Positions 1 to 64,000 of a DNA stretch of 64,000 nucleotides are shown here, in pieces. The stretch lies in contig CAUJHS010000005.1 in assembly GCA_963204915.1 (NCBI GenBank), forward strand, positions 62,001 to 126,000, given 5' to 3'. Origin of the DNA: Planctomycetota bacterium (GTDB lineage: Bacteria > Planctomycetota > Planctomycetia > Pirellulales > Pirellulaceae). The translations under genes were made by a program, and so were the position numbers. Every line of letters begins with the position of its first letter. The stretch's first letter is position 1. Below the pieces are notes generated by a model that did not search any database, had not been told where the DNA came from, and worked only from the letters and a program-made list of their open reading frames with translations.

Positions 1-684
1 GCGGAACGGTCCCGTATGACCTGCCGGCATGACGACGATCATGGGCTTGGCGCGTCCGGCGGCAATCAGGTTGTCGAGGATAATTCCGGCCCGGCCAATG
101 CTGGACCAGGAGTCGTCGCTATCCGAGGCGCCGTGCAACAGATAGAACACCGGGTACTTTTCGCTGCTCGTTTCGTAACCCGGCGGCGTGTACACGTGCA
201 TGCGGCGAAACCGCTGGAGCGATTTCGAATAATACGGCACTTCGGCCACCGCGCCGTGCGGCACATCCTTCAAATCGGAAATCTCCGAGCCGGGAACAAT
301 CACCAGACTCCAAACATTGTTGTTCGACTCGCTGGTTTGCGGGTTCCGCGGATCAACCACCGAAACGCCGTCAACCTGGAAGGTGTATCGATACGCGCCG
401 GGGTCGACCGGACCGAGAGTTACCTCCCAAACGTCGTTCTCGCCCTTGGTCAACTCCGCATTGCGCGCCTGCGGCATATCGCCGCCGCTGAGTCGCACCG
501 ACTCGGCCTGCGGCGCCAACAGGCGAAACGTAACCTTTCGGTCCTCGTCCACTTGGGGCGAGACGACTTGAGGACCGGAACGTCCGCCTTCTGGACGAGG
601 GCGATTCTCTTGGGCCCTTGCGGTTGCCGCCAGAGGGAGCAAGAACAGCACCGCCACAGCATAAAAAGAACGTGAGCGAAGCAT
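1..684 (-). CDS. Esterase of the enterochelin esterase/feruloyl esterase type, 3' end outside window
   Basis: The reading frame is open from the ATG at 684 to the window edge (228 codons), so the C-terminal part is missing. Residues 1-25 form a signal peptide (MLRSRS, hydrophobic core, then TARA-Q), so the enzyme is exported. Residues about 45-115 look like the E-set/CBM48-like N domain of these esterases (VTFRLLAPQAESVRL, YRYTFQVDG, VVDPRNP). From about residue 145 comes the alpha/beta hydrolase with MHVYTPPGYE and YPVFYLLHGASDSDDSW, the oxyanion-hole region; the visible part ends in VVMPAGHTGPF. The nucleophile serine and the catalytic His lie outside the window. Family members hydrolyse siderophore or carbohydrate esters; the substrate cannot be read from sequence. 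It is divergent from the aldo/keto reductase gene. Confidence 0.85.
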   Translation of the reverse strand, partial: MLRSRSFYAVAVLFLLPLAATARAQENRPRPEGGRSGPQVVSPQVDEDRKVTFRLLAPQAESVRLSGGDMPQARNAELTKGENDVWEVTLGPVDPGAYRYTFQVDGVSVVDPRNPQTSESNNNVWSLVIVPGSEISDLKDVPHGAVAEVPYYSKSLQRFRRMHVYTPPGYETSSEKYPVFYLLHGASDSDDSWSSIGRAGIILDNLIAAGRAKPMIVVMPAGHTGPFR

Positions 685-806
685 GGGAGTCCTCAAGGGA
701 TAAAAATGGCGCGTGTCGCCAACAGTGGTTTGGATTGTACACAAGCAGCGACCGCCGTTTGAATCACACACCCTTTGAACCATGCCTCCGGCGATGAGTT
801 CCGCCG

Positions 807-838
807 TTGCCCTGGTTGCTCCGGTTGCCCCGGTTGCA
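807..838. repeat. 9-bp tandem repeat, about 3.5 units
   Basis: TTGC recurs at 807, 816, 825 and 834 in units of the form TTGCyCCGG. It lies in the 245-bp gap between two divergent genes, so it may sit in or near a promoter. No function can be assigned. Confidence 0.6.
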
Positions 839-929
839 CGTTGGCGGCAGGCGCCTCAAACTTCAGGCATTGGCTAGAAATTGCCGCGGGGCCAAATACG
901 GCCCAGTTGATTCTTGAAGGAGCAGCACC

Positions 930-1961
930 ATGGAATACCGACAGTTGGGAGGTTCCGGGTTTCGTGTCCCGGCCCTCACCTTTGGCACTGGCACCTTTGG
1001 CGGCGGGGGCGAATTGTTCAAAGCCTGGGGCGGCACCGACGTGGCCGAGGCGACGCGCTTGGTCGATATCTGCCTGGAAGCCGGACTGACCATGTTCGAC
1101 TCGGCCGATATTTACTCAGCCGGCATGGCCGAAGAGATCCTGGGGCAAGCGATCCAAGGCCGCCGCGATCAGGTGTTGATCTCCACCAAGGGAACGTTCC
1201 GCATGGGCGACGGTCCTAACCAGGTTGGCTCGTCGCGCCATCACCTATTACGAAGCGTCGAAGGGAGCCTGAAACGGCTCGGAACCGACTACATCGATTT
1301 GTACCAACTGCACGGCTTTGACGCCGTGACGCCAGTCGAGGAAGCGCTCAGCACCTTGAACGATCTCGTTCGAGCCGGCAAGATTCGCTACATCGGCTGC
1401 TCGAACTTCAGCGGCTGGCATTTAATGAAATCGCTGGCGGTGTCGGAAAAATACGGCTGGCCGCGCTACGTGGCGCATCAAGCGTATTACTCCCTCGTGG
1501 GGCGCGACTACGAATGGGAGTTGATGCCGCTGGCGCTCGATCAAAAAGTAGGCGCCGTGGTCTGGAGTCCGCTCGGCTGGGGAAGGCTTACGGGCAAAAT
1601 TCGCCGCGGACAACCGCTTCCCGAGAAAAGCCGCCTGCAAAGCAAGCTCGTGGTCGATGTGGGGCCTCCGGTTCCCATGGAGCATGTCTACAAGGTGGTC
1701 GACGCGCTGGACGAGATCGCCCAAGAGACGAACAAGTCCGTACCGCAGATTGCGCTCAATTGGCTGCTGCGCCGGCCCAGCGTGTCGACGATCATCATTG
1801 GCGCCCGCAACGAAGAGCAATTGCGGCAAAACTTGGGCGCTGTCGGTTGGAGTCTGACGGCGGACCAAGTGGCCCGCCTAGACGCCGCCAGCGAGGTGAC
1901 GCCTTCGTACCCTCGTTGGCATCAAGGCGGCTTTGCCGAACGCAACCCGCCGCCGGTGTGA
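930..1961 (+). CDS. Aldo/keto reductase
   Basis: A 343-residue TIM-barrel NAD(P)H-dependent oxidoreductase of normal family length. The catalytic tetrad can be placed: D57 and Y62 in DSADIYSAG, K87 in LISTKG, H128 in LYQLHGFD. The C-terminal cofactor region has SPLGWGRLTGK and IIIGARNEEQLRQNLGA, which match the phosphate- and adenine-binding stretches. An AAGGAG ribosome-binding site lies a few bases before the ATG. No signal peptide, so it is cytosolic. The physiological substrate is unknown; the family reduces sugars, aldehydes and ketones. It stands alone, and the next gene is convergent. Confidence 0.93.
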   Translation: MEYRQLGGSGFRVPALTFGTGTFGGGGELFKAWGGTDVAEATRLVDICLEAGLTMFDSADIYSAGMAEEILGQAIQGRRDQVLISTKGTFRMGDGPNQVGSSRHHLLRSVEGSLKRLGTDYIDLYQLHGFDAVTPVEEALSTLNDLVRAGKIRYIGCSNFSGWHLMKSLAVSEKYGWPRYVAHQAYYSLVGRDYEWELMPLALDQKVGAVVWSPLGWGRLTGKIRRGQPLPEKSRLQSKLVVDVGPPVPMEHVYKVVDALDEIAQETNKSVPQIALNWLLRRPSVSTIIIGARNEEQLRQNLGAVGWSLTADQVARLDAASEVTPSYPRWHQGGFAERNPPPV

Positions 1962-2002
1962 CGACGGGTTGCGCGCCTCGCCATACTCAAAGCACGAGAC
2001 CT

Positions 2003-2380
2003 TTATTCGGGTGCGCCAATGCGCTCGATGCGGAAGCGCATCGCGCCGCCGGGCGCCTCGACTTCGACCTCGTCTCCGACCCGCCGGCCAAACAACGCCT
2101 TACCAATCGGCGTGAAGGTCGAAATGCGGTTGTGCCGAATATTGGCATGGTCGGGGTGGACCAGCGTATACGCCTCGACTTCATCGGAATGAAGATCGCG
2201 GATTTCGACGGTCGAGTCGAGCGACACTTCCGCATGCGGCGCGCCCGGTCCCGCGTGATGGCGTTCGGCATCGACCAGGCGGAAGGCCCCGCGATTCTCC
2301 CCCGGGGGCGGATGCGCCGTCGGCAATACTGCGGAATAACGAGTCGGGTCGACAGAAAAGTAAGCGTTGTTGGTTTTCAT
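2003..2380 (-). CDS. GreA/GreB C-terminal domain protein, Rnk-like
   Basis: 125 residues. The C-terminal 75 match the FKBP-like C domain of GreA/GreB and Rnk: STVEIRDL, EVEAYTLVHPDHANI, ISTFTPIGKALFGRRVGDEVEVEAPGG. The N-terminal antiparallel coiled coil that reaches into the RNA polymerase secondary channel in true Gre factors is absent, so transcript-cleavage activity is not expected. Rnk-type proteins bind RNA polymerase without cleavage stimulation; a polymerase-binding regulatory role is inferred. The first 45 residues (Pro/His-rich) have no recognised domain. It lies downstream of a hibernation-factor gene on the same strand, about 100 bp away, which fits a stress or growth-arrest context. 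Confidence 0.82.
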   Translation of the reverse strand: MKTNNAYFSVDPTRYSAVLPTAHPPPGENRGAFRLVDAERHHAGPGAPHAEVSLDSTVEIRDLHSDEVEAYTLVHPDHANIRHNRISTFTPIGKALFGRRVGDEVEVEAPGGAMRFRIERIGAPE

Positions 2381-2483
2381 GGTGTGTTCCGAAATGTGAT
2401 TGAAGGGTCTTCAGAAAAGCTCGACGATCGTCGCGGTGCGGTTTTCGTCGGACAATACGAGTTGAGTTAATGTTGGAGTTGAG

Positions 2484-2864
2484 TTAGATGTTGATCCTCC
2501 GGCCGTTGCGTCCGTGCCGGGCCATCCAAGTGCGTTTGTGTTTTCGAGTCAACAGCGCGGCGGCGCGCTCGGCGGCCTGAGCCACGGCGGCGTATTCGCT
2601 GTCGGCTTCCGCAGAAACGGTGACCTGGCCGCCGGATTTCAGTCGCACGCTGATGCGGCAAAGCTTGTCCACCCCGCGACGCGGGCCGTTCACATCCTCA
2701 AGCCACACGCTTGCTTCACGCAGGCGCGGCGCAAACCGCTGCAGGGCCGCGGCGAGCCGGTCCTGCGCAAAATCGCGCACTGCGTGGTTCAAGTTCATGC
2801 GCCGTCCGGTAACGGTAATCGGAAGGGCCTTGGGCGTAGGCGCATGGTGGGCGAGGCGTGTCAT
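2484..2864 (-). CDS. Ribosome hibernation factor, HPF/RaiA (YfiA) family
   Basis: 126 residues from the ATG at 2864, chosen because AGGAGG sits 6 bases upstream; an ATG at 2894 in frame lacks such a site. The fold signature is a short beta-alpha-beta-beta-beta-alpha domain: ITVTGRRMNLN near the start, FAQDRLAAALQRF as first helix, ASVWLEDVNG, CRISVRLKSGGQVTVSAEADSEYAAV, then the second helix with AAERAAALLTRK. The end is very basic (RKHKRTWMARHGRNGRR), suitable for rRNA binding. There is no long C-terminal dimerisation domain, so it resembles the short form. Family members bind the 30S decoding region and silence ribosomes in slow growth. Confidence 0.85.
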   Translation of the reverse strand: MTRLAHHAPTPKALPITVTGRRMNLNHAVRDFAQDRLAAALQRFAPRLREASVWLEDVNGPRRGVDKLCRISVRLKSGGQVTVSAEADSEYAAVAQAAERAAALLTRKHKRTWMARHGRNGRRINI

Positions 2865-3455
2865 GGTGAACCTCCTTTGAAAACAGAAGCTCAAGGAAAA
2901 CAGAAACGTGAGTTGGTGCGCTGCGCCGTTTAACGCGGGACAGCGCGGTCTTTCCCATAGGAAAAACCATTCAAGGAAAACATGAGAGCGGATCCAGCCG
3001 AGTCGTGTTTATACGCGCCAAAGAGCCAGACCCGCGATGAATCCCGTTTTGGCGACTCCCCAGGCTCGCTCTGGCGTCCGGCACGGGGGAGTCCATCGCT
3101 GGATCACGCGGCCTGCCGGCTCATGGCGAAAGTACGACGCGCGCACCGAAACCCGCAGCGCCGCTTGCGCCCGCGAAAGCGGGCAACACAAGCCAGCGGA
3201 GAGCTGTTCGAGTTGGTGAGAAGGGTGGCGCATGGAGTGAATGCTTTTCGTTACGTTGCTATCCAATCATAGATTGCTGGCCCAAAGAAACAATCCCGCT
3301 TGAGAGCTACGTCCGTTTAGCCTTCCCCTGGGAGCGCCCATAGCGGAAGGAGCAGTTCATGCGGTACAACCCGTCCGAACCGGCCTGTTCAGCGCAAACT
3401 GCTCCTAAGATGATTTCCACGGTTTTCTGTTTTTGACTCCCTTGCAACCAGCCGC
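2865..3455. other. 590-bp intergenic region before mgtE
   Basis: Short frames exist on both strands (for example 3009-3266 minus, 85 codons) but none has a ribosome-binding site plus a recognisable protein. The only clear structure is the inverted repeat at 3349-3405. I looked for M-box (ykoK) Mg2+ riboswitch landmarks before mgtE and did not find them. Confidence 0.5.
3349..3405 (+). repeat. Inverted repeat with nested hairpin upstream of mgtE
   Basis: GGAGCAGTT (3349-3357) pairs perfectly with AACTGCTCC (3397-3405). Inside it CGGT and ACCG form a second stem around a C-rich loop. It ends 50 bp before the mgtE ATG, so it would lie in the 5' leader. It could be a leader RNA, an operator or a relic palindromic repeat. 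No T-run follows directly, so a classic terminator is unlikely. Confidence 0.5.
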
Positions 3456-4811
3456 ATGACAAATCCTTCGCCTATCGAGCAACTGCGCGCCCTGTTGCCG
3501 GAAGCCGACGCCGGCGCGATTCACGCCTTTCTGGCCGACCTTTCGCCCAGCGAGACGCCGCATGTTCTCTCGCGTTTAAGCGACGACGAACAAACGCAAG
3601 TGCTTGCCGCATTGCCGCCAGAGGAAGCGGCGCGACTTGTCGAGGAGTTGCCGCTTTCGCTGGCCGCGACCATGCTGCACGATGTGTCGCCCGAGGCCGC
3701 CGCGGCGATTCTGGACCGTTTGCCCAGCGACGAGCAAACCGACTTGTTGGCGCATTTGGACGCCGAGCAGTCCGCCGCGGTGTTCGCGCAAATGGCGCCG
3801 GAGGAAGCGGCCGACGTACAGCGCCTACGCGATTATCCGCCGGAGACGGCCGGCGGTCTGATGGTGACGGAGTATCTCGCCTATCCTGACACGGCGCTCG
3901 TGGGCGAGGTGCTGGCCGACTTGCGCACGCACGCCGACCGCTACGCCCAATACCCCGTGCAATACGCTTACGGCGTGTCGCCCCAGGGGAAGTTGTCGGG
4001 CGTGGTGCGCCTGCGCGACTTGCTGTTCTCGGCCGACAATCAACCGCTGCAGGCGGTCTTGCATTCGCAGCCCGCGGCGGCGCGTGTCGACGCAGGATTG
4101 AGCGAACTGCGCGCCTTCTTTGAACGTCATCGTTTTCTCGCGGCGCCAATTCTTGACCGCGAAGGGCGGCTCGTAGGCGTGGTCAGTCAGTCGGACGTCG
4201 AAGAAGCCGCCGCCGAGCAAGCCGAACATCGCTTCCTGCGGCTCAGCGGCATCGTCTCGGGCGAAGAATTCCGCACGATGCCGCTGGCCACGCGCGTGGC
4301 GGGGCGGCTGGCGTGGCTCGCGGTCACGATGCTGTTGAGCTTCCTGGCGGCCAGCGTGGTGGGCCTGTTTGAAGACACGCTTTCGAAAGTGATCGCCCTG
4401 GCGGTGTTCCTGCCGGTGATCTCGGGCATGAGCGGCAACGCGGGGAATCAGGCCATTGCCGTGACCATGCGCGAACTTTCGCTGGGGCTGCTCAAGCCGC
4501 ATGAACTGCAATGGGTGATTTTCAAAGAAGCCTCGGTCGGCGTGATCAACGGGCTCGTGCTGGGAATAGTGATGAGCCTGGTCGCCTGGTTCTGGAAGGG
4601 CAACCCGTACCTCGGTCTTGCGGTTGGCGGAGCCCAAGCGCTCAGCGTGCTCGCCGCGGCATGCCTGGGAGGCGGCATTCCCCTGATGTTGAAGCGATTC
4701 TCGCTGGATCCTGCACTCGCTTCGGCGCCCATTTTGACCACCATCACCGACGCCACTGGGTTCTTTCTTGCACTGGGTCTGGCGCGTCTGATGTTGCCGC
4801 TGCTGGTCTGA
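3456..4811 (+). CDS. mgtE: Magnesium channel MgtE
   Basis: 451 residues with the full MgtE order: an acidic helical N domain (about 1-130, repeated motifs such as SRLSDDEQTQVLAALPPEEAA), two CBS motifs (about 135-260, with GVVRLRDLL and GVVSQSDVEEAA), a plug-helix region, and five membrane helices from about 285. The pore signature appears as FLPVISGMSGNAGNQ. MgtE is a homodimeric inner-membrane Mg2+ channel whose acidic N and CBS domains close the gate at high cytosolic Mg2+. The start is the ATG at 3456. It is convergent with the antiporter gene, with only 8 bp between the stops. Confidence 0.95.
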   Translation: MTNPSPIEQLRALLPEADAGAIHAFLADLSPSETPHVLSRLSDDEQTQVLAALPPEEAARLVEELPLSLAATMLHDVSPEAAAAILDRLPSDEQTDLLAHLDAEQSAAVFAQMAPEEAADVQRLRDYPPETAGGLMVTEYLAYPDTALVGEVLADLRTHADRYAQYPVQYAYGVSPQGKLSGVVRLRDLLFSADNQPLQAVLHSQPAAARVDAGLSELRAFFERHRFLAAPILDREGRLVGVVSQSDVEEAAAEQAEHRFLRLSGIVSGEEFRTMPLATRVAGRLAWLAVTMLLSFLAASVVGLFEDTLSKVIALAVFLPVISGMSGNAGNQAIAVTMRELSLGLLKPHELQWVIFKEASVGVINGLVLGIVMSLVAWFWKGNPYLGLAVGGAQALSVLAAACLGGGIPLMLKRFSLDPALASAPILTTITDATGFFLALGLARLMLPLLV

Positions 4812-4819
4812 ACGCCGCC

Positions 4820-6640
4820 TCAGCGCGCCGACTCGGCGTTGTCAGTTGGAACGTCCCGCAGGGGTTCTTCCTCCGGAGGCAGTTCCTCGCTGGCGAGAAT
4901 GACCATGCCCACGCGTTCGATCAAGCCGCGAGAGTTGATACCGCGCACGTACAGAACAATCGGGCGACACACAACCGCGGCGCCAACCCGCAGCTGATCG
5001 CCGGGAAGTTGCGAGCGGAGGTATTCGTCCAAGGTGGCCTTCGCGGGAGCTTTCAGCGGAATCCCGTAAAGGTCCTCCATTTCACTCACCGTAATCGACG
5101 CCCGGAGCGGAAACTCCAACTGCACGGGCAATTCGCTCGTTTCTTCATTGCCGCGCGCGAACACCTTGTTCACGAGCGGCCGCGTGTCGGGGCGCAACAC
5201 GACTACAACGTGGTCTCCCGCTTCAATACGCGTATTGCCGTGCGGCGGGATAATCTGGTCGTGTCGTGTGATCATGGCGATGACCACGCCTTCCGGCAGC
5301 GCCAGTTCGCGCACCAGGCGGTCGACGGCGCGGCTTTCTTGGTCCACGGTGTAATCGACGATGTCGCCATCGACGTGGCGCAGCGAACTGATTTCCAGGG
5401 TCACGGGCGGCGGCGGTTCGCTGGGAACGTCGACATGAAGCCAGCGCGCCATGAAGGGCATCGTCCAGCCTTGGACCACTGCCGAAACCACCACCACGAA
5501 GAACACCACGTCGAACAGTTCCCGCGCGCCTTCAATTTCATACATCAGGGGAAATGTGGCCAAGGTAATGGGCACGGCGCCCTTCAGTCCGACCCAGGAA
5601 ATGAACACCAGCTCGCGCCAGGAGAACCGGAAGGCGAACAAAGTCATGGCGACCGTCACGGGCCGAGCCACAAACACCAGGACCGCCGCCACGAGCAAGC
5701 CCTGCCCCGCCACGGCAAACAACCGGCTAGGGTAACTTAGCAGCCCTAGTACGATGAACATGATGATCTGGCCGAACCACGCGGCGGCGTCGTGAAACAG
5801 AAAGATGCCTCGCTGGAACACAATGCGGCTGTTGCCGATCACGATGCCCGTCAAATACACGGCCAAGAACCCGCTCCCCCCGACCGAGGCCGCCGCGCCA
5901 AACGAGAGGAATCCCAGCGCGGTGGCCAATACCGGATATAACCCCGCCGCGTCAAGATTCACGCGGTTGATCGTCCACACCGCCGCTTTGCCAATGGCCA
6001 ACCCTGCAGCGGCGCCCACGACCATTTGCATGGCGAACAAGTTCAGCAGCGCCAGGACCGCCTCGCTATTCAGCACCGTGACACCCGCCTCGGTGTAGTT
6101 CGAAAGCACCTCGATGCAGCCAATCGTCAAAAAGATGGCCATCGGGTCGTTGGCGCCGCTTTCGATTTCTAGCGTGGCTGAGAGTCGTTCGGAAAGCGAC
6201 ACGCCGCCGTAACGCAGCGTGGCGAAAACCGCCGCTGCATCCGTCGAGCCGACAATACTCCCCAGAAGCAAGCCTTCCAACCAAGAAAGCTCGAGAATCC
6301 AAGCGGCCGCGGCGCCCGTAATTAACGACGTGATCAACACCCCCACGGTGGCCAACACAAACGAGGGCTTCCAGGAGACGCGAATGGAAGAAGCCGGCGT
6401 GCGCAATCCACCGTCAAACAAGATCAGCGCTAACGAGAGCGTACCAACCGTATACGCCAGTCCGAAATTGTCGAAATCCAGTCCGCCGAGTCCCTCGGAG
6501 CCGGCCAGCATTCCCACGGCCAGGAACAACACCAGCACGGGCACGCCAATGCGAGCCGAGAACTTACTAGAAGCAATTCCCAGCAACAGCAGCACGCCCG
6601 TGACGAGAATCAACGTATTTAGCGTATCAATCAGGAACAT
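4820..6640 (-). CDS. K+/H+ antiporter, CvrA/NhaP2 family
   Basis: 606 residues from the ATG at 6640, which opens directly into a membrane helix (MFLIDTLNTLILVTGVLLLLG); an upstream in-frame ATG at 6730 would add 30 polar residues. About 12-13 membrane helices form a CPA1-type exchanger. Key motifs are GSTDAAAVF and ESGANDP, the latter carrying the ion-binding Asp. After about residue 390 come a TrkA-C/RCK-C domain (RLVRELALPEGVVIAMITR ... GDHVVVVLRP) and a CorC/HlyC-like end. This architecture matches CvrA/NhaP2, which exports K+ in exchange for H+ in the inner membrane. The tail is acidic (EELPPEEEPLRD). Neighbouring mgtE suggests a small ion-homeostasis pair, though the genes converge. Confidence 0.9.
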   Translation of the reverse strand: MFLIDTLNTLILVTGVLLLLGIASSKFSARIGVPVLVLFLAVGMLAGSEGLGGLDFDNFGLAYTVGTLSLALILFDGGLRTPASSIRVSWKPSFVLATVGVLITSLITGAAAAWILELSWLEGLLLGSIVGSTDAAAVFATLRYGGVSLSERLSATLEIESGANDPMAIFLTIGCIEVLSNYTEAGVTVLNSEAVLALLNLFAMQMVVGAAAGLAIGKAAVWTINRVNLDAAGLYPVLATALGFLSFGAAASVGGSGFLAVYLTGIVIGNSRIVFQRGIFLFHDAAAWFGQIIMFIVLGLLSYPSRLFAVAGQGLLVAAVLVFVARPVTVAMTLFAFRFSWRELVFISWVGLKGAVPITLATFPLMYEIEGARELFDVVFFVVVVSAVVQGWTMPFMARWLHVDVPSEPPPPVTLEISSLRHVDGDIVDYTVDQESRAVDRLVRELALPEGVVIAMITRHDQIIPPHGNTRIEAGDHVVVVLRPDTRPLVNKVFARGNEETSELPVQLEFPLRASITVSEMEDLYGIPLKAPAKATLDEYLRSQLPGDQLRVGAAVVCRPIVLYVRGINSRGLIERVGMVILASEELPPEEEPLRDVPTDNAESAR

Positions 6641-6805
6641 CCGGTGGTTCTTCGTGTCTGGGTCTCGCTCATTGCAACTCACCGCGTTCGCGCCGTGATC
6701 CGCCTTGGTTTGACTATAGAGTCTGACCAACGGACTGCGAACCGGGGGAGCGAGAGAATCGCACGAAGCAAGCGTCGTCCGTAGCGCGGGAGGCGCGGCT
6801 CGTGG

Positions 6806-9187
6806 TTACTCGCCCGGCGTATTCACCAGGCGGTGCGGCAACCGTGCGACGGTCAAGGTCTGCCCAGCGCTATTGGGAATGGCGGCTAGCAGCGCGCCAT
6901 CGTTGGCGATCGCGAGCGGTTTGATGTAAAGAACGCCACCCAAATCCACTCGGGCGACCGGCGCGCCGTCCGATAACCGCCACAGGGTCGCCTGGCCGCG
7001 TCCGCCGGACACAAACCCTTCGCCGCCAGGAAGAAAACCAACCGACCACTGGATCTCGCCCTTGCAGGAAATTGTGTGCAGCACCTCGCCTGTGGCCGTA
7101 TCGCAAACTTGCAGACTGCTTCCTTGACTCACCGCCAGCTTGGCGCCGTCGCTCGAAAACGCCGCAGCCATCGCCACGCCTTGGCCCAGCTCGCAGGTTT
7201 GAAGCACGGTCGCTGAGCGTAGATCAAACCGGACGAGTTTTTGTCCATCCGTCGCCGCCGCTTCAAATCCGCGCGCCGGAAGATAAACCGCCAACACAGA
7301 GCGTTGGAACGCAGCAAGCGAGCGGGGCGCCTGCGCGGTCTTGTTCGTCAACTGCCAGATCAAATCACCCTTACTGCCGCCGCTTAACACAAACGGCGCC
7401 GCCGGGCTGGCCGCCAGACAAGTCACTTGCCCTTCGTGACCTTGCAGCTTGGCGCCCGGTTGCACGCGGCCCGAGTTGTCAATCGTCCACGTGCGCAAAC
7501 CCCCTTGAAAACCACCCGCGATGAGTTGCCCGCCGTCGAACGAGAACGCCACCGCCGTGATCTGGCCCAAGTCGTCCAAGCGCCCAAGCGAAGCGAGTTG
7601 CTCCCCCGTGTCCGTGTCCAACACCAACAGCGTCGAGTCGAGTTTGCCCGCAGCCAACAACCGGCCGGGGGGCGCAAACGCCAGCGAGTTCACGGGCCAG
7701 CCCATTTCGGGAAACTCCCGCACGATCTCCAGCGCGGGGAGCGATTCTTCGGCCGGTTTGGATTCTTGCCGCACTTGCGGCGCAATGCTCGAAGTCGAAC
7801 TTGCCAAAGGTTGCGCCGACGGCGGCGGATCGTCCACCGCAACCGACGAGGCGTCGGGAACGGACTGCGTTGAATCCGCCTCGTCCGCCAAGGCGGGTGA
7901 ACTCGCGGCCGAGGATTCGCTTGGCATGGCTTGGGAAGTCGCCGCATTCGCCGCCATTTCATCCGATGGTTGCTCGGTCAGCTCGGCAGCCGGCGCGTAA
8001 GGCTCGGACGTCGCAGGATCGTTCTCGGCCAGAAGCGCATCGTCGTTGGCGGCAACGTCTTCGTTGGCTGGGTCTCCGTCACCCGGAAAGAACGCCAGCA
8101 AATCACGACGTTCGGACGGAGTGAAGTTGTCGGGGTTTGATTCGTTCGGGCCCGCGGGTCCAACCATCACGGCGCCGTACAACGCCACGCCGCGCAGGCC
8201 CACCGCCAGCAAGTCATCGGGTTCGAGCGTATCCTCCACGGTTTGTTGTGCGAGTCGCCAGGCGCCTGTCGCCAGTGTCTCCTTCGCGTCGTCCTCAAAA
8301 TCGCGATACGACGGTACATGCACGAGAAAGGCGCAACGCCCTGAGTGCAGTTCGCAATGGACCAGGAACTGGCCGTCGGTTAACGACATGATCCGATCGC
8401 GGTCGGCCGTGAACAATGCGTCGCGCATCGCCTTGAGCGACTGCGAATACGCCGCGGCCAGCTCTTGCGCTTGGGGCGAATTGCCCGAGGCAACGCCGTC
8501 GGTGCTGGCGGAAAGCACGCGCAGTTCCGCGTCGCGCAATCGACTTTCCGGAGTTTCTGGCCGAGGGCCGTCGAGCGCCGCCTGCTGCTCGGCGTTTCGC
8601 CAGCCTTGATACACGGCCGGTCCTACCAGCGCCGCTCCACCCAGCGTAATGACGAACAGCGCATACCCCAAGACCAGCCCGGTGATCGCGACGCCGCGTC
8701 CGGTCAATTGTCCGGCCGACTGCTTGATTTTCCACAACGCCAGATGCCCCGTGATAATCGCCCCGAGTGAAGTGAGCAGCGACAGCCCGCAAACGCACAA
8801 AAACACGGGCGAGAGCAGGCCCAACACCAGACTGGTTGTGGCCCAAGGCGATTGTCCCGGCGATTGCCGATACGACGGCGTCGTGTGCCGTGCGGCGGTA
8901 GCGGGAAAGGACGCGGTTTGCGGCTTCGCGGGGTCGTCGACTAAGATCGCCGCCAGCGGCTCTGCGGCGTGTCGGCCTAAAACCGCCTCCGGGGCAAAGC
9001 GCGAAAAACACGCCTGGCACTCAACCTGTTCGCCGCGGCGGCCCAGCGGAATCAGTGGAATAAAGTAAAGGGTGAACCAGCGTTTATGAACGAGATGGCG
9101 AAACCGTTGCTGCGTGCGACACTGGGGACAAGCGAACGTCCCCTCGCCTACGGCGGATTCTCGCGTTCGAACACCGAAGATAATCAT
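6806..9187 (-). CDS. Zinc-ribbon, DUF4190 and WD40-repeat membrane protein
   Basis: 793 residues. An N-terminal zinc ribbon uses C20 and C23 (CPQC) and a second CxxC (VECQAC) near residue 57. Residues about 110-175 form a DUF4190-like pair of membrane helices (LGLLSPVFLCVCGLSLLTSLGAIITG and GVAITGLVLGYALFVITLGG). Residues about 180-320 are a polar domain of unknown fold, followed by a Glu/Ala/Ser/Pro-rich linker to about 480. The last 300 residues are WD40-type beta-propeller blades (VAFSFDGGQLIAGG, CLAASPAAPFVLSGGSKGDLIWQL, AFSSDGAKLAVSQGSSLQVCD). The propeller probably faces a compartment across the cytoplasmic membrane and serves as a binding platform; the ligand is unknown. Confidence 0.75.
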   Translation of the reverse strand: MIIFGVRTRESAVGEGTFACPQCRTQQRFRHLVHKRWFTLYFIPLIPLGRRGEQVECQACFSRFAPEAVLGRHAAEPLAAILVDDPAKPQTASFPATAARHTTPSYRQSPGQSPWATTSLVLGLLSPVFLCVCGLSLLTSLGAIITGHLALWKIKQSAGQLTGRGVAITGLVLGYALFVITLGGAALVGPAVYQGWRNAEQQAALDGPRPETPESRLRDAELRVLSASTDGVASGNSPQAQELAAAYSQSLKAMRDALFTADRDRIMSLTDGQFLVHCELHSGRCAFLVHVPSYRDFEDDAKETLATGAWRLAQQTVEDTLEPDDLLAVGLRGVALYGAVMVGPAGPNESNPDNFTPSERRDLLAFFPGDGDPANEDVAANDDALLAENDPATSEPYAPAAELTEQPSDEMAANAATSQAMPSESSAASSPALADEADSTQSVPDASSVAVDDPPPSAQPLASSTSSIAPQVRQESKPAEESLPALEIVREFPEMGWPVNSLAFAPPGRLLAAGKLDSTLLVLDTDTGEQLASLGRLDDLGQITAVAFSFDGGQLIAGGFQGGLRTWTIDNSGRVQPGAKLQGHEGQVTCLAASPAAPFVLSGGSKGDLIWQLTNKTAQAPRSLAAFQRSVLAVYLPARGFEAAATDGQKLVRFDLRSATVLQTCELGQGVAMAAAFSSDGAKLAVSQGSSLQVCDTATGEVLHTISCKGEIQWSVGFLPGGEGFVSGGRGQATLWRLSDGAPVARVDLGGVLYIKPLAIANDGALLAAIPNSAGQTLTVARLPHRLVNTPGE

Positions 9188-9421
9188 GACCTGCCCGTGA
9201 AACTGTGCGAAGGAGCGGTGTCGCTACACTTGTCGTAGGTTTCTATCCTACAATAACGTCTGCCCGGCTGAAATTGTAAGTGCATTCAACTATACTGGCC
9301 GGAAATCAGCGTGCGGCCTTCGTGTGGATCGTCGCGGGCGAAATGTACCGCCGCCGACGCCTGCCGTGGTCTCCCTCCTGTCCTTCACGCCTATTTTCTT
9401 CGCCCCCCAGAGGATATGTCG

Positions 9422-12400
9422 ATGCAACACCGTTGTTTGTATGTCGCGGGCTCGGCGCTGCTTGCGCTCTTCGCCGTCGGCGCCCGGTCGACCGTGACGG
9501 CCCAAGACGGCAAAATCTTCACGCAAAAACCGACCATCGCGGCAGCGCAAGTGCGACAAGCGCCCGAGGCCCAGGAAAAAGCGCCTCTGGCAACTCCTGC
9601 CGACGCCGCACAAGCCAGCGAAGGCCCCGTCGCGCAATGGATTTGGGGTCCTGACCAAGACCGCAATTATGTGTTTCGCAAAGAGTTCAACTTGCCGGGA
9701 CCGATGAAGTCGGCCCTGCTCGTCGCGTCGTGCGATAACCGCATGAAGGTGTTCCTGAATGGAGAACAAGTGGCCGCAGGCGACAATTGGCAGCAAGCCG
9801 CAAGAGTCGATGTGCAGAAACAGCTCAAGCGCGGCAAAAACGTCCTGCTGGTGGAAGGCGCCAACGAAGGAGGCGCTGCAGCCCTTGCGGCTAAGTTGAT
9901 TCTGACCCCGCGAAGCGGACACCCGGAATACCTCGTGACGGACAAGTCGTGGCAAGTGCTGGAAAGCCGCGAAGCGACGCAACCCGTTGAGTTGGTCATG
10001 CGCGGCAAGATGGGCGTACAGCCCTGGGGCGATGTGTTCGCCGCAGCCGCATCGTCCAATCTTCCCTCCGGTCCGCGCGAAGTGTTTGAAACGCTCCCCG
10101 GGTACCAGGTTGAATTGCTGTACGACGTTCCCGGACCAACGCAAGGCTCGTGGGTCTCCCTCGCGCGGGATGACAAAGGCCGATTGTTGGCCAGCGATCA
10201 AGGCGATAAGGGAATCTTCCGCATCACGCCGCCCAAGCTCGGCAGCGACGAGCCGACCAAAGTTGAAAAACTCGACCTCAAGATCACGTCCGCCCAAGGC
10301 ATGTTGCATGCGTTCGGCAGCTTGTACCTTTCGGTCAATGGCGGTCCGGGCAGCGGACTGTACCGAGCGCGCGACACCAACGGCGACGATCAGTACGACG
10401 AACTGGTGAAGCTCGCCGAGTTCCGCGGCGCCGGCGAACACGGCCCGCACGCGCTGCGGTTGTCGCCCGATGGCAAGTCGATTTACGTTGTGTGCGGCAA
10501 CCATACCGACCCGCCGGTGAAGTTGGACGCCAGCCGAATTCCCAGCAATTGGGGCGAAGATTTGCTTCTCCCGCGCCAGTGGGACGCGCGCGGCCACGCG
10601 GTCGGGCGACTGGCGCCCGGCGGCTGGATCGCCAAGACCGACCCGGATGGCAAAACCTGGGAGTTCATCAGCATCGGCTACCGCAACTCCTACGATATGG
10701 ACTTCAACGCCGACGGCGAGTTGTTCGCGTACGACTCCGACATGGAGTGGGACATGGGCTCGCCGTGGTATCGGCCGACCCGCGTGACCCATGCCGTGAG
10801 CGGCAGCGAGTTTGGTTGGCGCAGCGGCGCTGGCAAGTGGCCGGCGCACTATGTCGACAGCTTGCCTCCCTTGCTCGACATCGGCCCTGGATCGCCGGTT
10901 GGCGTCGGCTTCGGCTATGGCGCCAAATTCCCCGCCAAGTACCAGAAGGCGTTGTACCTTCTGGACTGGACTTTCGGCACGATTTACGCCTTGCATCTGG
11001 AGCCGGACGGCGCCTCGTACAAGGCGACCAAAGAAGAATTCCTCTCGCGCACTCCTTTGCCGCTGACCGACGCCGTGGTGGGGGCGGACGGCGCACTGTA
11101 TTTCACCGTGGGCGGACGCGGCACCCAGTCGGCGCTCTATCGCGTGACCTACGTGGGCGAAGAGTCGACCGTTCCCGTCGATGCGAAAGACGCGCAAGGC
11201 GCCGAGTTGCGGCAACTCCGCCATCAACTCGAAGCCTATCACCGTAAGGCCGAAGACCCGGCCAAAGCCATCGAGTTCCTATGGCCGCACCTGAAGCACG
11301 AGGACCGCTTTATTCGCTATGCGGCGCGAGTCGCGTTGGAAAACCAACCCGGCGCGGCGTGGCAAGATCGTGTTCTCGCCGAGCAAGAACCCTGGACTTT
11401 GATTAACGGCGCCGTGGCGCTGGCGCGGCAAGGCGAGAAGTCGCAACAGGGCGCACTCCTCAAAGCGCTGGATCAATTGGAGTTCGCCTCGCTGGACGAT
11501 CTGCAACAACTGGCGTTGCTCCGCGCGTACCAGTTGGTGTTCATCCGCATGGGCCAGCCCGGTCAAGACGCCGCCGCACGCCTCGTGCAGAAACTTGATC
11601 CGCTGTATCCCGCGGCCAGCGATGACGCCAACCGCGAGTTGGTGCAACTCCTGGTGTATCTGGGTTCGCCCACGGTGATCGAGAAGACCCTGGCCGAGCT
11701 GAAGAAGCCCACCGCGTACACGCCGGAAGGCGTTGCCGAGTTGTTGGCGCGCAACCCCGGTTACGGTGGGCCGATTTCGCAGATGTTGGCGAACCACCCC
11801 GAACTGCAAAAAGTGCATTACGCTTACACGCTGCGGAACATGCGTTATGGCTGGACGCTCGAGCAACGCAAGGAGTATTTCGACTTCCTCGCGCAAGCTC
11901 GCACCAAGAGCGGCGGCGCCAGCTATCAAGGCTTTATCGACAACATTCGCAAAGACGCGCTGGAGAACGCTTCTCCGGCCGAACGCAAAGCGCTGGAAGG
12001 CGAGTTGTCGCTGGCGCCGGTCCAAGTGGCCCTGTTGCCCAAGCCGGAAGGTCCCGGCCAGGCGTGGACGCTGTCCGAGTTAGTCGCCCTGACCGAAGGC
12101 GGACTTTCGGGCCGTAACTTCGAACACGGACAGCGCACCTTTGCGGCGGCCCGCTGCGTGGTGTGCCATCGCTTCAATGGCGAGGGCGGCGCAACCGGCC
12201 CGGATCTGACGAACGTCGCAGGTCGCTTCAGTTACAAAGATCTGGCGGAGGCGGTGGTTGACCCCAATAAGGTGATCTCGGATCAGTACCGCGCGTCCGT
12301 CATTCAAACGGCCGACGGCAAGAGCCTTACGGGTCGCGTGACCAGCACCGACGACAAGAAGATCATCGTGCTGACCGATCCGGAGGACGCCACGAAAATC

Positions 12401-12556
12401 GCTGAGATCGCCAAGGAGGACATCGAGTTGCTGGAACCGTCGCCCACGTCGCAAATGCCGGCCGATTTGCTGAAGGTCCTTAACCGCGAGGAAGTGCTCG
12501 ATCTGCTGGCGTATCTGATGTCGCGCGGCAATCCGAACGAGCCCATGTTTAAGTAG
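9422..12556 (+). CDS. PVC-type haem-binding CxxCH propeller protein
   Basis: 1044 residues from the ATG at 9422; GAGG lies 8 bases upstream, while the ATG at 9416 is too close to it. A signal peptide (LYVAGSALLALFAVGARSTVTAQ) exports it. Order: a jelly-roll carbohydrate-binding-like domain (QWIWGPDQDRNYVFRKEF ... VFLNGEQVAAGDNW), a PQQ-dehydrogenase-like six-blade propeller (PGYQVELLYDVPGPTQGSW, DKGIFRITPPKLG), helical HEAT-like repeats (about 600-870), and a C-terminal cytochrome c domain with C912-x-x-C915-H916. After it comes the GRVTSTDDKKIIVLTDPED stretch seen in PVC-superphylum haem proteins. This family is hugely expanded in Planctomycetes; roles in periplasmic carbohydrate oxidation are suspected but unproven. 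Confidence 0.9.
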   Translation: MQHRCLYVAGSALLALFAVGARSTVTAQDGKIFTQKPTIAAAQVRQAPEAQEKAPLATPADAAQASEGPVAQWIWGPDQDRNYVFRKEFNLPGPMKSALLVASCDNRMKVFLNGEQVAAGDNWQQAARVDVQKQLKRGKNVLLVEGANEGGAAALAAKLILTPRSGHPEYLVTDKSWQVLESREATQPVELVMRGKMGVQPWGDVFAAAASSNLPSGPREVFETLPGYQVELLYDVPGPTQGSWVSLARDDKGRLLASDQGDKGIFRITPPKLGSDEPTKVEKLDLKITSAQGMLHAFGSLYLSVNGGPGSGLYRARDTNGDDQYDELVKLAEFRGAGEHGPHALRLSPDGKSIYVVCGNHTDPPVKLDASRIPSNWGEDLLLPRQWDARGHAVGRLAPGGWIAKTDPDGKTWEFISIGYRNSYDMDFNADGELFAYDSDMEWDMGSPWYRPTRVTHAVSGSEFGWRSGAGKWPAHYVDSLPPLLDIGPGSPVGVGFGYGAKFPAKYQKALYLLDWTFGTIYALHLEPDGASYKATKEEFLSRTPLPLTDAVVGADGALYFTVGGRGTQSALYRVTYVGEESTVPVDAKDAQGAELRQLRHQLEAYHRKAEDPAKAIEFLWPHLKHEDRFIRYAARVALENQPGAAWQDRVLAEQEPWTLINGAVALARQGEKSQQGALLKALDQLEFASLDDLQQLALLRAYQLVFIRMGQPGQDAAARLVQKLDPLYPAASDDANRELVQLLVYLGSPTVIEKTLAELKKPTAYTPEGVAELLARNPGYGGPISQMLANHPELQKVHYAYTLRNMRYGWTLEQRKEYFDFLAQARTKSGGASYQGFIDNIRKDALENASPAERKALEGELSLAPVQVALLPKPEGPGQAWTLSELVALTEGGLSGRNFEHGQRTFAAARCVVCHRFNGEGGATGPDLTNVAGRFSYKDLAEAVVDPNKVISDQYRASVIQTADGKSLTGRVTSTDDKKIIVLTDPEDATKIAEIAKEDIELLEPSPTSQMPADLLKVLNREEVLDLLAYLMSRGNPNEPMFK

Positions 12557-12666
12557 GCCGAAGTTCCAGTAAAATTGCTCGCGTTTGGCAGGAATTCCGC
12601 TGAGGGGAAGTGGCCCCCTCGGCGGGATCTTTCTGTCGGTTTGCGCATTTCGTTTGGCGGTGGTCT

Positions 12667-13146
12667 ATGCAGCATGTCTCCGCACCCACGCGACCCGCCG
12701 CAGGATTAACCTTTGCCGGCCGCGAAAGCGATCGCCCCGTTGCCTGGCTGCTGCGATTCCTGGGTGTGATTGACCTGCTGGCGTTAGGGGCCGTGTTCAT
12801 GCCCGAGACGTGGATGGCGTATTTGCACCACGCGATGGGTCTTGGCCAGCTTCCCACAGTCCCCCTGGTTGACTATCTCACGCGGTCTGCCTCTTTGCTG
12901 TATGCTGTGCACGGTTCGATCCTCGTACTGGTCTCGCTGGACATCAACCGCTATCGCCCGCTAATCTTGTTCGTCGCCTGGGTATCGATCGTCCACGGAG
13001 CCATGCTCTGGGTGATCGACCTTTGGGCGGGTCTGCCCTGGTGGTGGACCTGGACAGAGGGCCCCATTTACAGCAGTGTTGCAGCGCTCGTGTTGGTTTT
13101 GCTGCCCAAGGAGAGCCAGCCGAGCACACAAGGCGATACTGCGTAA
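12667..13146 (+). CDS. Hypothetical four-helix membrane protein
   Basis: 160 residues from the ATG at 12667. Hydrophobic segments: FLGVIDLLALGAVFM, SASLLYAVHGSILVLVSLDI, LILFVAWVSIVHGAMLWVIDLWAGL and SSVAALVLVLL. The second and third carry one His each (AVHG, IVHG), and there is a Trp-rich WWWTWTEGP between helices 3 and 4. The N-terminal 30 residues are polar. I do not recognise the family. It follows the haem protein by 110 bp and precedes a large phosphodiesterase-type gene; the signal for an operon is weak. Confidence 0.65.
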   Translation: MQHVSAPTRPAAGLTFAGRESDRPVAWLLRFLGVIDLLALGAVFMPETWMAYLHHAMGLGQLPTVPLVDYLTRSASLLYAVHGSILVLVSLDINRYRPLILFVAWVSIVHGAMLWVIDLWAGLPWWWTWTEGPIYSSVAALVLVLLPKESQPSTQGDTA

Positions 13147-13269
13147 CAACTTGCGGCGTGTAAGGAATGTTGGCCCGGCGGTCGTGTGCGGAGCAGGCGG
13201 CCTGCCCGGCGTGGCGGCGTCAAGTGGCGCCCGGCCGATCAACGTTGAACCAGGGAAGGATGGGATCGC

Positions 13270-16200
13270 GTGCCGTTTCTACGAGGGGGAACCGGAGGTT
13301 TCCTCTCCTTAATCACTCGTCTGGTGGTTCTGTTCGTATTGACGGGATGGGGGCATTGCGCGCGCAACTTGTTACTAGCGAACGACTTCCACAGCGTGGT
13401 TGTTCCTGGAAACACGTCCTGGGTCGACGCGGGCGTGTGGCTCAACGCGGGACAAACGTTAACCATTCACGCCGGAGGTGAAGTCCACATTGGTTTGCCC
13501 ACGGTTCGCCGTCCCGACTCACAATGTGTCATGGGGCCGAACGGAGCCTACACCTTTTTTGACGATGAGCTTGGCCAGGCCTTTCCGCTTCCTGCCGCTG
13601 GCGCAGGACCGGCGCCGTGTTACGCGTTGATTGGGAAAGTGGGCGAGGACGGCGAACCCTTCTACGTGGGGGCAAAGATAAGCCGCTTGGCGCCACGCTC
13701 CGGCCCGTTATTTCTGGGCGTGAATGACTTTAACCATGTCGACAACGCGGGGCAGTTCGTCGCCACGGTTGAAGTCAACCGTCCGCTGCAACCAGTGCGG
13801 ATGCGCCGACGCATTCCGCCAGGCATGTCAGGTCGCCCGGTGCGGTTCGCCCAAGTCGTGATTTTTTATGTCGACGGCCTTCGCCCCGATGTGGTCGAGG
13901 AAATGTCGGCGATGGGACATGCGCCAAACATCACGGAAATTTTTCTGGAAGGCGGCTCGCAGGTTGAAAATTCGCTGACCGTGTTTCCCTCGAACACGAT
14001 TACCGCGAACGGTTCGCTGTGGACTGGCTGTTTTAGCGACCGACACGGACTCAAGGCGCAAGTGGGGTTCGACCGTCAAACCGGTCGCAGTGAGAACTAT
14101 CTGGAAGCCACCGGACCGGTGGCCAGCGGTTTGTACTTGGAGCGGCAAGGCGCCGACTTTGTGTTGCTGGGCGCTCGTATGGCGGCGGTGCGCGCCACCG
14201 GCGGAGCCGAAGCGGCGCAGCAGTTTCGGGCGCTGCACACCAGCGACATTCCGCCGCTGTCGCGTCACCTCGTGAATTCCGGCAAAACGTACGGCGCGAG
14301 CGTGCTGCCGATCATGTCGGACCTATCGCCCAAGCTGTGGACGCGATACCTGACCGACGAAACCCCCTACCTGGGTACGCAACGCGCCGACCGCTTTATC
14401 GACGAAGCGAACTCGGTGTACGCCATCGAACATTTGTTGCGACAACAAGACGATGTGATGGTGGTCTGGCTCCCTGAGACCGACACGGTCAGTCATCACG
14501 AATTCCGCGGACAATTCGGCATGGCTCGCCGCACGATCGCCGAGGCGGACCAAATGATCGGCGAAATCGTCGGGCATTTGCGACGCCAGGAACGACTTGA
14601 TAAGACCTACTTGATCCTGGTCAGCGATCACGGGCATCACGGAGGACAGCTTGAGCACTTAGATCGGTTTGACCTGGTTAACGAGTTCTTCCATCGTCCG
14701 CGCGAAGTGACCTCCAGCGGCCTCTGGGTAGGGGGCGGCCTCGGCCTGACGGTCCGGCAACATCGTTGGATCAACCAAACGCACAACGACCAGCCCGAGA
14801 ATTACGTCTTCGTCGAGGCGCTGGGGGACGGCGTCGCCCGCATCTTCTTGCCGCGCGGAGGGTACGGCACGTGCGATTGGTCGGGGCCTAATGCCGCGGG
14901 AACGTTATTGCGATATCCCGTAGCGCCGAACCTACCCCCAGCGAACTTGTTTCACATGCTCGCGCACCTTGAAGCCCACGATGTGCGACCTGAGAAGCGA
15001 TTTCCTGTCGACTTGATCTTGGCGAAGTTGGACGAGTCGTCGATCGTGCTTCACCACCGAGAGCGCGGCTGGGCGGTCATCGACCGGCAGCGCCATGATG
15101 ACGGCAACTGGGTCTACCGTTACCGTGTGGTAACCGACGTGCAACCCACCCCCGAAGGGGGTATCGTCTTTCGCGAGGCGTCTCAGGCGCCGGTTGATCC
15201 ACTCTGCCTGGGGCCCGTACTGCCGACCGAGCTGCGCGGCCACTACTTAAGCGAACAGGACTGGCTGCAACTGACGTTGGCCACGCCCTACCCCGACAGT
15301 GTTGTCACGATGACCCGGCATTTGTTGTGGGACTCCCGGCTTCGTCCGCGCGAACTTCGATACGCTCCCGATTTGGTGGTGTGCGCGGCTCCGGGTTGGC
15401 AGTTCAACACGTTCAACGAGCCAGGCACGGCGCACGGCCATCCGTTTCATCCGACGATGCGCAACACGCTGTTTGTGGCCGGGCCGAACGTGCGCGCCGG
15501 GGCCGTTTTGAGCGATCCCGCGCGAGCGGTCGACCTCGTTCCGACGGTGTTGGCCATGGTCGGCGCGAACTTCGATCCCCGCCAGTTTGACGGCCAGCCG
15601 CTGTGGGCGTTGTTTGAGTCGCACGACGCTCCTGCGAAGAGCTTGGGCGAGCGTCGTCGGAATGAGAACGCAATTGTGTCCGGCGGCGGCCCGCACGGCC
15701 CCCCCGACCATTTCGAGCCGCGATACTGGCACGAGGTCGACCTGGGCGCCTGGAGCGCCGTGCCGTACCGGCCACGCATCGAGTATCCGGACCAACCGCG
15801 GACGATTGATCGCCCGTCGCACTTCTGGGATGTGAGCAATCTGGTGGTCAATGCGCTCAGTCTGGCCGAAGTCAGCGTGAATCGGCTCATTGACGATGCC
15901 GCCACGGTTCTAGGCAGCTCTCAGCCGCCGGCGCGAACTTTCTACCGACGCACCCAAGAGGCGCTGGAAACTCGCGCGTTAACAAGCCCCATCGAGGGGG
16001 ACTCCCTGTGGCTCGCCGAAGGCGCCCAGTCGTTACATTGGAATAAAATCGCCGTGAGCGACTACTTCAATGTGTACTCGACCGCCAATTTGACGCGAAT
16101 GGACGCTGCACTCGACTGGGGACAGCGTCGCATCGACCGCCTCGACCAATGGGCCGCCAGGGGGTTGGGGCTGCCGGCACGGGGGGCTCCCTTACTCAAC

Positions 16201-16425
16201 GGAACGATCGACTTCGTGCAATACTCGGTGTGGGAAACGCGTCGCGTGGGTACGCGCATCGGGGCCCGTGTGATCAATGAGTGGCTCTTGTACGGGGTCG
16301 AAGACAGTGCGGCCTGGTTCCTCAATTTGAATCGCGCAGAGCCGCCCGAGGTTCTGGTTTCGCCGCCGCCCCAGCGTTTGCCACAGGTGATGCTACGCCT
16401 TCCGCCGCCTCATTGGGAAGACTAA
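13270..16425 (+). CDS. Alkaline-phosphatase-superfamily phosphodiesterase with N-terminal LecA-like domain
   Basis: 1051 residues from a GTG at 13270, preceded by GGAAGGA. A signal peptide (LITRLVVLFVLTGWGHCA) exports it. Residues about 38-168 resemble a LecA/PA-IL-type galactose-binding sandwich: TSWVDAGVWLNAGQTLTIHAGG, CYALIGKVGEDGEPFYVGA, SGPLFLGVNDF, DNAGQFVATVEV. From about residue 190 comes a type I phosphodiesterase/nucleotide pyrophosphatase domain: FYVDGLRPDVVEE (metal Asp), FPSNTITANGSLWTG (nucleophile Thr/Ser region), PETDTVSHHEF, LVSDHGHHGG, and far downstream HGHPFHP (about 721). About 270 residues separate the last two metal motifs, a large insertion. The final 250 residues have no recognised domain. 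Substrate unknown; a secreted or surface phosphodiesterase on glycan-linked substrates is inferred. Confidence 0.82.
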   Translation: MPFLRGGTGGFLSLITRLVVLFVLTGWGHCARNLLLANDFHSVVVPGNTSWVDAGVWLNAGQTLTIHAGGEVHIGLPTVRRPDSQCVMGPNGAYTFFDDELGQAFPLPAAGAGPAPCYALIGKVGEDGEPFYVGAKISRLAPRSGPLFLGVNDFNHVDNAGQFVATVEVNRPLQPVRMRRRIPPGMSGRPVRFAQVVIFYVDGLRPDVVEEMSAMGHAPNITEIFLEGGSQVENSLTVFPSNTITANGSLWTGCFSDRHGLKAQVGFDRQTGRSENYLEATGPVASGLYLERQGADFVLLGARMAAVRATGGAEAAQQFRALHTSDIPPLSRHLVNSGKTYGASVLPIMSDLSPKLWTRYLTDETPYLGTQRADRFIDEANSVYAIEHLLRQQDDVMVVWLPETDTVSHHEFRGQFGMARRTIAEADQMIGEIVGHLRRQERLDKTYLILVSDHGHHGGQLEHLDRFDLVNEFFHRPREVTSSGLWVGGGLGLTVRQHRWINQTHNDQPENYVFVEALGDGVARIFLPRGGYGTCDWSGPNAAGTLLRYPVAPNLPPANLFHMLAHLEAHDVRPEKRFPVDLILAKLDESSIVLHHRERGWAVIDRQRHDDGNWVYRYRVVTDVQPTPEGGIVFREASQAPVDPLCLGPVLPTELRGHYLSEQDWLQLTLATPYPDSVVTMTRHLLWDSRLRPRELRYAPDLVVCAAPGWQFNTFNEPGTAHGHPFHPTMRNTLFVAGPNVRAGAVLSDPARAVDLVPTVLAMVGANFDPRQFDGQPLWALFESHDAPAKSLGERRRNENAIVSGGGPHGPPDHFEPRYWHEVDLGAWSAVPYRPRIEYPDQPRTIDRPSHFWDVSNLVVNALSLAEVSVNRLIDDAATVLGSSQPPARTFYRRTQEALETRALTSPIEGDSLWLAEGAQSLHWNKIAVSDYFNVYSTANLTRMDAALDWGQRRIDRLDQWAARGLGLPARGAPLLNGTIDFVQYSVWETRRVGTRIGARVINEWLLYGVEDSAAWFLNLNRAEPPEVLVSPPPQRLPQVMLRLPPPHWED

Positions 16426-16498
16426 GTCGCACGCCGACAGCGGTCTAAGTCGGCGCTTCTCGATGCGTCGGTTCGTCGGCCCTGCTCGGTCGATAGGC

Positions 16499-16504
16499 TA
16501 TAAT
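16499..16504 (+). promoter_or_regulatory. Possible -10 box for the metallopeptidase gene
   Basis: A perfect TATAAT in a GC-rich gap, 130 bp before the next ATG. No good -35 lies 16-18 bases upstream, so support is partial. The leader between it and the gene holds nothing else recognised. Confidence 0.3.
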
Positions 16505-16633
16505 CTACAATTTGCATCAACTTTATGCGGTGCATGAAGTTGCGCCGATTTTTCTTGCCGCACGCGCGAGGGAGAACTAGCATCAAATTCAGGGGACGAA
16601 TTTCTCATCTTTCGTTCATCGCAGGAGCGCGCC

Positions 16634-17908
16634 ATGAACTCATCTCAAATGGCGTTGCGCCGCCGAGTTTTACGCCGGGTCGAATTGCTGGAATCGCGCG
16701 CCATGCTGGCTGGCGTACCATTCTCCTTCACGGTGGATGACCCCCAGGGACACTTTGCTCCCTTCCCGGCTCTGGTCGATGTTCTTGAAGCGGCGGGCGA
16801 AATTCTTACCGGTTTGCTGCAAGGCAAAGGCTCGTTAGAAGTTCGCGTCGTTGCGAACAACGACATTCGCTACGCCCGTGCGGGAGCAACGGCGGTTTCG
16901 CTGGTCGATCCGGTGGCAGGGTTCACCGTGGTTGAGAATGGCACGCTCGCGGAAGCAAAAACCGGAACCGACCCCAATGGCGCCGAGGCCGATATTCTCG
17001 TCGAACTCAACACAGAAACCTATCTGCCTACCGTGTTTTTCGACCCTTCCGGCGCAGCTCGCACGGCGACACTCCCTGCCGACAAGGAAGACTTCCTTTC
17101 CACCGCACTTCACGAACTCGTGCATGCGTTGGGCTTTCAGGGCTATCGCACCATCTTTGGGGCCGACTATGGAGAGTTTACCATCGAATTTCCCGCGGGC
17201 AGCGGGAAGTTCCTTGCGTCATCCTACGATGTGCTGACGCAATTTGGCTCGGGCGATCAGGCCGACATTCTGTTCTTCACCGGCGCCAAAGCGCAGGCCG
17301 CATACGGCGGCCCCGTACCGCTCACCAGTCTGGGACCGGACGACGCCACGGGCGAGAACTTCTTTCACTTGGGCAATCCCATGGGAAGCGTTGGCGCCGA
17401 TTTAATTCCCGATCTGATGAACGGCATTGTGTTCTTTCCCGGTACGCGCTACGTCGTCGGCGATTTGGACCTTGCCGTATTGTCCGATCTTGGCTGGACG
17501 CTCACCCCCACCGGCGGGTCGTCATGGCACAATGCCGATCTACCAAGCGATGTCAACGGTGATGGATTGACCACCGTGCCCGATTTATTGCCCATTGTCA
17601 CGGCGTTGCGTGACAACAGCGGCATGCCCGTGGCGTTGACGTTCGATCCTCCCACTCCGCGGATGTATTTGGACGTGACCAATGACGGCCTGGCCTCGGT
17701 GGCCGATTTGCTGGCCGTGGTTAGCGTGCTGCGAGACCAAATCGAGGAAGGCGATGGAGAAAGCGCAGCCGAAGCGCTCGGTTCCGGCGAGGCCGGTTTA
17801 CCGTTTGATCCAAAAGTGTGTAGCGCCGCGCATGATGCGATCGAAGAAGCGATTGCCTTGATCGCGCCGCAACATCCTCTGCGGAAAAGACTTGCGACGA
17901 TCGGTTAG
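16634..17908 (+). CDS. Zinc metallopeptidase-like protein with LEPR-xLL-type N terminus and dockerin repeats
   Basis: 424 residues. The N terminus MNSSQMALRRRVLRRVELLESRAMLAG matches the planctomycete LEPR-xLL type of sorting segment (here VELLESRAML). The catalytic candidate is HELVHALGF at about residue 159. The third metzincin His expected six residues after the second is absent (HALGFQG has Gly there); FFHLGN ... DLMNG about 80 residues later could supply a distant ligand as in leishmanolysin-like enzymes. Two C-terminal calcium-loop repeats, DVNGDGLTTVPDLLPIVTALRD and DVTNDGLASVADLLAVVSVLRD, form a dockerin type I module. It is probably displayed or complexed outside the cell. AGGAG occurs 9 bases before the ATG. 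Confidence 0.8.
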   Translation: MNSSQMALRRRVLRRVELLESRAMLAGVPFSFTVDDPQGHFAPFPALVDVLEAAGEILTGLLQGKGSLEVRVVANNDIRYARAGATAVSLVDPVAGFTVVENGTLAEAKTGTDPNGAEADILVELNTETYLPTVFFDPSGAARTATLPADKEDFLSTALHELVHALGFQGYRTIFGADYGEFTIEFPAGSGKFLASSYDVLTQFGSGDQADILFFTGAKAQAAYGGPVPLTSLGPDDATGENFFHLGNPMGSVGADLIPDLMNGIVFFPGTRYVVGDLDLAVLSDLGWTLTPTGGSSWHNADLPSDVNGDGLTTVPDLLPIVTALRDNSGMPVALTFDPPTPRMYLDVTNDGLASVADLLAVVSVLRDQIEEGDGESAAEALGSGEAGLPFDPKVCSAAHDAIEEAIALIAPQHPLRKRLATIG

Positions 17909-18065
17909 GGCCGGCATTGCGTCGCCCCGCTTCGCGTGGCCAGACGCTGGGATAGTCGGCCGACACCGGGTCGTCGCCAGGCGAGGTTGTGACGGGAAGG
18001 TCAGGGGCGTAAGATAAGTAGACGCGGATCTCTCGCGCCCCGCCCGAACTTCCCCACCCCACCTT

Positions 18066-19541
18066 ATGCACGTCTTGCCTTCCTCGGATGCTCGTCGCGG
18101 TTCAGGACTTGGCCAACCTGTGCGCCGTTCGCGGGGCCTTGGCCGACGCGAATTTCTGCGTATCGGACTGGGAGGTTTCGCCAGCCTGTCACTGCCCAAC
18201 TTGCTGCGCCTGCGCGCGGAAGCGGCAGAATCGGGCGCCGAAGGTCATCTGGCCAATGAAGAAAAAACGGCCGTCATTCTGGTATGGCTCCGCGGCGGCG
18301 CCAGCCATTTGGAAACGTTCGACCCCAAGCCCGACGCACCAGCCGAGTTTCGAGGACCGTTCGGGGCCATTCCAACCAACGTACCTGGAATTCATATCAG
18401 CGAGTTGTTGCCGCGACTCTCGCAGATTGCGGACAAGTATGCGCTGTTGCGCTCGGTGGCCCATACCGGGGGCGGCCACCCGGCGGGTTCGCTGCAAGTA
18501 CTGGGAGGGGACCCCGACGCGGCCGACAAGCTCACCCCCCGCTACCCCGACTGGATGAGCATCGCCCATTATCTGCGCTCCGGGCGGCCGCGTAACATTC
18601 CCAACTATGTGGCGGTCAATCCGGTTGATCGGTACGACAGTTTCACCATTGCCGGCTCAACGTATCTGGGGCCGACCTATGAACCGTTCCGCGTCATCGG
18701 CGACCCCAGCCAGCCGAATTTCGAGGTGCCCAATATTGGGCTGAAGGACGAATCGCAAAAACAACGGCTGCGCGAGCGCGTGGGTCTGCGGCAATCGCTC
18801 GATCAAATGCAACACACGATTGACGCCTCGGGCATGATGGAAGCCGTTGACCAGTTCGAAGCGCAGGCGATGAACTTGCTCATCAGCCCCGAAGCGAGTG
18901 AAGCGTTTGACCTTTCGCGCGAACCGGACGACGTGCGCGACCGTTATGGACGCCATGCCTGGGGACAGCAATGCCTCATGGCCCGGCGGTTGGTTGAGGC
19001 GGGCGTTGAAATCATCACTACCGAGTTCGACGGCCCGTTGTGCGGACGCGTGGCCAATTGGGACGATCACGCGGTGAATCATCACGTGTTCGAGGCGAAC
19101 CAGTACCGCGCGCCGTTTTTCGACCAGGCCGTTTCGGCGCTCATTGAAGACATTTACCAGCGGGGGCTCGACCGGCGCGTGCTGGTCGTTGTAACGGGCG
19201 AATTCGGCCGCACCCCGCGCATCTCGTATGTAGCCAGCAGCGGCGGAGGCGTGGCCAGCGCCGCCGCAGGCGTAGTACAGCCCGGACGCGATCATTGGCC
19301 TCGGGCCAACTCCATGCTGTTTGCCGGTGGCGGCATTCACACCGGGCAAGTGATTGGCGCCACGGATGCACGGGGCGAAGATCCGATTCGACGGCGCGTC
19401 GGTCCGCAGGACTTCCTCGCCACCATCTATCGCCATCTGGGATTCGATGCGGCCAATATCGCCATTCCCGACTTCTCCGGCCGACCGACTCCCATCCTGC
19501 GCGATGGTCAGCCCATTCCGGAACTTTCGCGCCAGAGTTAG
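18066..19541 (+). CDS. DUF1501 protein, Tat-exported
   Basis: 491 residues. The N terminus has a twin-arginine motif (GRREFLRIGLGGFASL). The body shows DUF1501 landmarks: VILVWLRGGASHLETFDPKPDAP, FGAIPTNVPGIHISELLPRLSQIADKYALLRSV, GRVANWDDHAVNH, VVVTGEFGRTPRI, DHWPRANSMLFAGGGI. DUF1501 belongs to the alkaline-phosphatase/sulfatase superfamily; the activity of most planctomycete members is untested. It normally sits beside DUF1549/DUF1553 cytochrome genes, which are absent here. The TAG stop coincides with the first three bases of repeat copy 1. Confidence 0.88.
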   Translation: MHVLPSSDARRGSGLGQPVRRSRGLGRREFLRIGLGGFASLSLPNLLRLRAEAAESGAEGHLANEEKTAVILVWLRGGASHLETFDPKPDAPAEFRGPFGAIPTNVPGIHISELLPRLSQIADKYALLRSVAHTGGGHPAGSLQVLGGDPDAADKLTPRYPDWMSIAHYLRSGRPRNIPNYVAVNPVDRYDSFTIAGSTYLGPTYEPFRVIGDPSQPNFEVPNIGLKDESQKQRLRERVGLRQSLDQMQHTIDASGMMEAVDQFEAQAMNLLISPEASEAFDLSREPDDVRDRYGRHAWGQQCLMARRLVEAGVEIITTEFDGPLCGRVANWDDHAVNHHVFEANQYRAPFFDQAVSALIEDIYQRGLDRRVLVVVTGEFGRTPRISYVASSGGGVASAAAGVVQPGRDHWPRANSMLFAGGGIHTGQVIGATDARGEDPIRRRVGPQDFLATIYRHLGFDAANIAIPDFSGRPTPILRDGQPIPELSRQS

Positions 19542-19667
19542 AGCGCGTTTCACGCAGGTGTGACGCCCCCAATGTGGCACCAGCGCTCCGCGAGTGCGGA
19601 AAACCACTCGCGGAGCGAGTGGACCATACGGAAGAAGTCGCCACAACTCGATGAAATACGCTTTAGG
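19539..19667. repeat. MITE-like palindromic repeat, copy 1
   Basis: About 129 bp beginning TAGAGCGCGTTTCACGC and ending ATGAAATACGCTTTA; the ends are imperfect inverted repeats (GAGCG-y-r-TTTCA). Inside are CGCTCCGCGAGTGCGG and CCACTCGCGGAGCGAGTGG, which pair with each other. It shares most of its length with the copies at 22420 and 39080. Its left end contains the stop codon of the DUF1501 gene. No coding capacity; it is too short for a transposase. Confidence 0.8.
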
Positions 19668-19746
19668 TGTTTCTCGGGAATTGAGACAACTTGGTCCCCT
19701 GATTCGCCGTTACGTCGATTGGTCGTGGTGTCGGTTGTCAATCACA

Positions 19747-20889
19747 CTATGGCGAGACCGGCTCCAGAATCGGTCGGAGAGCTTGTTCGAAAGCGTCGGC
19801 TTGGCGCAGGAAGCCCAAGTCCGTGGGGTGCGAGCTATCGACGGTTCCTTCGTTGTCTTCGCCCAGCAGATGTTCGCCTTCGAGGTAGTGCAGGTGCTTG
19901 ACCCCCGCCTCCTGCAAGCGTTCGTATGCGGCGCGAAAGGCGGCGCGGCTGGAATCATTGCGTTGCCGCTGGGCGGGAAGCAGAAATGCATTGCTATAGG
20001 TGCGGTCTTCAACCAGGAGAATGGGCGTCTCGGGCCGTTGCTCGCGCAGGAGGCGCACGAGCGGTTCGGTGTTCTCGCCCGCGACTTTCGCATCAACATT
20101 GGGCAGGCAATCGATCACGTAAACGGCGGCGTCGATCTCGGCCATGAGCCTGGCCACTTCCGGTTCCAGTCGGCCATTGCCGGAGAAGCCCAAGTTGATC
20201 ACCGACCAGTCGAACCGGCGCCCCAGAATGGCGGTATGCACCATGCCCGGTCGCGAGGCGCAGCCGCCTTGCGTAATGGAAGTGCCGTAAAACACGATCG
20301 GCTTCTGACGCTCTGCCGAGCGCAGGGGAGCCGACTGCAACTTGTTCTCGGGCGGCAAGCCGATCTCGACCGACGAAACGCCGTTGTACAGCGGCAAATA
20401 CAAAAGATACTCGCGTTCGCCAGGCGGGAGTCCGCTGGCCAGAGCCGTGATGGTGGTCGAGCCTTTCGGAACACCGACATTCAGCCAACGCCATGCTCCA
20501 TCGACCTTGACATACAGGTCGAGTCCGCTGACCCCGGTGGCCGGCATATGGGGCATTTCCAGGCGACTGGAAGTGACCGTCCAACGGGCTTTGATGGTCG
20601 TGGCGTCGGTGACGAATCGAGCGGCAAGACCGGCGGAATGGCGGCTGAGGCCCCACACTTCGGGACGTACGACGCCTTCGGCTTTGGCAGGCAACCGGTC
20701 AAACGGCGCGGTTACTTCGCTCCAGCCTTGGCCTTCCAACCCCAGCAGGCGAACGTCGTACCAGACCACCTGCTCTTGTTCATCGAGCTTGCCCTGCCCG
20801 GGGTCGATCGTCTCGGCCGCAAGAGGCCGCGGCGCGAAAACGATAGCGAGAAGACACGCGATCAAGAATCGAGAAACGTTGCGGTGCAT
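19747..20889 (-). CDS. Secreted SGNH/GDSL-type hydrolase
   Basis: 380 residues with a signal peptide (FLIACLLAIVFAPRPLAA). Residues about 35-185 match the N-terminal beta-sandwich of two-domain SGNH hydrolases (VWYDVRLLGLEGQGW, SGLDLYVKVDGAWRW, LPLYNGVSSVEIGL). The hydrolase follows: catalytic Ser in YGTSITQGG, block II Gly in INLGFSGNG, and the Asp-His pair in DSSHPTDLGF. This pairing corresponds to the GxDLY/SGNH family common in Bacteroidetes and Planctomycetes, probably esterases acting on acylated glycans. Start is the ATG at 20889. Repeat copy 1 lies just beyond its 3' end. Confidence 0.88.
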   Translation of the reverse strand: MHRNVSRFLIACLLAIVFAPRPLAAETIDPGQGKLDEQEQVVWYDVRLLGLEGQGWSEVTAPFDRLPAKAEGVVRPEVWGLSRHSAGLAARFVTDATTIKARWTVTSSRLEMPHMPATGVSGLDLYVKVDGAWRWLNVGVPKGSTTITALASGLPPGEREYLLYLPLYNGVSSVEIGLPPENKLQSAPLRSAERQKPIVFYGTSITQGGCASRPGMVHTAILGRRFDWSVINLGFSGNGRLEPEVARLMAEIDAAVYVIDCLPNVDAKVAGENTEPLVRLLREQRPETPILLVEDRTYSNAFLLPAQRQRNDSSRAAFRAAYERLQEAGVKHLHYLEGEHLLGEDNEGTVDSSHPTDLGFLRQADAFEQALRPILEPVSP

Positions 20890-21002
20890 GGTGGTTCGTT
20901 GGGATGAAAAGGAACAGGCAAGCGAAGAACCTTAGGGCGTACTCAAATTCGGTAACTGCGGCGAACGGCGAGTTGTTGCGCGCGCAACATGCGTGGGCGA
21001 CC

Positions 21003-21731
21003 TCAACTCCACGGCCAGTGCTTGCCGAGCGCTTGACGCTGGGCGGCGGTTAATTGCTCAATGCCGGCGCGGGTCAGCTTCAACAACGCGGCAAGGTCCT
21101 TGTCGTCAAAGGTGGCTTCTTCGCCGGTCCCTTGAATTTCGACAAAGCGACCGCGGCCCGTCATTACGACGTTCATATCGACTTCGGCGGACACGTCCAG
21201 CAGGTAATCGAGATCAAGCACGGCTTTGCCAGCAACAATTCCCGCACTGACCGCAGCGACGCTGTCGGTCAGCGGATACCGGCTTGGGTCGGGCAACTCG
21301 CGTTGAATGCTGCGAATCGCATCGACGAGCGCGATAAACCCGCCGGTGATGCTCGCGGTGCGCGTCCCTCCGTCGGCTTCGAGCACGTCGCAGTCGACCG
21401 TGATGAGCCGTTCGCCCAGGGCCTCCAAATCGGCTACGGCTCGTAAACTTCGCCCGATCAGGCGCTGAATTTCGGTCGTGCGGCCGTCCACTTTCTCGCG
21501 GTCGCGGCGCTTGCGCGGACTTGTGCTGCCGGGCAGCATGCCGTATTCGGCGGTGATCCACCCCTTGCCTTTGCCGGCCAGCCAGTCGGGCACTTTGGGG
21601 TCGATGCTGGCGGTGCAAAGCACGGTGGTTCGCCCCGCCTGAATCAACACGCTGCCGGGCGCCACGTTGGTGTAGCGGCGTTTGATCTTCAGGGGGCGCA
21701 GCTCGTGGGCGGCGCGGGACTCGGTGGGCAT
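21003..21731 (-). CDS. rph: Ribonuclease PH
   Basis: 242 residues from the ATG at 21731; the in-frame GTG/ATG five codons upstream is less likely, since the family starts close to [11 protein letters not shown]. Phosphorolytic 3'-5' exoribonuclease that trims tRNA precursors as a hexamer. Visible signatures: [81 protein letters not shown] and [25 protein letters not shown]. Length and all blocks are normal. The next gene is divergent. Confidence 0.95.
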
Positions 21732-22023
21732 GATCCAGGCAGGCAAGCGAGGGAGAGAAACCGACGAACGGCGAGGTCGTCAACAAGGCGGGTTTATCGT
21801 AACATGGGAGGCGCCGAGCGTCGAACGGTCTCGCCAAGAAGGTTCTGAGAGTGTGTGCCACAGGCAGCCAACAGCGGCCCTCAGCCTCTGGAGGGCGTGG
21901 TCGTTGGTCGATGGCGTGAGAATCGCACGCTCGCGCGTGGCGGCTGATTCAAAGACGCCCACGATCGGCGGTGGTGGGAACGGAACAAACTCGAAAAAAA
22001 GGGCGGCGCAACAGTTAAGCGGC

Positions 22024-22422
22024 ATGTCACGCACCATTGTGAATTTCTGGCTGGATGTGAGTCTTTTGGTCTCGTTCCTTGGGAACGTTTGGGCCGCTAC
22101 GGTGCTTCGATTTTTGTTTCCCTTGGGCACCGCGGCCGATGGATGGCGGCTGTGGGGCTGGACTTACGACCAGTGGTTCGACTTCCAGTTCTGGATGATC
22201 GCCCTTTTGGCGCTGATGGTGCTGCTGCACGTCATGCTGCATTGGACGTGGGTGTGCGGCGTGATTACCAGCCGGTTCCTCAAGCCCAAGAACGGGCAGA
22301 AGCGGCAATGGGATGAAGGGGAGAAAACGCTCTGGGGCGTAGGACTGCTGATTGTGCTGTTTGGCGTGCTCGGAGTTGCGTTTGCGGCCGCGGCGCTGAC
22401 CATCCAGGCTCCGCCCGTTTAG
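22024..22422 (+). CDS. DUF4405-like small membrane protein
   Basis: 132 residues from the ATG at 22024. Three to four membrane helices: INFWLD-type start (IVNFWLDVSLLVSFLGNVWAATVLRF), WMIALLALMVLLHVMLHWTWVCGVI and LWGVGLLIVLFGVLGVAFAAAAL. The HVMLHWTWV His pair is the hallmark of DUF4405, a cytochrome-b-like family whose His residues may bind haem. A frame from 21682 runs into it but its first 110 codons look non-coding. The stop codon TAG is formed with the start of repeat copy 2. A link to the cbb3 locus starting 200 bp downstream on the other strand is possible but not shown. Confidence 0.72.
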   Translation: MSRTIVNFWLDVSLLVSFLGNVWAATVLRFLFPLGTAADGWRLWGWTYDQWFDFQFWMIALLALMVLLHVMLHWTWVCGVITSRFLKPKNGQKRQWDEGEKTLWGVGLLIVLFGVLGVAFAAAALTIQAPPV

Positions 22423-22546
22423 AGCGCGTTTCACGCAAGTGCGACGCCCCCAAGGTGGCGCCATCGCTCCGCGAGCGCCCGAGACCACTCGCGGAGCGCG
22501 TGGACCACACGGAAGAAGTCAGCCCACCTCAATGAAATACGCTCCA
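22420..22546. repeat. MITE-like palindromic repeat, copy 2
   Basis: About 127 bp in the same orientation as copy 1: TAGAGCGCGTTTCACGCAAG at the left, AATGAAATACGCTCCA at the right, and the same internal palindrome CTCCGCGAGCG / CTCGCGGAGCG. Its left end supplies the stop codon of the DUF4405-like gene. It sits between the two convergent genes. Confidence 0.8.
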
Positions 22547-22629
22547 GATTGCGCTGCGAGCCTGATTGCTGGTGGAGAACGGGCCACACGTGGCCGCGCC
22601 AGCGTAATGCTTATCGAGCGTGATGCGGT

Positions 22630-23367
22630 TTACTTCTCGGCTTGTTCACACAGGGGGCACCCGGGGGCGGTTCGCCAACCGGGGATTTCGAAGTATCCTA
22701 GCCCTCGGCCGATGGTGACAAAGCCCGTGAGAACCACGCAGAGCGCGGCGACTTGAAACACGCGCTGCCGCGCCGCGCCGCGCAACACGGCGCCGCCGCA
22801 ACCCGTGGCGATCATCAGCGGGGCGGTGCCCAGTCCGAATGCCGTCATCGTGGCGGCGCCCAACGCCACACTTTGCGAGCCGGCCGCCAAAGCCAGGAAG
22901 GCGTACACTAGCCCGCAGGGCAACAAGCCGGTAAACAGGCCAGCGAGAAACACATCGCGCAGCACCGTGAGTTCGCGCCGCGACTGGCCGCCCCCAGCAC
23001 GCAGCAAGGGGGCAATCGCGCCGGCCGCCAGACAAAACCCCTGCGCGGGGCGGGATTGAAATGGCAGCCAGCCGAGCGACTTAAGACCTTGGTAAATGAG
23101 GAAGACTCCAGCGAGCATCGCCAACACGGCGGCGCCGTTCAACACCGCGGGCATCTGTTCCGTCAAACGCGCTCCACCGTATCCGGCCGCCGCACCAAGA
23201 AAGGCGTAGGTGAAAACTCGCCCGAGCGTGTAAGTGGCCTGGCGGCGCAGGTTGCTTGTCCAGGTTGTGGCGCCGCTGCCCAGCGCTAGCGCGAATGGTC
23301 CGCACATGCCCAGACAATGCGAGGAGCCCAGCGCGCCGCCAACGAACACCAAGGCGAGTTCTACCAT
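22630..23367 (-). CDS. SafE/UreH-type membrane protein for cbb3 oxidase maturation
   Basis: 245 residues, about six membrane helices. The start carries GALGSSHCLGMCGPF, the Cys-containing motif typical of the sulfite exporter TauE/SafE subfamily that occurs in cytochrome cbb3 loci and is thought to move copper. A second conserved block is VFLAGLFTGLLPCGLVYAFLALA. The C-terminal PGCPLCEQAEK adds a CxxC. Its 5' end overlaps the 3' end of the Cu-ATPase gene by 7 bp (ATG at 23367, ATPase stop at 23361), so the two are translationally coupled. Role inferred from family and locus: copper delivery or haem maturation of the oxidase. Confidence 0.85.
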   Translation of the reverse strand: MVELALVFVGGALGSSHCLGMCGPFALALGSGATTWTSNLRRQATYTLGRVFTYAFLGAAAGYGGARLTEQMPAVLNGAAVLAMLAGVFLIYQGLKSLGWLPFQSRPAQGFCLAAGAIAPLLRAGGGQSRRELTVLRDVFLAGLFTGLLPCGLVYAFLALAAGSQSVALGAATMTAFGLGTAPLMIATGCGGAVLRGAARQRVFQVAALCVVLTGFVTIGRGLGYFEIPGWRTAPGCPLCEQAEK

Positions 23368-25628
23368 GCCGACGACTTTCTCCCCGTACTATGTGGCAGC
23401 GGCCACGCGGGGCCCACGGGCGCCGGTTGTCGTACGGCGCCCGGCTGATTGCCGGGTACGCTTGTCGTGGTTGGCAAGGCGGCGGCGGTCTCCAAAGCAT
23501 CGGTAGGCTCTTGCCCCAACCGTAATGAGTTCGAGATCACAAACACGCTGCTAACCACCATGGCCGCGGCGGCCCACATGGGGTTAAGGCGGCCGGTCGC
23601 CGCGAGCGCCACACCGACCACATTGTAAGCAAACGCCCAGAACAAGTTTTGACGAATCGTGCGCGTCGCTTGACGGGCAAGCGAAATCGCCCAAGGCAAA
23701 CGCGCTAAGTCATCGCTGAGCAGACAGACATCGGCGGTTTCTCGCGACACATCGGCCCCGCACCCCATGGCGATTCCGACCGAAGCTTCGGCCAGGGCGG
23801 GCGCGTCGTTCAAGCCATCGCCCACCATCGCCACCCGTCCGTATTCATGGCGCGCTTGCCGGATCGCCAGCAGTTTATCTTCCGGCAAAAGTTCGGCCTG
23901 AACAGGCACGCCCAAGGCATGCCCCAGGGCGGCAGCGCTGGCGCAGCGGTCGCCGGTCAACACTTGGGGTTGCAAATGCTGTTGCGATAAAGCCTGGAGA
24001 ACGGCCGAGGCGTCGGGTCGCAACTCTTCGCGAAAGAGGAACACGCCGCGCACCTGGCCCGACCAACCGAGGCACGCCACGGGCAGGCATTGCGCATCGG
24101 CCTGTTGTACCGCCGTTTGTAAAGTCGGCGGAAAGGTCAAGGCTTGCGCCGCCATGAGCCGGGGGCTGCCCCAGACATAGGTTTCGCCCTGTGCGGCAAG
24201 CCGCGCGAGGAGTCCTTGCCCCGGCAAATTCTGAAGGTTGAACACTTCGGCGCTGGCGCGCAGGCCAGACCGGTTCGCAAAGTCGCGCACCGCACCGGAA
24301 AGGTGATGCGTTGACGCCGACGCGAGCGCGACAGCCGCGGCGAGGGTTTCCTCGCGCGAGGCGTCCGAGTCGGTCACGAACTCCGCGACCTGGGGGCGCC
24401 CCGTGGTGAGCGTGCCGGTTTTGTCGAAGAACACGGCGCGCACGCCTGCGAGTTGCGTCAGGGCGTCGCCATCGCGAAATAGCACGCCGTGCCGCGCGGC
24501 GCGTCCGACCGCCGCCCAAATGGCCAACGGCGCCGCCACGCCCAGCGCGCAAGGGCAAGCGATCAGCAACACCGCCAGGGCAGTCATCAACCCTTGCGCG
24601 CCGCCGCCAGACACGCCGTGTGCGACTCCGGCGGCCAGCGCTATGACTATCACCGCGGGCGTAAAGACTCTCGCCACGCGGTCGGCCAGTTGTTGTACGC
24701 GGCACCGCGCCGACGCCGCGGCGCATACGGCGTCGATGATGCGTTGCAGTGCGCCTTCGCTGGCCGGGGCGGTGGCCGTGATCAGCACATCGCCGTCGAG
24801 GTTCAAGGAACCCGCGAATACCGTTTCGCCGGGATGTTTGAGCGTGGGGCGGCTTTCGCCGGTCACCATTTGTTCGTCCAGCAGCGCCTCGCGGCGGACA
24901 ATCACGCCATCGGCAGGCAGACGCTCTCCCGGCAACACGCGGAAGATGTCTCCACGAGCGAGTTCGTGAATCGGGAGGCAGGTTTCGTGCTGACCGCCTG
25001 AGGTCGTGTCGATGCGGCGTACTTGTTCGGGCAGAAGTCGCTCCAGCGAGCGGAGCGCATCGAGCGATTTTTGTTTGCCAATCGCCTCGAGCCAGCGACC
25101 TAGCGTGACGGCGACCAGCACCACGCACCCGACTTCAAAGTAGATGTGCCCCTGGTCGCGGAGCGTGGAGACAAATGAGAAGCCAAACGCGGCGGCCACT
25201 CCCACGGCCAACAGCAAGTCGGTGGTGATCTCGCCGCGGCGAAGTCGATCCCAAGCGTGCTCGAACAACGGCAAGCCCAAGAGCAACAACACCGGAATCG
25301 AGAAGATCATCGCCAGATAACGCAACACATCGACCCAGAGCGAAGCGCCAAGTTGCTCGCCCGGTTCGTACACATCGAGCGACCAGAGCGCCATGGTGAA
25401 CACCATGACATTCATGGCGAAGAACACGGCGAGGCCCAAGCGCGTGAGCACACCGTGCGACGGCGTTTCGCTTTGCCGCTCAGCGACGATTGCGGCGGCC
25501 AGCCGACAGCCCAGGCAACAATACGCCGGAGCAGTGTCTTGGGGGGGAGAGTTCGCAACTCGACGAAACCCCGGCAGCGGCAGGCCGCAGTAATCGCACG
25601 TAGCACGGGCGGCGGCAACGTCGTTCAT
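23361..25628 (-). CDS. ccoI: Copper-translocating P-type ATPase, CcoI/FixI type
   Basis: 755 residues from the ATG at 25628, which overlaps the stop of the preceding small gene as ATGA. The N terminus is the CcoI zinc ribbon (CDYCGLPLPG ... YCCLGC), but no MxCxxC heavy-metal domain follows. P1B ATPase motifs are present: GDIFRVLPGERLPADG and VTGES (actuator), ACPCALG (Cu site in the membrane), DKTGTLTTG (phosphorylated Asp), GDGLNDAPAL (hinge). The usual HP dipeptide of the nucleotide-binding domain reads STHHLSG, His-His instead of His-Pro. The pump supplies Cu to the CuB site of CcoN from the cytoplasmic membrane. Operon position after the oxidase genes agrees. Confidence 0.9.
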   Translation of the reverse strand: MNDVAAARATCDYCGLPLPGFRRVANSPPQDTAPAYCCLGCRLAAAIVAERQSETPSHGVLTRLGLAVFFAMNVMVFTMALWSLDVYEPGEQLGASLWVDVLRYLAMIFSIPVLLLLGLPLFEHAWDRLRRGEITTDLLLAVGVAAAFGFSFVSTLRDQGHIYFEVGCVVLVAVTLGRWLEAIGKQKSLDALRSLERLLPEQVRRIDTTSGGQHETCLPIHELARGDIFRVLPGERLPADGVIVRREALLDEQMVTGESRPTLKHPGETVFAGSLNLDGDVLITATAPASEGALQRIIDAVCAAASARCRVQQLADRVARVFTPAVIVIALAAGVAHGVSGGGAQGLMTALAVLLIACPCALGVAAPLAIWAAVGRAARHGVLFRDGDALTQLAGVRAVFFDKTGTLTTGRPQVAEFVTDSDASREETLAAAVALASASTHHLSGAVRDFANRSGLRASAEVFNLQNLPGQGLLARLAAQGETYVWGSPRLMAAQALTFPPTLQTAVQQADAQCLPVACLGWSGQVRGVFLFREELRPDASAVLQALSQQHLQPQVLTGDRCASAAALGHALGVPVQAELLPEDKLLAIRQARHEYGRVAMVGDGLNDAPALAEASVGIAMGCGADVSRETADVCLLSDDLARLPWAISLARQATRTIRQNLFWAFAYNVVGVALAATGRLNPMWAAAAMVVSSVFVISNSLRLGQEPTDALETAAALPTTTSVPGNQPGAVRQPAPVGPAWPLPHSTGRKSSAW

Positions 25629-25801
25629 GGCCCCGAGAACAATTCGCGCTGCATGGCGGGAAAGAGATAACGCAGGCAGTACACCACAGTCAACACCCAG
25701 AATCCCACCCACATCAACCGTACGTACCACGGAATACGGTTGCCGGTGTAATGGTGGTATTGGTCTTCCAATTCGACGGGCATGTGGTCCGGTTCAGGCA
25801 T
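25625..25801 (-). CDS. 58-residue single-helix membrane peptide in the cbb3 locus
   Basis: Too short for usual ORF cut-offs. From the ATG at 25801 it encodes 58 residues: an acidic N half (MPEPDHMPVELEDQYHHYTG), IPWYVRLM, then one hydrophobic helix WVGFWVLTVVYCLRYLF, ending MQRELFSGP. The stop TGA overlaps the ATPase ATG as ATGA, strong evidence for a translated, coupled gene. Size and topology recall small cbb3 accessory subunits such as CcoQ/CcoS, but no sequence identity is claimed. Confidence 0.7.
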   Translation of the reverse strand: MPEPDHMPVELEDQYHHYTGNRIPWYVRLMWVGFWVLTVVYCLRYLFPAMQRELFSGP

Positions 25802-25894
25802 CGGTCATCTCCGACGGTTGATCGAGGTGTTCCAACATGGGCAAGGTTCGCGCGACGCCGCCTTGGGCGCCGCCTCGCGCGTCAACCGATCCGC

Positions 25895-26203
25895 TTACTT
25901 GGGGGTGCTTGCGCGGTCGAGTTGTTCTTCGCGTTCGAGCATCAGGTACTTGGGGTTCTCCATATCGCGAAACATGCCGTTGCGTGCGGCCCATAACAAC
26001 AAAAAGAGAAACCCCAAACTGGCGCACAGGTAGTTCACGATGGGTGTGACGGCAAAGGCGCCTTCACCCCCCACGCGGAATACGTGGATCAGTTCTAAGA
26101 ACTTCCCGCTAAAACCAATCAAACCTGGCGTCAGCAGAAAGATGGCCAGCAAGATAGTAATTCGAGTGGCGCGGCGGGAATGACGCTTATCGGGCGAGGC
26201 CAT
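25895..26203 (-). CDS. Small two-helix membrane protein in the cbb3 locus
   Basis: 102 residues. Two hydrophobic segments: ITILLAIFLLTPGLIGFSGKFLELI and IVNYLCASLGFLFLLLWAARNGMF, with a short loop, then a charged tail (DMENPKYLMLEREEQLDRASTPK). Its ATG at 26203 abuts the last base of the ccoO stop region, so translation is probably coupled. I do not recognise it as CcoQ; it appears to be an accessory protein of this type of oxidase locus. Confidence 0.75.
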   Translation of the reverse strand: MASPDKRHSRRATRITILLAIFLLTPGLIGFSGKFLELIHVFRVGGEGAFAVTPIVNYLCASLGFLFLLLWAARNGMFRDMENPKYLMLEREEQLDRASTPK

Positions 26204-26850
26204 TAGAGATCGTCCTCCCGTTCAAAGTCTTGGAGTTCTTCGTAATAAGGGTAGCTATCGAGCCACGACCCTAGCCATTGCACATAGGTAATGAGCGCCA
26301 GGCCGCGCTGGTTCGGCTTGCTGGGATCGCCCTCAAACAGCCAGGGATACTCCGGCATGGGCGAGTCGGGCAAGAGGGTCTTCGGCCGGAAAAAGTGCAC
26401 GGCGTGCCAGTCGTTCGCGTGGCGGCCTCCCTGGCGGCTCAAATCGGGACCGACTCGCCGCGTGCCAAACATGACGGGGCGTTGCAACTCGTTTTGATAT
26501 TCGATCGGCTGCGACACTTCGCCAAACCGTAGCGACTCGTTCGACACCGGGCGCACAAATTGGCTGTGGCAATGCCAGCAACCTTCGCCCAAGTACACTT
26601 GCCGTCCCAGACGCAGAGCTTGGGCGCAGTTCTCCTCGGTCGGTTCGCCAAACGCGGTGCGAAACGACTCGGGGTACCGCCGGCTCAATTCGGTGAACTG
26701 ATACATCAACCGCGGGTTGACGACTTGCTCCGCGGTTTGCTCCGGCATGTCCCGAAACATTAGCATGGGGATCACGCCGTTAAACAAAAAGGCCAACACA
26801 AAGAACCCCACGCCGGCCAGGAATAACACGCCGCCTTTGCTTTCAAACAT
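26203..26850 (-). CDS. ccoO: cbb3 cytochrome c oxidase subunit II, mono-haem CcoO/FixO
   Basis: 215 residues. One N-terminal membrane anchor (GVLFLAGVGFFVLAFLFNGVIPMLM), then a periplasmic cytochrome c domain with the c-type haem site CWHCHSQF and the conserved RPVSNESLRFGEVS stretch. The axial Met candidate is in PDSPMPEYPWLF. GRRVGPDL-type residues follow (TRRVGPDLSRQGGRHANDWH). Both typical CcoO blocks are present and length is normal. Directly downstream of ccoN with a 90-bp spacer. Confidence 0.93.
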   Translation of the reverse strand: MFESKGGVLFLAGVGFFVLAFLFNGVIPMLMFRDMPEQTAEQVVNPRLMYQFTELSRRYPESFRTAFGEPTEENCAQALRLGRQVYLGEGCWHCHSQFVRPVSNESLRFGEVSQPIEYQNELQRPVMFGTRRVGPDLSRQGGRHANDWHAVHFFRPKTLLPDSPMPEYPWLFEGDPSKPNQRGLALITYVQWLGSWLDSYPYYEELQDFEREDDL

Positions 26851-26940
26851 GAAACGGACAACTCCTTCAAACGGAGGGCTGTATTCTGAGTATCGCCCGA
26901 CGCGCTTCTTGCGGCGAACGGGAACTTATCCAGGAACGAA

Positions 26941-28419
26941 CTACGCGGGCGCAACGGCAGGCGCCGGGGCTGTCGCCGCGGCCGGCGCATAGCCGCGATA
27001 CGTTTTCCACAGGTTGTACACAAAGCACAAAAAGCCGCCGAACATCATCAAGCCGGCGAAGACTCGCACAACCCAAAACGGCTGCGAGCCGTTCACCGAG
27101 ACATCCCACGGAAACAGGGCGGCCCAGTAATAACCTTGGAACACGCCAGCCAGGCCAAGGTCCAGGAACATGATGAACACGCCCGACGCCGACAGCCAAA
27201 AATGCCATTCACACAAGTTGCGGCTATACCAAGGCCGGTTAAGCAGCCGAGGGAACAGGTACGTCATGAAGCCGAAGATCCACATGCTGAACACGCCGAA
27301 CATGACCAGATGGGCGTGGCCGACCACCCAGTCGGTAAAGTGGATCAACTTTTGGAACGTAAGCGTCACTTGCAATGCACATTGGAAGCACGTGATGAAG
27401 TAATAGATCATGCCGGTGTAGAACCACCGCAGGGGCAAATTGGTGACGATCATCCGCCCGTCGCCCCACAGCGTTCCGATGAAGTTAATCACGACAGTGG
27501 CCACCACGAACTCGACCGCGATCGTCGAGATCACGGCGTGGTACTGCAAGAACATAGGAATGGGGGTGTAAAGAAAGTGGTGAATCCCTTGCAGCGGATA
27601 AAAGAACGCCAAACCCCAAAAACCGACGAGCGACAAGCCGTGACTCCAGATCGGCTTTTTGAGCAAGATGGGAACGATGTAATACATCATGCCCCAGCCC
27701 AGCGGCGTGACGAACAGCCCCACCAGGTCGTGAATGAACAATCCCCCCACCGCTCCAGCGTTCACGCCGGGCACCATGTACTCGGGCAGGAAGTTCCCCA
27801 TGGCGTACGTGAGCGGCGTCCATACGAACATCGCCATGAAGTACCACAACGTGACATAGAGCGGACCTTTCGCCTTGGCGATGGGGACCATAAAGTTGAC
27901 GCCCACCAGCACGAGGCCCAGCAGCGCGACGGGATCAATCCAGAACGGCGTTTCGCCCCATTCAATGCCTTGCGCGCCGAGCGAGAAGGGAATCTGCAAG
28001 GACGCGGTCAGGTTCGCCACCCACGGTTGCGCTTGCAACGTGGGGCCAACAATGAACGCCGCCGCGGTGGACAGCACAATGACTTGCCAGGCGCCAAAGA
28101 TAAAGTAGGACAACTTGACGCTGCCCACCCGATGCAGCGTCAGGCGCGGCACCGTCCAGTGCAGCATGCCCAGGAACGCGTTGGCCAAGAAGCCATACGC
28201 CACGGCGTTGGTATGAATGAACCGCCAGCGGCCCGGCGAGAAGATCTCGATGCCGTTCAGCGGGTTCCAATGCACCAGTTGCAGCGCCATGAGCAGGCCG
28301 CCGGTCATCGAAACGCCCAAATACAACAGCGCCGCGAGAAAGTACCAGCGCACCAGGCGTTCGTCGACCAAATCTTCATGGCGCGGCTCCGCAGCCGTTG
28401 CTTGATCCGACTCGTTCAT
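26941..28419 (-). CDS. ccoN: cbb3 cytochrome c oxidase catalytic subunit CcoN/FixN
   Basis: 492 residues from the ATG at 28419, which overlaps the upstream stop as ATGA. Twelve membrane helices. Haem and CuB ligand candidates: His in FIHTNAVAYG (haem b), the pair in GIHHFLYTPIP with QYHAVIST (CuB), and HAHLVMFGVF (haem b/b3). It reduces O2 to water at the binuclear centre and pumps protons. The C terminus is an Ala/Pro tail (APAAATAPAPAVAPA), an addition of about 15 residues. A longer frame to 28629 is a shadow of the upstream gene. Confidence 0.95.
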   Translation of the reverse strand: MNESDQATAAEPRHEDLVDERLVRWYFLAALLYLGVSMTGGLLMALQLVHWNPLNGIEIFSPGRWRFIHTNAVAYGFLANAFLGMLHWTVPRLTLHRVGSVKLSYFIFGAWQVIVLSTAAAFIVGPTLQAQPWVANLTASLQIPFSLGAQGIEWGETPFWIDPVALLGLVLVGVNFMVPIAKAKGPLYVTLWYFMAMFVWTPLTYAMGNFLPEYMVPGVNAGAVGGLFIHDLVGLFVTPLGWGMMYYIVPILLKKPIWSHGLSLVGFWGLAFFYPLQGIHHFLYTPIPMFLQYHAVISTIAVEFVVATVVINFIGTLWGDGRMIVTNLPLRWFYTGMIYYFITCFQCALQVTLTFQKLIHFTDWVVGHAHLVMFGVFSMWIFGFMTYLFPRLLNRPWYSRNLCEWHFWLSASGVFIMFLDLGLAGVFQGYYWAALFPWDVSVNGSQPFWVVRVFAGLMMFGGFLCFVYNLWKTYRGYAPAAATAPAPAVAPA

Positions 28420-29036
28420 ACTTGCTCCGTTTGTCGCCGATAGGGCGTGTAAGCGCCCAAGGGATACGCCAAGGCCATGGTCCAACCAAACACCAGATGG
28501 GTCAGCGCCGCCACCCACCAGGGGATCAACTCCACAATCCAGTTGCCGCCAAACAACAACGGCTGCAACCAAGACAGCAGCACATAGAAGTTCACCACCC
28601 AGACCACCAATCCAAACACCGACGCCCAAATGAGTCGGCTGACCAGCGAGTCGGTCTTAGAGAACCGCGCCAGTCCTAATTGGAAGGGAATGCCTAGGAA
28701 GGCGCCGGTAGTCATGTACGCGATGCATCCTAAAGCCAGCGCGACGCCGGTATCGAAGTTGGGCGTCAAAGCCCGTTCGCCCAGCGGAAAGGTCAGGTAC
28801 ACCTGGATCAACCGCAGCGGGTGTTGCCCGACGAGGAGCGAGCCGACCACGTTGAACAACAAGCTCGCCATGGCGGCGAACATGCCTAGCACGAAGCCGG
28901 TGGTGGCGAAGTACGCCGAGTAGAACTCGCGCGCTTGCCAATGGTGCGGCGGCGTCTCCACGTCGCGCTCCAGCGCTGCGACGCGCTGGCGTAGCTCGTT
29001 CAGCTCTTGGAGTTTTTGGTCGCGCGTCGTTTCCAT
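28416..29036 (-). CDS. Four-helix membrane protein preceding ccoN
   Basis: 206 residues. It starts with a predicted coiled coil (TTRDQKLQELNELRQRVAALERDVE), then four membrane segments: FVLGMFAAMASLLFNVVGSLL, VALALGCIAYMTTGAFLG, FGLVVWVVNFYVLLSWLQPLLF and WWVAALTHLVFGWTMALAY. The TGA stop overlaps the ccoN ATG, so the two are coupled. I do not recognise a characterised family. Its place suggests a structural or assembly partner of the oxidase in this lineage. Confidence 0.8.
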   Translation of the reverse strand: METTRDQKLQELNELRQRVAALERDVETPPHHWQAREFYSAYFATTGFVLGMFAAMASLLFNVVGSLLVGQHPLRLIQVYLTFPLGERALTPNFDTGVALALGCIAYMTTGAFLGIPFQLGLARFSKTDSLVSRLIWASVFGLVVWVVNFYVLLSWLQPLLFGGNWIVELIPWWVAALTHLVFGWTMALAYPLGAYTPYRRQTEQV

Positions 29037-29156
29037 AAGCAGGCGAGGGAAAGTCGGAAAGATATAAGGAACCGCATTCGTCTAGGAGGGTTGGGTGCGG
29101 AACGTTGGTCTGACGGTGGCCCCAAAGCGTTCGCCCGCGCCAACTCCATGAACGGA

Positions 29157-30389
29157 CTAGGAAGAGGTCGACTCCGCCGGTTCTGCGGCGGCCTCTTCCT
29201 GGCCCTCCACCCCTTCCTGCCCTTCAGTTGCTTCTTGCCCTTCAGTTGCGTCTTGGCCCTCGGTTGACTCTACGCCCTCAGCCCCTTCGGGGCGAACCGG
29301 GCCGCCTTCCACAATGCTGGTGATGTAGTGAACCAGGTGCCAAATCGTTTCCGGCTCTTCAGCCAACGCGTCGGCGAACCCGGGCATGGGCGTTCCGTTG
29401 ATTCCGCTGTAGATGCGGCGATAAATGTCCACCGGCCGACGACCGCCGTGGAGCATTCCCGCGGTCAGGTCGGCGGCGGGGGCGATATGTCCCCAAGCGT
29501 CGCGATTGAGTTGCACGCGTTCATGTTCGGGCTTGGCCTCTTGCTCGGCCAGAAATTCGTGGCTGAGCCAATCGGTTTGTCCGCGTCCATCGTCGCCGTG
29601 ACATTTCGAACAACCGCGACTGAGAAACGCTTTGCGGCCCGCGAGGACGGTTTCGCTGCTGTACTGAGGCGGCGGCGTGCGGGGATGAACGATCCGATCG
29701 CCGGCCTGAACCCACGACCCGTGGATACGCTGCATTGCATCGAAAAACTCGGCGGGATCGATCTCTTCTTCTTCGTCGTAATCCATGGCCACTTGAGTCA
29801 GGTAGCGTTCGAGTTCGCCGCGGTAACTCAGATGCATGACGTAACGGATCACCGCGTTCAGGTCTTCTTCCGACATCCAACGAAAGGCCGGCATCGAGGT
29901 GCCGCGCGCGCCCCGACGGATGATGCGCTCCAGATCGCTTCGCGTGGGTTTGCTGCCATAGGCGGTGGAGGTGAATTTGAAAACGCCTTGGCGATAGTCG
30001 CGGGGACGCGGTTGCAGGTAAGGCGCCGCCGCGCCGTTGCCATCGCCCGAGACTCCATGGCAGCCCGCGCACTGATTACGGTACACCCGTGCGCCGTGGG
30101 CCAGTTGGGCGGCGTCCACCAGCGATTCCAGCGGCGGCTCCTGCGTTTTGGCTTCGTCCGAGTCTTCCGCGGAGCCCTCGCTTTCGGAAGGCATCATGAG
30201 TCGCGGTTCGAGCGGCGAACCAAACAGCCGAGTTAGCGTCGATTCAATTTGCTCTTGGTGGAGCGTCGGCAACTCTTGGACGGGTTCGCTGATGACATAC
30301 GTCAACGGCGCTTCACGCGTGCAACCCACCAAGAACAAGGGCGCCAAGACGATCAGATAGGAAAGCCCGCTAAGTGCTCGCAACTGCAT
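29157..30389 (-). CDS. Di-haem cytochrome c lipoprotein, probable CcoP equivalent
   Basis: 410 residues. The signal peptide ends in a lipobox (LAPLFLVGC), so the protein is probably a lipoprotein. Two cytochrome c domains carry CAGCHG (about residue 107) and CSKCHG (about 265); Met ligands are likely in TSMPAFRW and TPMPGF. Between them lies a region with an acidic patch (YDEEEEIDPAEFF). The last 45 residues are a low-complexity tail of six-residue units (ATEGQE) encoded by an 18-bp tandem repeat. No separate ccoP is visible in the locus, and this first gene of the leftward cluster has the two haems CcoP would supply; equivalence is an inference, because CcoP normally has a membrane helix, not a lipid anchor. 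Confidence 0.83.
   Translation of the reverse strand: MQLRALSGLSYLIVLAPLFLVGCTREAPLTYVISEPVQELPTLHQEQIESTLTRLFGSPLEPRLMMPSESEGSAEDSDEAKTQEPPLESLVDAAQLAHGARVYRNQCAGCHGVSGDGNGAAAPYLQPRPRDYRQGVFKFTSTAYGSKPTRSDLERIIRRGARGTSMPAFRWMSEEDLNAVIRYVMHLSYRGELERYLTQVAMDYDEEEEIDPAEFFDAMQRIHGSWVQAGDRIVHPRTPPPQYSSETVLAGRKAFLSRGCSKCHGDDGRGQTDWLSHEFLAEQEAKPEHERVQLNRDAWGHIAPAADLTAGMLHGGRRPVDIYRRIYSGINGTPMPGFADALAEEPETIWHLVHYITSIVEGGPVRPEGAEGVESTEGQDATEGQEATEGQEGVEGQEEAAAEPAESTSS
29198..29285. repeat. 18-bp tandem repeat in the cytochrome c gene
   Basis: Units of the form TTGCCCTTCAGTTGC-nnn recur with period 18 near the 3' end of the cytochrome gene and encode the hexapeptide (A/S)TEGQ(E/D). The first two units are almost identical at base level, which suggests recent slippage or gene conversion. 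Confidence 0.7.
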
Positions 30390-30901
30390 AGGGGTTCAAT
30401 GCTCACGAGTTTGGTCGCCCGGACCGAACCAGGAGAAACTTGAATCGGGGACGGGGCGGCGTCGCTTTCGCCGCGGCGTGCAACAGTCCGGGAAGAATTC
30501 TTCAAGTTGAAAGCGAAATGAGGTCACGCTCGAACAACGTTGGTAGCGAGTCTAACAACATTCCGTTAACCGACAATATGCCGTAAGGACTAAATTTCCA
30601 TCAAAAATAAATCATGCATTTAAGCTGTCACACCCGCACGGGTTGCGCACTGCTTCCTAAGCCTGGGGGTGCGCGCTGGGCCTTGATGCCGCCGTCGTAC
30701 AAGTTCTGGGTGACCCCATTCCCTGCGATCCATCGACCGCAAGCGCAAACTGGCGCAGGCGCAAACTGGCAAAACGCCGTGACGTACGGTCGAGGCGGTC
30801 GCCGACTGCGGGCGCGGCGTTCTACGGTTCCCTGCGCCGATGGCTCTCTTACAATGGAAAGCCCACGAACGTCGGTCACTCGTCTTGAAGGAAGAAGAAA
30901 G
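30390..30901. other. 512-bp divergent intergenic region
   Basis: It separates the leftward oxidase cluster from the rightward TPR gene and so should hold both promoters. A frame from 30614 runs in phase into the TPR gene, but its first 96 codons have no protein-like character and the better start is at 30902. Visible structures are the nested palindromes at 30492-30511 and a 12-bp direct repeat (GCGCAAACTGGC at 30743 and 30759). No FNR/FixK box TTGAT-N4-ATCAA was seen. Confidence 0.5.
30492..30511. promoter_or_regulatory. Two overlapping palindromes, operator candidate
   Basis: GAAGAATTCTTC (30492-30503) is a perfect 12-bp palindrome and overlaps TTCAAGTTGAA (30501-30511), also perfect around a central base. 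They lie about 105 bp before the cytochrome gene start, in a divergent promoter region. The regulator is unknown. Confidence 0.35.
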
Positions 30902-32617
30902 ATGCGCCAAGGGAAACTCGTTTGTCGCGCCGTGCTGGGCGTGGCGCTCGCGTCGGCTTCGCTGCTGGCCGACGAACCGAACAAGCCTGCCAATGTCGCC
31001 GCCAAGGAGCAGGCCGCCATCCCGCCAGGACTTTATCAGGGCTTCGCGGGCTACGGACGAAAAGTCACCACCACGTCGGCCGAAGCCCAAAAGTGGTTCA
31101 ATCAGGGCATTCAGCTTTTGTACGGCTTCAACCACGATGAGGCGATTCGCTCGTTCGAAAAATCCGCTGAACTCGACCCCTCCTGCGCCATGGCGTGGTG
31201 GGGTTCGGCGTACGCACGCGGGCTGCACATCAACAACCCCGTGATGGGCGAGGAGCAAACCCGACTCGCGCTGGAAGCGGCTCAGAAAGCCGTGGCCGCC
31301 TTGGATGATGAAACGCCCGTGGAATGGGACTTGGTGCAGGCCGTACGGCAGCGGTACGCGTGGCCCGCGCCGGAAGATCGCAAACCTCTGGACGAGCGCT
31401 ACGCCGACGCGATGGAGAAAGTCTGGCATCGCTTTCCGCACGATCCTGACGTTGGCGCCTTGTTCGCCGAGTCGCTCATGAATCTCCAACCGTGGGACTT
31501 GTGGACCGGCGCCGGCGCTCCCAAAGGCCGAGCTTTGGAAATCGTCGCTGTACTGGAGCGCACTCTGGCCAAATCGCCCAAGCATCCTGGTGCGAACCAC
31601 TTCTACATTCATGCGATCGAAGCGTCTCCCTGGCCCGAGCGCGGCGTGCCGGCGGCCGAGCGGCTTCAGTCGCTGGTGCCCGGTTCGGGGCATCTGGTGC
31701 ATATGCCGTCGCACATTTTCATGCGCGTGGGCCGCTATCGCGACGCGGCCGTTTCCAACGAGCGCGCCTTGGCCGCCGACGAAGCGTACTTCGCCGTGGC
31801 TCCGCCGCCGGATTTCTACAGCCTGTACTTCATTCACAACGCGCACTTCCTGGCGTACGCCTCGATGATGGAGGCCCGCTACGAATCGGCCTTGGCCGCG
31901 GCGCGCAAGATCGAGAAGACCATCCCCCCCGACTTTTTGAAAAACTACGTCACCGTGGCCGACGGCTTCATGCCTACGGCTTTGCACGTGATGGTGCGCT
32001 TCGGCCGCTGGGACGACATTCTCAACGAGCCGGAGCCGGAAGCATGGCGGCTCCTCAGCCGGGCCGAGCGGCACTTCGCCCGGTCGGTGGCGTTCTCGGC
32101 TCTCGGCAAGACGGACGAAGCGCAACACGAGATCGAACTGCTTGACGAAGTCGCCCGCGGCTTCACCGACGAATGGAAGATGGGCAACAACGCCGCCACG
32201 GATGTAATCGCCATCGCTCGAAAAATGGCCGAAGGCGAGCTCGCCTTTCGCAACGACGAACGCGAGACCGCGTTCCAGCTCTTGCGCGAAGCCGCCACGA
32301 TGGAGGACAACCTGACTTACGACGAACCTCCCGGTTGGATGCAGCCGGTGCGTCACGCCCTGGGCGCCTTGCTGCTAGCCGACGGCCGAGCCGATGAGGC
32401 CGAAGTCGTTTATCAGGAAGATTTAGTGCGGCATCCAAGTAACGCGTGGTCGCTGCTTGGTTTGCGGCAAGCCTATCAACAGCAAGGCAAGACGGAAGCC
32501 GCCGAAGCGTTAACTCCGCAAGTCGCTAGGTCCTGGGCGCGAGCGGACGTCACGCCCGTAGCCAGTTGCTACTGCCATCCCGACGCCCGCACCCCTCCGC
32601 TCAACACGAAGCAATAA
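30902..32617 (+). CDS. Secreted TPR-repeat protein
   Basis: 571 residues from the ATG at 30902, preceded by GAAGGAAGAA. The N terminus is a signal peptide (RQGKLVCRAVLGVALASASLLA). TPR-like helix pairs are spread through the protein: AQKWFNQGIQLLYGFNHDEAIRSFEKSAELDPSCAMAWWG near the start, GRYRDAAVSNERALAADEAYF in the middle and GRADEAEVVYQEDLVRHPSNAWSLLGLRQAYQQQG near the end. Conserved His-rich stretches (HPGANHFYIHAIEASPWPERG, HLVHMPSHIFMRVGRY) recur in this tetratricopeptide family and may bind metal. C-terminal CYCHP is a possible extra site. Function unknown. Confidence 0.82.
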   Translation: MRQGKLVCRAVLGVALASASLLADEPNKPANVAAKEQAAIPPGLYQGFAGYGRKVTTTSAEAQKWFNQGIQLLYGFNHDEAIRSFEKSAELDPSCAMAWWGSAYARGLHINNPVMGEEQTRLALEAAQKAVAALDDETPVEWDLVQAVRQRYAWPAPEDRKPLDERYADAMEKVWHRFPHDPDVGALFAESLMNLQPWDLWTGAGAPKGRALEIVAVLERTLAKSPKHPGANHFYIHAIEASPWPERGVPAAERLQSLVPGSGHLVHMPSHIFMRVGRYRDAAVSNERALAADEAYFAVAPPPDFYSLYFIHNAHFLAYASMMEARYESALAAARKIEKTIPPDFLKNYVTVADGFMPTALHVMVRFGRWDDILNEPEPEAWRLLSRAERHFARSVAFSALGKTDEAQHEIELLDEVARGFTDEWKMGNNAATDVIAIARKMAEGELAFRNDERETAFQLLREAATMEDNLTYDEPPGWMQPVRHALGALLLADGRADEAEVVYQEDLVRHPSNAWSLLGLRQAYQQQGKTEAAEALTPQVARSWARADVTPVASCYCHPDARTPPLNTKQ

Positions 32618-32975
32618 GGATGACATTCTCTGCCCGATGCGGCGCGTACCCTCCCCGTTGAACCGCGCTCCGACGGGGATCTCGCGGCGAACAGCAGCAT
32701 CCCCTTTTTGCGCCACGCGTTTCGATGGCCTGCCTGCGGCGTGTGCTCGGAAGCGGTTAAGCCATGTGATTGCATGCTCTTGCGTTATGCCGTGCATTTT
32801 GCCGAGCGAGGGAGCGAGAAGACGTTTCTGCGCATTCTTGTTGCAGCGATCTGCCTGCATCCCTTACAATGGCGGTTCGGTTCCCGCATAATGGTGGCCT
32901 GTGGCGCCGTCGGGCGCATCTCCCTTGTCGCAAACGGTTTCCGTGGTCTAGTCCGTTTATGGTTGAGAGCGAGAC
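32618..32975. other. 358-bp intergenic region
   Basis: Several short frames overlap here, but none has a ribosome-binding site or recognisable sequence. No terminator or clear promoter was found. Confidence 0.5.
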
Positions 32976-35135
32976 ATGGCTTTTCTACTCAACTGCCCCG
33001 CCTGCGGGCGACAATGTAAAGCTCCGGCCAATTTTGCGGGGCGTCAAGTACGCTGCAACACTTGCGGTCAAGAGTTCCGAGTGCCGGAGTCTTCCCGATC
33101 GCAGCATCCGAAGCCGCCCGTTCCTGCTGTCGCCCCAGTAGAACGAACGCCCATCCGACTCGATCCGTTGCCGATTGAGGAGCCGATCGCCGGTTCTCAC
33201 AGCTACTCGACGATGCGGTTGGCGCCACCGCGCGAAACGATGGATCCGGACGCGGCGCGAGTGCTGATTGCCGCCATCGGCGCGGCCATTGGCGCGATCG
33301 TTCTTGTGACGGTGTTGATTTTCTTTTCCAAGATCCCCATGGGCAATGTGCCCGGCTTTGCGGACGCAACGTCGTCCGAAGCGGAGTCGGCGGAGAATGC
33401 CGCGACAGTCTCGGAGCCGGCCTCCTCGGCAACGCCGTCGACGCCCGCGGTCAGGACAACACGGTCGCCCACCCACGTAACCGTTTCGAACGTAAGTGGG
33501 ACATCGGCGGCAACGTCCAACGTGCAGATTTCGCCGAGCCATGTTACCGAGACGGCCGAGAGTCGTCCCGAGGCGATACCGCCCGCCGAGGATGCACGCC
33601 CGGCGTTTTGGCTTCAAGATTTCAACGTGGCGAAACAGACCGCCGCGGAGCAAGGGAAGGATATTCTGTTGGTGTTTACCCGCTCCGATGCGTGCCGTTG
33701 GTCGATGCGCATGGACTCGGAAATATTTGCACGGGATAGCTTTCTCGAACAAGCCCAACGCGATTTCGTTCTCGTGACGGTTGATTTCCCTGAAGGCAAG
33801 GAAGGTCAGAGCCAGGTGGAGGATATCTCGCGGAATCTTCGCTTGCTCAAGCAGTTGGGGGTGCAGGTTATTCCAAGCGTGGTGCTGAGCGACGCGCAAG
33901 GCCGTCCTTATGGCTTTCAGAACTACGTCGTCGGCGGCGTATCGAGGTTTATGGAGCTGGTTCAGGAGCATCGTGCGGTGCGCCAGACGCGCGACCAAGC
34001 GTTGGCTCGCATTGAATCGGCCGCCGGCGCGGAAAAACTAGCGCCGATGCGCGAGTGCTTGGAGTTACTGCTCAAGCACGACCTGCTCGCGTGGCACGAA
34101 GAGCATGTGAAGCAATGGGAGCAGATTGCTACGATGTACGACGGGAGAAACGAGCACGGCGTCAACGAGGTTTTCTTTGAGCACCGCTGGATCGAGCAGT
34201 TGAATAAGCTCAATGACATGTCCCATGAAAGTGAATTCGTCCGGCAGGCCCAGATGCTCGACCAATGGGAGCAACAATGCGACTTTCGTGACGATGATCG
34301 CGGTGCGCTGTTGCACTTCCTGGCCGGGAGATGCCTGTTCGCAGCGGGCGAAAACCATCTTGCGGACGCGATTCGGCACTTTCAGGAAGGCGCGGAGTTC
34401 GAACCGCAGAACGAGCAGCTTGCCTTACAGCTCAAAGCCTTGGCTGCGGCTGGCGATGACCAACCGGCTGGCACGGGGTTCGTCGTGTCGTCCAACGAAC
34501 GGTTGGTGCTCACCAACTGTCACGTCATCGAAGGACCCGCAAGCGTGGCCGTGCAGTTTGAAGGCCAGGATCCCATGCCCGCTGAGGTCGTGGCGGCAAA
34601 CTCCAAGCTGGACCTTGCTCTGTTGCACGTGACGCCAGCTCCCGGCCAGCGATTTCCTCGCGCGGTGAGTTTTAGTCGCGACGAGGTCCGTCGTGGGCAA
34701 GAAGTATCGGCGCTGGGCTACCCTCTAGGCAATCCTTCGATAATCCTCACCAGCGGAGAAGTAAACGGCGAAAACGCCGAAGGTTTTCTGATGGTCGATT
34801 GTCGGGTGAATCCGGGCAATAGCGGCGGACCCCTGTGCGACGACGCCGGCCGAGTGATCGGGGTGGTCACCGCCAAAAGCCTCAATAGCGCGGAGGTGGA
34901 CAGCTACGGCTTGGCGCTGCCCGTCAGCGTGGTGCAATCTTTCCTGGCAACAGCGCCGCAAGGTGGCAAGCCGCTCTATTCGGCGAGGAAGAAAACACTC
35001 AAATCGGAGGAAGTCGATCAGCTCATCGCTCCAAGTGTGGCGAAGATTATCCGCAATTTTTCGGGCAAGGGGCGCGCCAACGCGGCTTCCCGTCACCAAT
35101 CGGGGTCCTTCAGCGACGCAGGCTTGGAACGCTAG
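32976..35135 (+). CDS. Membrane-anchored trypsin-like protease with zinc ribbon and thioredoxin-like domain
   Basis: 719 residues. N-terminal zinc ribbon (CPACGRQC ... CNTCGQEF), Pro-rich linker, one membrane helix (about 90-115, VLIAAIGAAIGAIVLVTVLIFF), a Ser/Thr/Ala-rich linker, then a thioredoxin-like domain (about 210-330: AKQTAAEQGKDILLVFTRSDACRWS) in which the CxxC is reduced to a single Cys, followed by helices. The last 230 residues are a trypsin-like protease: His in LTNCHVIEG, Asp in SKLDLALLHV, Ser in NPGNSGGPL. No PDZ domain is present. The topology puts the ribbon in the cytoplasm and the protease outside. A role in envelope protein quality control is plausible but inferred. Confidence 0.85.
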   Translation: MAFLLNCPACGRQCKAPANFAGRQVRCNTCGQEFRVPESSRSQHPKPPVPAVAPVERTPIRLDPLPIEEPIAGSHSYSTMRLAPPRETMDPDAARVLIAAIGAAIGAIVLVTVLIFFSKIPMGNVPGFADATSSEAESAENAATVSEPASSATPSTPAVRTTRSPTHVTVSNVSGTSAATSNVQISPSHVTETAESRPEAIPPAEDARPAFWLQDFNVAKQTAAEQGKDILLVFTRSDACRWSMRMDSEIFARDSFLEQAQRDFVLVTVDFPEGKEGQSQVEDISRNLRLLKQLGVQVIPSVVLSDAQGRPYGFQNYVVGGVSRFMELVQEHRAVRQTRDQALARIESAAGAEKLAPMRECLELLLKHDLLAWHEEHVKQWEQIATMYDGRNEHGVNEVFFEHRWIEQLNKLNDMSHESEFVRQAQMLDQWEQQCDFRDDDRGALLHFLAGRCLFAAGENHLADAIRHFQEGAEFEPQNEQLALQLKALAAAGDDQPAGTGFVVSSNERLVLTNCHVIEGPASVAVQFEGQDPMPAEVVAANSKLDLALLHVTPAPGQRFPRAVSFSRDEVRRGQEVSALGYPLGNPSIILTSGEVNGENAEGFLMVDCRVNPGNSGGPLCDDAGRVIGVVTAKSLNSAEVDSYGLALPVSVVQSFLATAPQGGKPLYSARKKTLKSEEVDQLIAPSVAKIIRNFSGKGRANAASRHQSGSFSDAGLER

Positions 35136-35470
35136 CGCCGCGGGCAGCAGGGGTTCTGGGTTCTGTCCCGCCGCTGGAATGCTATACTTCCGTACCTTCG
35201 GTTGTGGCGTTTACGGCGGCGTGCCTTGTGGCATGGCGCCGCAGCGTCGCGGTAAGTGGTTACAGGTGAAGCGTTTAGGCTTGGATCGCCTTTTTGTGCA
35301 GGCGCCAGGGGACCCGCAAAGTAGGTCACTCGCTCCGCGAGTGACCCTCTGCCTAGGAATCAGGCAGACATTGCGGCGTCTTATGGGAAGCGTCTTATGG
35401 AAAACGGGGGTCTCTTGCGGAGCGAGCGACCTACTCGACATCGAGAGTCGTTCGCGGGGAAAGTACGATT
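35136..35470. other. 335-bp intergenic region holding a structured element
   Basis: No convincing gene. About a third is taken by the palindromic element at 35321-35434; the rest shows no recognised structure. Confidence 0.5.
35321..35434. repeat. 114-bp element with 18-bp terminal inverted repeats
   Basis: The left arm GTAGGTCACTCGCTCCGC (35321-35338) and right arm GCGGAGCGAGCGACCTAC (35417-35434) pair with one mismatch. Inside are a hairpin GGTCACTCGC/GCGAGTGACC at the left, a second one TCTGCCT/AGGCAGA, and a 14-bp tandem repeat (GCGTCTTATGGGAA, GCGTCTTATGGAAA). The core ACTCGCTCCGCGAGTG is shared with the MITE-like copies. It ends 37 bp before the epimerase start. Confidence 0.7.
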
Positions 35471-36409
35471 ATGCGCACGGTGTTGGTGACGGGAGGGGCG
35501 GGGTTTATCGGCTCGAACCTGGTGGACGCGTTGCTGGAGCGCGGCGAGCGCGTGCGCGTACTGGACAACTACAGCACGGGGCTGCCCAGCAATTTGCAGC
35601 ATGTCAAAGACCGCATCGAACTGTTCGAGGGCGATTTGCTCGACGAGCGGGTCACGGCGCGGGCCGTGGCGGGAGTCGAGTGCATCTTTCACCAGGCGGC
35701 GCTTCCTTCGGTCACGCTCAGTGTGGAGCGCCCGATGGATACGCACACCCAGTGCGCCACCGCCACAGTCATGCTGCTCGATCAGGCCCGCCGCGCCGGC
35801 GTGCGGCGCGTGGTGTACGCCGCTTCCAGCGCCGCCTATGGCGATCAACCCACGCTGGCCAAACGAGAAAGCGATCCGGTTCGGCCGCTCTCGCCCTACG
35901 CTGCCGGCAAACTGTGCGGCGAGTTGTATTGCCAGGCGTTTTATCACAGTTACGGTCTGGAAACGGTCGGGCTGCGGTATTTCAACGTGTTCGGTCCGAG
36001 ACAAGACCCCGATAGCCCCTACTCGGCCGTGATTCCGCGGTTTATTCGGGCAATGCTTACGAACCAACGTCCCACCATTTACGGCGACGGCAGCCAGACT
36101 CGCGATTTTACCTATGTGGCCAACATCGCGCGGGGCAACATTCTCGCGTCCGAGGCCGAAGGCGTGGCGGGGCAAGTAATCAACTTGGCTGACGGCCGTT
36201 CGACCAGCCTGTTGCGGCTCATGGAATTGCTCAACCACCTGCTGGGAACCAACGTCCAAGCGAAGTTTGAGCCTCCCCGTGTGGGGGATGTAAGGCATAG
36301 CATGGCCGACATCACCCTTGCGATGGACCGCCTGGGTTATGAACCGCCGATCAATTTGGAGGAAGGGCTGCGGCGTTCGATTGACTACTACCGCCGCGTG
36401 CTTTCGTAG
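35471..36409 (+). CDS. NAD-dependent sugar epimerase/dehydratase (extended SDR)
   Basis: 312 residues. NAD-binding TGGAGFIGSNL at the N terminus, Ser in YAASSAAYGD, and the catalytic Tyr/Lys in SPYAAGKLCGE. YFNVFGPRQDPDSPYSAVIPRFI and DGSQTRDFTYVANIARG match the UDP-sugar 4-epimerase/WbpP-TviC branch. It interconverts nucleotide sugars such as UDP-GlcNAc and UDP-GalNAc for surface polysaccharides; the exact substrate cannot be told. Cytosolic. Other glycan genes are not adjacent. Confidence 0.93.
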   Translation: MRTVLVTGGAGFIGSNLVDALLERGERVRVLDNYSTGLPSNLQHVKDRIELFEGDLLDERVTARAVAGVECIFHQAALPSVTLSVERPMDTHTQCATATVMLLDQARRAGVRRVVYAASSAAYGDQPTLAKRESDPVRPLSPYAAGKLCGELYCQAFYHSYGLETVGLRYFNVFGPRQDPDSPYSAVIPRFIRAMLTNQRPTIYGDGSQTRDFTYVANIARGNILASEAEGVAGQVINLADGRSTSLLRLMELLNHLLGTNVQAKFEPPRVGDVRHSMADITLAMDRLGYEPPINLEEGLRRSIDYYRRVLS

Positions 36410-36516
36410 TGAGCGTTTGCTGACTAGGTTGGGAGATCGCGCCGAAGGCTTCGTCGGAAGCATCTCGCGGTCTTGCTCGAAGTGGAAATCACCTTGTGAG
36501 AACGAGGGTCTCGTCG

Positions 36517-37035
36517 ATGAAACCCGTTTTGACGTTTGTACTTACGGCGTGGGTGGTGATAGGCGGCGCGTTCGCGTCGACCGCCCTGGGGCAGAAACCG
36601 TTTATCTCTCAGGAAGGGGGTTTTTCAGTGCAACTGCCCGCTGCGCCCACCGTCGCCGATGGAGACGTTGGCCCGGGAGGTCGCCAGCGGCAATACACCG
36701 TCGATCGCGGCGATTGTGCGATTGTGGTTTCGTACCAAGATAATCCCGGTTTGGCGAACGCGGACGCAACCTCGCTCGACAACGCGCTCAAGGTGGGGCA
36801 AAACGCCCTCGAAAAGGCGTTTCAAGGCAAGGTGATCGAGCAGAAAGCGGTCAAACTGAATGAAAAATACGCAGGTCGCGAAATTGCCGTGACCATCCCT
36901 GCTGCAAAGGGGCTTTGCCGAGGACGCCTGTTTCTCGTGCGGGGCCGTTTGTACCAACTCCTGGTGGTCGGTGAACCCGAGGCGGTCCAGCGCGAGGCGG
37001 GGCCGGTGTTCGAGTCGTTCACCTTGACCAAGTAA
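36517..37035 (+). CDS. Hypothetical secreted protein
   Basis: 172 residues from the ATG at 36517, with a signal peptide (MKPVLTFVLTAWVVIGGAFASTALGQ). The mature part is a compact alpha/beta protein (FSVQLPAAPTVADG, DRGDCAIVVSYQDNPG, LYQLLVVGEPEAVQREAGPVFESFTL). The pattern resembles periplasmic PsbP/Usp-like domains that begin with a Gly-Phe-Ser-Val strand, but I cannot assign a family. It lies between the epimerase and a PH-domain gene with independent spacing. Confidence 0.7.
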   Translation: MKPVLTFVLTAWVVIGGAFASTALGQKPFISQEGGFSVQLPAAPTVADGDVGPGGRQRQYTVDRGDCAIVVSYQDNPGLANADATSLDNALKVGQNALEKAFQGKVIEQKAVKLNEKYAGREIAVTIPAAKGLCRGRLFLVRGRLYQLLVVGEPEAVQREAGPVFESFTLTK

Positions 37036-37186
37036 GTCGCTTCGTGCGCAGCACAGCCAACCGCGGGTCGGTCCCCTGGTTTTCCTGAAAGCGGTTTGGT
37101 ACCTTTCAGGCTCTTGACGATGCCCGAATCTCGGACGGTTTAGCCTTGTCATCGGGCCCGTGTTGGTTGTCCTTCAGGCAGAGCGT

Positions 37187-37693
37187 ATGAAACAGGCGAT
37201 TCCCGGCGTGGTTCCTTCCAGTGCAGGCGAAGCCCGCATCATGACCGTGTGGCCTTCCATCGCCAAATACGGCGTGGCCCGGTTCCTGGGGCGGCTGTAC
37301 GGCATTGGGGCGGGCGGCTACATTTTCACCCCCGGCAACATCCTGGCGCTGGCCCTGTCGCCTTTGTCGGCCGCACTCTACATGCTGCGCATTTTGCCGG
37401 GCGTGGGCGAGCGATACACGATTACCAACCGACGGATTGTCATCGAGCGGGGCGTGCTGGGCCAAGAGATGCAATCGGTGGCGCTGGACCGCTTCGACAC
37501 GATCGACATTCGCGTGCTGCCCGGCCAGGACTGGTACTACGCTGGCGACTTGGTGTTCCGCAAGGGCGACATTGAAACGCTGCGGCTGGAAGCCGTCTCG
37601 CGGCCGGAAGGTTTCCGCCAGGCCTGCCTCAAAGCTCGCGCCGCGTACGTGGGCGTCAAGCGCGCCCTCGAACGCGAAGCCGCCATGGCGTAA
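37187..37693 (+). CDS. PH-domain membrane protein
   Basis: 168 residues from the ATG at 37187 (an in-frame start at 37160 is possible). A hydrophobic hairpin (YGIGAGGYIFTPGNILALALSPLSAALYMLRI) is followed by a bacterial PH domain: GERYTITNRRIVIERGVLGQEMQSVALDRFDTIDIRVLPGQDWYYAGDLVFRKGD, the YdbT/bPH2 pattern. Such proteins sit on the inner face of the membrane; ligand and partner are unknown. Confidence 0.8.
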   Translation: MKQAIPGVVPSSAGEARIMTVWPSIAKYGVARFLGRLYGIGAGGYIFTPGNILALALSPLSAALYMLRILPGVGERYTITNRRIVIERGVLGQEMQSVALDRFDTIDIRVLPGQDWYYAGDLVFRKGDIETLRLEAVSRPEGFRQACLKARAAYVGVKRALEREAAMA

Positions 37694-37742
37694 AGAACGG
37701 CAACCGTGAGATTTTGAACCGACGCAACCGCCGGCGCTCAAC

Positions 37743-37779
37743 TCTGAAGTTGATTTCCAATCTGAAGTTGATTTCCAGC
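37743..37779. repeat. Two tandem 18-bp units
   Basis: TCTGAAGTTGATTTCCA occurs twice in succession, with one base between. It lies in the 230-bp gap between the PH-domain gene and a small membrane-protein gene. No function is apparent. Confidence 0.5.
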
Positions 37780-37923
37780 TCCGAGCCGGACGCGTCAGCG
37801 ACGGCCTGTCGACGGAGGCAAAGAAACCTCCCAAGAATCAAGCGCAGCACGCGAATTACTCCACGACGTAGCCAGCAGCTCCTTGTTGCCCCTTCGCCTG
37901 AGACGTATTGCTTTGGGAACGCT

Positions 37924-38220
37924 ATGACGCCTGCCCAATCACCCGCGAAACCGCCGAAGATCGACCCGTTCGAGTTGCGGCGATTTCGTTTGGCGATGTT
38001 TGTTGTGCTGAACTTGTGCGGCGTCGTGCTGACGATGATCTTTCTGTTTGGCGACGCTCCGCGGTGGCGAGTTGATCGCATGAACGTGGCGCTCGGCTTG
38101 ACCGTCGTCATCGCGTGGGTCATTCTCGTGCGTGCTATGTGGCGCTTTCACGCACGTGGCGTTGGACCTGGGAAACGCAAACCGTTATCGAGCGAAGACG
38201 CTGCACGTTGGGACGGCTGA
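37924..38220 (+). CDS. Small two-helix membrane protein
   Basis: 98 residues from the ATG at 37924. Polar N terminus (MTPAQSPAKPPKIDPFELRRFR), two hydrophobic segments (LAMFVVLNLCGVVLTMIFLFG and NVALGLTVVIAWVILVRAMW) and a basic tail (HARGVGPGKRKPLSSEDAARWDG). The frame continues upstream to 37714, but that part is Arg-rich and holds the tandem repeat, so it is not taken as coding. No family recognised. Confidence 0.6.
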   Translation: MTPAQSPAKPPKIDPFELRRFRLAMFVVLNLCGVVLTMIFLFGDAPRWRVDRMNVALGLTVVIAWVILVRAMWRFHARGVGPGKRKPLSSEDAARWDG

Positions 38221-38362
38221 CGGATCTTGGCGCCAAACATCCTCGTCCATCCAACGGCAGAGGCGATGAACTTGGAAGGCGTCAACGCCGCAGGCAAATT
38301 GAAGACTCGGCCGCCGTCCCCGAGATCGACTGGATCGACCGCTTTTTGGGGAGAGGTGCACC

Positions 38363-39082
38363 GTGACGACCTACGGTTACGACCATCCCAAAGATTATAG
38401 GCTCCGAATCGATGAATTGGCCGCGAAGATTGAATGTGAGCCAACGCATGCGCCCTCTCGCTACGAATACGGAATGGCGTTGTTGAGTCACGCGCGCCGT
38501 TCCGAGGCGGTCGTTCAATTCCAAACCGCATTGGCCTTGAATCCCTCGCACGGGCATGCCCGGCAGTGGCTCGAACGAACCGTCAAGCGGCTCGCACTCG
38601 AAGAACGTGTGAAGACGCTGCGAACTCAAGCGGGATCTGCCGTGAATCCTCAGCACTGGGCTGAGTGCGCCGAGGCATTCGAAGCGGAGTGCGAATGGGA
38701 GGAATCGCGAAAGCTGCTTGAGGAATACTTCCGCGGTCCCGCCGCCGATGTGACAGAGCACCGCGAGCATGAAACCGCGCCGATGCGATTATTGGCGTGG
38801 AATTTGGTTCAGACGCTTGAGCCCGACCATCTTGCCCGAGCCTGCGAGTTCGCCCATCGCGCCTTTCGGAGCGATTATCACGGTCCCGACGACCTGGCGG
38901 TTTGTGCGTTGGTGTTCGAAGCCGCGGGGCGCACACGTGAGGCGGCGACTATTTGTGAAGAAGGCCTCCGACTCCTGCAAACTCCCGAGATGTGCGACCG
39001 CAAGTCCGCAACGACGTGCGAAAGCATCCTCCGATCGGTTCTCAACCGAGTGACCAATTCAGCCAGCAACGGCTCCGCCTAG
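38363..39082 (+). CDS. TPR-like protein
   Basis: 239 residues from a GTG at 38363. The N-terminal 90 residues contain a TPR pair: APSRYEYGMALLSHARRSEAVVQFQTALALNPSHGHARQWL. Three more helix pairs follow (HWAECAEAFEAECEWEESRKLLEEYF; CEFAHRAFRSDYHGPDDLAVCALVFEAAGRTREAATICEEGLRLL). Cytosolic, no signal. The start overlaps a TGA in the -1 frame (GTGA), but the frame behind that stop has no convincing start. The TAG stop is formed by the left end of repeat copy 3. Confidence 0.75.
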   Translation: MTTYGYDHPKDYRLRIDELAAKIECEPTHAPSRYEYGMALLSHARRSEAVVQFQTALALNPSHGHARQWLERTVKRLALEERVKTLRTQAGSAVNPQHWAECAEAFEAECEWEESRKLLEEYFRGPAADVTEHREHETAPMRLLAWNLVQTLEPDHLARACEFAHRAFRSDYHGPDDLAVCALVFEAAGRTREAATICEEGLRLLQTPEMCDRKSATTCESILRSVLNRVTNSASNGSA

Positions 39083-39206
39083 AGCGTATTTCATCGAGGT
39101 GGGATGACTTCTTCCGTGTGGTCCACTCGCTCCGCGAGTGGTTTCCCGCACTTGCGGAGCGAGTGCGCCATCTTGGGGGCGTCACACCTGCGTGAAACTC
39201 GCTCTA
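39080..39206. repeat. MITE-like palindromic repeat, copy 3 (inverted)
   Basis: About 127 bp in the opposite orientation to copies 1 and 2: it begins TAGAGCGTATTTCATCGAGG and ends ACCTGCGTGAAACTCGCTCTA. The interior has the same palindrome (CCACTCGCTCCGCGAGTGG, CACTTGCGGAGCGAGTG). Both ends act as stop codons: TAG for the TPR-like gene on the plus strand, and TAG for the top6A fragment on the minus strand. Confidence 0.82.
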
Positions 39207-39491
39207 GTCCAGCCAGTCTTGTTCTTCGAGACGCTCGGGGACGTAGGTTTCGGTGACGAAGCTGATGCCCTTGTTGATGAGGGCTTCGACTTCGAGCTTG
39301 AAGTCATTATCGAGGAGCTTCTTGATTTCTTTCTGCCACTTGGGCTTGTCTTTGAACCAAGGGTAATTGGCGATTTGCTTGGCGCGCTTGCGGTCGTTGT
39401 CGTTGAGGCGGATTTGTACGCTGTTGGAGAGTCCGCAGCGCTCGAAGTCGATGCTCCGCAGGCCGAGGTACTTGGCGTCGGGGGTCGACAC
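39204..39491 (-). pseudogene. Duplicated 3' end of the top6A gene
   Basis: 95 codons from a GTG at 39491. Apart from the first five residues it repeats the C-terminal 90 residues of the intact Top6A (AKYLGLRSIDFERC ... VPERLEEQDWLD) with a single change (Gly for Asn in FERCxLSNS). It lacks the catalytic Tyr and the TOPRIM acidic residues, so it cannot act alone. It lies at the end of the inserted cassette, 6 bp after the stop of the small ORF, and could be translated. Its TAG stop is the last triplet of repeat copy 3; the intact gene uses TAA. Confidence 0.85.
39207..39482. repeat. 276-bp direct repeat, left copy (top6A terminus)
   Basis: Matches 40353-40628 without gaps; I count about 15 mismatches by eye, 9 of them in the last 60 bases. 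Only one amino acid differs, so nearly all changes are synonymous. Together the two copies bracket about 870 bp of unique sequence. Confidence 0.85.
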
Positions 39492-39497
39492 TCCATG

Positions 39498-39749
39498 TTA
39501 CGGAGCGCTGCCGGTGGCTCCACGTTCGTCGCATTGCTCGGCGGCGTGCTTGGCATTCGCGTAGGGGTCGGTAGCGGATAATTCGCCCGTCGGAGTTTCG
39601 TAATAAATTCGCCCGTTGATCGAGTAGACATTGGGTACGCCCAATCGCCTGCTATCGTCCTGAGCTTGCGCAACCGCGATGCTCCCCAAGCGAACTAGTT
39701 CATCGATTGTCGCGTACGTCCCGGCGGTCAATGGCGCATTCTCAATCAT
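39498..39749 (-). CDS. Small partner protein of the zeta-like kinase, possible antitoxin
   Basis: 83 residues. The ATG at 39749 overlaps the kinase stop by 8 bases (ATGATTGA), so the two are coupled. Sequence: TIDELVRLGSIAVAQAQDDSRRLGVPNVYSINGRIYYETPTGEL, a helix with many Ala/Gln residues followed by a short beta hairpin. This pattern resembles small ORFs found next to zeta-type kinases in other bacteria, but I cannot name a family. An antitoxin role is inferred only from the gene pair; in classical epsilon-zeta modules the antitoxin gene comes first. Confidence 0.65.
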   Translation of the reverse strand: MIENAPLTAGTYATIDELVRLGSIAVAQAQDDSRRLGVPNVYSINGRIYYETPTGELSATDPYANAKHAAEQCDERGATGSAP

Positions 39750-40326
39750 CGTTCGTATTGCTCCAAGCCATAAAAGCAGCGTGCAGGTTTTCGTCCCGAA
39801 CCGTCATCTGCCGATGCGAACCAGCGGACACGTCTTGGATTTGACTGCCTCCATTGTACAGCACCACCCAATTATCGGCCAATTCGCGATAGATCGTCCA
39901 AAAGTTGGCGAGACATCGGTGATAGCGTCGTCGAATATCGCGCTCCGGAACGTCGTGTCCTCCTTTGCGGACGCGTTCGGCCACTCGCGCGACGCAAACG
40001 TCTGCGGAATCGACAAACACAAACACGATCGTGATCTCAAAGCCGCATTTCGAGGCGTCGAGGAGGCGATTGCGAAACGAACGACCCGACAGTGTCGATT
40101 CGATCACGCACGAAAGTCGGTTCGCAAGGGCTCGATCTACGGAGCGGATGAATTCCCTTCCCGCTTCGATTCGCATCGATGCGGGCGCTACAGGATCGAG
40201 TGACGTAGCGATTTCGTCAGCGCCAAGATACGGAACTCCTGCGGCGGTCGCGTATTGCTTCGCGACGGTCGTTTTGCCGGATCCATTAGGGCCGCCAACG
40301 ATCAGAAATCGAGGTTTATCAACCAA
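39742..40326 (-). CDS. Zeta-toxin-like P-loop kinase
   Basis: 194 residues. Walker A GGPNGSGKTTVAKQ at about 10-23, then GVPYLGADEIATSL, with the acidic residue that zeta kinases place after the first strand. Further marks: GREFIRSVDRALAN, SCVIESTLSGRSFRNRLLDA (the ESTL motif), FEITIVFVFVDSADVCVARVAERVRKGGHDVPERDIRRRYHRCLANFW (lid region). Zeta toxins phosphorylate UDP-N-acetylglucosamine and block peptidoglycan synthesis; related P-loop kinases act on other small molecules, so toxicity is not proven. Start ATG at 40326, 23 bp after the top6A stop. Lies inside a cassette flanked by the top6A direct repeats. Confidence 0.85.
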   Translation of the reverse strand: MVDKPRFLIVGGPNGSGKTTVAKQYATAAGVPYLGADEIATSLDPVAPASMRIEAGREFIRSVDRALANRLSCVIESTLSGRSFRNRLLDASKCGFEITIVFVFVDSADVCVARVAERVRKGGHDVPERDIRRRYHRCLANFWTIYRELADNWVVLYNGGSQIQDVSAGSHRQMTVRDENLHAAFMAWSNTNDD

Positions 40327-40349
40327 TCCGCCGTTTCCTGCATTCGTCC

Positions 40350-41513
40350 TTAGTCCAGCCAGTCTTGTTCTTCGAGGCGCTCGGGGACGTAGGTTTCGGT
40401 GACGAAGCTGATGCCCTTGTTGATGAGGGCTTCGACTTCGAGCTTGAAGTCATTATCGAGCAGCTTCTTGATTTCTTTCTGCCACTTGGGCTTGTCTTTG
40501 AACCACGGGTAATTGGCGATTTGCTTGGCGCGCTTGCGGTCGTTGTCGTTCAGGCGGATTTGCACGCTGTTGGACAAGTTGCAACGCTCGAAGTCGATGC
40601 TGCGCAAGCCCAGGTACTTGGCCTCGGGAATGGCCATGCGCTTGGACTCGAACGCCAGGTTGATCGAACCTTGCTTGATCACGCTGTAGATGTAATATCC
40701 CCACGGGTCGTTATCGAGCACGCAGTAAATGGGCAGGCCGAGTTCGTTGTGCAGGCGGTGCAGCAGGCGGCGCACGCCGCGCGGAGGCTGGCCGCCGCCG
40801 TGGGTCAGAATGCAGTTGTGCTTGCGCCAGAATTTGTCCTCGTTGAAGCGGCGCCAAACCGTGTCTTTTTCGACATGCAGGATGAACTTCGCGCTGCACT
40901 TGACGAACTGCACCACTTCGGGCTCGACGATGGAGGGAATGTTATAACCCCCGCTTCCCATGCGCGAGCAGTCAATCTCGTCGCCGCTGTCGTTAATGAT
41001 GATGTTGCCCACCATCGTGCCGCGGTTCGAGGCGTACACGTGCAGTTCTTCGCGCAGCGCGTTGAGCAGCACTTCCACGTCTTCAATGATCGGGTCCGAC
41101 TCGGCCTGGTCGTTGAACGTTTCCTCTTTGGTTCCGTCAATGGTGTGCTTGAGAAGGTAGTACAGACCTCGGATACTCGTGGTCTTGCCTTCTTCAATCA
41201 GTTGTTTGCAGCCGCTGCTAACCAGCAGGGTTTGCATGTAGCTTTTGGCTTGCGAGAGATTGAACAACTCGCGCCGGGTGGTGTTGTTGCCCATCTCGAT
41301 GTAGCGCTTGGTCTTGTTGTAGCGCGCATTCGAGAGCGAGCGGCTGGGCACGTCCATGTGCGGGGCGCGGCTCTTGTGGGCCAGATCGACCACGCCGTCG
41401 GCCAGGCCGGTCAGCGAGCCGAGCGTCTTCTTGTCCTGCGGCGAAAGTTTGGCCGGGTCCGCCTTCGCGCGATTCGAGTCCGACGACGAGTTTGCAGATT
41501 TTTTCTTCGCCAT
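40350..41513 (-). CDS. top6A: DNA topoisomerase VI subunit A (Spo11-like)
   Basis: 387 residues. After a basic, low-complexity N terminus comes the winged-helix domain with the catalytic Tyr in TSIRGLYYLLKHT. The TOPRIM domain shows HVEKDTVWRRF (Glu) and CVLDNDPWGYYIYSVIKQGS (the DxD motif as DND). LTHGGGQPPRGVRRLLHRLH and EAKYLGLRSIDFERC also match Spo11/Top6A. Top6A forms an A2B2 enzyme with Top6B that passes one duplex through another with ATP. It is downstream of top6B on the same strand (about 100 bp). The enzyme is mainly archaeal and plant, with scattered bacterial occurrence. Confidence 0.93.
   Translation of the reverse strand: MAKKKSANSSSDSNRAKADPAKLSPQDKKTLGSLTGLADGVVDLAHKSRAPHMDVPSRSLSNARYNKTKRYIEMGNNTTRRELFNLSQAKSYMQTLLVSSGCKQLIEEGKTTSIRGLYYLLKHTIDGTKEETFNDQAESDPIIEDVEVLLNALREELHVYASNRGTMVGNIIINDSGDEIDCSRMGSGGYNIPSIVEPEVVQFVKCSAKFILHVEKDTVWRRFNEDKFWRKHNCILTHGGGQPPRGVRRLLHRLHNELGLPIYCVLDNDPWGYYIYSVIKQGSINLAFESKRMAIPEAKYLGLRSIDFERCNLSNSVQIRLNDNDRKRAKQIANYPWFKDKPKWQKEIKKLLDNDFKLEVEALINKGISFVTETYVPERLEEQDWLD
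40353..40628. repeat. 276-bp direct repeat, right copy (inside intact top6A)
   Basis: The 3' end of the intact top6A gene and partner of the repeat at 39207-39482. The match stops where codons for MAIPEA in the intact gene give way to MSTPDA in the fragment. Confidence 0.85.
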
Positions 41514-41617
41514 GATCGTGAGAATAACCCCTAAGCGCCGTTTCTAGTTTGAGAATCACCGGCGACGCATCGATCGCCGGTCCTACGCCGCGCCATCTTG
41601 CGCCGCAGTTGTCGCCT

Positions 41618-43666
41618 TTACGACGCGACCGCGCCCCCCGCTGGCAGCGGAGATTCGTGCGTGACGATGAGCACGTTGCCGCCGAACTCTTCGGGCGTTT
41701 CCACGCGGCGGCCGTGTTTGTCGAACTTGGCGTCCGCTTCTTTCGTTTTGCGTTCAGCCACGCGGAGCAAGTCGGCGTACACTTTGTCTCGGTCCGAGCC
41801 GTTCAACGCGCTCACGGCGCCGGCGACTTCGCCCAGGTAGCGCATGAAAATGGCGCGGCGTTCGACCTCTTGCTTCACCTTCAGCCGACGGCGGAGGAAC
41901 ATGCCCAGCTTACGGCCGACCGTTTGCAGGCCAAGGCGCAACTCTTTCGCGATCTCCGGATAATCAGCGATCGCTTCTTTCGATTCGCTGGTGAAGGGCA
42001 CCCACACGCTGGCCAGATGCACCATGACCGTGAGCGGGCCGTTAGGCAGCGAGCCGCGCGACTGGCTCAGACCGTAGCTGCGCCAGTTGGTTTGCATGAT
42101 GGCTTGCGTGATGGCGCACGCCGCCGGCTGAAATTGGAGCGGCACGCGGTTGGCGTATCGCAGCACTTGCATCGTGGCTCCTTCGCTCAGGTTCACGTGC
42201 TGCATGGCGTGATAGAGCTGCTCGACGGCGCCTTTTTTCAACTTGGCGGGCGACATGCGATTGGGCATCTCAGCCGCCTTGAGAATACGATCGGCCGCAT
42301 CGGCGCCAAGGCCGTCGAACGAACTGATGATGAACTGCCGTAGGGTTCGGGCGTCGCTTTCGGCCAGCATTTCGCGGAGCGCTTCGAGCGTCACTTTTTT
42401 GACGTTCGACACGCCGCCGTAGGCCAACGCCACCTCGACCTGGAACGGATTGCCCCGGTACACCGCGGGCGGCCGGGTCGCGGAGCAAAAGAACTCGCCC
42501 GGCACTACGTTGTACAACCCTTTGAGCAGGTTTTCCTCGCCAATGGGCGAGATGCAATCGGTGGTGGGCGCCGAGATTTTGGTTTCTTGAATCGCCTTGT
42601 ACAGCGCATCGGCCTCGCCCCGGCCCACCTTCTTGGCCGAGGTGCGCACGCTGAGGTTGGCGGTTTCGCAAATCTTCCGCGCCACCGCCGGGCTGACGCG
42701 CGAAAACGAGCCCGTGAAGAACTGCGACAGCGTGGCCCCGTCGGCGTCTTTCAACATCGCTACCAACCGCCCGAGTTCCACGCCGTAGGGGTGCGGCTTG
42801 ATTTCTTTCGGCTCGGGCGGCATGTTTTGCGACGAACGCTGGTACGTGCGGTATTCGCCGTCCGGATCGAGGTAATGCAGCGTCACGTGCGGGTTAGCGA
42901 TCGCCGTTTGCTCGAGGTACTCATCCACGCTGCCGCGGCCGCGTTTGTAGATGGCCTCTAACTCGATGGTGACGCGCGTGCCGCTGGCAAGCGGTTCGGG
43001 CTTTTGTCCTTCGGGCGTCTCGTAATGCTCGACCCATTCAATGCCGTGGTCGGCAATATACTTGCGGCCTTCCTCGTTCGGAGGAATGTCCACGCCTTCG
43101 CCTTTGCCGTTGAGAATTTCGGGCTTGTTCTTTTTGGGGTCGATTTGGATTTCGAAATAGTGCGCCGGCTTACGGATCGACGTTTTGCTGATGATCTTGA
43201 CCGGCTTGCCCGTGGTGATGAGCCCGTACATGCCGGCGGCGCTAATGCCAATGCCCTGTTGGCCGCGACTCATGCGCAGCCGGTGGAACTTTGAGCCGTA
43301 GAGGAGTTTGCCGAAGATGCTGGGAATTTGCTTTTTAACGATTCCCGGGCCGTTGTCTTGCACGCCGACTTTGAAGCGGTTTTCGCCCACCATTTCGATG
43401 TGGACCCACACTTCCGGCAGGATGCCAGCTTCTTCGCAAGCGTCGAGCGAGTTATCGACCGCCTCTTTCACGGTAGTGAGCAGGGCCTTGCGCGGGTTGT
43501 CGAACCCGAGCAAGTGGCGGTTCTTCATGAAGAACTCGCTCACCGAGATTTCGCGTTGCTGCGCGGCCATCGACTCGGCGGTGGCGCGGCGACGCGGGCC
43601 TGGGGCGCTTCCGTTCCGGGGGGCGTCGTTTACCAATTCGACGTTGTCAACGCTTCCGTTGGACAA
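41618..43666 (-). CDS. top6B: DNA topoisomerase VI subunit B (GHKL ATPase)
   Basis: 682 residues from a TTG at 43666, chosen because AAAGGAG lies 8 bases upstream; an in-frame ATG at 43708 lacks such a site. GHKL ATPase motifs: [15 protein letters not shown] (N box), [14 protein letters not shown] (G1), [16 protein letters not shown] (G2). The H2TH-like and transducer regions follow (about 270-500), with [14 protein letters not shown] and [15 protein letters not shown], typical of Top6B. The last 150 residues extend beyond archaeal forms and include [22 protein letters not shown]-terminal 40 residues are a polar extension. It forms the ATP gate with Top6A. Confidence 0.93.
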
Positions 43667-43969
43667 AGGTGATGCTCCTTTCCAGTAAAAGAGCGCAACG
43701 AGACACAAATTGAATTTCGACGATGTGGGTCGTCAAGCGTGACCCAGGAGACGGCTGGAAAGGTCCGGCAAGGTGGGACGAGAGCCGGCTGTCATGGCAA
43801 TGGGAATTATAACGACTTTGCCGGATTTATCCAGGCCAAGTCGCCGTTTTCCGCGGCTTATGCCTCATCTCAGTCAAAGAAAGTTCGACCCGCGCCAGCG
43901 GCGTAACCGAGAAAGAAGGAGGCACGTCCCCACGTGACTTGATACCCCGCAAAATCGCAGGAGACCCGT
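43667..43969. other. 303-bp divergent intergenic region
   Basis: Lies between top6B and a small secreted-protein gene. No gene seen. It holds a TATAAT on the minus strand (43806-43811) and a G/A-rich stretch with AGGAGGC and AGGAGACC just before the plus-strand gene. Confidence 0.5.
43806..43811 (-). promoter_or_regulatory. Possible -10 box for the top6B-top6A operon
   Basis: TATAAT on the minus strand, with a weak -35 (TGGATA) 16 bases upstream. The distance to the top6B TTG start is about 140 bp. Confidence 0.35.
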
Positions 43970-44467
43970 ATGCGTCGCCGCATGACGTTTACCGCTTGGA
44001 CGGCCGCGTTGACCGTCGCCGGATTGCTTGGAGCTTGCCCCTCGTTCAGCAGCGCCAATGAGTTGGCCGGCGCGGCATGCGCCGACGGCTCATGCGTGAA
44101 TGGCGCTGCAGCCGGGGGGGTAGTCGGCGAAGGAGTTGTCGACGGCGGCATAGTGGATGGAGGCGTCGTTGGCGACGGCGGAATGTACGCCGGCGGTTAC
44201 GGCGGACTGCATCCCGTCACCTGTTTGCCCCCCGATGGGTTCAATCCCCACCTATTTTACAATTTTTACGTGGGCGGAAATTGCGGTTCGGTTCCCGCGG
44301 CGATGTATCCCTCGCCCATGCCGACTCCGCCCGTCGTGGGGCACACATTTTATACCTACCAACCGCTTTTGCCGCACGAGTTCATGTACGCCCATAAGCG
44401 GGTCTACCACCATCACTACAATTACAACCGGGGCTTGACCCGGACGCGCGTGATTTGGGCGTGGTAG
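43970..44467 (+). CDS. Small secreted Gly/Val- and Tyr/His-rich protein
   Basis: 165 residues from the ATG at 43970, with AGGAGACC 7-14 bases upstream. Signal peptide ending FSSANE, then ACADGSC, a degenerate repeat VVGEGVVDGGIVDGGVVGDGGMYAGGYGG, and a conserved half with NPHLFYNFYVGGNCGSVPAAMYPSPMPTPPVVGHTFYTYQPLLPHEFMYAH. The end is His/Tyr-rich (YHHHYNYNRG). Small secreted proteins with such Tyr/Pro/His tails are common in this group; function unknown. Followed 156 bp later by a gene of similar style. Confidence 0.72.
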   Translation: MRRRMTFTAWTAALTVAGLLGACPSFSSANELAGAACADGSCVNGAAAGGVVGEGVVDGGIVDGGVVGDGGMYAGGYGGLHPVTCLPPDGFNPHLFYNFYVGGNCGSVPAAMYPSPMPTPPVVGHTFYTYQPLLPHEFMYAHKRVYHHHYNYNRGLTRTRVIWAW

Positions 44468-44623
44468 TTCGAGGCAATCCCCCCAAGCGACGGGCGTCGG
44501 CGAAGACGGCGCGGCGTGCGCCGTTCATGCCGTGAAGCGGGTCGCACCGATGATCACGATGAGTTTTTGGCGCACCCCCGGCGCCTGACCGAACCCCCCT
44601 CGGAATTGCAAGGATTAACGACC

Positions 44624-45037
44624 ATGAAGTCACGGTTCGTTTTGGCGACCGCGGCCGTTTTCGCGATCGCGCTCTGTTTTTGCTACGAAGTGAAAGCGCA
44701 AAAGCCGGAAGGCGACGGGCCGGAACACACACGGCACGATATTACCGCTCGCTGGAACGCCCGGCGCTTGCCCTGGAACGCCCCGTATGCTCATACCCAA
44801 TGGGGTTGGCCGGTGGCGTTAGTGGTGCCTCCGACGGCTCACATGCAAACGCACTGGGGGTGGGGCGTGGGCGCCACGCAAATGACCCCGATTTATCATC
44901 AGTTTGGCCCCAGCGCCGGTAACCCCGAAGGTTTGATGGGACCACCGGGCTATGTGGGAGGGCCGCTTTATCCCACGCCTTACTGGCCCAGCCACACCAG
45001 TCAATTTGGCGTGTATTACGTTCGCGCGCCCTATTAG
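44624..45037 (+). CDS. Small secreted protein, Pro/Trp/Tyr-rich
   Basis: 137 residues from the ATG at 44624. Signal peptide MKSRFVLATAAVFAIALCFCYEVKAQ. The mature part has HARHDITARWNARRLPWNAPYAHTQWGWPVALVVPPTAHMQ-type composition with repeated Trp-Gly (THWGWGVGATQ), PPGYVGGPLYPTPYWPSH and ends FGVYYVRAPY. The composition and tail resemble the preceding secreted protein, so the two may act together at the cell surface. No known family. Confidence 0.72.
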   Translation: MKSRFVLATAAVFAIALCFCYEVKAQKPEGDGPEHTRHDITARWNARRLPWNAPYAHTQWGWPVALVVPPTAHMQTHWGWGVGATQMTPIYHQFGPSAGNPEGLMGPPGYVGGPLYPTPYWPSHTSQFGVYYVRAPY

Positions 45038-45437
45038 TCGCGAGCCATGCGGCGTTGGGTGAATCTGAATACGCTCCACGCGTTGGCTTTCGGCCTGGCG
45101 CGGAGCGTGGTGAAGCCGCATAACTTTGGGACGGCCAAACTCACTTAGGCGCGGCGCGGTAGCACGTCGTTCCAGCGTCCGCCGCTCAGCAAAGAGCGCA
45201 AATTCCCTTATCAATTCCGCGCTTGAATCAGACATTCACCTTGCCCCTGCGGCGCACAACGCGCCCGGCGACGGTCTCCCGCCAGGCGGAGGGCGGCTCG
45301 ACACAGCGCGAGCCGCCTTTTTTCGTAGCATGGGCTTAGCCGTTGAATCGCCGTTGGCTGGGGAACGAACTCGCAGGCTTCGACTACGCTCTCCGGCTTG
45401 GTCTGCGCTTTCCGCCCCAGGTTCAACTTGGCGGACG
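45038..45437. other. 400-bp intergenic region with a terminator
   Basis: No convincing gene. A hairpin ACGCTCC (45071-45077)/GGAGCGT (45102-45108) lies just after the secreted-protein gene but has no T-run. The strong terminator is at 45292-45323. The 180 bp between could carry the trailer of the operon or a small RNA. Confidence 0.5.
45292..45323 (+). terminator. Rho-independent terminator
   Basis: GGCGGCTCG (45292-45300), an 8-base loop, CGAGCCGCC (45309-45317), then six Ts. It would end transcripts of the two secreted-protein genes or of a small RNA starting in the preceding gap; the OmpA gene converges on it. Confidence 0.8.
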
Positions 45438-46283
45438 TTATCGCTCGACCGTTTCGGGGTAGATGACCAACTCGACGCGGCGGTTCTTGGCTTGTCCGGC
45501 CGTGTTGGCGTTCGATACCAGCGGCTGCGTCGGCCCGTGCGCTAGAATTTTCAATTGGTCCTCGGGCAGATGATTCCGCTGAGTCAGTTGATTGAACACC
45601 GCGGTGGCTTGAGCCGCGGCGAGTTCATGGTTGCTGTACCGTCCGCCCGGCGTGGGTGCGTTCGACGTATGTCCTTCCACCACCACGATTTGCTGCGGGT
45701 AGTTTTGCGCAATCACGCTGGCCGCGCGGTCGAGCAAACCATAGGCGCCTTGATGAAATTGCGCCGTGCCCGAGCCGAATAACTGATCGGCCGGGAGTTC
45801 GATGCGCACGACATCGCCGTCTTTGCGCAACTGCAAGCCGGGCGCGTCGACCAAGGGCAACGCATCTTGATTGCTGGTGTTCGCGGTGATTGTGGCGCCG
45901 CCGCGCCGCCGGGTCGAGGCTTCGAGAATTTCCACCTGCTTGCCGGTTTCTGCGCGGGCCAGGCGTTCTTCGCGCAATTGTGTGGCGACTTCCGTCAATT
46001 GCTTTTGCAGCAAACGCACCTGATCTTGCAGGATCTGGCGTTCTTGCTCCATTTGGGCCATACGGCCTACCAGGTCGCCGTGATCGGAGTCCAGCGAGCC
46101 CGCCCGATAGCGCATGTCGTACAACTGCGCCAGCTCGGCAGGCGGTTGTTGTTGCGCTTGGCCGAGCGTCGACGCTCCCGACCCCTGGGTGAGATACGGG
46201 TTCTGCTGATTACACCCCCCCGCTAGCGATGCAAACGCCAGGGCGGCCACAGGCAAAGTGAGTTTGGATGTGAAGCGTCGCAT
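45438..46283 (-). CDS. OmpA-family lipoprotein
   Basis: 281 residues. Lipobox signal peptide (LPVAALAFASLAGGC), a Gln-rich linker, a long coiled coil (about 70-125: RMAQMEQERQILQDQVRLLQKQLTEVATQLREERL), then an OmpA-type peptidoglycan-binding domain from about 165: LPADQLFGSGTAQFHQGAYGLLDRAASVI, VVEGHTSNAPTPGGRYSNHELAAAQATAVFNQL, ILAHGPTQPLVSNANTAGQAKNRRVELVIYP. The Asp of the usual diaminopimelate-binding TD...L..R motif is replaced by NHEL; the NRRVE is kept. It tethers the outer membrane to the wall or senses it. Confidence 0.9.
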   Translation of the reverse strand: MRRFTSKLTLPVAALAFASLAGGCNQQNPYLTQGSGASTLGQAQQQPPAELAQLYDMRYRAGSLDSDHGDLVGRMAQMEQERQILQDQVRLLQKQLTEVATQLREERLARAETGKQVEILEASTRRRGGATITANTSNQDALPLVDAPGLQLRKDGDVVRIELPADQLFGSGTAQFHQGAYGLLDRAASVIAQNYPQQIVVVEGHTSNAPTPGGRYSNHELAAAQATAVFNQLTQRNHLPEDQLKILAHGPTQPLVSNANTAGQAKNRRVELVIYPETVER

Positions 46284-46298
46284 GGCGACCCGTTCCTC

Positions 46299-46853
46299 TC
46301 AAAGGCACGCTGGGTGTTGCGCCGAGGGGGATTCGGCGCAGGATAGTAATCGGTCGTTCCCCCCTGCGGCAAGGGCAGTTGCGTCGACCGGCGCATATTG
46401 CCCATAGAACCGTTTGATCCAGTGCCGCCGACGGCTGCCAGGAAGGTGCCGCTCCCAGCCCCATCGCCGCAGCGTCCGGTCCGAGATACGCCGGTTCCAA
46501 ACTTCGCACACGATGGCGTCCGTCTGCTTGATGCGGGCGATTGCATCGAGCGCCGCCAGCGTACTGCGCACCGTGCGAAAGGTGGCGCCGTGGGTCGACA
46601 CCAAGTACTTTAGCGCCAGGAAGTTCGGGAACCGCCGCGGTTGGGTGTAGTACAGATAGCAGCAGTCGCCCGGGGCGCCTCGATGAAGAAACCAGTCCTG
46701 CCACCAGACTTCGCTCAGCGAAATCAACTTCGGCCAAGGACGCAGGCGCACGGCTTGGAAGCAACCGTCCGATGCACAAATGACGCCATGACGGCGGCCG
46801 CGCAGCACGTTGGCGCCGTGGTGAAGATCGAAGACCGTTTCGAACAAAGGCAT
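46299..46853 (-). CDS. Conserved hypothetical protein
   Basis: 184 residues from the ATG at 46853 (MPLFETVFDLHHGANVL); an upstream in-frame ATG at 46886 is possible. Recognisable blocks: GVICASDGCFQAVRLRPWPKLISLSEVWWQDWFLHRGAPGDCCYLYYTQ, KQTDAIVCEVWNRRISDRTLRRWGWERHLPGSRRRHWIKRFYG. The pattern of a Trp/Arg-rich C terminus is characteristic of a planctomycete-type family without known function. Its stop is 15 bp before the OmpA start, so it is probably cotranscribed with it. Confidence 0.6.
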   Translation of the reverse strand: MPLFETVFDLHHGANVLRGRRHGVICASDGCFQAVRLRPWPKLISLSEVWWQDWFLHRGAPGDCCYLYYTQPRRFPNFLALKYLVSTHGATFRTVRSTLAALDAIARIKQTDAIVCEVWNRRISDRTLRRWGWERHLPGSRRRHWIKRFYGQYAPVDATALAAGGNDRLLSCAESPSAQHPACL

Positions 46854-46971
46854 GACGCTGGCTCCTTCCCAATCGAACGATAGCACGCACTCCGGCGCGC
46901 GGAGGGAAAGTCACGTCGGTTTTTTGAAAAATGGTCAACCGCGGGGTGATGTAACTGGCAAAGTCGGCAAA

Positions 46972-48213
46972 TCAGGCTTCGTCGCCAAAGAGCAGGCGTT
47001 TCACCAGTTGCAAGGCGCCAAGCATTACCCCCATGAGCACCAAACAAACGCCGAGTGCGGTTGGAATGAGCCAGCCGAGAGCGAAGATATCCTCCAACCA
47101 ATTGGTCCAAATGCGTCCCCACAAGAGCACTGCCACGACGGTCGCGGCGCAAAGGTAGGGGCCGTAGGCGATGTCGGGACGGCGCGTCACAAGGTATTGC
47201 GCCAACGCAATCAAGATTCCCAAGAAGGGCGCCAGGAAGAAGATGTACATCGAAGGCTGCCATCCGACGAAGGCGCCGATCATCGCCATGAGCGTCACAT
47301 CGCCAAAACCCATGGCCTCTTTTCTCAAGGCCGTACCGGCGATGATGCGCACGCTCCACACGAGCCCGCCGCCAAAGGCCATGCCCACAATCGCCGAGAA
47401 CAACCCCCGCCAATGCACCCCGCCGACGAACCAGATCGTAACGATCCAGCCGGTTCCCAAGGCAGCCAGCAGCACAAACCGCCAGATGGTCCCGTGCTTG
47501 AACATGCTCGCCAGCCAATAACGGACCGCGCGAACCAAGCCATGCCGCATCGTTAGCACGGCGGGGGTCACCGCCAGGCACCACGCCAGATAAAGCCCCA
47601 CGGCGACCGCCAGCCAGCGCGGCTCCTCGCTCAGATACGCTGGCCACGACCGAGGAGAAACCACCTGCAAGTTTTCAATCGCGCCCGTGTCGGTGTTGAA
47701 AATGGGTAAGTGCGAGTTGGGCCAAACCGTGGCAAGCAACAAACCAAGCAACAACCCGGGCACGGTGATCGCGTCGGGAATGGTTTTTTCGTCAAAGTCG
47801 ATGAACGTCGCTACGGTCATCAACGACAGCAGCACGATATGGCTGAAATACTGGACGTGCGCGTCCGCCATCGGCGGCGTAAGCGGCGCAGGGAGCAACC
47901 CACCGTTGATCTCCCAATGGTACAGCCACGCAAAGCCAAGGCCGAGCGCCAACTCGATCAGCATGGGCCGAATCCAGAAACCGGGGCCATGCAATTTCGT
48001 TTCGCGACGCAGCCCCCACCAGCCGACCACGGGCAAGCGGTCGCTCCCATGGCGCGGCAACGCTTTTTCCGGCGGCGCCGACCAGGGGCCCAGTTGGCGT
48101 GGGCTCCAGGCCAGCCGATAAATCCCTCGGTTTACTTGCCCCCCCACGGCCAGACCCATGAGAAAGAGGATCGCCAGGCGAAGTTCAAAAGGGAGGGCAA
48201 GCCACAAGTCCAC
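46972..48213 (-). CDS. Prepilin peptidase (A24 family)
   Basis: 413 residues, about nine membrane helices. The two catalytic Asp motifs are present: TFIDFDEKTIPD (with IP instead of the usual DL-TxxxP) and AMGFGDVTLMAMIGAFVGW. The N-terminal part keeps the RPMLIELALGLGFAWLY stretch of the methylase domain but lacks the four Cys zinc site, so it probably cleaves but may not methylate. The insertion of about 100 residues between the Asp motifs is large. Processing of type IV pilin or pseudopilin leader peptides in the membrane is expected; planctomycetes carry many such substrates. Confidence 0.85.
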   Translation of the reverse strand: MDLWLALPFELRLAILFLMGLAVGGQVNRGIYRLAWSPRQLGPWSAPPEKALPRHGSDRLPVVGWWGLRRETKLHGPGFWIRPMLIELALGLGFAWLYHWEINGGLLPAPLTPPMADAHVQYFSHIVLLSLMTVATFIDFDEKTIPDAITVPGLLLGLLLATVWPNSHLPIFNTDTGAIENLQVVSPRSWPAYLSEEPRWLAVAVGLYLAWCLAVTPAVLTMRHGLVRAVRYWLASMFKHGTIWRFVLLAALGTGWIVTIWFVGGVHWRGLFSAIVGMAFGGGLVWSVRIIAGTALRKEAMGFGDVTLMAMIGAFVGWQPSMYIFFLAPFLGILIALAQYLVTRRPDIAYGPYLCAATVVAVLLWGRIWTNWLEDIFALGWLIPTALGVCLVLMGVMLGALQLVKRLLFGDEA

Positions 48214-48250
48214 AACATCCGCCGCTTCAACAAACTGGGGAGAAAGGCGT

Positions 48251-48787
48251 TCAAGCCGGCGCCGGGGCGCCTCGCAAGTCTAGCAGCGCAATGATTTCCT
48301 CGGCAATCGCGTCGGGCGACTTATCGTCGACCTGGACCGAACAATCGGCGCATGCGGCGTAAATGGGCGTTCGCTCGGCGAGGACATGTTCCACTTCCTC
48401 CAGCAGTCCCCGCGCCGTCAACCCCGGGCGCGAAGCCGCCGTCTTCGGATCGGCCAAGAGTCGCTGCTGAATGGTCGAAACCGACGCTTGCAGCCACACC
48501 GTTTTACCGCGACCGGCCAGCGCCTGGCGATTTTCCTCCCGCAGTACGGCTCCCCCCCCCAGCGCAACAATACACGCCTGCTGCGCGGCCAGATCTTTCA
48601 CGACTCCGGTTTCCCAGTCGCGAAACGTCTTTTCCCCGTCTTGGGCGAACACTTCCGAGATGCTTTTTCTGGCGCGTTGGGCGATTTCGGCGTCGGCGTC
48701 CACCCAGGGCAGGCCGAGCTTCTCCGACAGCGCTTGCGCGACCGTCGTTTTCCCGGTGCCGCGATAACCCATCAGGAACACATTCAT
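48251..48787 (-). CDS. aroK: Shikimate kinase
   Basis: 178 residues. Walker A GYRGTGKTT at 8-16, WVDADAEI (shikimate-binding Asp region), FRDWET, VALGGGAVLREENRQAL and RPGLTARG (lid). It phosphorylates shikimate at the 3-OH with ATP in chorismate biosynthesis. Cytosolic. It follows a prepilin peptidase gene in the same orientation and is divergent from panC. Chorismate also feeds the chorismate-lyase-like protein at 56.2 kb. Confidence 0.95.
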   Translation of the reverse strand: MNVFLMGYRGTGKTTVAQALSEKLGLPWVDADAEIAQRARKSISEVFAQDGEKTFRDWETGVVKDLAAQQACIVALGGGAVLREENRQALAGRGKTVWLQASVSTIQQRLLADPKTAASRPGLTARGLLEEVEHVLAERTPIYAACADCSVQVDDKSPDAIAEEIIALLDLRGAPAPA

Positions 48788-48873
48788 CGATAACGGATCG
48801 TCGAGTTCGTTTTTATGGCGTATGATCGCGGACAGGATCGTTTAGGATTTCGTCGTTCAGGATTCGCGCTGGC

Positions 48874-49743
48874 ATGTCCGCCCACCCTCCGGTTGTTCAC
48901 ACGGTTGACGCCATTCGCACGCTCGTCATGCAAGCCCGCGCTGCGGGGCGCCGCGTGGGAGTTGTGCCTACCATGGGCGCGCTGCACGCGGGGCATGTCA
49001 GCCTCGTCGAAGCGTCGAACCGCGAGTGCGATGTGACGGTCGTCACCATCTTTGTGAATCCCACGCAGTTCGGCCCCAAAGAGGATTTTGCCAAGTATCC
49101 GCGCACCTTGGAAGCCGACCTCGAGAGGCTCGCCGGGCATCGGGTCGACGCCGTGTTTGCACCGTTGAACGAGGAGATGTACCCGGCGGGCTTTTCCACC
49201 TACGTGGAGCCGCCGCAAGCCGCGGCCTTGTGGGACGGCGTGTGCCGACCAGGACATTTCCGCGGTGTGGTTACGGTCGTCCTCAAGTTGTTTCAGGCGG
49301 TCCCGGCCGACGCCGCCTTCTTCGGGCACAAAGATTACCAACAGTCGGTGGTCATTCGCCGCATGGTGCAAGATTTGAACGTGCCGATTGAGATTCGCGT
49401 TATGCCCACGGTGCGCGAGCCGGATGGCCTGGCGATGAGTTCTCGCAATGTGTACCTCAGCCCCGAGGAGCGGCAGCGCGCTCTGGCGCTTTCGCGCAGT
49501 TTGCACCTGATCGAGCAATTGGCGGAGCAAGGCGAGCGTGACGCCGTCTCGCTACGTCAACGCATGGTCGCCACGTTGGAAGCCGGCGGCGTCGATCGGA
49601 TCGACTACGCCACGATTGTCGATCCGGAAACACTGGTCGAATTGAACGAGTTGACCGGCCCCGCGGTCGCGCTCATCGCGGCGCATGTTGGCGGCACGCG
49701 CTTGATCGACAACTGCCGGCTTGGACCGTCGAGCAGGAAGTAA
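48874..49743 (+). CDS. panC: Pantothenate synthetase
   Basis: 289 residues. HIGH-type motif [75 protein letters not shown] and KMSKS-like [12 protein letters not shown]. It joins pantoate and beta-alanine with ATP in coenzyme A biosynthesis. All blocks and length are normal. Confidence 0.96.
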
Positions 49744-49894
49744 TCAACGGCGCCGCGAACCGCGACTTCACTTCGAACTCTCGTTCGGGGAACTTGTCGT
49801 CCTGCGACCCTCCGGCCGGTTGTGGGATTGGTCGGTGGCACGGTACGATGAGCGCTGGATTGCCATGTATTCAGCCGAAGGAGAGGAAGACCCC

Positions 49895-50329
49895 ATGAAA
49901 GTCGCCACGATCAAGACCAAGAAGGGCGATATCCGCATTCAGTTGCACGACGATAAAGCCCCGCGCACGGTCGAGAACTTCGAAAAGCTCACCAACCAGG
50001 GTTTTTACAACGGGCTGAAGTTTCACCGCGTGATTAAAGACTTCATGATCCAAGGCGGTTGCCCGCAAGGCACCGGACGCGGCGGCCCCGGCTACACCTT
50101 CAAAGACGAGTTTCACCCCGACTTGAAGCACAGCGGCCCCGGCATTTTGTCGATGGCCAACGCCGGACCCAACACCAACGGCTCGCAGTTCTTCATCACG
50201 CATTCGGCCCAGCCGCATTTGGACGGCAAGCATGCGGTGTTCGGCAAGGTGATCGGCGGGCAAGACGTGGTAAATAAAATCGCGCAGGGCGATGTGATGG
50301 AGGAAGTCACCATCACGGAGGAACCGTGA
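49895..50329 (+). CDS. Cyclophilin-type peptidyl-prolyl isomerase
   Basis: 144 residues from the ATG at 49895, preceded by GGAGAGGAAG. Cyclophilin core with active-site Arg/Phe in [24 protein letters not shown] and [12 protein letters not shown]. It is the short bacterial PpiA/PpiB form without a signal peptide, thus cytosolic. The stop overlaps the next gene start (GTGA), so the two genes are coupled. Confidence 0.95.
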
Positions 50330-51099
50330 GCGACGATCTTGCGGCGCACGCCACATCGGCCGGAACGTGGACCGAAACACGCGTCGGCGGGCATCCTTGC
50401 GACGTGTACGAACCGCCGCAGCGCAATGAACATGGCTATGTCGTGCTGTATTTGCACGGCGTGCATTTGCAGCGCTTGCGCGACTATCCGGCCTTTACGG
50501 AACACTTGGCGCGTCGCGGCTTACCGGCCGTGGCGCCGATGACGCAGCGGAGTTGGTGGACCGACAAGATCTGCCCCGAGTTCGACCCGCGCCTTACCGC
50601 CGAGCAGCACGTCATGAAAAACGTATTGCCGTGGATCGCCGAGCGCTGGAACGCCCAGCCTCCGCGCATCGGGCTGCTGGGCACAAGCATGGGCGGCCAA
50701 GGCGCCTTGCGGTTCGCGTACAAATATCCCAACACGTTTCCCGTGGTTGCCGCGATCTCGCCAGCCATTGACTATTACTTGCGTGTGCGGGAAGGGGACG
50801 AAACGCTGGCGGCGATGTATCCCGACTCAGAAGCGGCCCGGCAAGACTCGGCCATTTTGCACATTCACCCGCTGAATTGGCCGCGGAATCAATTCTTTTG
50901 CTGTGACCCGACCGACTACCGCTGGTGGGACAGCGCCGACCGGCTGCGCATGAAGCTCGCTTCGCTGGGCATCCCCTTTGAGTGCGAGCTGGCCACGGAA
51001 GGCGGCGGCCACGGGTTCGCCTACTACACCAAGATGGCTGAACAGGCCGTTGACTTTCTCGTCCGGAGCCTGGACAAAGAACGCCGCCGCGTGGTGTAA
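50326..51099 (+). CDS. Alpha/beta-hydrolase-fold esterase, S-formylglutathione hydrolase-like
   Basis: 257 residues from a GTG at 50326 that overlaps the cyclophilin stop. Nucleophile elbow [13 protein letters not shown] (about residue 120), the following [10 protein letters not shown], and a His in [11 protein letters not shown] near the end. [14 protein letters not shown] contributes the acid. The fold resembles esterase D/S-formylglutathione hydrolases and PHB-depolymerase-like esterases. No signal peptide. The substrate is unknown. Confidence 0.85.
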
Positions 51100-51184
51100 G
51101 CCCTCCCCTTGGGGTTGTTCGTGAGTTTGGCGGCGCGCGGTTTCTTATTCTTCTTGGGATTGATCCATTCAACCTGGTTTCTCG

Positions 51185-51958
51185 ATGCAAGCGAACTCGT
51201 TCAAGCAGCGGCTGGCGAATGGCGAAGTGGTGCGCGTGTTCGCCGTGGGCCGGATCGTGCATCCTGTGGTGATCGACATGTTCGCCCTGGCCGGCGGCTA
51301 TGACGGCTTTTGGATCGACGGCGAACATGTGGCGCTGTCCAGCGAACAAATGGTCTCTTACGCCGTGGCGGCGCGGGCCAACGGGTTCGATTGCTTTGTG
51401 CGTATACCGCCCACGGGGTATTGGCAAGTTACGCAATGCCTGGAAACCGGCGCCGGCGGGGTGATGGCCGCACAAATTCACTCGGCGGAACATGCCGAAC
51501 AATTTGTCCAGTGGGCCAAATTCGCACCGCGCGGCACGCGCGGCATTAACATGGGGGGGCGTGACGCAAACTACACGCATACGCCGCTGGCGCAGTTTGC
51601 GGTGGAAGCCAATCGGAATCACCTGACGGCGATTCAAATTGAAACCCTCGGTGCGTTGAACGAAGTCGACGCCATCGCCGCGCTGGCCGATGTCGACATG
51701 CTGTTCGTCGGACCGGCCGACCTGTCGCTCGTACTGGGCTGCGTGGGCGAGTTTCACCACGAGAAGTTATGGGAGGGAATCCATCGCGTCGCCGCGGCTT
51801 GCCGCAAACATGGCAAGGCGTGGGGCGCGGTCACGCCCGACCCCAAGTTCTTCCAGCGCTGCCTGGAAGCAGGCTGCCAGATGCCCACCGTGGGGAACGA
51901 GATTTTTGCTCTCCGTCGTGGGATTGACGCGATGAAAACCGCGTTTTGGGGTGGTTAA
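51185..51958 (+). CDS. HpcH/HpaI-family aldolase
   Basis: 257 residues, a TIM barrel of the phosphoenolpyruvate/pyruvate superfamily. Landmarks: FWIDGEHVAL (His/Glu), GGVMAAQIHSAEHAEQFV, GTRGINMGGRD, AIQIETLGALNEVDAIAALADVDMLFVGPADLS, and PTVGNEIFALRRG. Members cleave or form 2-keto-3-deoxy or hydroxy acids using a divalent metal. The reaction cannot be specified. It lies in a rightward group after the esterase and ends at a likely terminator. Confidence 0.9.
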   Translation: MQANSFKQRLANGEVVRVFAVGRIVHPVVIDMFALAGGYDGFWIDGEHVALSSEQMVSYAVAARANGFDCFVRIPPTGYWQVTQCLETGAGGVMAAQIHSAEHAEQFVQWAKFAPRGTRGINMGGRDANYTHTPLAQFAVEANRNHLTAIQIETLGALNEVDAIAALADVDMLFVGPADLSLVLGCVGEFHHEKLWEGIHRVAAACRKHGKAWGAVTPDPKFFQRCLEAGCQMPTVGNEIFALRRGIDAMKTAFWGG

Positions 51959-51982
51959 CGCGGAGAGCGTCCTGCCTTTTTT

Positions 51983-52005
51983 CCCGCCGTCTTGCGCGGG
52001 TTTTT
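51983..52005 (+). terminator. Probable rho-independent terminator
   Basis: CCCGC (51983-51987), loop, GCGGG (51996-52000), then five Ts, 25 bp after the aldolase stop. The stem is short (5 bp), so the strength is uncertain. Confidence 0.5.
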
Positions 52006-52242
52006 CAAGTCATGGGCGGCGGCAAGGGAAGGCCTTGAACGCAGTTGCGCGCTGTTCAAAGTATGGCCCGGAGATTGCACTTTCCCCCTCTGGCGTTGGT
52101 CCGGGAGCGTAGACTTTCCCTTGGCTCGAACGTAGACTACCACGATTACGTGAAACAAAATGGATTGGTCCCAGGCGAGCCGCTCAGGATGAGCAGGCAG
52201 GTATTTGGGGACGGCTCGCCGTAGCGAACACCATAGAGAGTT

Positions 52243-54111
52243 ATGATCGACCGTGACCGTTTGGTTTCGGCTTACGAAAAAGCACGTTACGACTTGCTCG
52301 CAGAACGCACGCCGGAAGGGTATTGGGAAGGCGAGTTGTCGTCTTCCGCGTTAGCTACCGCGACCGCCGTGAGCGCGATGGCCCTGGTGGAACGGCATGA
52401 TCCGACCGACGCCAAGGCGGGTTGCTTCGCCAACGAAGTTCGCGAGGGAGTTCTCAGCGAAGCGATTCTCGCCGGCATTCACTGGCTGGCCGACCAGCAG
52501 AACGAAGACGGCGGCTGGGGCGACACCGACAAGAGCAGTTCAAACATCGCCACGACCATGCTGGCCGTGGCTGCGTTCCATCTCACGTGCGTGCCGGCCA
52601 ATCACCCCAACTTGATGGAGCGGGCCAAGAAGTACATTGAACAGCATGGCGGCATCGACGGACTGAAGCGACGTTACGGCAAAGACAAAACCTTCGCCGT
52701 GCCCATTTTGACCAACTACGCCCTGGCCGACCTTGTGCCCTGGAGCAAAGTTGCGGCGCTTCCCTTCGAGGCGGCCGCCGTTCCGCAAAAGCTCTACGGC
52801 CGGCTGGGGTTGCCCGTCGTAAGTTACGCCATTCCTGCGCTCGTGGCGATTGGGCAAGCTCGGTTCTTCCATCGCAAACCGCTTAACCCCGCGACGCGCT
52901 GGCTTCGGCAGTGGGCGGTCAAACCCACGCTCGACGTACTGCAGCGCATGCAACCGATGAGCGGCGGCTACCTGGAAGCGGTGCCGCTTACGAGTTTCGT
53001 CGTGATGAGCCTGGCGAGCACGGGCCGCGCCGGTCATCCCGTGACGCAAAAGGGATTGGAGTTTCTGGTTGACTCGGCCCGGAGCGACGGCAGTTGGCCG
53101 ATCGATACCAACCTGGCCACGTGGAACACGACGCTCGCCCTCAACGCGCTGGCGCAAGGGGGCGAGGAGGTGGCCGAGTTGTGCAATGTCGATTGGCTCT
53201 TGGCGTGTCAAAACAAGTCGGTGCACCCCTACACGGGCGCGGCGCCGGGCGGTTGGGGCTGGAGCGACTTAAGCGGCGCCGTGCCCGATGCGGACGATAC
53301 GCCCGGAGCGCTGCTCGCCCTGCGCGCCATCATCGACGGCGACTCCGCTTCGGACGAACAAAGAAAACGCGTGCGCCAGGCCGCAGCCGCGGGCGCCACG
53401 TGGCTGCTGGACCTCCAGAATCGTGATGGCGGCTGGCCCACGTTTTGCCGCGGTTGGACCGAACTCCCCTTTGACCGCAGCGGGGCCGACTTGACCGCGC
53501 ATGCGTTGCGGGCCTTGATTGCCTGGAAGAACGAGCTGCGCGACGGGCGGATTGAGCGAGCTCTCGAACGCGGTTTTACCTATCTCGAGTTACAGCAACG
53601 GGCTGACGGCGCCTGGATTCCGCTGTGGTTCGGCAACGAAAACCATCCGCGCGAAGAGAACCCGATTTACGGCACGGCCAAGGTGCTGCTGGCGTATCGC
53701 GACGCCGGTTACGGGTTGATCGCCCCGGTTCGACGCGGTTTGACCTGGCTGCAACAAGCGCAAAACAGCGACGGCGGCTGGGGGGGCCAGGCGGTGGCGA
53801 CGTCGAAGAAGACGGGGGCGACGATCCGGTCGAGCATTGAGGAAACCTCGCTTGCCCTGGAGGCGTTGTTGTCCTGGCCGGTTGATTCGTCGCGTGAGCC
53901 AACTATAAAGAAGGGTCTGGAGAAGCTACTCACGGAGGTGGAGACCGAGGGACATCGTGAGCCGTCTCCCATTGGTTTGTACTTCGCCAAGTTGTGGTAT
54001 TATGAAAAACTGTATCCGTTGATCTTTGCGGTCTCTGCATTGGGTCAGGCCCTGAAGGCCTTCCTGCCGCAACCCTCGCAGCAACCCGCCGCCCGCCTCC
54101 GTGACGTGTGA
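52243..54111 (+). CDS. shc: Squalene-hopene cyclase family protein
   Basis: 622 residues. QW repeats typical of prenyl cyclases appear at several points: QQNEDGGWGDT near residue 87, LQNRDGGWPTFCRGW, LQQRADGAWIPLWFG, AQNSDGGWGGQ. The protonating DxDD motif is PDADDTPGALLAL. Length is typical for class II cyclases. It cyclises squalene to hopanoids in the membrane, or a related substrate. Start ATG at 52243 follows AGAGAG. The next gene, 25 bp downstream, supplies a prenyl synthase, consistent with an isoprenoid operon. Confidence 0.92.
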   Translation: MIDRDRLVSAYEKARYDLLAERTPEGYWEGELSSSALATATAVSAMALVERHDPTDAKAGCFANEVREGVLSEAILAGIHWLADQQNEDGGWGDTDKSSSNIATTMLAVAAFHLTCVPANHPNLMERAKKYIEQHGGIDGLKRRYGKDKTFAVPILTNYALADLVPWSKVAALPFEAAAVPQKLYGRLGLPVVSYAIPALVAIGQARFFHRKPLNPATRWLRQWAVKPTLDVLQRMQPMSGGYLEAVPLTSFVVMSLASTGRAGHPVTQKGLEFLVDSARSDGSWPIDTNLATWNTTLALNALAQGGEEVAELCNVDWLLACQNKSVHPYTGAAPGGWGWSDLSGAVPDADDTPGALLALRAIIDGDSASDEQRKRVRQAAAAGATWLLDLQNRDGGWPTFCRGWTELPFDRSGADLTAHALRALIAWKNELRDGRIERALERGFTYLELQQRADGAWIPLWFGNENHPREENPIYGTAKVLLAYRDAGYGLIAPVRRGLTWLQQAQNSDGGWGGQAVATSKKTGATIRSSIEETSLALEALLSWPVDSSREPTIKKGLEKLLTEVETEGHREPSPIGLYFAKLWYYEKLYPLIFAVSALGQALKAFLPQPSQQPAARLRDV

Positions 54112-54136
54112 CCCTCGACGCTAGAAGGGACCGACC

Positions 54137-55972
54137 TTGGCTACCGCACCCGCGCCCCAACCTCTGGCTGACGCTGTGCCGCCGCGCCGCTCGCGCCGGC
54201 GAAAGACCGCCCACCTGAAGCTCGTTCCGGAAACGAAATTGCTCCGCGAAGAGTTGCGGCGCCGGTGCGCCGAGACTGCCGCGCGCTTGGACAAGTCGCA
54301 ACCGTTGTCGAAAGACGATATGGAGCGCGTCGCCCGCGGAATTTTGGAAAGCCAGAACCTGCCCGAAGGCCTGGTGGGCTGGACCATGGTGGTGTTGGCT
54401 TCGGAGTTCTGGCGCGACGCCGTCGCCGCAGTGCCTCCTTCGCGCCGTTTGTTCTTGCTGCCGCACTGTTTGAAACACGCGGAAGGCTGCCCCGCCGACT
54501 ACGATCAGTTTGGGCTGGACTGTAAGCAATGCGGCGCCTGTAGCATTGCCGACTTTCGCGGCGTGGCCGAAGAAATGGGCTACAAGGTGCTGGTGGCCGA
54601 AGGTTCTCCGCTGGTGCTCAAGATCATCGTCAGCGGCTATGTGGACGCGATTGTCGGCGTGGCGTGCTTGAACGTACTGGAAAAAGCCATCGACAAAATT
54701 CTGTTGGCCGGTATTCCTTGCATGGCGGCGCCGCTGCTTTCGAGCGATTGCCGGAACACTTCGGTCGATGAAGACTGGGTCCACGAGATGATCCACGTCC
54801 AGGCGTCGAAACCTGTGCAGGCCACGCGCTCCTACGTGCACTTGATGCGCGCCGCGGCGAAGATGTTCGAGCCGGAGGAACTGGACCGACTGGCGCCTCG
54901 CTTGCGCGGCGGGCCGCGCTTGTCGGAGGTCAACGGCAAGGGCGTGATGGGGCTCGACCCGATTGCCGGAACGGAAGCCGTCGCGTACGACTTTTTGGCC
55001 AAGGGAGGCAAACACTCGCGCCCCTTCATTACGCTCGCCGTGTATGACGCCATGACGGGCGCCAAAGGCGCCGAAGGGGACGGCGCCGCGCATATCGCGC
55101 AACTTCCCGATGCGGTGAAACGCGCCGCCATGTCGATCGAGACGTTCCACAAAGCGTCGTTGGTGCACGATGACATTGAAGACGACGACGCCTATCGGTA
55201 TGGCGATCCCACCCTGCACCGCAAGTATGGAACCGCTACGGCGATCAACGTGGGCGATTACCTGATTGGCCTGGGGTATCGTCTGGTGAGCCGTGAGGCG
55301 AAAAGTCTTGGGCCCGACGTCGCCTGCGACATTCTCGACTACCTGGCCGACGCCCATATGCGTCTAAGTGAAGGCCAAGGCGCCGAACTGCTGTGGCGCG
55401 ATGCGCACGACAAACGGCTCTCGCCGCTCGATGCGCTCAAGATTTACGCCCTCAAAACTTCGCCCGCGTTTGAAGCGGCGGTCTTCTCGGGTCTGCGCAT
55501 GGCCGGCCCCGTGCAGCATTACCTGGAGCCAATCAAGCAGTTCTCCCGGAATCTGGGCGTAGCGTTCCAAATTTTGAACGATTTGAAAGACTGGCAAGGC
55601 GACGGCGACAATAAGCTGGCCGCGGGAGGCGACGCCCTGGGCGGACGCCCCACCGTGCTGTTGGCCCTGGCGCTGCAAAGTTTGCCGGCGGAGAAACAGC
55701 AAGAGTTGCTCGGACTGCTTACCGACGACGGCCGTTCGCCGCAAGCGCGCGTAGCGCGGGTCCGGCAATTGTACGACGAGGCGGGCGTGTTCGACCATGC
55801 GCATCGTCTGGTGGACAAGCACCAGGATCGCGCCGAGCAAATTGCCGACGAAATTCAACCCGAAGAACTTCGCCGGTTGTTTTATTACTTGATCGACACC
55901 GTGTTGGAGCGTCCGGCGGAAGACAGCGCCGCGCCGTCTTCGCCGCTGTTGCCGATCATCAAACCCCGATAA
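54137..55972 (+). CDS. DUF116 domain fused to a polyprenyl diphosphate synthase
   Basis: 611 residues from a TTG at 54137, with AAGGGA upstream. The first 260 residues form a Cys-rich domain of DUF116 type: LLPHCLKHAEGC, DCKQCGACSIADFRGVAEEMGYKVLVAEGS, DAIVGVACLNVLEKAIDKILLAGIPCMAAPLL, DCRNTSVDEDWVHEM. Residues about 280-600 are an isoprenyl synthase: GGKHSRPF, first Asp-rich motif VHDDIEDDD, GDYLIGLGYRLV, second motif FQILNDLKDWQGD. Chain length is uncertain. The Cys pattern suggests a metal or Fe-S site. The fusion implies a coupled role in the squalene-hopene cyclase operon. A separate farnesyl synthase is not visible here. Confidence 0.88.
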   Translation: MATAPAPQPLADAVPPRRSRRRKTAHLKLVPETKLLREELRRRCAETAARLDKSQPLSKDDMERVARGILESQNLPEGLVGWTMVVLASEFWRDAVAAVPPSRRLFLLPHCLKHAEGCPADYDQFGLDCKQCGACSIADFRGVAEEMGYKVLVAEGSPLVLKIIVSGYVDAIVGVACLNVLEKAIDKILLAGIPCMAAPLLSSDCRNTSVDEDWVHEMIHVQASKPVQATRSYVHLMRAAAKMFEPEELDRLAPRLRGGPRLSEVNGKGVMGLDPIAGTEAVAYDFLAKGGKHSRPFITLAVYDAMTGAKGAEGDGAAHIAQLPDAVKRAAMSIETFHKASLVHDDIEDDDAYRYGDPTLHRKYGTATAINVGDYLIGLGYRLVSREAKSLGPDVACDILDYLADAHMRLSEGQGAELLWRDAHDKRLSPLDALKIYALKTSPAFEAAVFSGLRMAGPVQHYLEPIKQFSRNLGVAFQILNDLKDWQGDGDNKLAAGGDALGGRPTVLLALALQSLPAEKQQELLGLLTDDGRSPQARVARVRQLYDEAGVFDHAHRLVDKHQDRAEQIADEIQPEELRRLFYYLIDTVLERPAEDSAAPSSPLLPIIKPR

Positions 55973-56195
55973 CCGTCGAGAAGGACGACAAGCGGCTGGA
56001 AGACCAGACCGGGCGTAGCAGCCTGCGCTTGCCTGCCGCTCCTCGCCAGGCGTGGAATGACGCGTGCGAATGCGGGAGCAAGTCGCTTGCATGCGAGCGG
56101 GCTGTCCGCACGAGCACAACGCATGGGACAGTTGGGCCCTTGGCTTATGCCCGCCTTCCTCGTTGCATGTCCCTTCTTGCCGCCCTGCCTTTGCC

Positions 56196-56741
56196 ATGAA
56201 TCCTCAACTCGGCCCGATGCCCGACCTGGCGACGCTCATCTCGCTGTTTTACGACGATCCGCAGCGACTTGGCCGGTTCGAAGAAATGACCTCGCGCGGG
56301 GTTCCCGAGCCGTACGCGGCGCTGCTCGATCATCACGAGCATATGACCGTGACGGTCGAGTCGTTTCATCGCTCGCGGGTCGATGTGAAAGTGTTGGAGA
56401 CGCACATCACGCCCCGGCATTACTCGCGCAAGATTTTGCTCACCCGACAGTCGGACAACGCCGTGGTTCAATTTGGCATCGTGCGGCTCGATATGAACTG
56501 CTTGGAGGAGCCCGTGCGCCGGGAAATCCAAAGCCAACGGCTTCCGCTGGGGCGCGTGCTGATTGAGCATAACGTGCTGCGTGAAGTTGAACTGGTTGGC
56601 CTGTGGCGCGTCGCGTGCGGGCCCGATCTGGAAGAATACTTTGCTCTGGACCAGCCGCGCATTACCTACGGCCGCACCGCGTTGATTCACTGCAATGGCG
56701 AACCGGCCGTTGAGTTGCTGGAAATCGTCTCGCCGGTGTAA
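56196..56741 (+). CDS. Chorismate-lyase-like protein
   Basis: 181 residues from the ATG at 56196. The pattern fits the UbiC/DUF98-like fold: MTVTVESFHRSRVDVKVLETHITPRHYSRKILLT, SDNAVVQFGIVRLDMNCL, QRLPLGRVLIEHNVLREVELVG, YGRTALIHCNGEPAVELLEIVSP (the last corresponds to the family's ARRS-x-F ... LLV-E-x-LP end). Chorismate lyases release 4- or 3-hydroxybenzoate from chorismate. The essential family Arg and Glu positions are plausible (R in the LPLGRVLIEH region; E in VELLEIVSP) but cannot be confirmed by eye. Located in an isoprenoid locus, it may supply an aromatic head group. Confidence 0.65.
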   Translation: MNPQLGPMPDLATLISLFYDDPQRLGRFEEMTSRGVPEPYAALLDHHEHMTVTVESFHRSRVDVKVLETHITPRHYSRKILLTRQSDNAVVQFGIVRLDMNCLEEPVRREIQSQRLPLGRVLIEHNVLREVELVGLWRVACGPDLEEYFALDQPRITYGRTALIHCNGEPAVELLEIVSPV

Positions 56742-57074
56742 CTGTGTCGGGAAACTCAGGCTTGGGCGCGTCGCAAACGGCGGTGATCGGCCGCGGAGCG
56801 CTAACGGACCGTGGCTTGCGCGCCGCAGCACCAGCGAGCGGCCGGTAACTCCAAGACGCCCTCGAACTGCAACTCTTGTGCATTGAACGCTGCGTTGGCG
56901 ATCGAGCGGTTGTGACGGAATTTTTGCTGTACAGAATTTTTTTAGTTCTTGGCGCAGAAATTCTGCTACAATCATCGCGTTAACGGCCATGCCGGTTGAG
57001 ATCCCGCCGAACGCTCGCCGCTAGCTTTCACACCACACCCACCTTCTGGATTTATCGCCGCCGAGGTTGCCTTG
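56742..57074. other. 333-bp intergenic region with promoter-like end
   Basis: The first 150 bp are GC-rich with no recognised feature. The last 160 bp turn AT-rich (runs such as GAATTTTT and AATTTTTTTAG), with a palindrome and a TACAAT at 56954-56972. This likely holds the promoter of the FAD oxidoreductase gene. Confidence 0.5.
56954..56972 (+). promoter_or_regulatory. Palindrome abutting a -10 box
   Basis: GCAGAAATTCTGC (56954-56966) is a perfect palindrome around its central base and is followed at once by TACAAT (56967-56972). An operator in that position would cover the -35/-10 spacer, as for a repressor-controlled promoter. The gene start is 103 bp downstream. Confidence 0.4.
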
Positions 57075-58352
57075 ATGAAGGACAACTACGATTGCATCGT
57101 CGTGGGCGGAGGCCCCGCCGGTTCAACGACGGCGGCGCTGCTCGCCGAGGCGGGATGTTCGACCTTGTTGGTCGAACGCGAGAAGACTCCGCGCTGCCGC
57201 GTCGGCGAATCGCTCATGCCGGAAACCTTTCGCGTGTTGCAGCAGCTGGGCGTGTGGGAGCAAGTTAAAAATTGCGGTTTCACCAAGAAGGCGAGCATCC
57301 ATTTCCTTTCGGGCGATGGTCGGGACTCGCAGTCGTTCTTCTTTCAGGAGCATGACCCCAACGAGGGCGCCGTGACGTGGCAGGTCGAGCGCGCTCGGTT
57401 CGACCAGCTGCTGTTCGAGAACGCCGTCGCGAAAGGCGCGCATTGCCTGGATCAAACCTCCGCGACCGACGTACTGCTCAACGGCGACCGCGCTAGCGGC
57501 GTTGTGGTCCAAACGAAGGAAGGTCTGTCGAGCACGCTGGGTTGCCGCGTGCTGGTCGACGCCTCCGGACCGCACGGTTTATTGGCCCGGCGGCTCGAAT
57601 TGTCCTTACCTGAGGTTCAGCCCCGGCAGGCCGCCATCTGGGGTTACTACCGTGGCGCACGGCGCGACGCAGGCGAACAAGGCGGCGGAGTTGTGATTCT
57701 CCAAACTTGCGCCAAAGACGCCTGGTTCTGGTTCATTCCGCTGTCGGACGATGTGACCAGTATCGGCGTGGTTGGCGACGCCGCCCGGTTGCTGCAAAAG
57801 CCCGGGCAGGCCGCGGAAGCGTTTGAAGATGAACTCGTAAAGTGCCCGGCGCTGATCGAACGATTGATGAACGCCGAACTGGCCACGAATTTTCACGTCG
57901 CCCGCGGGTTCGCTTACGCCACGCGCCGCCGCGTCGGCGAAGGTTGGGTGCTGGTGGGCGATGCGTACGGGACGTTGGAGCCGGTCTTCTCGTCCGGCGT
58001 GTTCCTGGCCATGCACAGCGGCGCTCGCGCAGCGGAAGCGATTCTGACGGGACTGGCCAAGCACGATCTTTCCGCGAAACAACTTGGCGCCTGGACGACC
58101 GAGTTCGATCGAGGAGTCGACCGCCTGCGCCCCTTGCTCAAGGCGTTTCACACCGCCGAGTTCAGCTTTGGGGCGTTCACGCGGGCTTTTCCGCATCACA
58201 AAGGCGCGCTCACAAATCTGCTCATGGGCCGATTGTTTGACGCCGACGCGGATCCCATGTTAGAGGATCTCGCGGCGCACCTCAAAACGCTGGAGGAGGC
58301 CCGGTCGGCCCCTCCCGCTCCGTTGCAGGATGCGCCCTTTAGCGCGACGTGA
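57075..58352 (+). CDS. FAD-dependent oxidoreductase, geranylgeranyl reductase/halogenase-like
   Basis: 425 residues from the ATG at 57075; GAGG lies 8 bases upstream, and TTG at 57072 is the alternative. N-terminal Rossmann motif DCIVVGGGPAGSTTAALLAEAG, EREKTPRCRVGESLMPE, VLVDASGPHGLLARR, and the second FAD site VLVGDAYGTLEPVFSSGVFLA. The sequence between is typical for p-hydroxybenzoate-hydroxylase-fold enzymes of the geranylgeranyl reductase and tryptophan halogenase groups. The halogenase WxWxIP motif appears as WFWFIPLSDD. In this locus a reductase or hydroxylase acting on an isoprenoid or an aromatic is likely; the exact reaction is undecided. Confidence 0.87.
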   Translation: MKDNYDCIVVGGGPAGSTTAALLAEAGCSTLLVEREKTPRCRVGESLMPETFRVLQQLGVWEQVKNCGFTKKASIHFLSGDGRDSQSFFFQEHDPNEGAVTWQVERARFDQLLFENAVAKGAHCLDQTSATDVLLNGDRASGVVVQTKEGLSSTLGCRVLVDASGPHGLLARRLELSLPEVQPRQAAIWGYYRGARRDAGEQGGGVVILQTCAKDAWFWFIPLSDDVTSIGVVGDAARLLQKPGQAAEAFEDELVKCPALIERLMNAELATNFHVARGFAYATRRRVGEGWVLVGDAYGTLEPVFSSGVFLAMHSGARAAEAILTGLAKHDLSAKQLGAWTTEFDRGVDRLRPLLKAFHTAEFSFGAFTRAFPHHKGALTNLLMGRLFDADADPMLEDLAAHLKTLEEARSAPPAPLQDAPFSAT

Positions 58353-58471
58353 CCCGTGGTGCGATGCGCTCGCGCCTTGACAGGCGCTCGGCGCGGCCAG
58401 ATGCTGAATAACCGCCGTTCCCGGCACGCTTTGCCGCCAGGCGCGCGGCGCCATTCTTTGAGGTAATCGAA

Positions 58472-58765
58472 ATGTCGAACGTACCGTCCCCGACACCGGT
58501 CGAAGCCGAGTTGAAGCTGGTCGAATTGTGCGAAAGTCTGGTCATGCAGGGCGACTTTCTTGCGAAGAACGACCTCGTGGCGCTCATGGATTGGTTTCGC
58601 ACTTACGGCAGCTCCAACATTCCCGCCCTCGCCAACCTGGGCGTGGTCTTGCGGCGCATCGTGGCCGACCGTGAGGCGACGGTCGAGGAGCAAGCCGAGT
58701 TGATGAACGCAATCGAAGGCGTGGTTACGCCCGAAGTTCGAATGGCCCTGCAAGCCAAGCAGTAA
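58472..58765 (+). CDS. Small hypothetical protein
   Basis: 97 residues. Mostly helical and acidic: [77 protein letters not shown]. Possible carrier- or adaptor-like helical bundle; no Ser attachment motif of acyl carrier proteins is seen. A GAGG site lies about 7 bases before the ATG. It stands between the oxidoreductase and the acyltransferase-like gene on the same strand. Confidence 0.65.
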
Positions 58766-58811
58766 ATTGCGTGTGTCGCGCAGCTTCTTTGCACCTTGTT
58801 CAGGAACGATC

Positions 58812-60050
58812 ATGGCTGTCGCTGACATCGAGACAACGCCCCAGCGTGCTGCGCCGTCCGCCGTGCCTGCAACGGCGTCCGGCGCGGGCCGGCTTACGTC
58901 GGTCGATGCGTACCGCGGGTTGGTCATGTTCCTGATGCTGGCCGAAGTGCTGCGGCTGTCGCGCATTGCCGAAGCGTTGCCGGGCAGCGGCTTCTGGTCG
59001 TTCCTGGCGTATCACCAAACCCATGTGGAGTGGACCGGCTGCTCGCTGCATGACTTGATTCAGCCTTCGTTCACGTTTCTTGTGGGCGTATCGTTGCCGT
59101 TCTCGCTCGCCAAGCGGCGAGCGCAAGGCGCCTCGACCTGGGCCATGACGGGGCATGCGTTCTGGCGGGCCGCCGTGCTGGTGCTCTTGGGCGTGTTCCT
59201 GCGGTCGCTCGGTTACGAGCAAACGCGGTGGACGTTCGAAGATACGCTTACGCAAATTGGCCTGGGGTACGGCTTTTTGTTCCTGCTCGGTATGCGTCCC
59301 GTGCGCGATCAGTTGATCGCGCTAGCCTTGATCCTGGTCGGCTACTGGGCCGCATTTGCGCTCTACCCGCTGCCTGGTGCGAACTTTGATTGGTCGGCCA
59401 TTAACGTGCCGCCCGATTGGCCGCACAACTTCGCGGGGTTCGCCGCGCATTGGAACAAGAATACCAATCTGGCGTGGGCGTTCGATGTGTGGTTCCTGAA
59501 CTTGTTCCCCCGCGAGGAGCCGTTCCGCTTCAACGGCGGCGGCTACGCCACGCTCAGTTTCATTCCCACGCTGGGCACCATGATTCTCGGATTGCTGGCA
59601 GGCCAAATCTTGCATACCGACCGCACCGGGCGGCAGAAGGTGTTGCGGCTTCTGGCGGCGGGCGGCGTGTGTTTTGCGCTTTCGCTGATTCCTGCCTGGC
59701 TGGGATGGTCCCCAATCGTTAAACGCATTTGGACGCCCGGTTGGACACTCTTTAGCGGCGGGTGGTGCTTTGTGCTGCTGGCCGCGTTTTACACGGTGAT
59801 TGACGTCGGAAAACGGCGGTGGTGGGCGTTTCCGCTCGTGGTGATCGGCGCCAATTCGATCACCGCATACTGCATGGAGTGGCTCGCCGCGCACTTCATC
59901 AGCGAGAATCTGACGCGCCACTTGGGCCACGCCTGGCCGCACATGTTCGGTCCCGCCTACGAGACGTTGCTCCTGGGCGGCGCCACCCTGCTGATCATGT
60001 GGCTCATCCTGTACTGGATGTACCAGCGCAAGCTGTTCTTGAAGATCTAG
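58812..60050 (+). CDS. HGSNAT/DUF5009-like membrane acyltransferase
   Basis: 412 residues from the ATG at 58812, preceded by AGGAA. About ten membrane helices. The opening [17 protein letters not shown] is the signature of the heparan-alpha-glucosaminide acetyltransferase/DUF1624-DUF5009 group, followed by [32 protein letters not shown] (the His-containing catalytic loop) and [24 protein letters not shown]. The C-terminal half holds [14 protein letters not shown] and [12 protein letters not shown]. Such enzymes move acetyl groups across the membrane to sugar amines; the acceptor here is unknown. Confidence 0.87.
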
Positions 60051-60087
60051 TCAGGCGGATTGTTCGTCCCAAGGCGCCTGATCTTTT

Positions 60088-60174
60088 GTTTAACCGCTTC
60101 CCAACGAGGAGCGCGTGCGTGACCATGCGACAAGACGGTTGCGCCACGCGCTCCCCGTTAGGTAGCGGTTAAAC
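60088..60174. repeat. Long inverted repeat between convergent genes
   Basis: The left arm (60088-60117, GTTTAACCGCTTCC then CAACGAGGAGCGCGTG) and right arm (60145-60174) pair over about 30 bp with roughly three mismatches, enclosing a 27-base loop. It lies between the stops of two convergent genes (60050 and 60233), so it may be a bidirectional terminator. Its long, near-perfect arms also suit a small palindromic mobile element. It shares no clear core with the MITE-like family. Confidence 0.65.
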
Positions 60175-60232
60175 ATTGGATGGGCGTTTGCCGGACCGAT
60201 GCCGGCCAGGACTCGAGCGATCGAGATTCGCC

Positions 60233-61603
60233 TTAGATCACTTCGTGCAGGGGTTCGATTTCGCTGTCGACGGGGTAGCGCGGCACGCCGCCGTTGTCGA
60301 ACACGCGGTCACGGTGCGCATCGAGCCCCATGTTGTGATACAGCGTGGCGAAGACCTCTTGGAATTTCACCGGGCGCTTCGTGGGAACTTCGCCGAACTT
60401 ATTGCTTTCGCCAATGACCTGTCCTGTGCGCATCCCGCCGCCAGCGAGCAAACAGGCGTTGAGTTGCGGCCAGTGGTCGCGGCTATTGTTTTGGTTGATG
60501 CGCGGGGTGCGGCCGAATTCGCCCCACATGACGACCGACACATCCCGGTCCAGGCCGCGTTCGTGCAGGTCGGTCACGAGCGCGGAAAGCGCCTGGTCAA
60601 GCATGGGGAACTCCACGCGCGACATGGGGAAGTTCATCCCGTCGCCGCCGTGCCAGTCCCAACGGCTATAGTTGAGCGAGACATACCGGGCCCCCGCTTC
60701 AACCAAACGCCGCGCGACGCAGAAGTTTTGCACCATGCGCGGCGCGCCGTCGCGCTGGAACTGTTCGTCGTTCTTGCCGTAACGTTCCAGAATTTTGGGG
60801 TCTTCTTTGGAGAGATCGAGCGCTTCGCCCAGCTTCGAGTCGGTCAGAATATCGAGCGCTTGTCCCAGATATGCGTCGACATCGTTTAGCTTGGCCACCT
60901 GGTCCATTTCGCGGCGGAAGCGGTCCAGCGCGCCGCGTAACTGGACGCGGTCTTGAAGCCGCTCCAGCGTGATGCCTTGCAGCACCATGTTGTCCGACTT
61001 CTCGCCCGGCTTGCGACCGACCAAGTTGAACGGGTTATGGGCCGAGGGCAGGAAGCCCGCTGTGCCCGGCTCGCCCCAGGTGCGGTTGCCCGTGGGATAC
61101 ATCAAAGCCGTGTGAGCCGGCATCGAAGGATCGACTTGCCCCGCCAGCCGCGACACCCAGGCTCCGCCCGCGGGCCAGCCGTCGCGGGGGCCGCGGTCCG
61201 ACTTTTTATGCCCCGTCATGCATTGGTAGCCGTCGTGGGCGCCGTCGGAGTCGGCCAGCGAGCGCACGATGACGAACTTGTCCATCATCGCCGCCAGTTT
61301 GGGAAAAAGTTCGCAAATCTGGATGCCGGGCACATTAGTATTGATTGGCTCAAACTCACCCTTGATTTCGCGTGGCGCTTGCGGTTTGAGATCCCACATG
61401 TCCAAGTGCGAGGGACCGCCAGGCAAATAGATGTTGATGATCGCCTTGTGCGACCGTCCAACTCCTGCGGCTGACTCTAAGTGCAGCAATTGGCTGAGCC
61501 CAAACCCCCCTACCGCCGCTCCGCCGATGGACAAGAATCCACGCCGCGAAAGGCCATCGCAAAAGGCGGTCTTCTTGGCGGGTTTTCCCAGAATATGCAA
61601 CAT
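60233..61603 (-). CDS. DUF1501 protein, Tat-exported
   Basis: 456 residues from the ATG at 61603 (MLHILGKPAKKTAF); an in-frame start at 61669 adds 22 residues ahead of the signal. Twin-arginine signal SRRGFLSIGGAAVGGFGLSQLL. DUF1501 blocks: AIINIYLPGGPSHLDMWDLKPQAP, INTNVPGIQICELFPKLAAMMDKFVIVRSL, YSRWDWHGGDGMNFP, VVMWGEFGRTPRINQNNSRDHWPQLNACLLAGGGMRTGQVIG. Same family as the protein at 18 kb, but of a different branch. No DUF1549/DUF1553 partner is adjacent. Confidence 0.9.
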   Translation of the reverse strand: MLHILGKPAKKTAFCDGLSRRGFLSIGGAAVGGFGLSQLLHLESAAGVGRSHKAIINIYLPGGPSHLDMWDLKPQAPREIKGEFEPINTNVPGIQICELFPKLAAMMDKFVIVRSLADSDGAHDGYQCMTGHKKSDRGPRDGWPAGGAWVSRLAGQVDPSMPAHTALMYPTGNRTWGEPGTAGFLPSAHNPFNLVGRKPGEKSDNMVLQGITLERLQDRVQLRGALDRFRREMDQVAKLNDVDAYLGQALDILTDSKLGEALDLSKEDPKILERYGKNDEQFQRDGAPRMVQNFCVARRLVEAGARYVSLNYSRWDWHGGDGMNFPMSRVEFPMLDQALSALVTDLHERGLDRDVSVVMWGEFGRTPRINQNNSRDHWPQLNACLLAGGGMRTGQVIGESNKFGEVPTKRPVKFQEVFATLYHNMGLDAHRDRVFDNGGVPRYPVDSEIEPLHEVI

Positions 61604-61869
61604 CGCTTGGTTTCCTTCACACAGCGCGGTAAACGGCTTTCGATAGTGGGGCAGATCTTGAAACCCCATTGAGCACGTGCGGAAGCGACGAACTCGGCTA
61701 CGGTGTTCCCGCGGGCCTAATTTCCGCAGTGCCTGACCTCGCCGGAATTATAAACGCTGATTGATGCGATGAGCAAGAGAAATCCCGCGCGGTCGCTGAG
61801 TCGAAGAAGCTGCGCGCGGCGCTCGCCCCTTGGGAGCAGGGACGAGTCATTGCCGTCTGCGTAGCGCCG

Positions 61870-63441
61870 TTAAGAACTGATCGGGTGAAATTCGGTTTGT
61901 AGCGCGCCGGCGTAACGTGCGTAATTCTGTTCAAACCTTGCCACGAGTTTGCGAGCGGCGGTTTGATAGGCGCGCACGTCTTGCCAGGCGTTCTGCGGAA
62001 TAAGGATCTCTTTCGACACGCCGCGGCATTCGGTGGGCACGCTCAAGTGGAAAATGGGGTCTTCCATGGTGGGAGCATTCGCCAGGGACCCGTCGTGAAT
62101 CGCGTCGATGATGGCGCGGGTGTGCACTAGGTCCATGCGCCGCCCTTCGCCGTAACCGCCGCCTGTCCAACCCGTGTTCACCAGCCACGCTTGTGCGTCG
62201 TGCCGGCGCATTTTATCGGCCAGCAGTTCGGCGTACTTCAGCGGCGGCCACACGAGAAAAGCGGCGCCAAAGCATGCCGAGAAGGTGGCTTTTGGCTCGG
62301 TGATGCCCATCTCGGTACCCGCCACTTTGGCGGTGTAGCCGTTGATGAAGTGATACATCGTTTGTTCCGGCGTCAGCTTGCTGACCGGCGGCAACACGCC
62401 AAAGGCGTCGCACGTGAGCAGAATAATGTTGCGCGGATGCCCACCCATGCACGGCGTTTTAGCGTGCGGAATAAACTCGATGGGGTACGCGGCGCGGGTG
62501 TTCTCGGTGATGCTGTCGTCGCTGTAATCGACGAAGCGCGTCTCGGGATCGACCGCGACGTTCTCCAGCACAGCGCCAAAGCGCACGGCCTGGAAAATTT
62601 GCGGCTCTTTTTCGGGCGAGAGATGAATCGCCTTGGCGTAGCAGCCCCCTTCGATGTTGAAAATGCCCTCGTCGCTCCAGCAGTGCTCATCGTCGCCAAT
62701 CAAGCGGCGGCGCGGATCGGCCGAAAGCGTCGTTTTGCCGGTGCCCGACAACCCGAAGAACAACGTCGTATCGCCTTGGTCGCCCTCATTGGCGGCGCAG
62801 TGCATGGATAACACTTCCTGCTTGGGCATCACGTAGTTCATGATCGTGAACACGCCTTTTTTCATTTCGCCGGCGTATTGCGTGCCCAGAATGACCAGCT
62901 CGCGTTCTTCCAAACTGAGGCAGATGCTGGTCGTGGACGACATCTGCGGAGTGTACGTATTGGCGGGAAAGGCGCCCGCGTTGTAGATCACAAAGTCGGG
63001 CTCGCCGAACTCGGCCAGTCCTTCGCGCGAAGGACGGATCAACATGTTTTGCATAAACAGCGCGTGATAGGCGCTTTCGCAAATCACGCGGATCTTCAAG
63101 CGATAGGTGGGGTCCCACCCGGCGAAACCGTCTTGCACATAAAGTCGCGGTCGCGTGTTCAGGTAATCGCAAGCCCGGCGGCGATTGATAAAGAACGAAT
63201 GTTCGGTCATGGGGAAGTTCACGTCTCCCCACCACACATGGGCCGAGCTGGCCGGATGCTCGACCACACGTTTATCCTGCGGACTGCGGCCCGTTTTCGC
63301 GCCGGAGTTGACCGCCAACGCCCCCGAATCGGTGATGATCGCCCCGTGCGCGAGGGCCTCTTCGTAGAGTTTGGCCCGCGAGGGATTCCTTAGAACATCT
63401 CGTACATAAATTCCGTAGTGACTCAGATCGATGGAATGCAT
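61870..63441 (-). CDS. pckA: Phosphoenolpyruvate carboxykinase (ATP)
   Basis: 523 residues. Kinase-1a/P-loop GLSGTGKTTLS, kinase-2/metal motif LIGDDEHCW, ENVAVDPETRFVDYSDDSITENTRAAYP, HPRNIILLTCDAFGVLPPVS (Asp), and VNTGWTGGGYGEGRRM. N-terminal NSGAKTGRSPQDKR binds substrate. It converts oxaloacetate to PEP with ATP for gluconeogenesis. The ATG at 63441 has GGAG 7 bases upstream and a -10 box 33 bases upstream. Confidence 0.97.
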   Translation of the reverse strand: MHSIDLSHYGIYVRDVLRNPSRAKLYEEALAHGAIITDSGALAVNSGAKTGRSPQDKRVVEHPASSAHVWWGDVNFPMTEHSFFINRRRACDYLNTRPRLYVQDGFAGWDPTYRLKIRVICESAYHALFMQNMLIRPSREGLAEFGEPDFVIYNAGAFPANTYTPQMSSTTSICLSLEERELVILGTQYAGEMKKGVFTIMNYVMPKQEVLSMHCAANEGDQGDTTLFFGLSGTGKTTLSADPRRRLIGDDEHCWSDEGIFNIEGGCYAKAIHLSPEKEPQIFQAVRFGAVLENVAVDPETRFVDYSDDSITENTRAAYPIEFIPHAKTPCMGGHPRNIILLTCDAFGVLPPVSKLTPEQTMYHFINGYTAKVAGTEMGITEPKATFSACFGAAFLVWPPLKYAELLADKMRRHDAQAWLVNTGWTGGGYGEGRRMDLVHTRAIIDAIHDGSLANAPTMEDPIFHLSVPTECRGVSKEILIPQNAWQDVRAYQTAARKLVARFEQNYARYAGALQTEFHPISS

Positions 63442-63473
63442 GGTCTTTCTCCATCCTTGCCGGGGCGATGTTT

Positions 63474-63479
63474 ATTATA
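63474..63479 (-). promoter_or_regulatory. Probable -10 box of pckA
   Basis: TATAAT on the minus strand, 33 bp before the pckA ATG. The -35 region is weak (AAAGTG-like, 17-18 bases upstream). The short leader leaves no room for a riboswitch. Confidence 0.45.
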
Positions 63480-63858
63480 GCACCGATCACCGAAGCACTT
63501 TGCGTACCGCCCTTACGTGCGAGCCAGGGCGGTTCAAACCCTGTGCCGCCCTGCCTTGCGATTTACCCCATGACGTGAGATTGCCGCATCGTTTTCCAAG
63601 GACAACGACCGATGAAGCGCATTCTTCGAAGGGTAAGGCGAAGTTTGAAAAATTTTTTATGGGACCGCCGCAAGGCATCCTCGTCATGGTATTGCTTGCA
63701 AAGTGTGCGGAAACAGCCCAATCTTCGTGCGAAGGAGCGCGGCGTCGCGAAAACCGCGCACGTGCGGTGGTGGTGCGAGAACGGTCTTGCGCCGTCGCCG
63801 CGCGGGGCCATGCCTTGCCAACCGTCTAAGATGCTAAAAACACGAGCCGAGCGAATAG

Positions 63859-63880
63859 GGCGCCTGCCTTCTCAGGCGCC
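63859..63880 (-). terminator. Hairpin directly after the stop of the right-edge gene
   Basis: GGCGCCTG and CAGGCGCC form a perfect 8-bp GC stem with a 6-base loop. Read on the minus strand it begins right after a TAA stop. The T-run is poor (CTATTCG), so it may be a rho-dependent or stabilising hairpin. Confidence 0.5.
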
Positions 63881-64000
63881 TTACCCCTGACTGCGCATTC
63901 GCGACTTTCCGCGAATGGTCCATCCGTCGCGCACGAAGGGCGCGTACCACTCGGACGAACGTCGGCGCACCCACGTCGGAGCGATGGCAGCGCATTCTTC
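63881..64000 (-). CDS. 3' end of an unidentified gene at the right edge
   Basis: An open frame enters from the right edge and ends in TAA at 63881-63883: 39 codons, with APTWVRRRSSEWYAPFVRD in the middle and SRMRSQG at the end. The stop is followed at once by a GC hairpin, which supports a real gene end. No family can be recognised in such a short piece. Confidence 0.4.
   Translation of the reverse strand, partial: EECAAIAPTWVRRRSSEWYAPFVRDGWTIRGKSRMRSQG

Follow-up and report, generated by a model that had tools for sequence, protein, structure and literature searches.

In Escherichia coli K-12, the prophage e14 resides in icd (icdA/icdC): an element-borne allele replaces the 3′ end of the gene and the old end is displaced, and excision has been ascribed to site-specific recombination between 11-bp repeats (PMC4759930). 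Insertion with long target duplication has been described for restriction-modification genes (Nobusato et al. 2000, from the Kobayashi group, as cited in passages of PMC3031569 and PMC3874152). In the type VI secretion (T6SS) loci of Vibrio and in Rhs loci, homology-facilitated illegitimate recombination displaces effector-immunity genes and orphan ends (PMC5361080). Among kinase-type toxin systems, the avrRxo1:arc1 pair has its partner gene downstream of the kinase gene (PMC4938570).

Here we analyse a stretch of 64,000 nucleotides (the window) from a Planctomycetota bacterium of the Pirellulaceae (GCA_963204915.1, an assembly of 118 contigs; contig CAUJHS010000005.1, positions 62,001–126,000), in which a zeta-like kinase gene and a small partner ORF sit between two 3′ ends of top6A. 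The locus exemplifies a footprint that recurs around related zeta-like kinase pairs, which appear to be mobile. As in e14/icd, the window holds an intact target and a displaced old end that differ as alleles; in contrast to the prophage, the cassette is smaller than 0.9 kb, has two genes and encodes no recombinase. A preliminary description of this DNA had likened the locus to integrative elements that restore their target gene, a comparison that holds for the intact gene and the displaced allelic end, but not for an integrase of its own. With the restriction-modification genes, as far as the cited passages go, the locus shares an addiction-type pair between direct repeats of about 100 bp and the lack of a transposase or common end sequence. 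It differs in carrying a zeta-like kinase pair, in having as repeats gene termini that are bounded near the stop codon, and in the allele-like synonymous differences between the copies. The presumed addition of cargo through one-sided homology, with the old gene end shifting downstream, recalls the Vibrio T6SS and Rhs loci, yet there toxin ends at fixed loci are concerned, whereas here core metabolic and information genes are hit and stay intact. Insertions of this kind are known in outline; what is new here is the cargo, the precision with which the borders fall at gene ends, and the allele signature.

A direct repeat of the top6A end brackets two genes

The relevant features of the window are, in order of position:

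38363–39082, plus strand: convergent TPR-repeat gene, adjoining the distal tail (PF13428)
39078–39206, no strand assigned: MITE-like interspersed repeat, 129 bp (repeat search)
39204–39482, minus strand: top6A 3′ end, distal and displaced copy; detached from the gene, with a reading frame open over about 95 codons (repeat search and codon comparison)
39498–39749, minus strand: small ORF of 83 aa, partner of the kinase and presumed antitoxin (its place after the kinase gene is conserved among relatives)
39742–40326, minus strand: zeta-like P-loop kinase, 194 aa, presumed toxin (Pfam, AlphaFold, structure matches, catalytic residues)
40350–40628, minus strand: top6A 3′ end, proximal and intact copy, the real gene end (repeat search and codon comparison)
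40350–41513, minus strand: intact top6A gene for subunit A of topoisomerase VI, 387 aa (Pfam PF21180, E 1.5e-59; NCBIfam NF003333, 565 bits)
41618–43708, minus strand: top6B, upstream gene of the top6BA operon (PF09239, E 1.8e-51)

The two top6A ends form a direct repeat (39205–39482 and 40351–40628) of 278 bp with 94.6% identity and a spacing of 1146 bp. It is the strongest direct repeat within the window, and its length and identity exclude a chance origin. Thus, the arrangement given in the preliminary description, a direct repeat of the top6A terminus around a kinase and a small partner directly behind the gene, is confirmed. The kinase gene starts 24 bp past the top6A stop codon, the first 8 bp of the partner ORF lie within the end of the kinase gene, and the distal tail has a candidate GTG start 7 bp past the partner stop codon. 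The 867 bp between the repeats hold these two genes only, in agreement with the earlier remark that no integrase is visible. Likewise, top6A has been left intact, as claimed, with Pfam and NCBIfam matches for a 387-aa product that shares 72–76% amino acid identity with Top6A of relatives. The expectation that other cargo would be found behind top6A elsewhere was not borne out in 29 top6A loci. A search of 864 kb of the same genome (40 segments of 20 kb plus the window) revealed no second single-copy gene-end repeat that brackets a cassette; the repeats found were otherwise interspersed repeats and repeated genes or domains.

The cassette encodes a toxin-antitoxin-like pair

The kinase matches the Pfam families AAA_33 (55.8 bits) and Zeta_toxin (36.2 bits), both beyond the Pfam cut-offs. 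Ten residues (G12, N14, G15, G17, K18, T20, D37, E76, R114 and R118) are invariant across 19 homologues, and the protein combines the Walker A motif GxNGxGKT[ST] with the conserved acidic and arginine catalytic residues of zeta-toxin-like kinases. Its AlphaFold model (mean pLDDT 92.6) gives a full-length fold match with AvrRxo1-ORF1 (4z8q; Foldseek E 7e-9; VIA Z 15.5–15.6 over about 190 residues) and also aligns with zeta toxin (3q8x and 1gvn; Z 15.1 and 14.8). Further matches are PezT (2p5t) and, with Z 16.6 across 156 residues, bacterial Pnkp kinases.

The partner ORF has no family match in Pfam, NCBIfam, PHROGs or PADLOC. Nevertheless, a small ORF lies behind the kinase, with an overlap of 4–8 bp, in most of 112 homologous kinases, and these partner ORFs likely consist of a helix and a short hairpin-like motif of the form 'P-hydrophobic...G'. 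The gene order (kinase first, small partner second, with the 4–8 bp overlap seen here and in the majority of homologues) and the fold match resemble AvrRxo1:Arc1. With epsilon/zeta and PezAT the cassette shares the kinase fold; in those systems the antitoxin is encoded upstream, whereas in the window top6A is upstream and the partner, which lacks a family match, is downstream.

In one genome of genus g7 (G696; L257, 3684–4162) the kinase is reduced to its C-terminal part, the partner is intact and both tail copies remain. Loss of the kinase with retention of the partner fits the expectation for a toxin-antitoxin system, and presumably the toxin was lost here and the antitoxin kept. At two other loci (L044 in G172 and L045 in G146) the partner homologues contain stop codons or frameshifts, which are signs of decaying modules. 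Judging from sequence and predicted fold, we infer that kinase and partner form a toxin-antitoxin-like pair with the respective activities. A scan of genome contigs with the kinase alignment found a single locus. Among 50,697 phage records there was one weak match to the kinase; plasmids carry distant zeta-family relatives with at most 38% identity among the matches listed, and plasmid carriage of this kinase subfamily is possible.

The two top6A ends differ like alleles of working genes

Over 92 aligned codons, the two copies of the top6A end show 15 base differences, 11 of them at third positions; 10 codons differ synonymously and two differ in the encoded amino acid. The earlier count of about 15 base differences thus stands, while two amino acid differences were found rather than one. 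One is an N-to-G replacement brought about by a three-base change; the other (E/D) lies close to the inner edge of the repeat. In a dead-copy simulation, in which one copy drifts freely and the other takes synonymous changes only, about 9–10 amino acid differences are expected. With 16 base differences, none of 5000 runs gave two or fewer amino acid changes; with 15, this outcome was reached in 0.05% of 2000 runs. Moreover, both residues of the distal copy are used by working Top6A proteins (CGLSNS in L031, PDAK in many relatives). The simulation and these residues suggest that the copies diverged mostly as parts of working genes. The preliminary description had proposed just this, and besides the 10 to 2 ratio of synonymous to non-synonymous codons, which it had suggested determining, the synonymous excess in other cassettes (see below) speaks in its favour. 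It had also named two signs of a simple local duplication: the copies are indeed mutual closest relatives among 241 genomes of the family, but non-synonymous changes are not as frequent as synonymous ones. Two working-gene alleles next to a gene that was left intact are therefore a supported reading, short of proof for the window itself.

Gene-end repeats recur around related kinases in Planctomycetota

Kinase relatives gathered from Planctomycetota genomes gave 108 distinct places, 101 of which had enough flanking sequence. A place was taken as bracketed when a direct repeat lay within 600 bp on each side of the kinase. This was true for 14 of the 101 places, with repeats of 26–278 bp. Since the cassettes of G007 and G230 go back to one old insertion, which a third genome of genus g7 also carries, so that three species share it, the 14 places represent 13 independent events. 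Under the same rule, repeats were found for 7 of 822 placements elsewhere in the same loci and for none of the 29 top6A loci (Fisher p about 1e-9, or 5.6e-9 for the 13 independent events; both values are approximate, as the control placements overlap). The remaining 86% of the cassettes have no flanking repeat.

In nearly every bracketed case the repeat is a gene terminus. It is a 3′ end in top6A (278 bp), a hydrolase gene (67 bp), purQ (140 bp, 98% identical), a thiolase gene (123 bp), a PglX-like gene (141 bp), ligA (61 bp, convergent) and the genes for a 495-aa (81 bp, convergent) and a 991-aa protein (39 bp), and a 5′ end in hsdM (69 bp), a T5orf172-like gene (111 bp) and a CstA-like gene (26 bp). 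The other two cases are a promoter-like stretch of 44 bp and an unclear 91-bp repeat in G403. Several of these gene names stem from reading the translated ends. The targets are unrelated and comprise 5′ and 3′ ends in both orientations. In every case the intact gene has its terminus toward the cassette, beyond which the remnant is located. For the eight independent 3′ sites, the limits of homology are at −19, −8, −1, 0, +2, +2, +2 and +3 bp relative to the stop codon; six of the eight are no more than 3 bp away from it. Three related cassettes from one bacterial family (L183, L184 and L187, in G362, G517 and G383) sit at purQ, the thiolase gene and ligA, respectively; their kinases are 58–72% identical and each has left a gene-end footprint. 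These cassettes would be a good system for mobility tests.

No shared cassette-end motif was apparent by eye in the 14 junctions, and none of nine loci had a tRNA gene as integration site. Integron attC sites had been considered for some repeats of 60–140 bp and were dropped, because coding ends of different genes make up the repeats. Assembly error is ruled out as a general cause, since four of the genomes with the arrangement (G007, G230, G196 and G403) are single contigs; the assembly that contains the window, however, consists of 118. The genome of G403 is unusually repeat-rich. Its cassette (L185) is flanked by multicopy sequence with more than 20 near-identical copies of about 1.3–1.7 kb, and the 91-bp case is for this reason weak evidence.

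An empty site is available for purQ. Fourteen relatives of the cassette-bearing genome have a single purQ tail and no kinase nearby, although in two of the 14 the tail match is split into two pieces by an indel; insertion and duplication are therefore derived. The displaced purQ copy retains a residue common in the relatives (LPKREWGDGF), where the intact gene has R. Overall, the two purQ copies are 98% alike, and the sequence past the stop codon differs at once. When eight independent cases were pooled, 75 coding base differences were counted, 59 of them at third positions, with 19 amino acid codons affected. A dead copy would be expected to show 42–44 ± 4 amino acid codons and at most 45–50 third-position changes. 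Besides top6A, the strongest single cases are the T5orf172-like gene (P 0.007), the PglX-like gene (P 0.008) and the thiolase gene (P 0.02). The hydrolase tails of genus g7 show no excess; they may date from long ago and by now be drifting like dead DNA. Some displaced tails of other cassettes contain frameshifts or stops.

Origin of the footprint

The kinase-partner module appears to be mobile without any transposase. We give slightly better than even credence to the view that a two-gene toxin-antitoxin-like cassette, which encodes neither integrase nor transposase, reached its present place through homologous recombination at the top6A end. The incoming DNA would have comprised the top6A tail of a related lineage together with the kinase and partner genes, most simply as a small circle or as a fragment with one-sided homology. 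A circle could have entered by a single crossover with the resident top6A; a fragment would have used homology on one side and an illegitimate join on the other. Either route would yield an intact gene whose end abuts the cassette, with the resident's tail pushed to the far side, beside the TPR gene. The function of top6A would never have been lost, and the presumed addiction exerted by the pair would retain the insert. We infer a foreign origin for one of the tails and a circular or one-sided intermediate. What is observed is the repeat, the two-gene module, the recurrence at gene ends, the synonymous bias and the purQ empty site. A gene end from a related lineage, fused to the cassette, would account both for the allele-like divergence and for homology that stops at the gene end, because only the coding part would be common to the two lineages. 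At purQ, however, the tails are 98% alike, so that diverged spacers do not explain the boundary. Its position at the stop codon implies that some property of the insertion itself sets the border and that allelic homology alone is insufficient. Also against this recombination model, the displaced tail in genus g7 seems to drift like dead DNA, the absence of a repeat in 86% of the cassettes makes decay or another route necessary, and no strain with an empty top6A site or the donor tail came to light among the 241 family genomes. The same picture would result if the cassette had been imported with its tail and the intact end had been exchanged for another allele afterwards.

The main alternative, which we consider rather unlikely, is a long target duplication, in which a break-repair process of unknown kind copied about 30–280 bp and later recombination put a diverged working allele on the intact end. 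In form this matches the restriction-modification genes, for which the cited passages give variable duplications on the order of 100 bp (PMC3874152, PMC3031569). Flanking repeats at 14 of 101 places and the purQ empty site agree with it, as do the near-identical purQ copies and the old insertion common to three species of genus g7. Such copies would be identical upon insertion, and the third-position excess opposes simple drift from that state. Later allelic replacement could mimic the excess, but this second event would be needed in most cases, and it leaves unexplained why, at six of eight 3′ sites, the duplicated stretch stops no more than 3 bp away from the stop codon.

It is improbable that the cassettes are non-autonomous integrative elements that depend in trans on a tyrosine or serine recombinase whose gene lies elsewhere, the att core being inside the repeats. 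The outcome would equal that at e14/icd, an element-borne gene end and a displaced old end (PMC4759930), but the targets span 5′ ends, 3′ ends and both orientations, and the repeats differ from case to case (26 to 278 bp), with no common core or cassette end seen. We give very little credence to the idea that part of top6A was duplicated locally, that the kinase pair was captured later and that the dead tail then drifted. That the copies are mutual closest relatives (best other match among the 241 family genomes, 78% DNA identity) speaks for it, but about nine amino acid changes would be expected against two observed, unrelated genes show this arrangement around kinases of the same family, and the 864 kb searched yielded no comparable repeat. 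Least credible is that the displaced tail is functional, e.g. by modulating topoisomerase VI as a C-terminal Toprim fragment, with selection acting on its protein sequence: its open frame, possible GTG start and nearly all synonymous changes would fit, but since other cassettes carry purQ, thiolase or ligA tails or 5′ fragments, some of them broken, a role of the product would not be general.

Returning to entry by homologous recombination, we tentatively propose, with some doubt, a wider scenario in which zeta-like kinase modules are transposase-free mobile genes across Planctomycetota. They would take up the end of a host gene time and again and use it as homology arm, each insertion sparing the gene and leaving a displaced allelic remnant as footprint. 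Excised as circles between the two ends, they would re-enter the same gene in another strain, a cycle that host RecA alone could keep going. How small chromosomal toxin-antitoxin modules without a transposase move between genomes is an open question. It becomes testable with a footprint that marks about one seventh of this kinase family and comes with identifiable target genes, with empty sites and with arms that resemble alleles. For annotators, truncated core-gene ends beside toxin-like genes are to be read as insertion scars and not as local pseudogenes.

The resident top6A end and a neighbouring MITE-like element

The nearest other top6A among the 241 family genomes is too distant (78% DNA identity) for a tree to assign the native tail. 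The only other genome of the genus, which is 72% complete, has no clear top6A, the codon usage of the two tails relative to the gene body is not decisive, and the top6A-TPR neighbourhood is not kept in any relative compared. A hint comes from the MITE-like element, a repeat of about 127–129 bp (TAGAGCG...CGCTCTA) with imperfect terminal inverted repeats that occurs three times in the window (19538–19667, 22419–22547 and 39078–39206) and at least 40 times in the genome. The copy at 39078–39206, which the preliminary description does not mention, separates the distal tail from the convergent TPR gene, and both take their stop codons from the TAGs at the ends of the element. When the element is left out in silico, the distal tail and the TPR gene would overlap in a common CTAG. 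Because of this overlap, the distal tail may be the resident top6A end in its old neighbourhood, and the present tail of the intact gene the newcomer.
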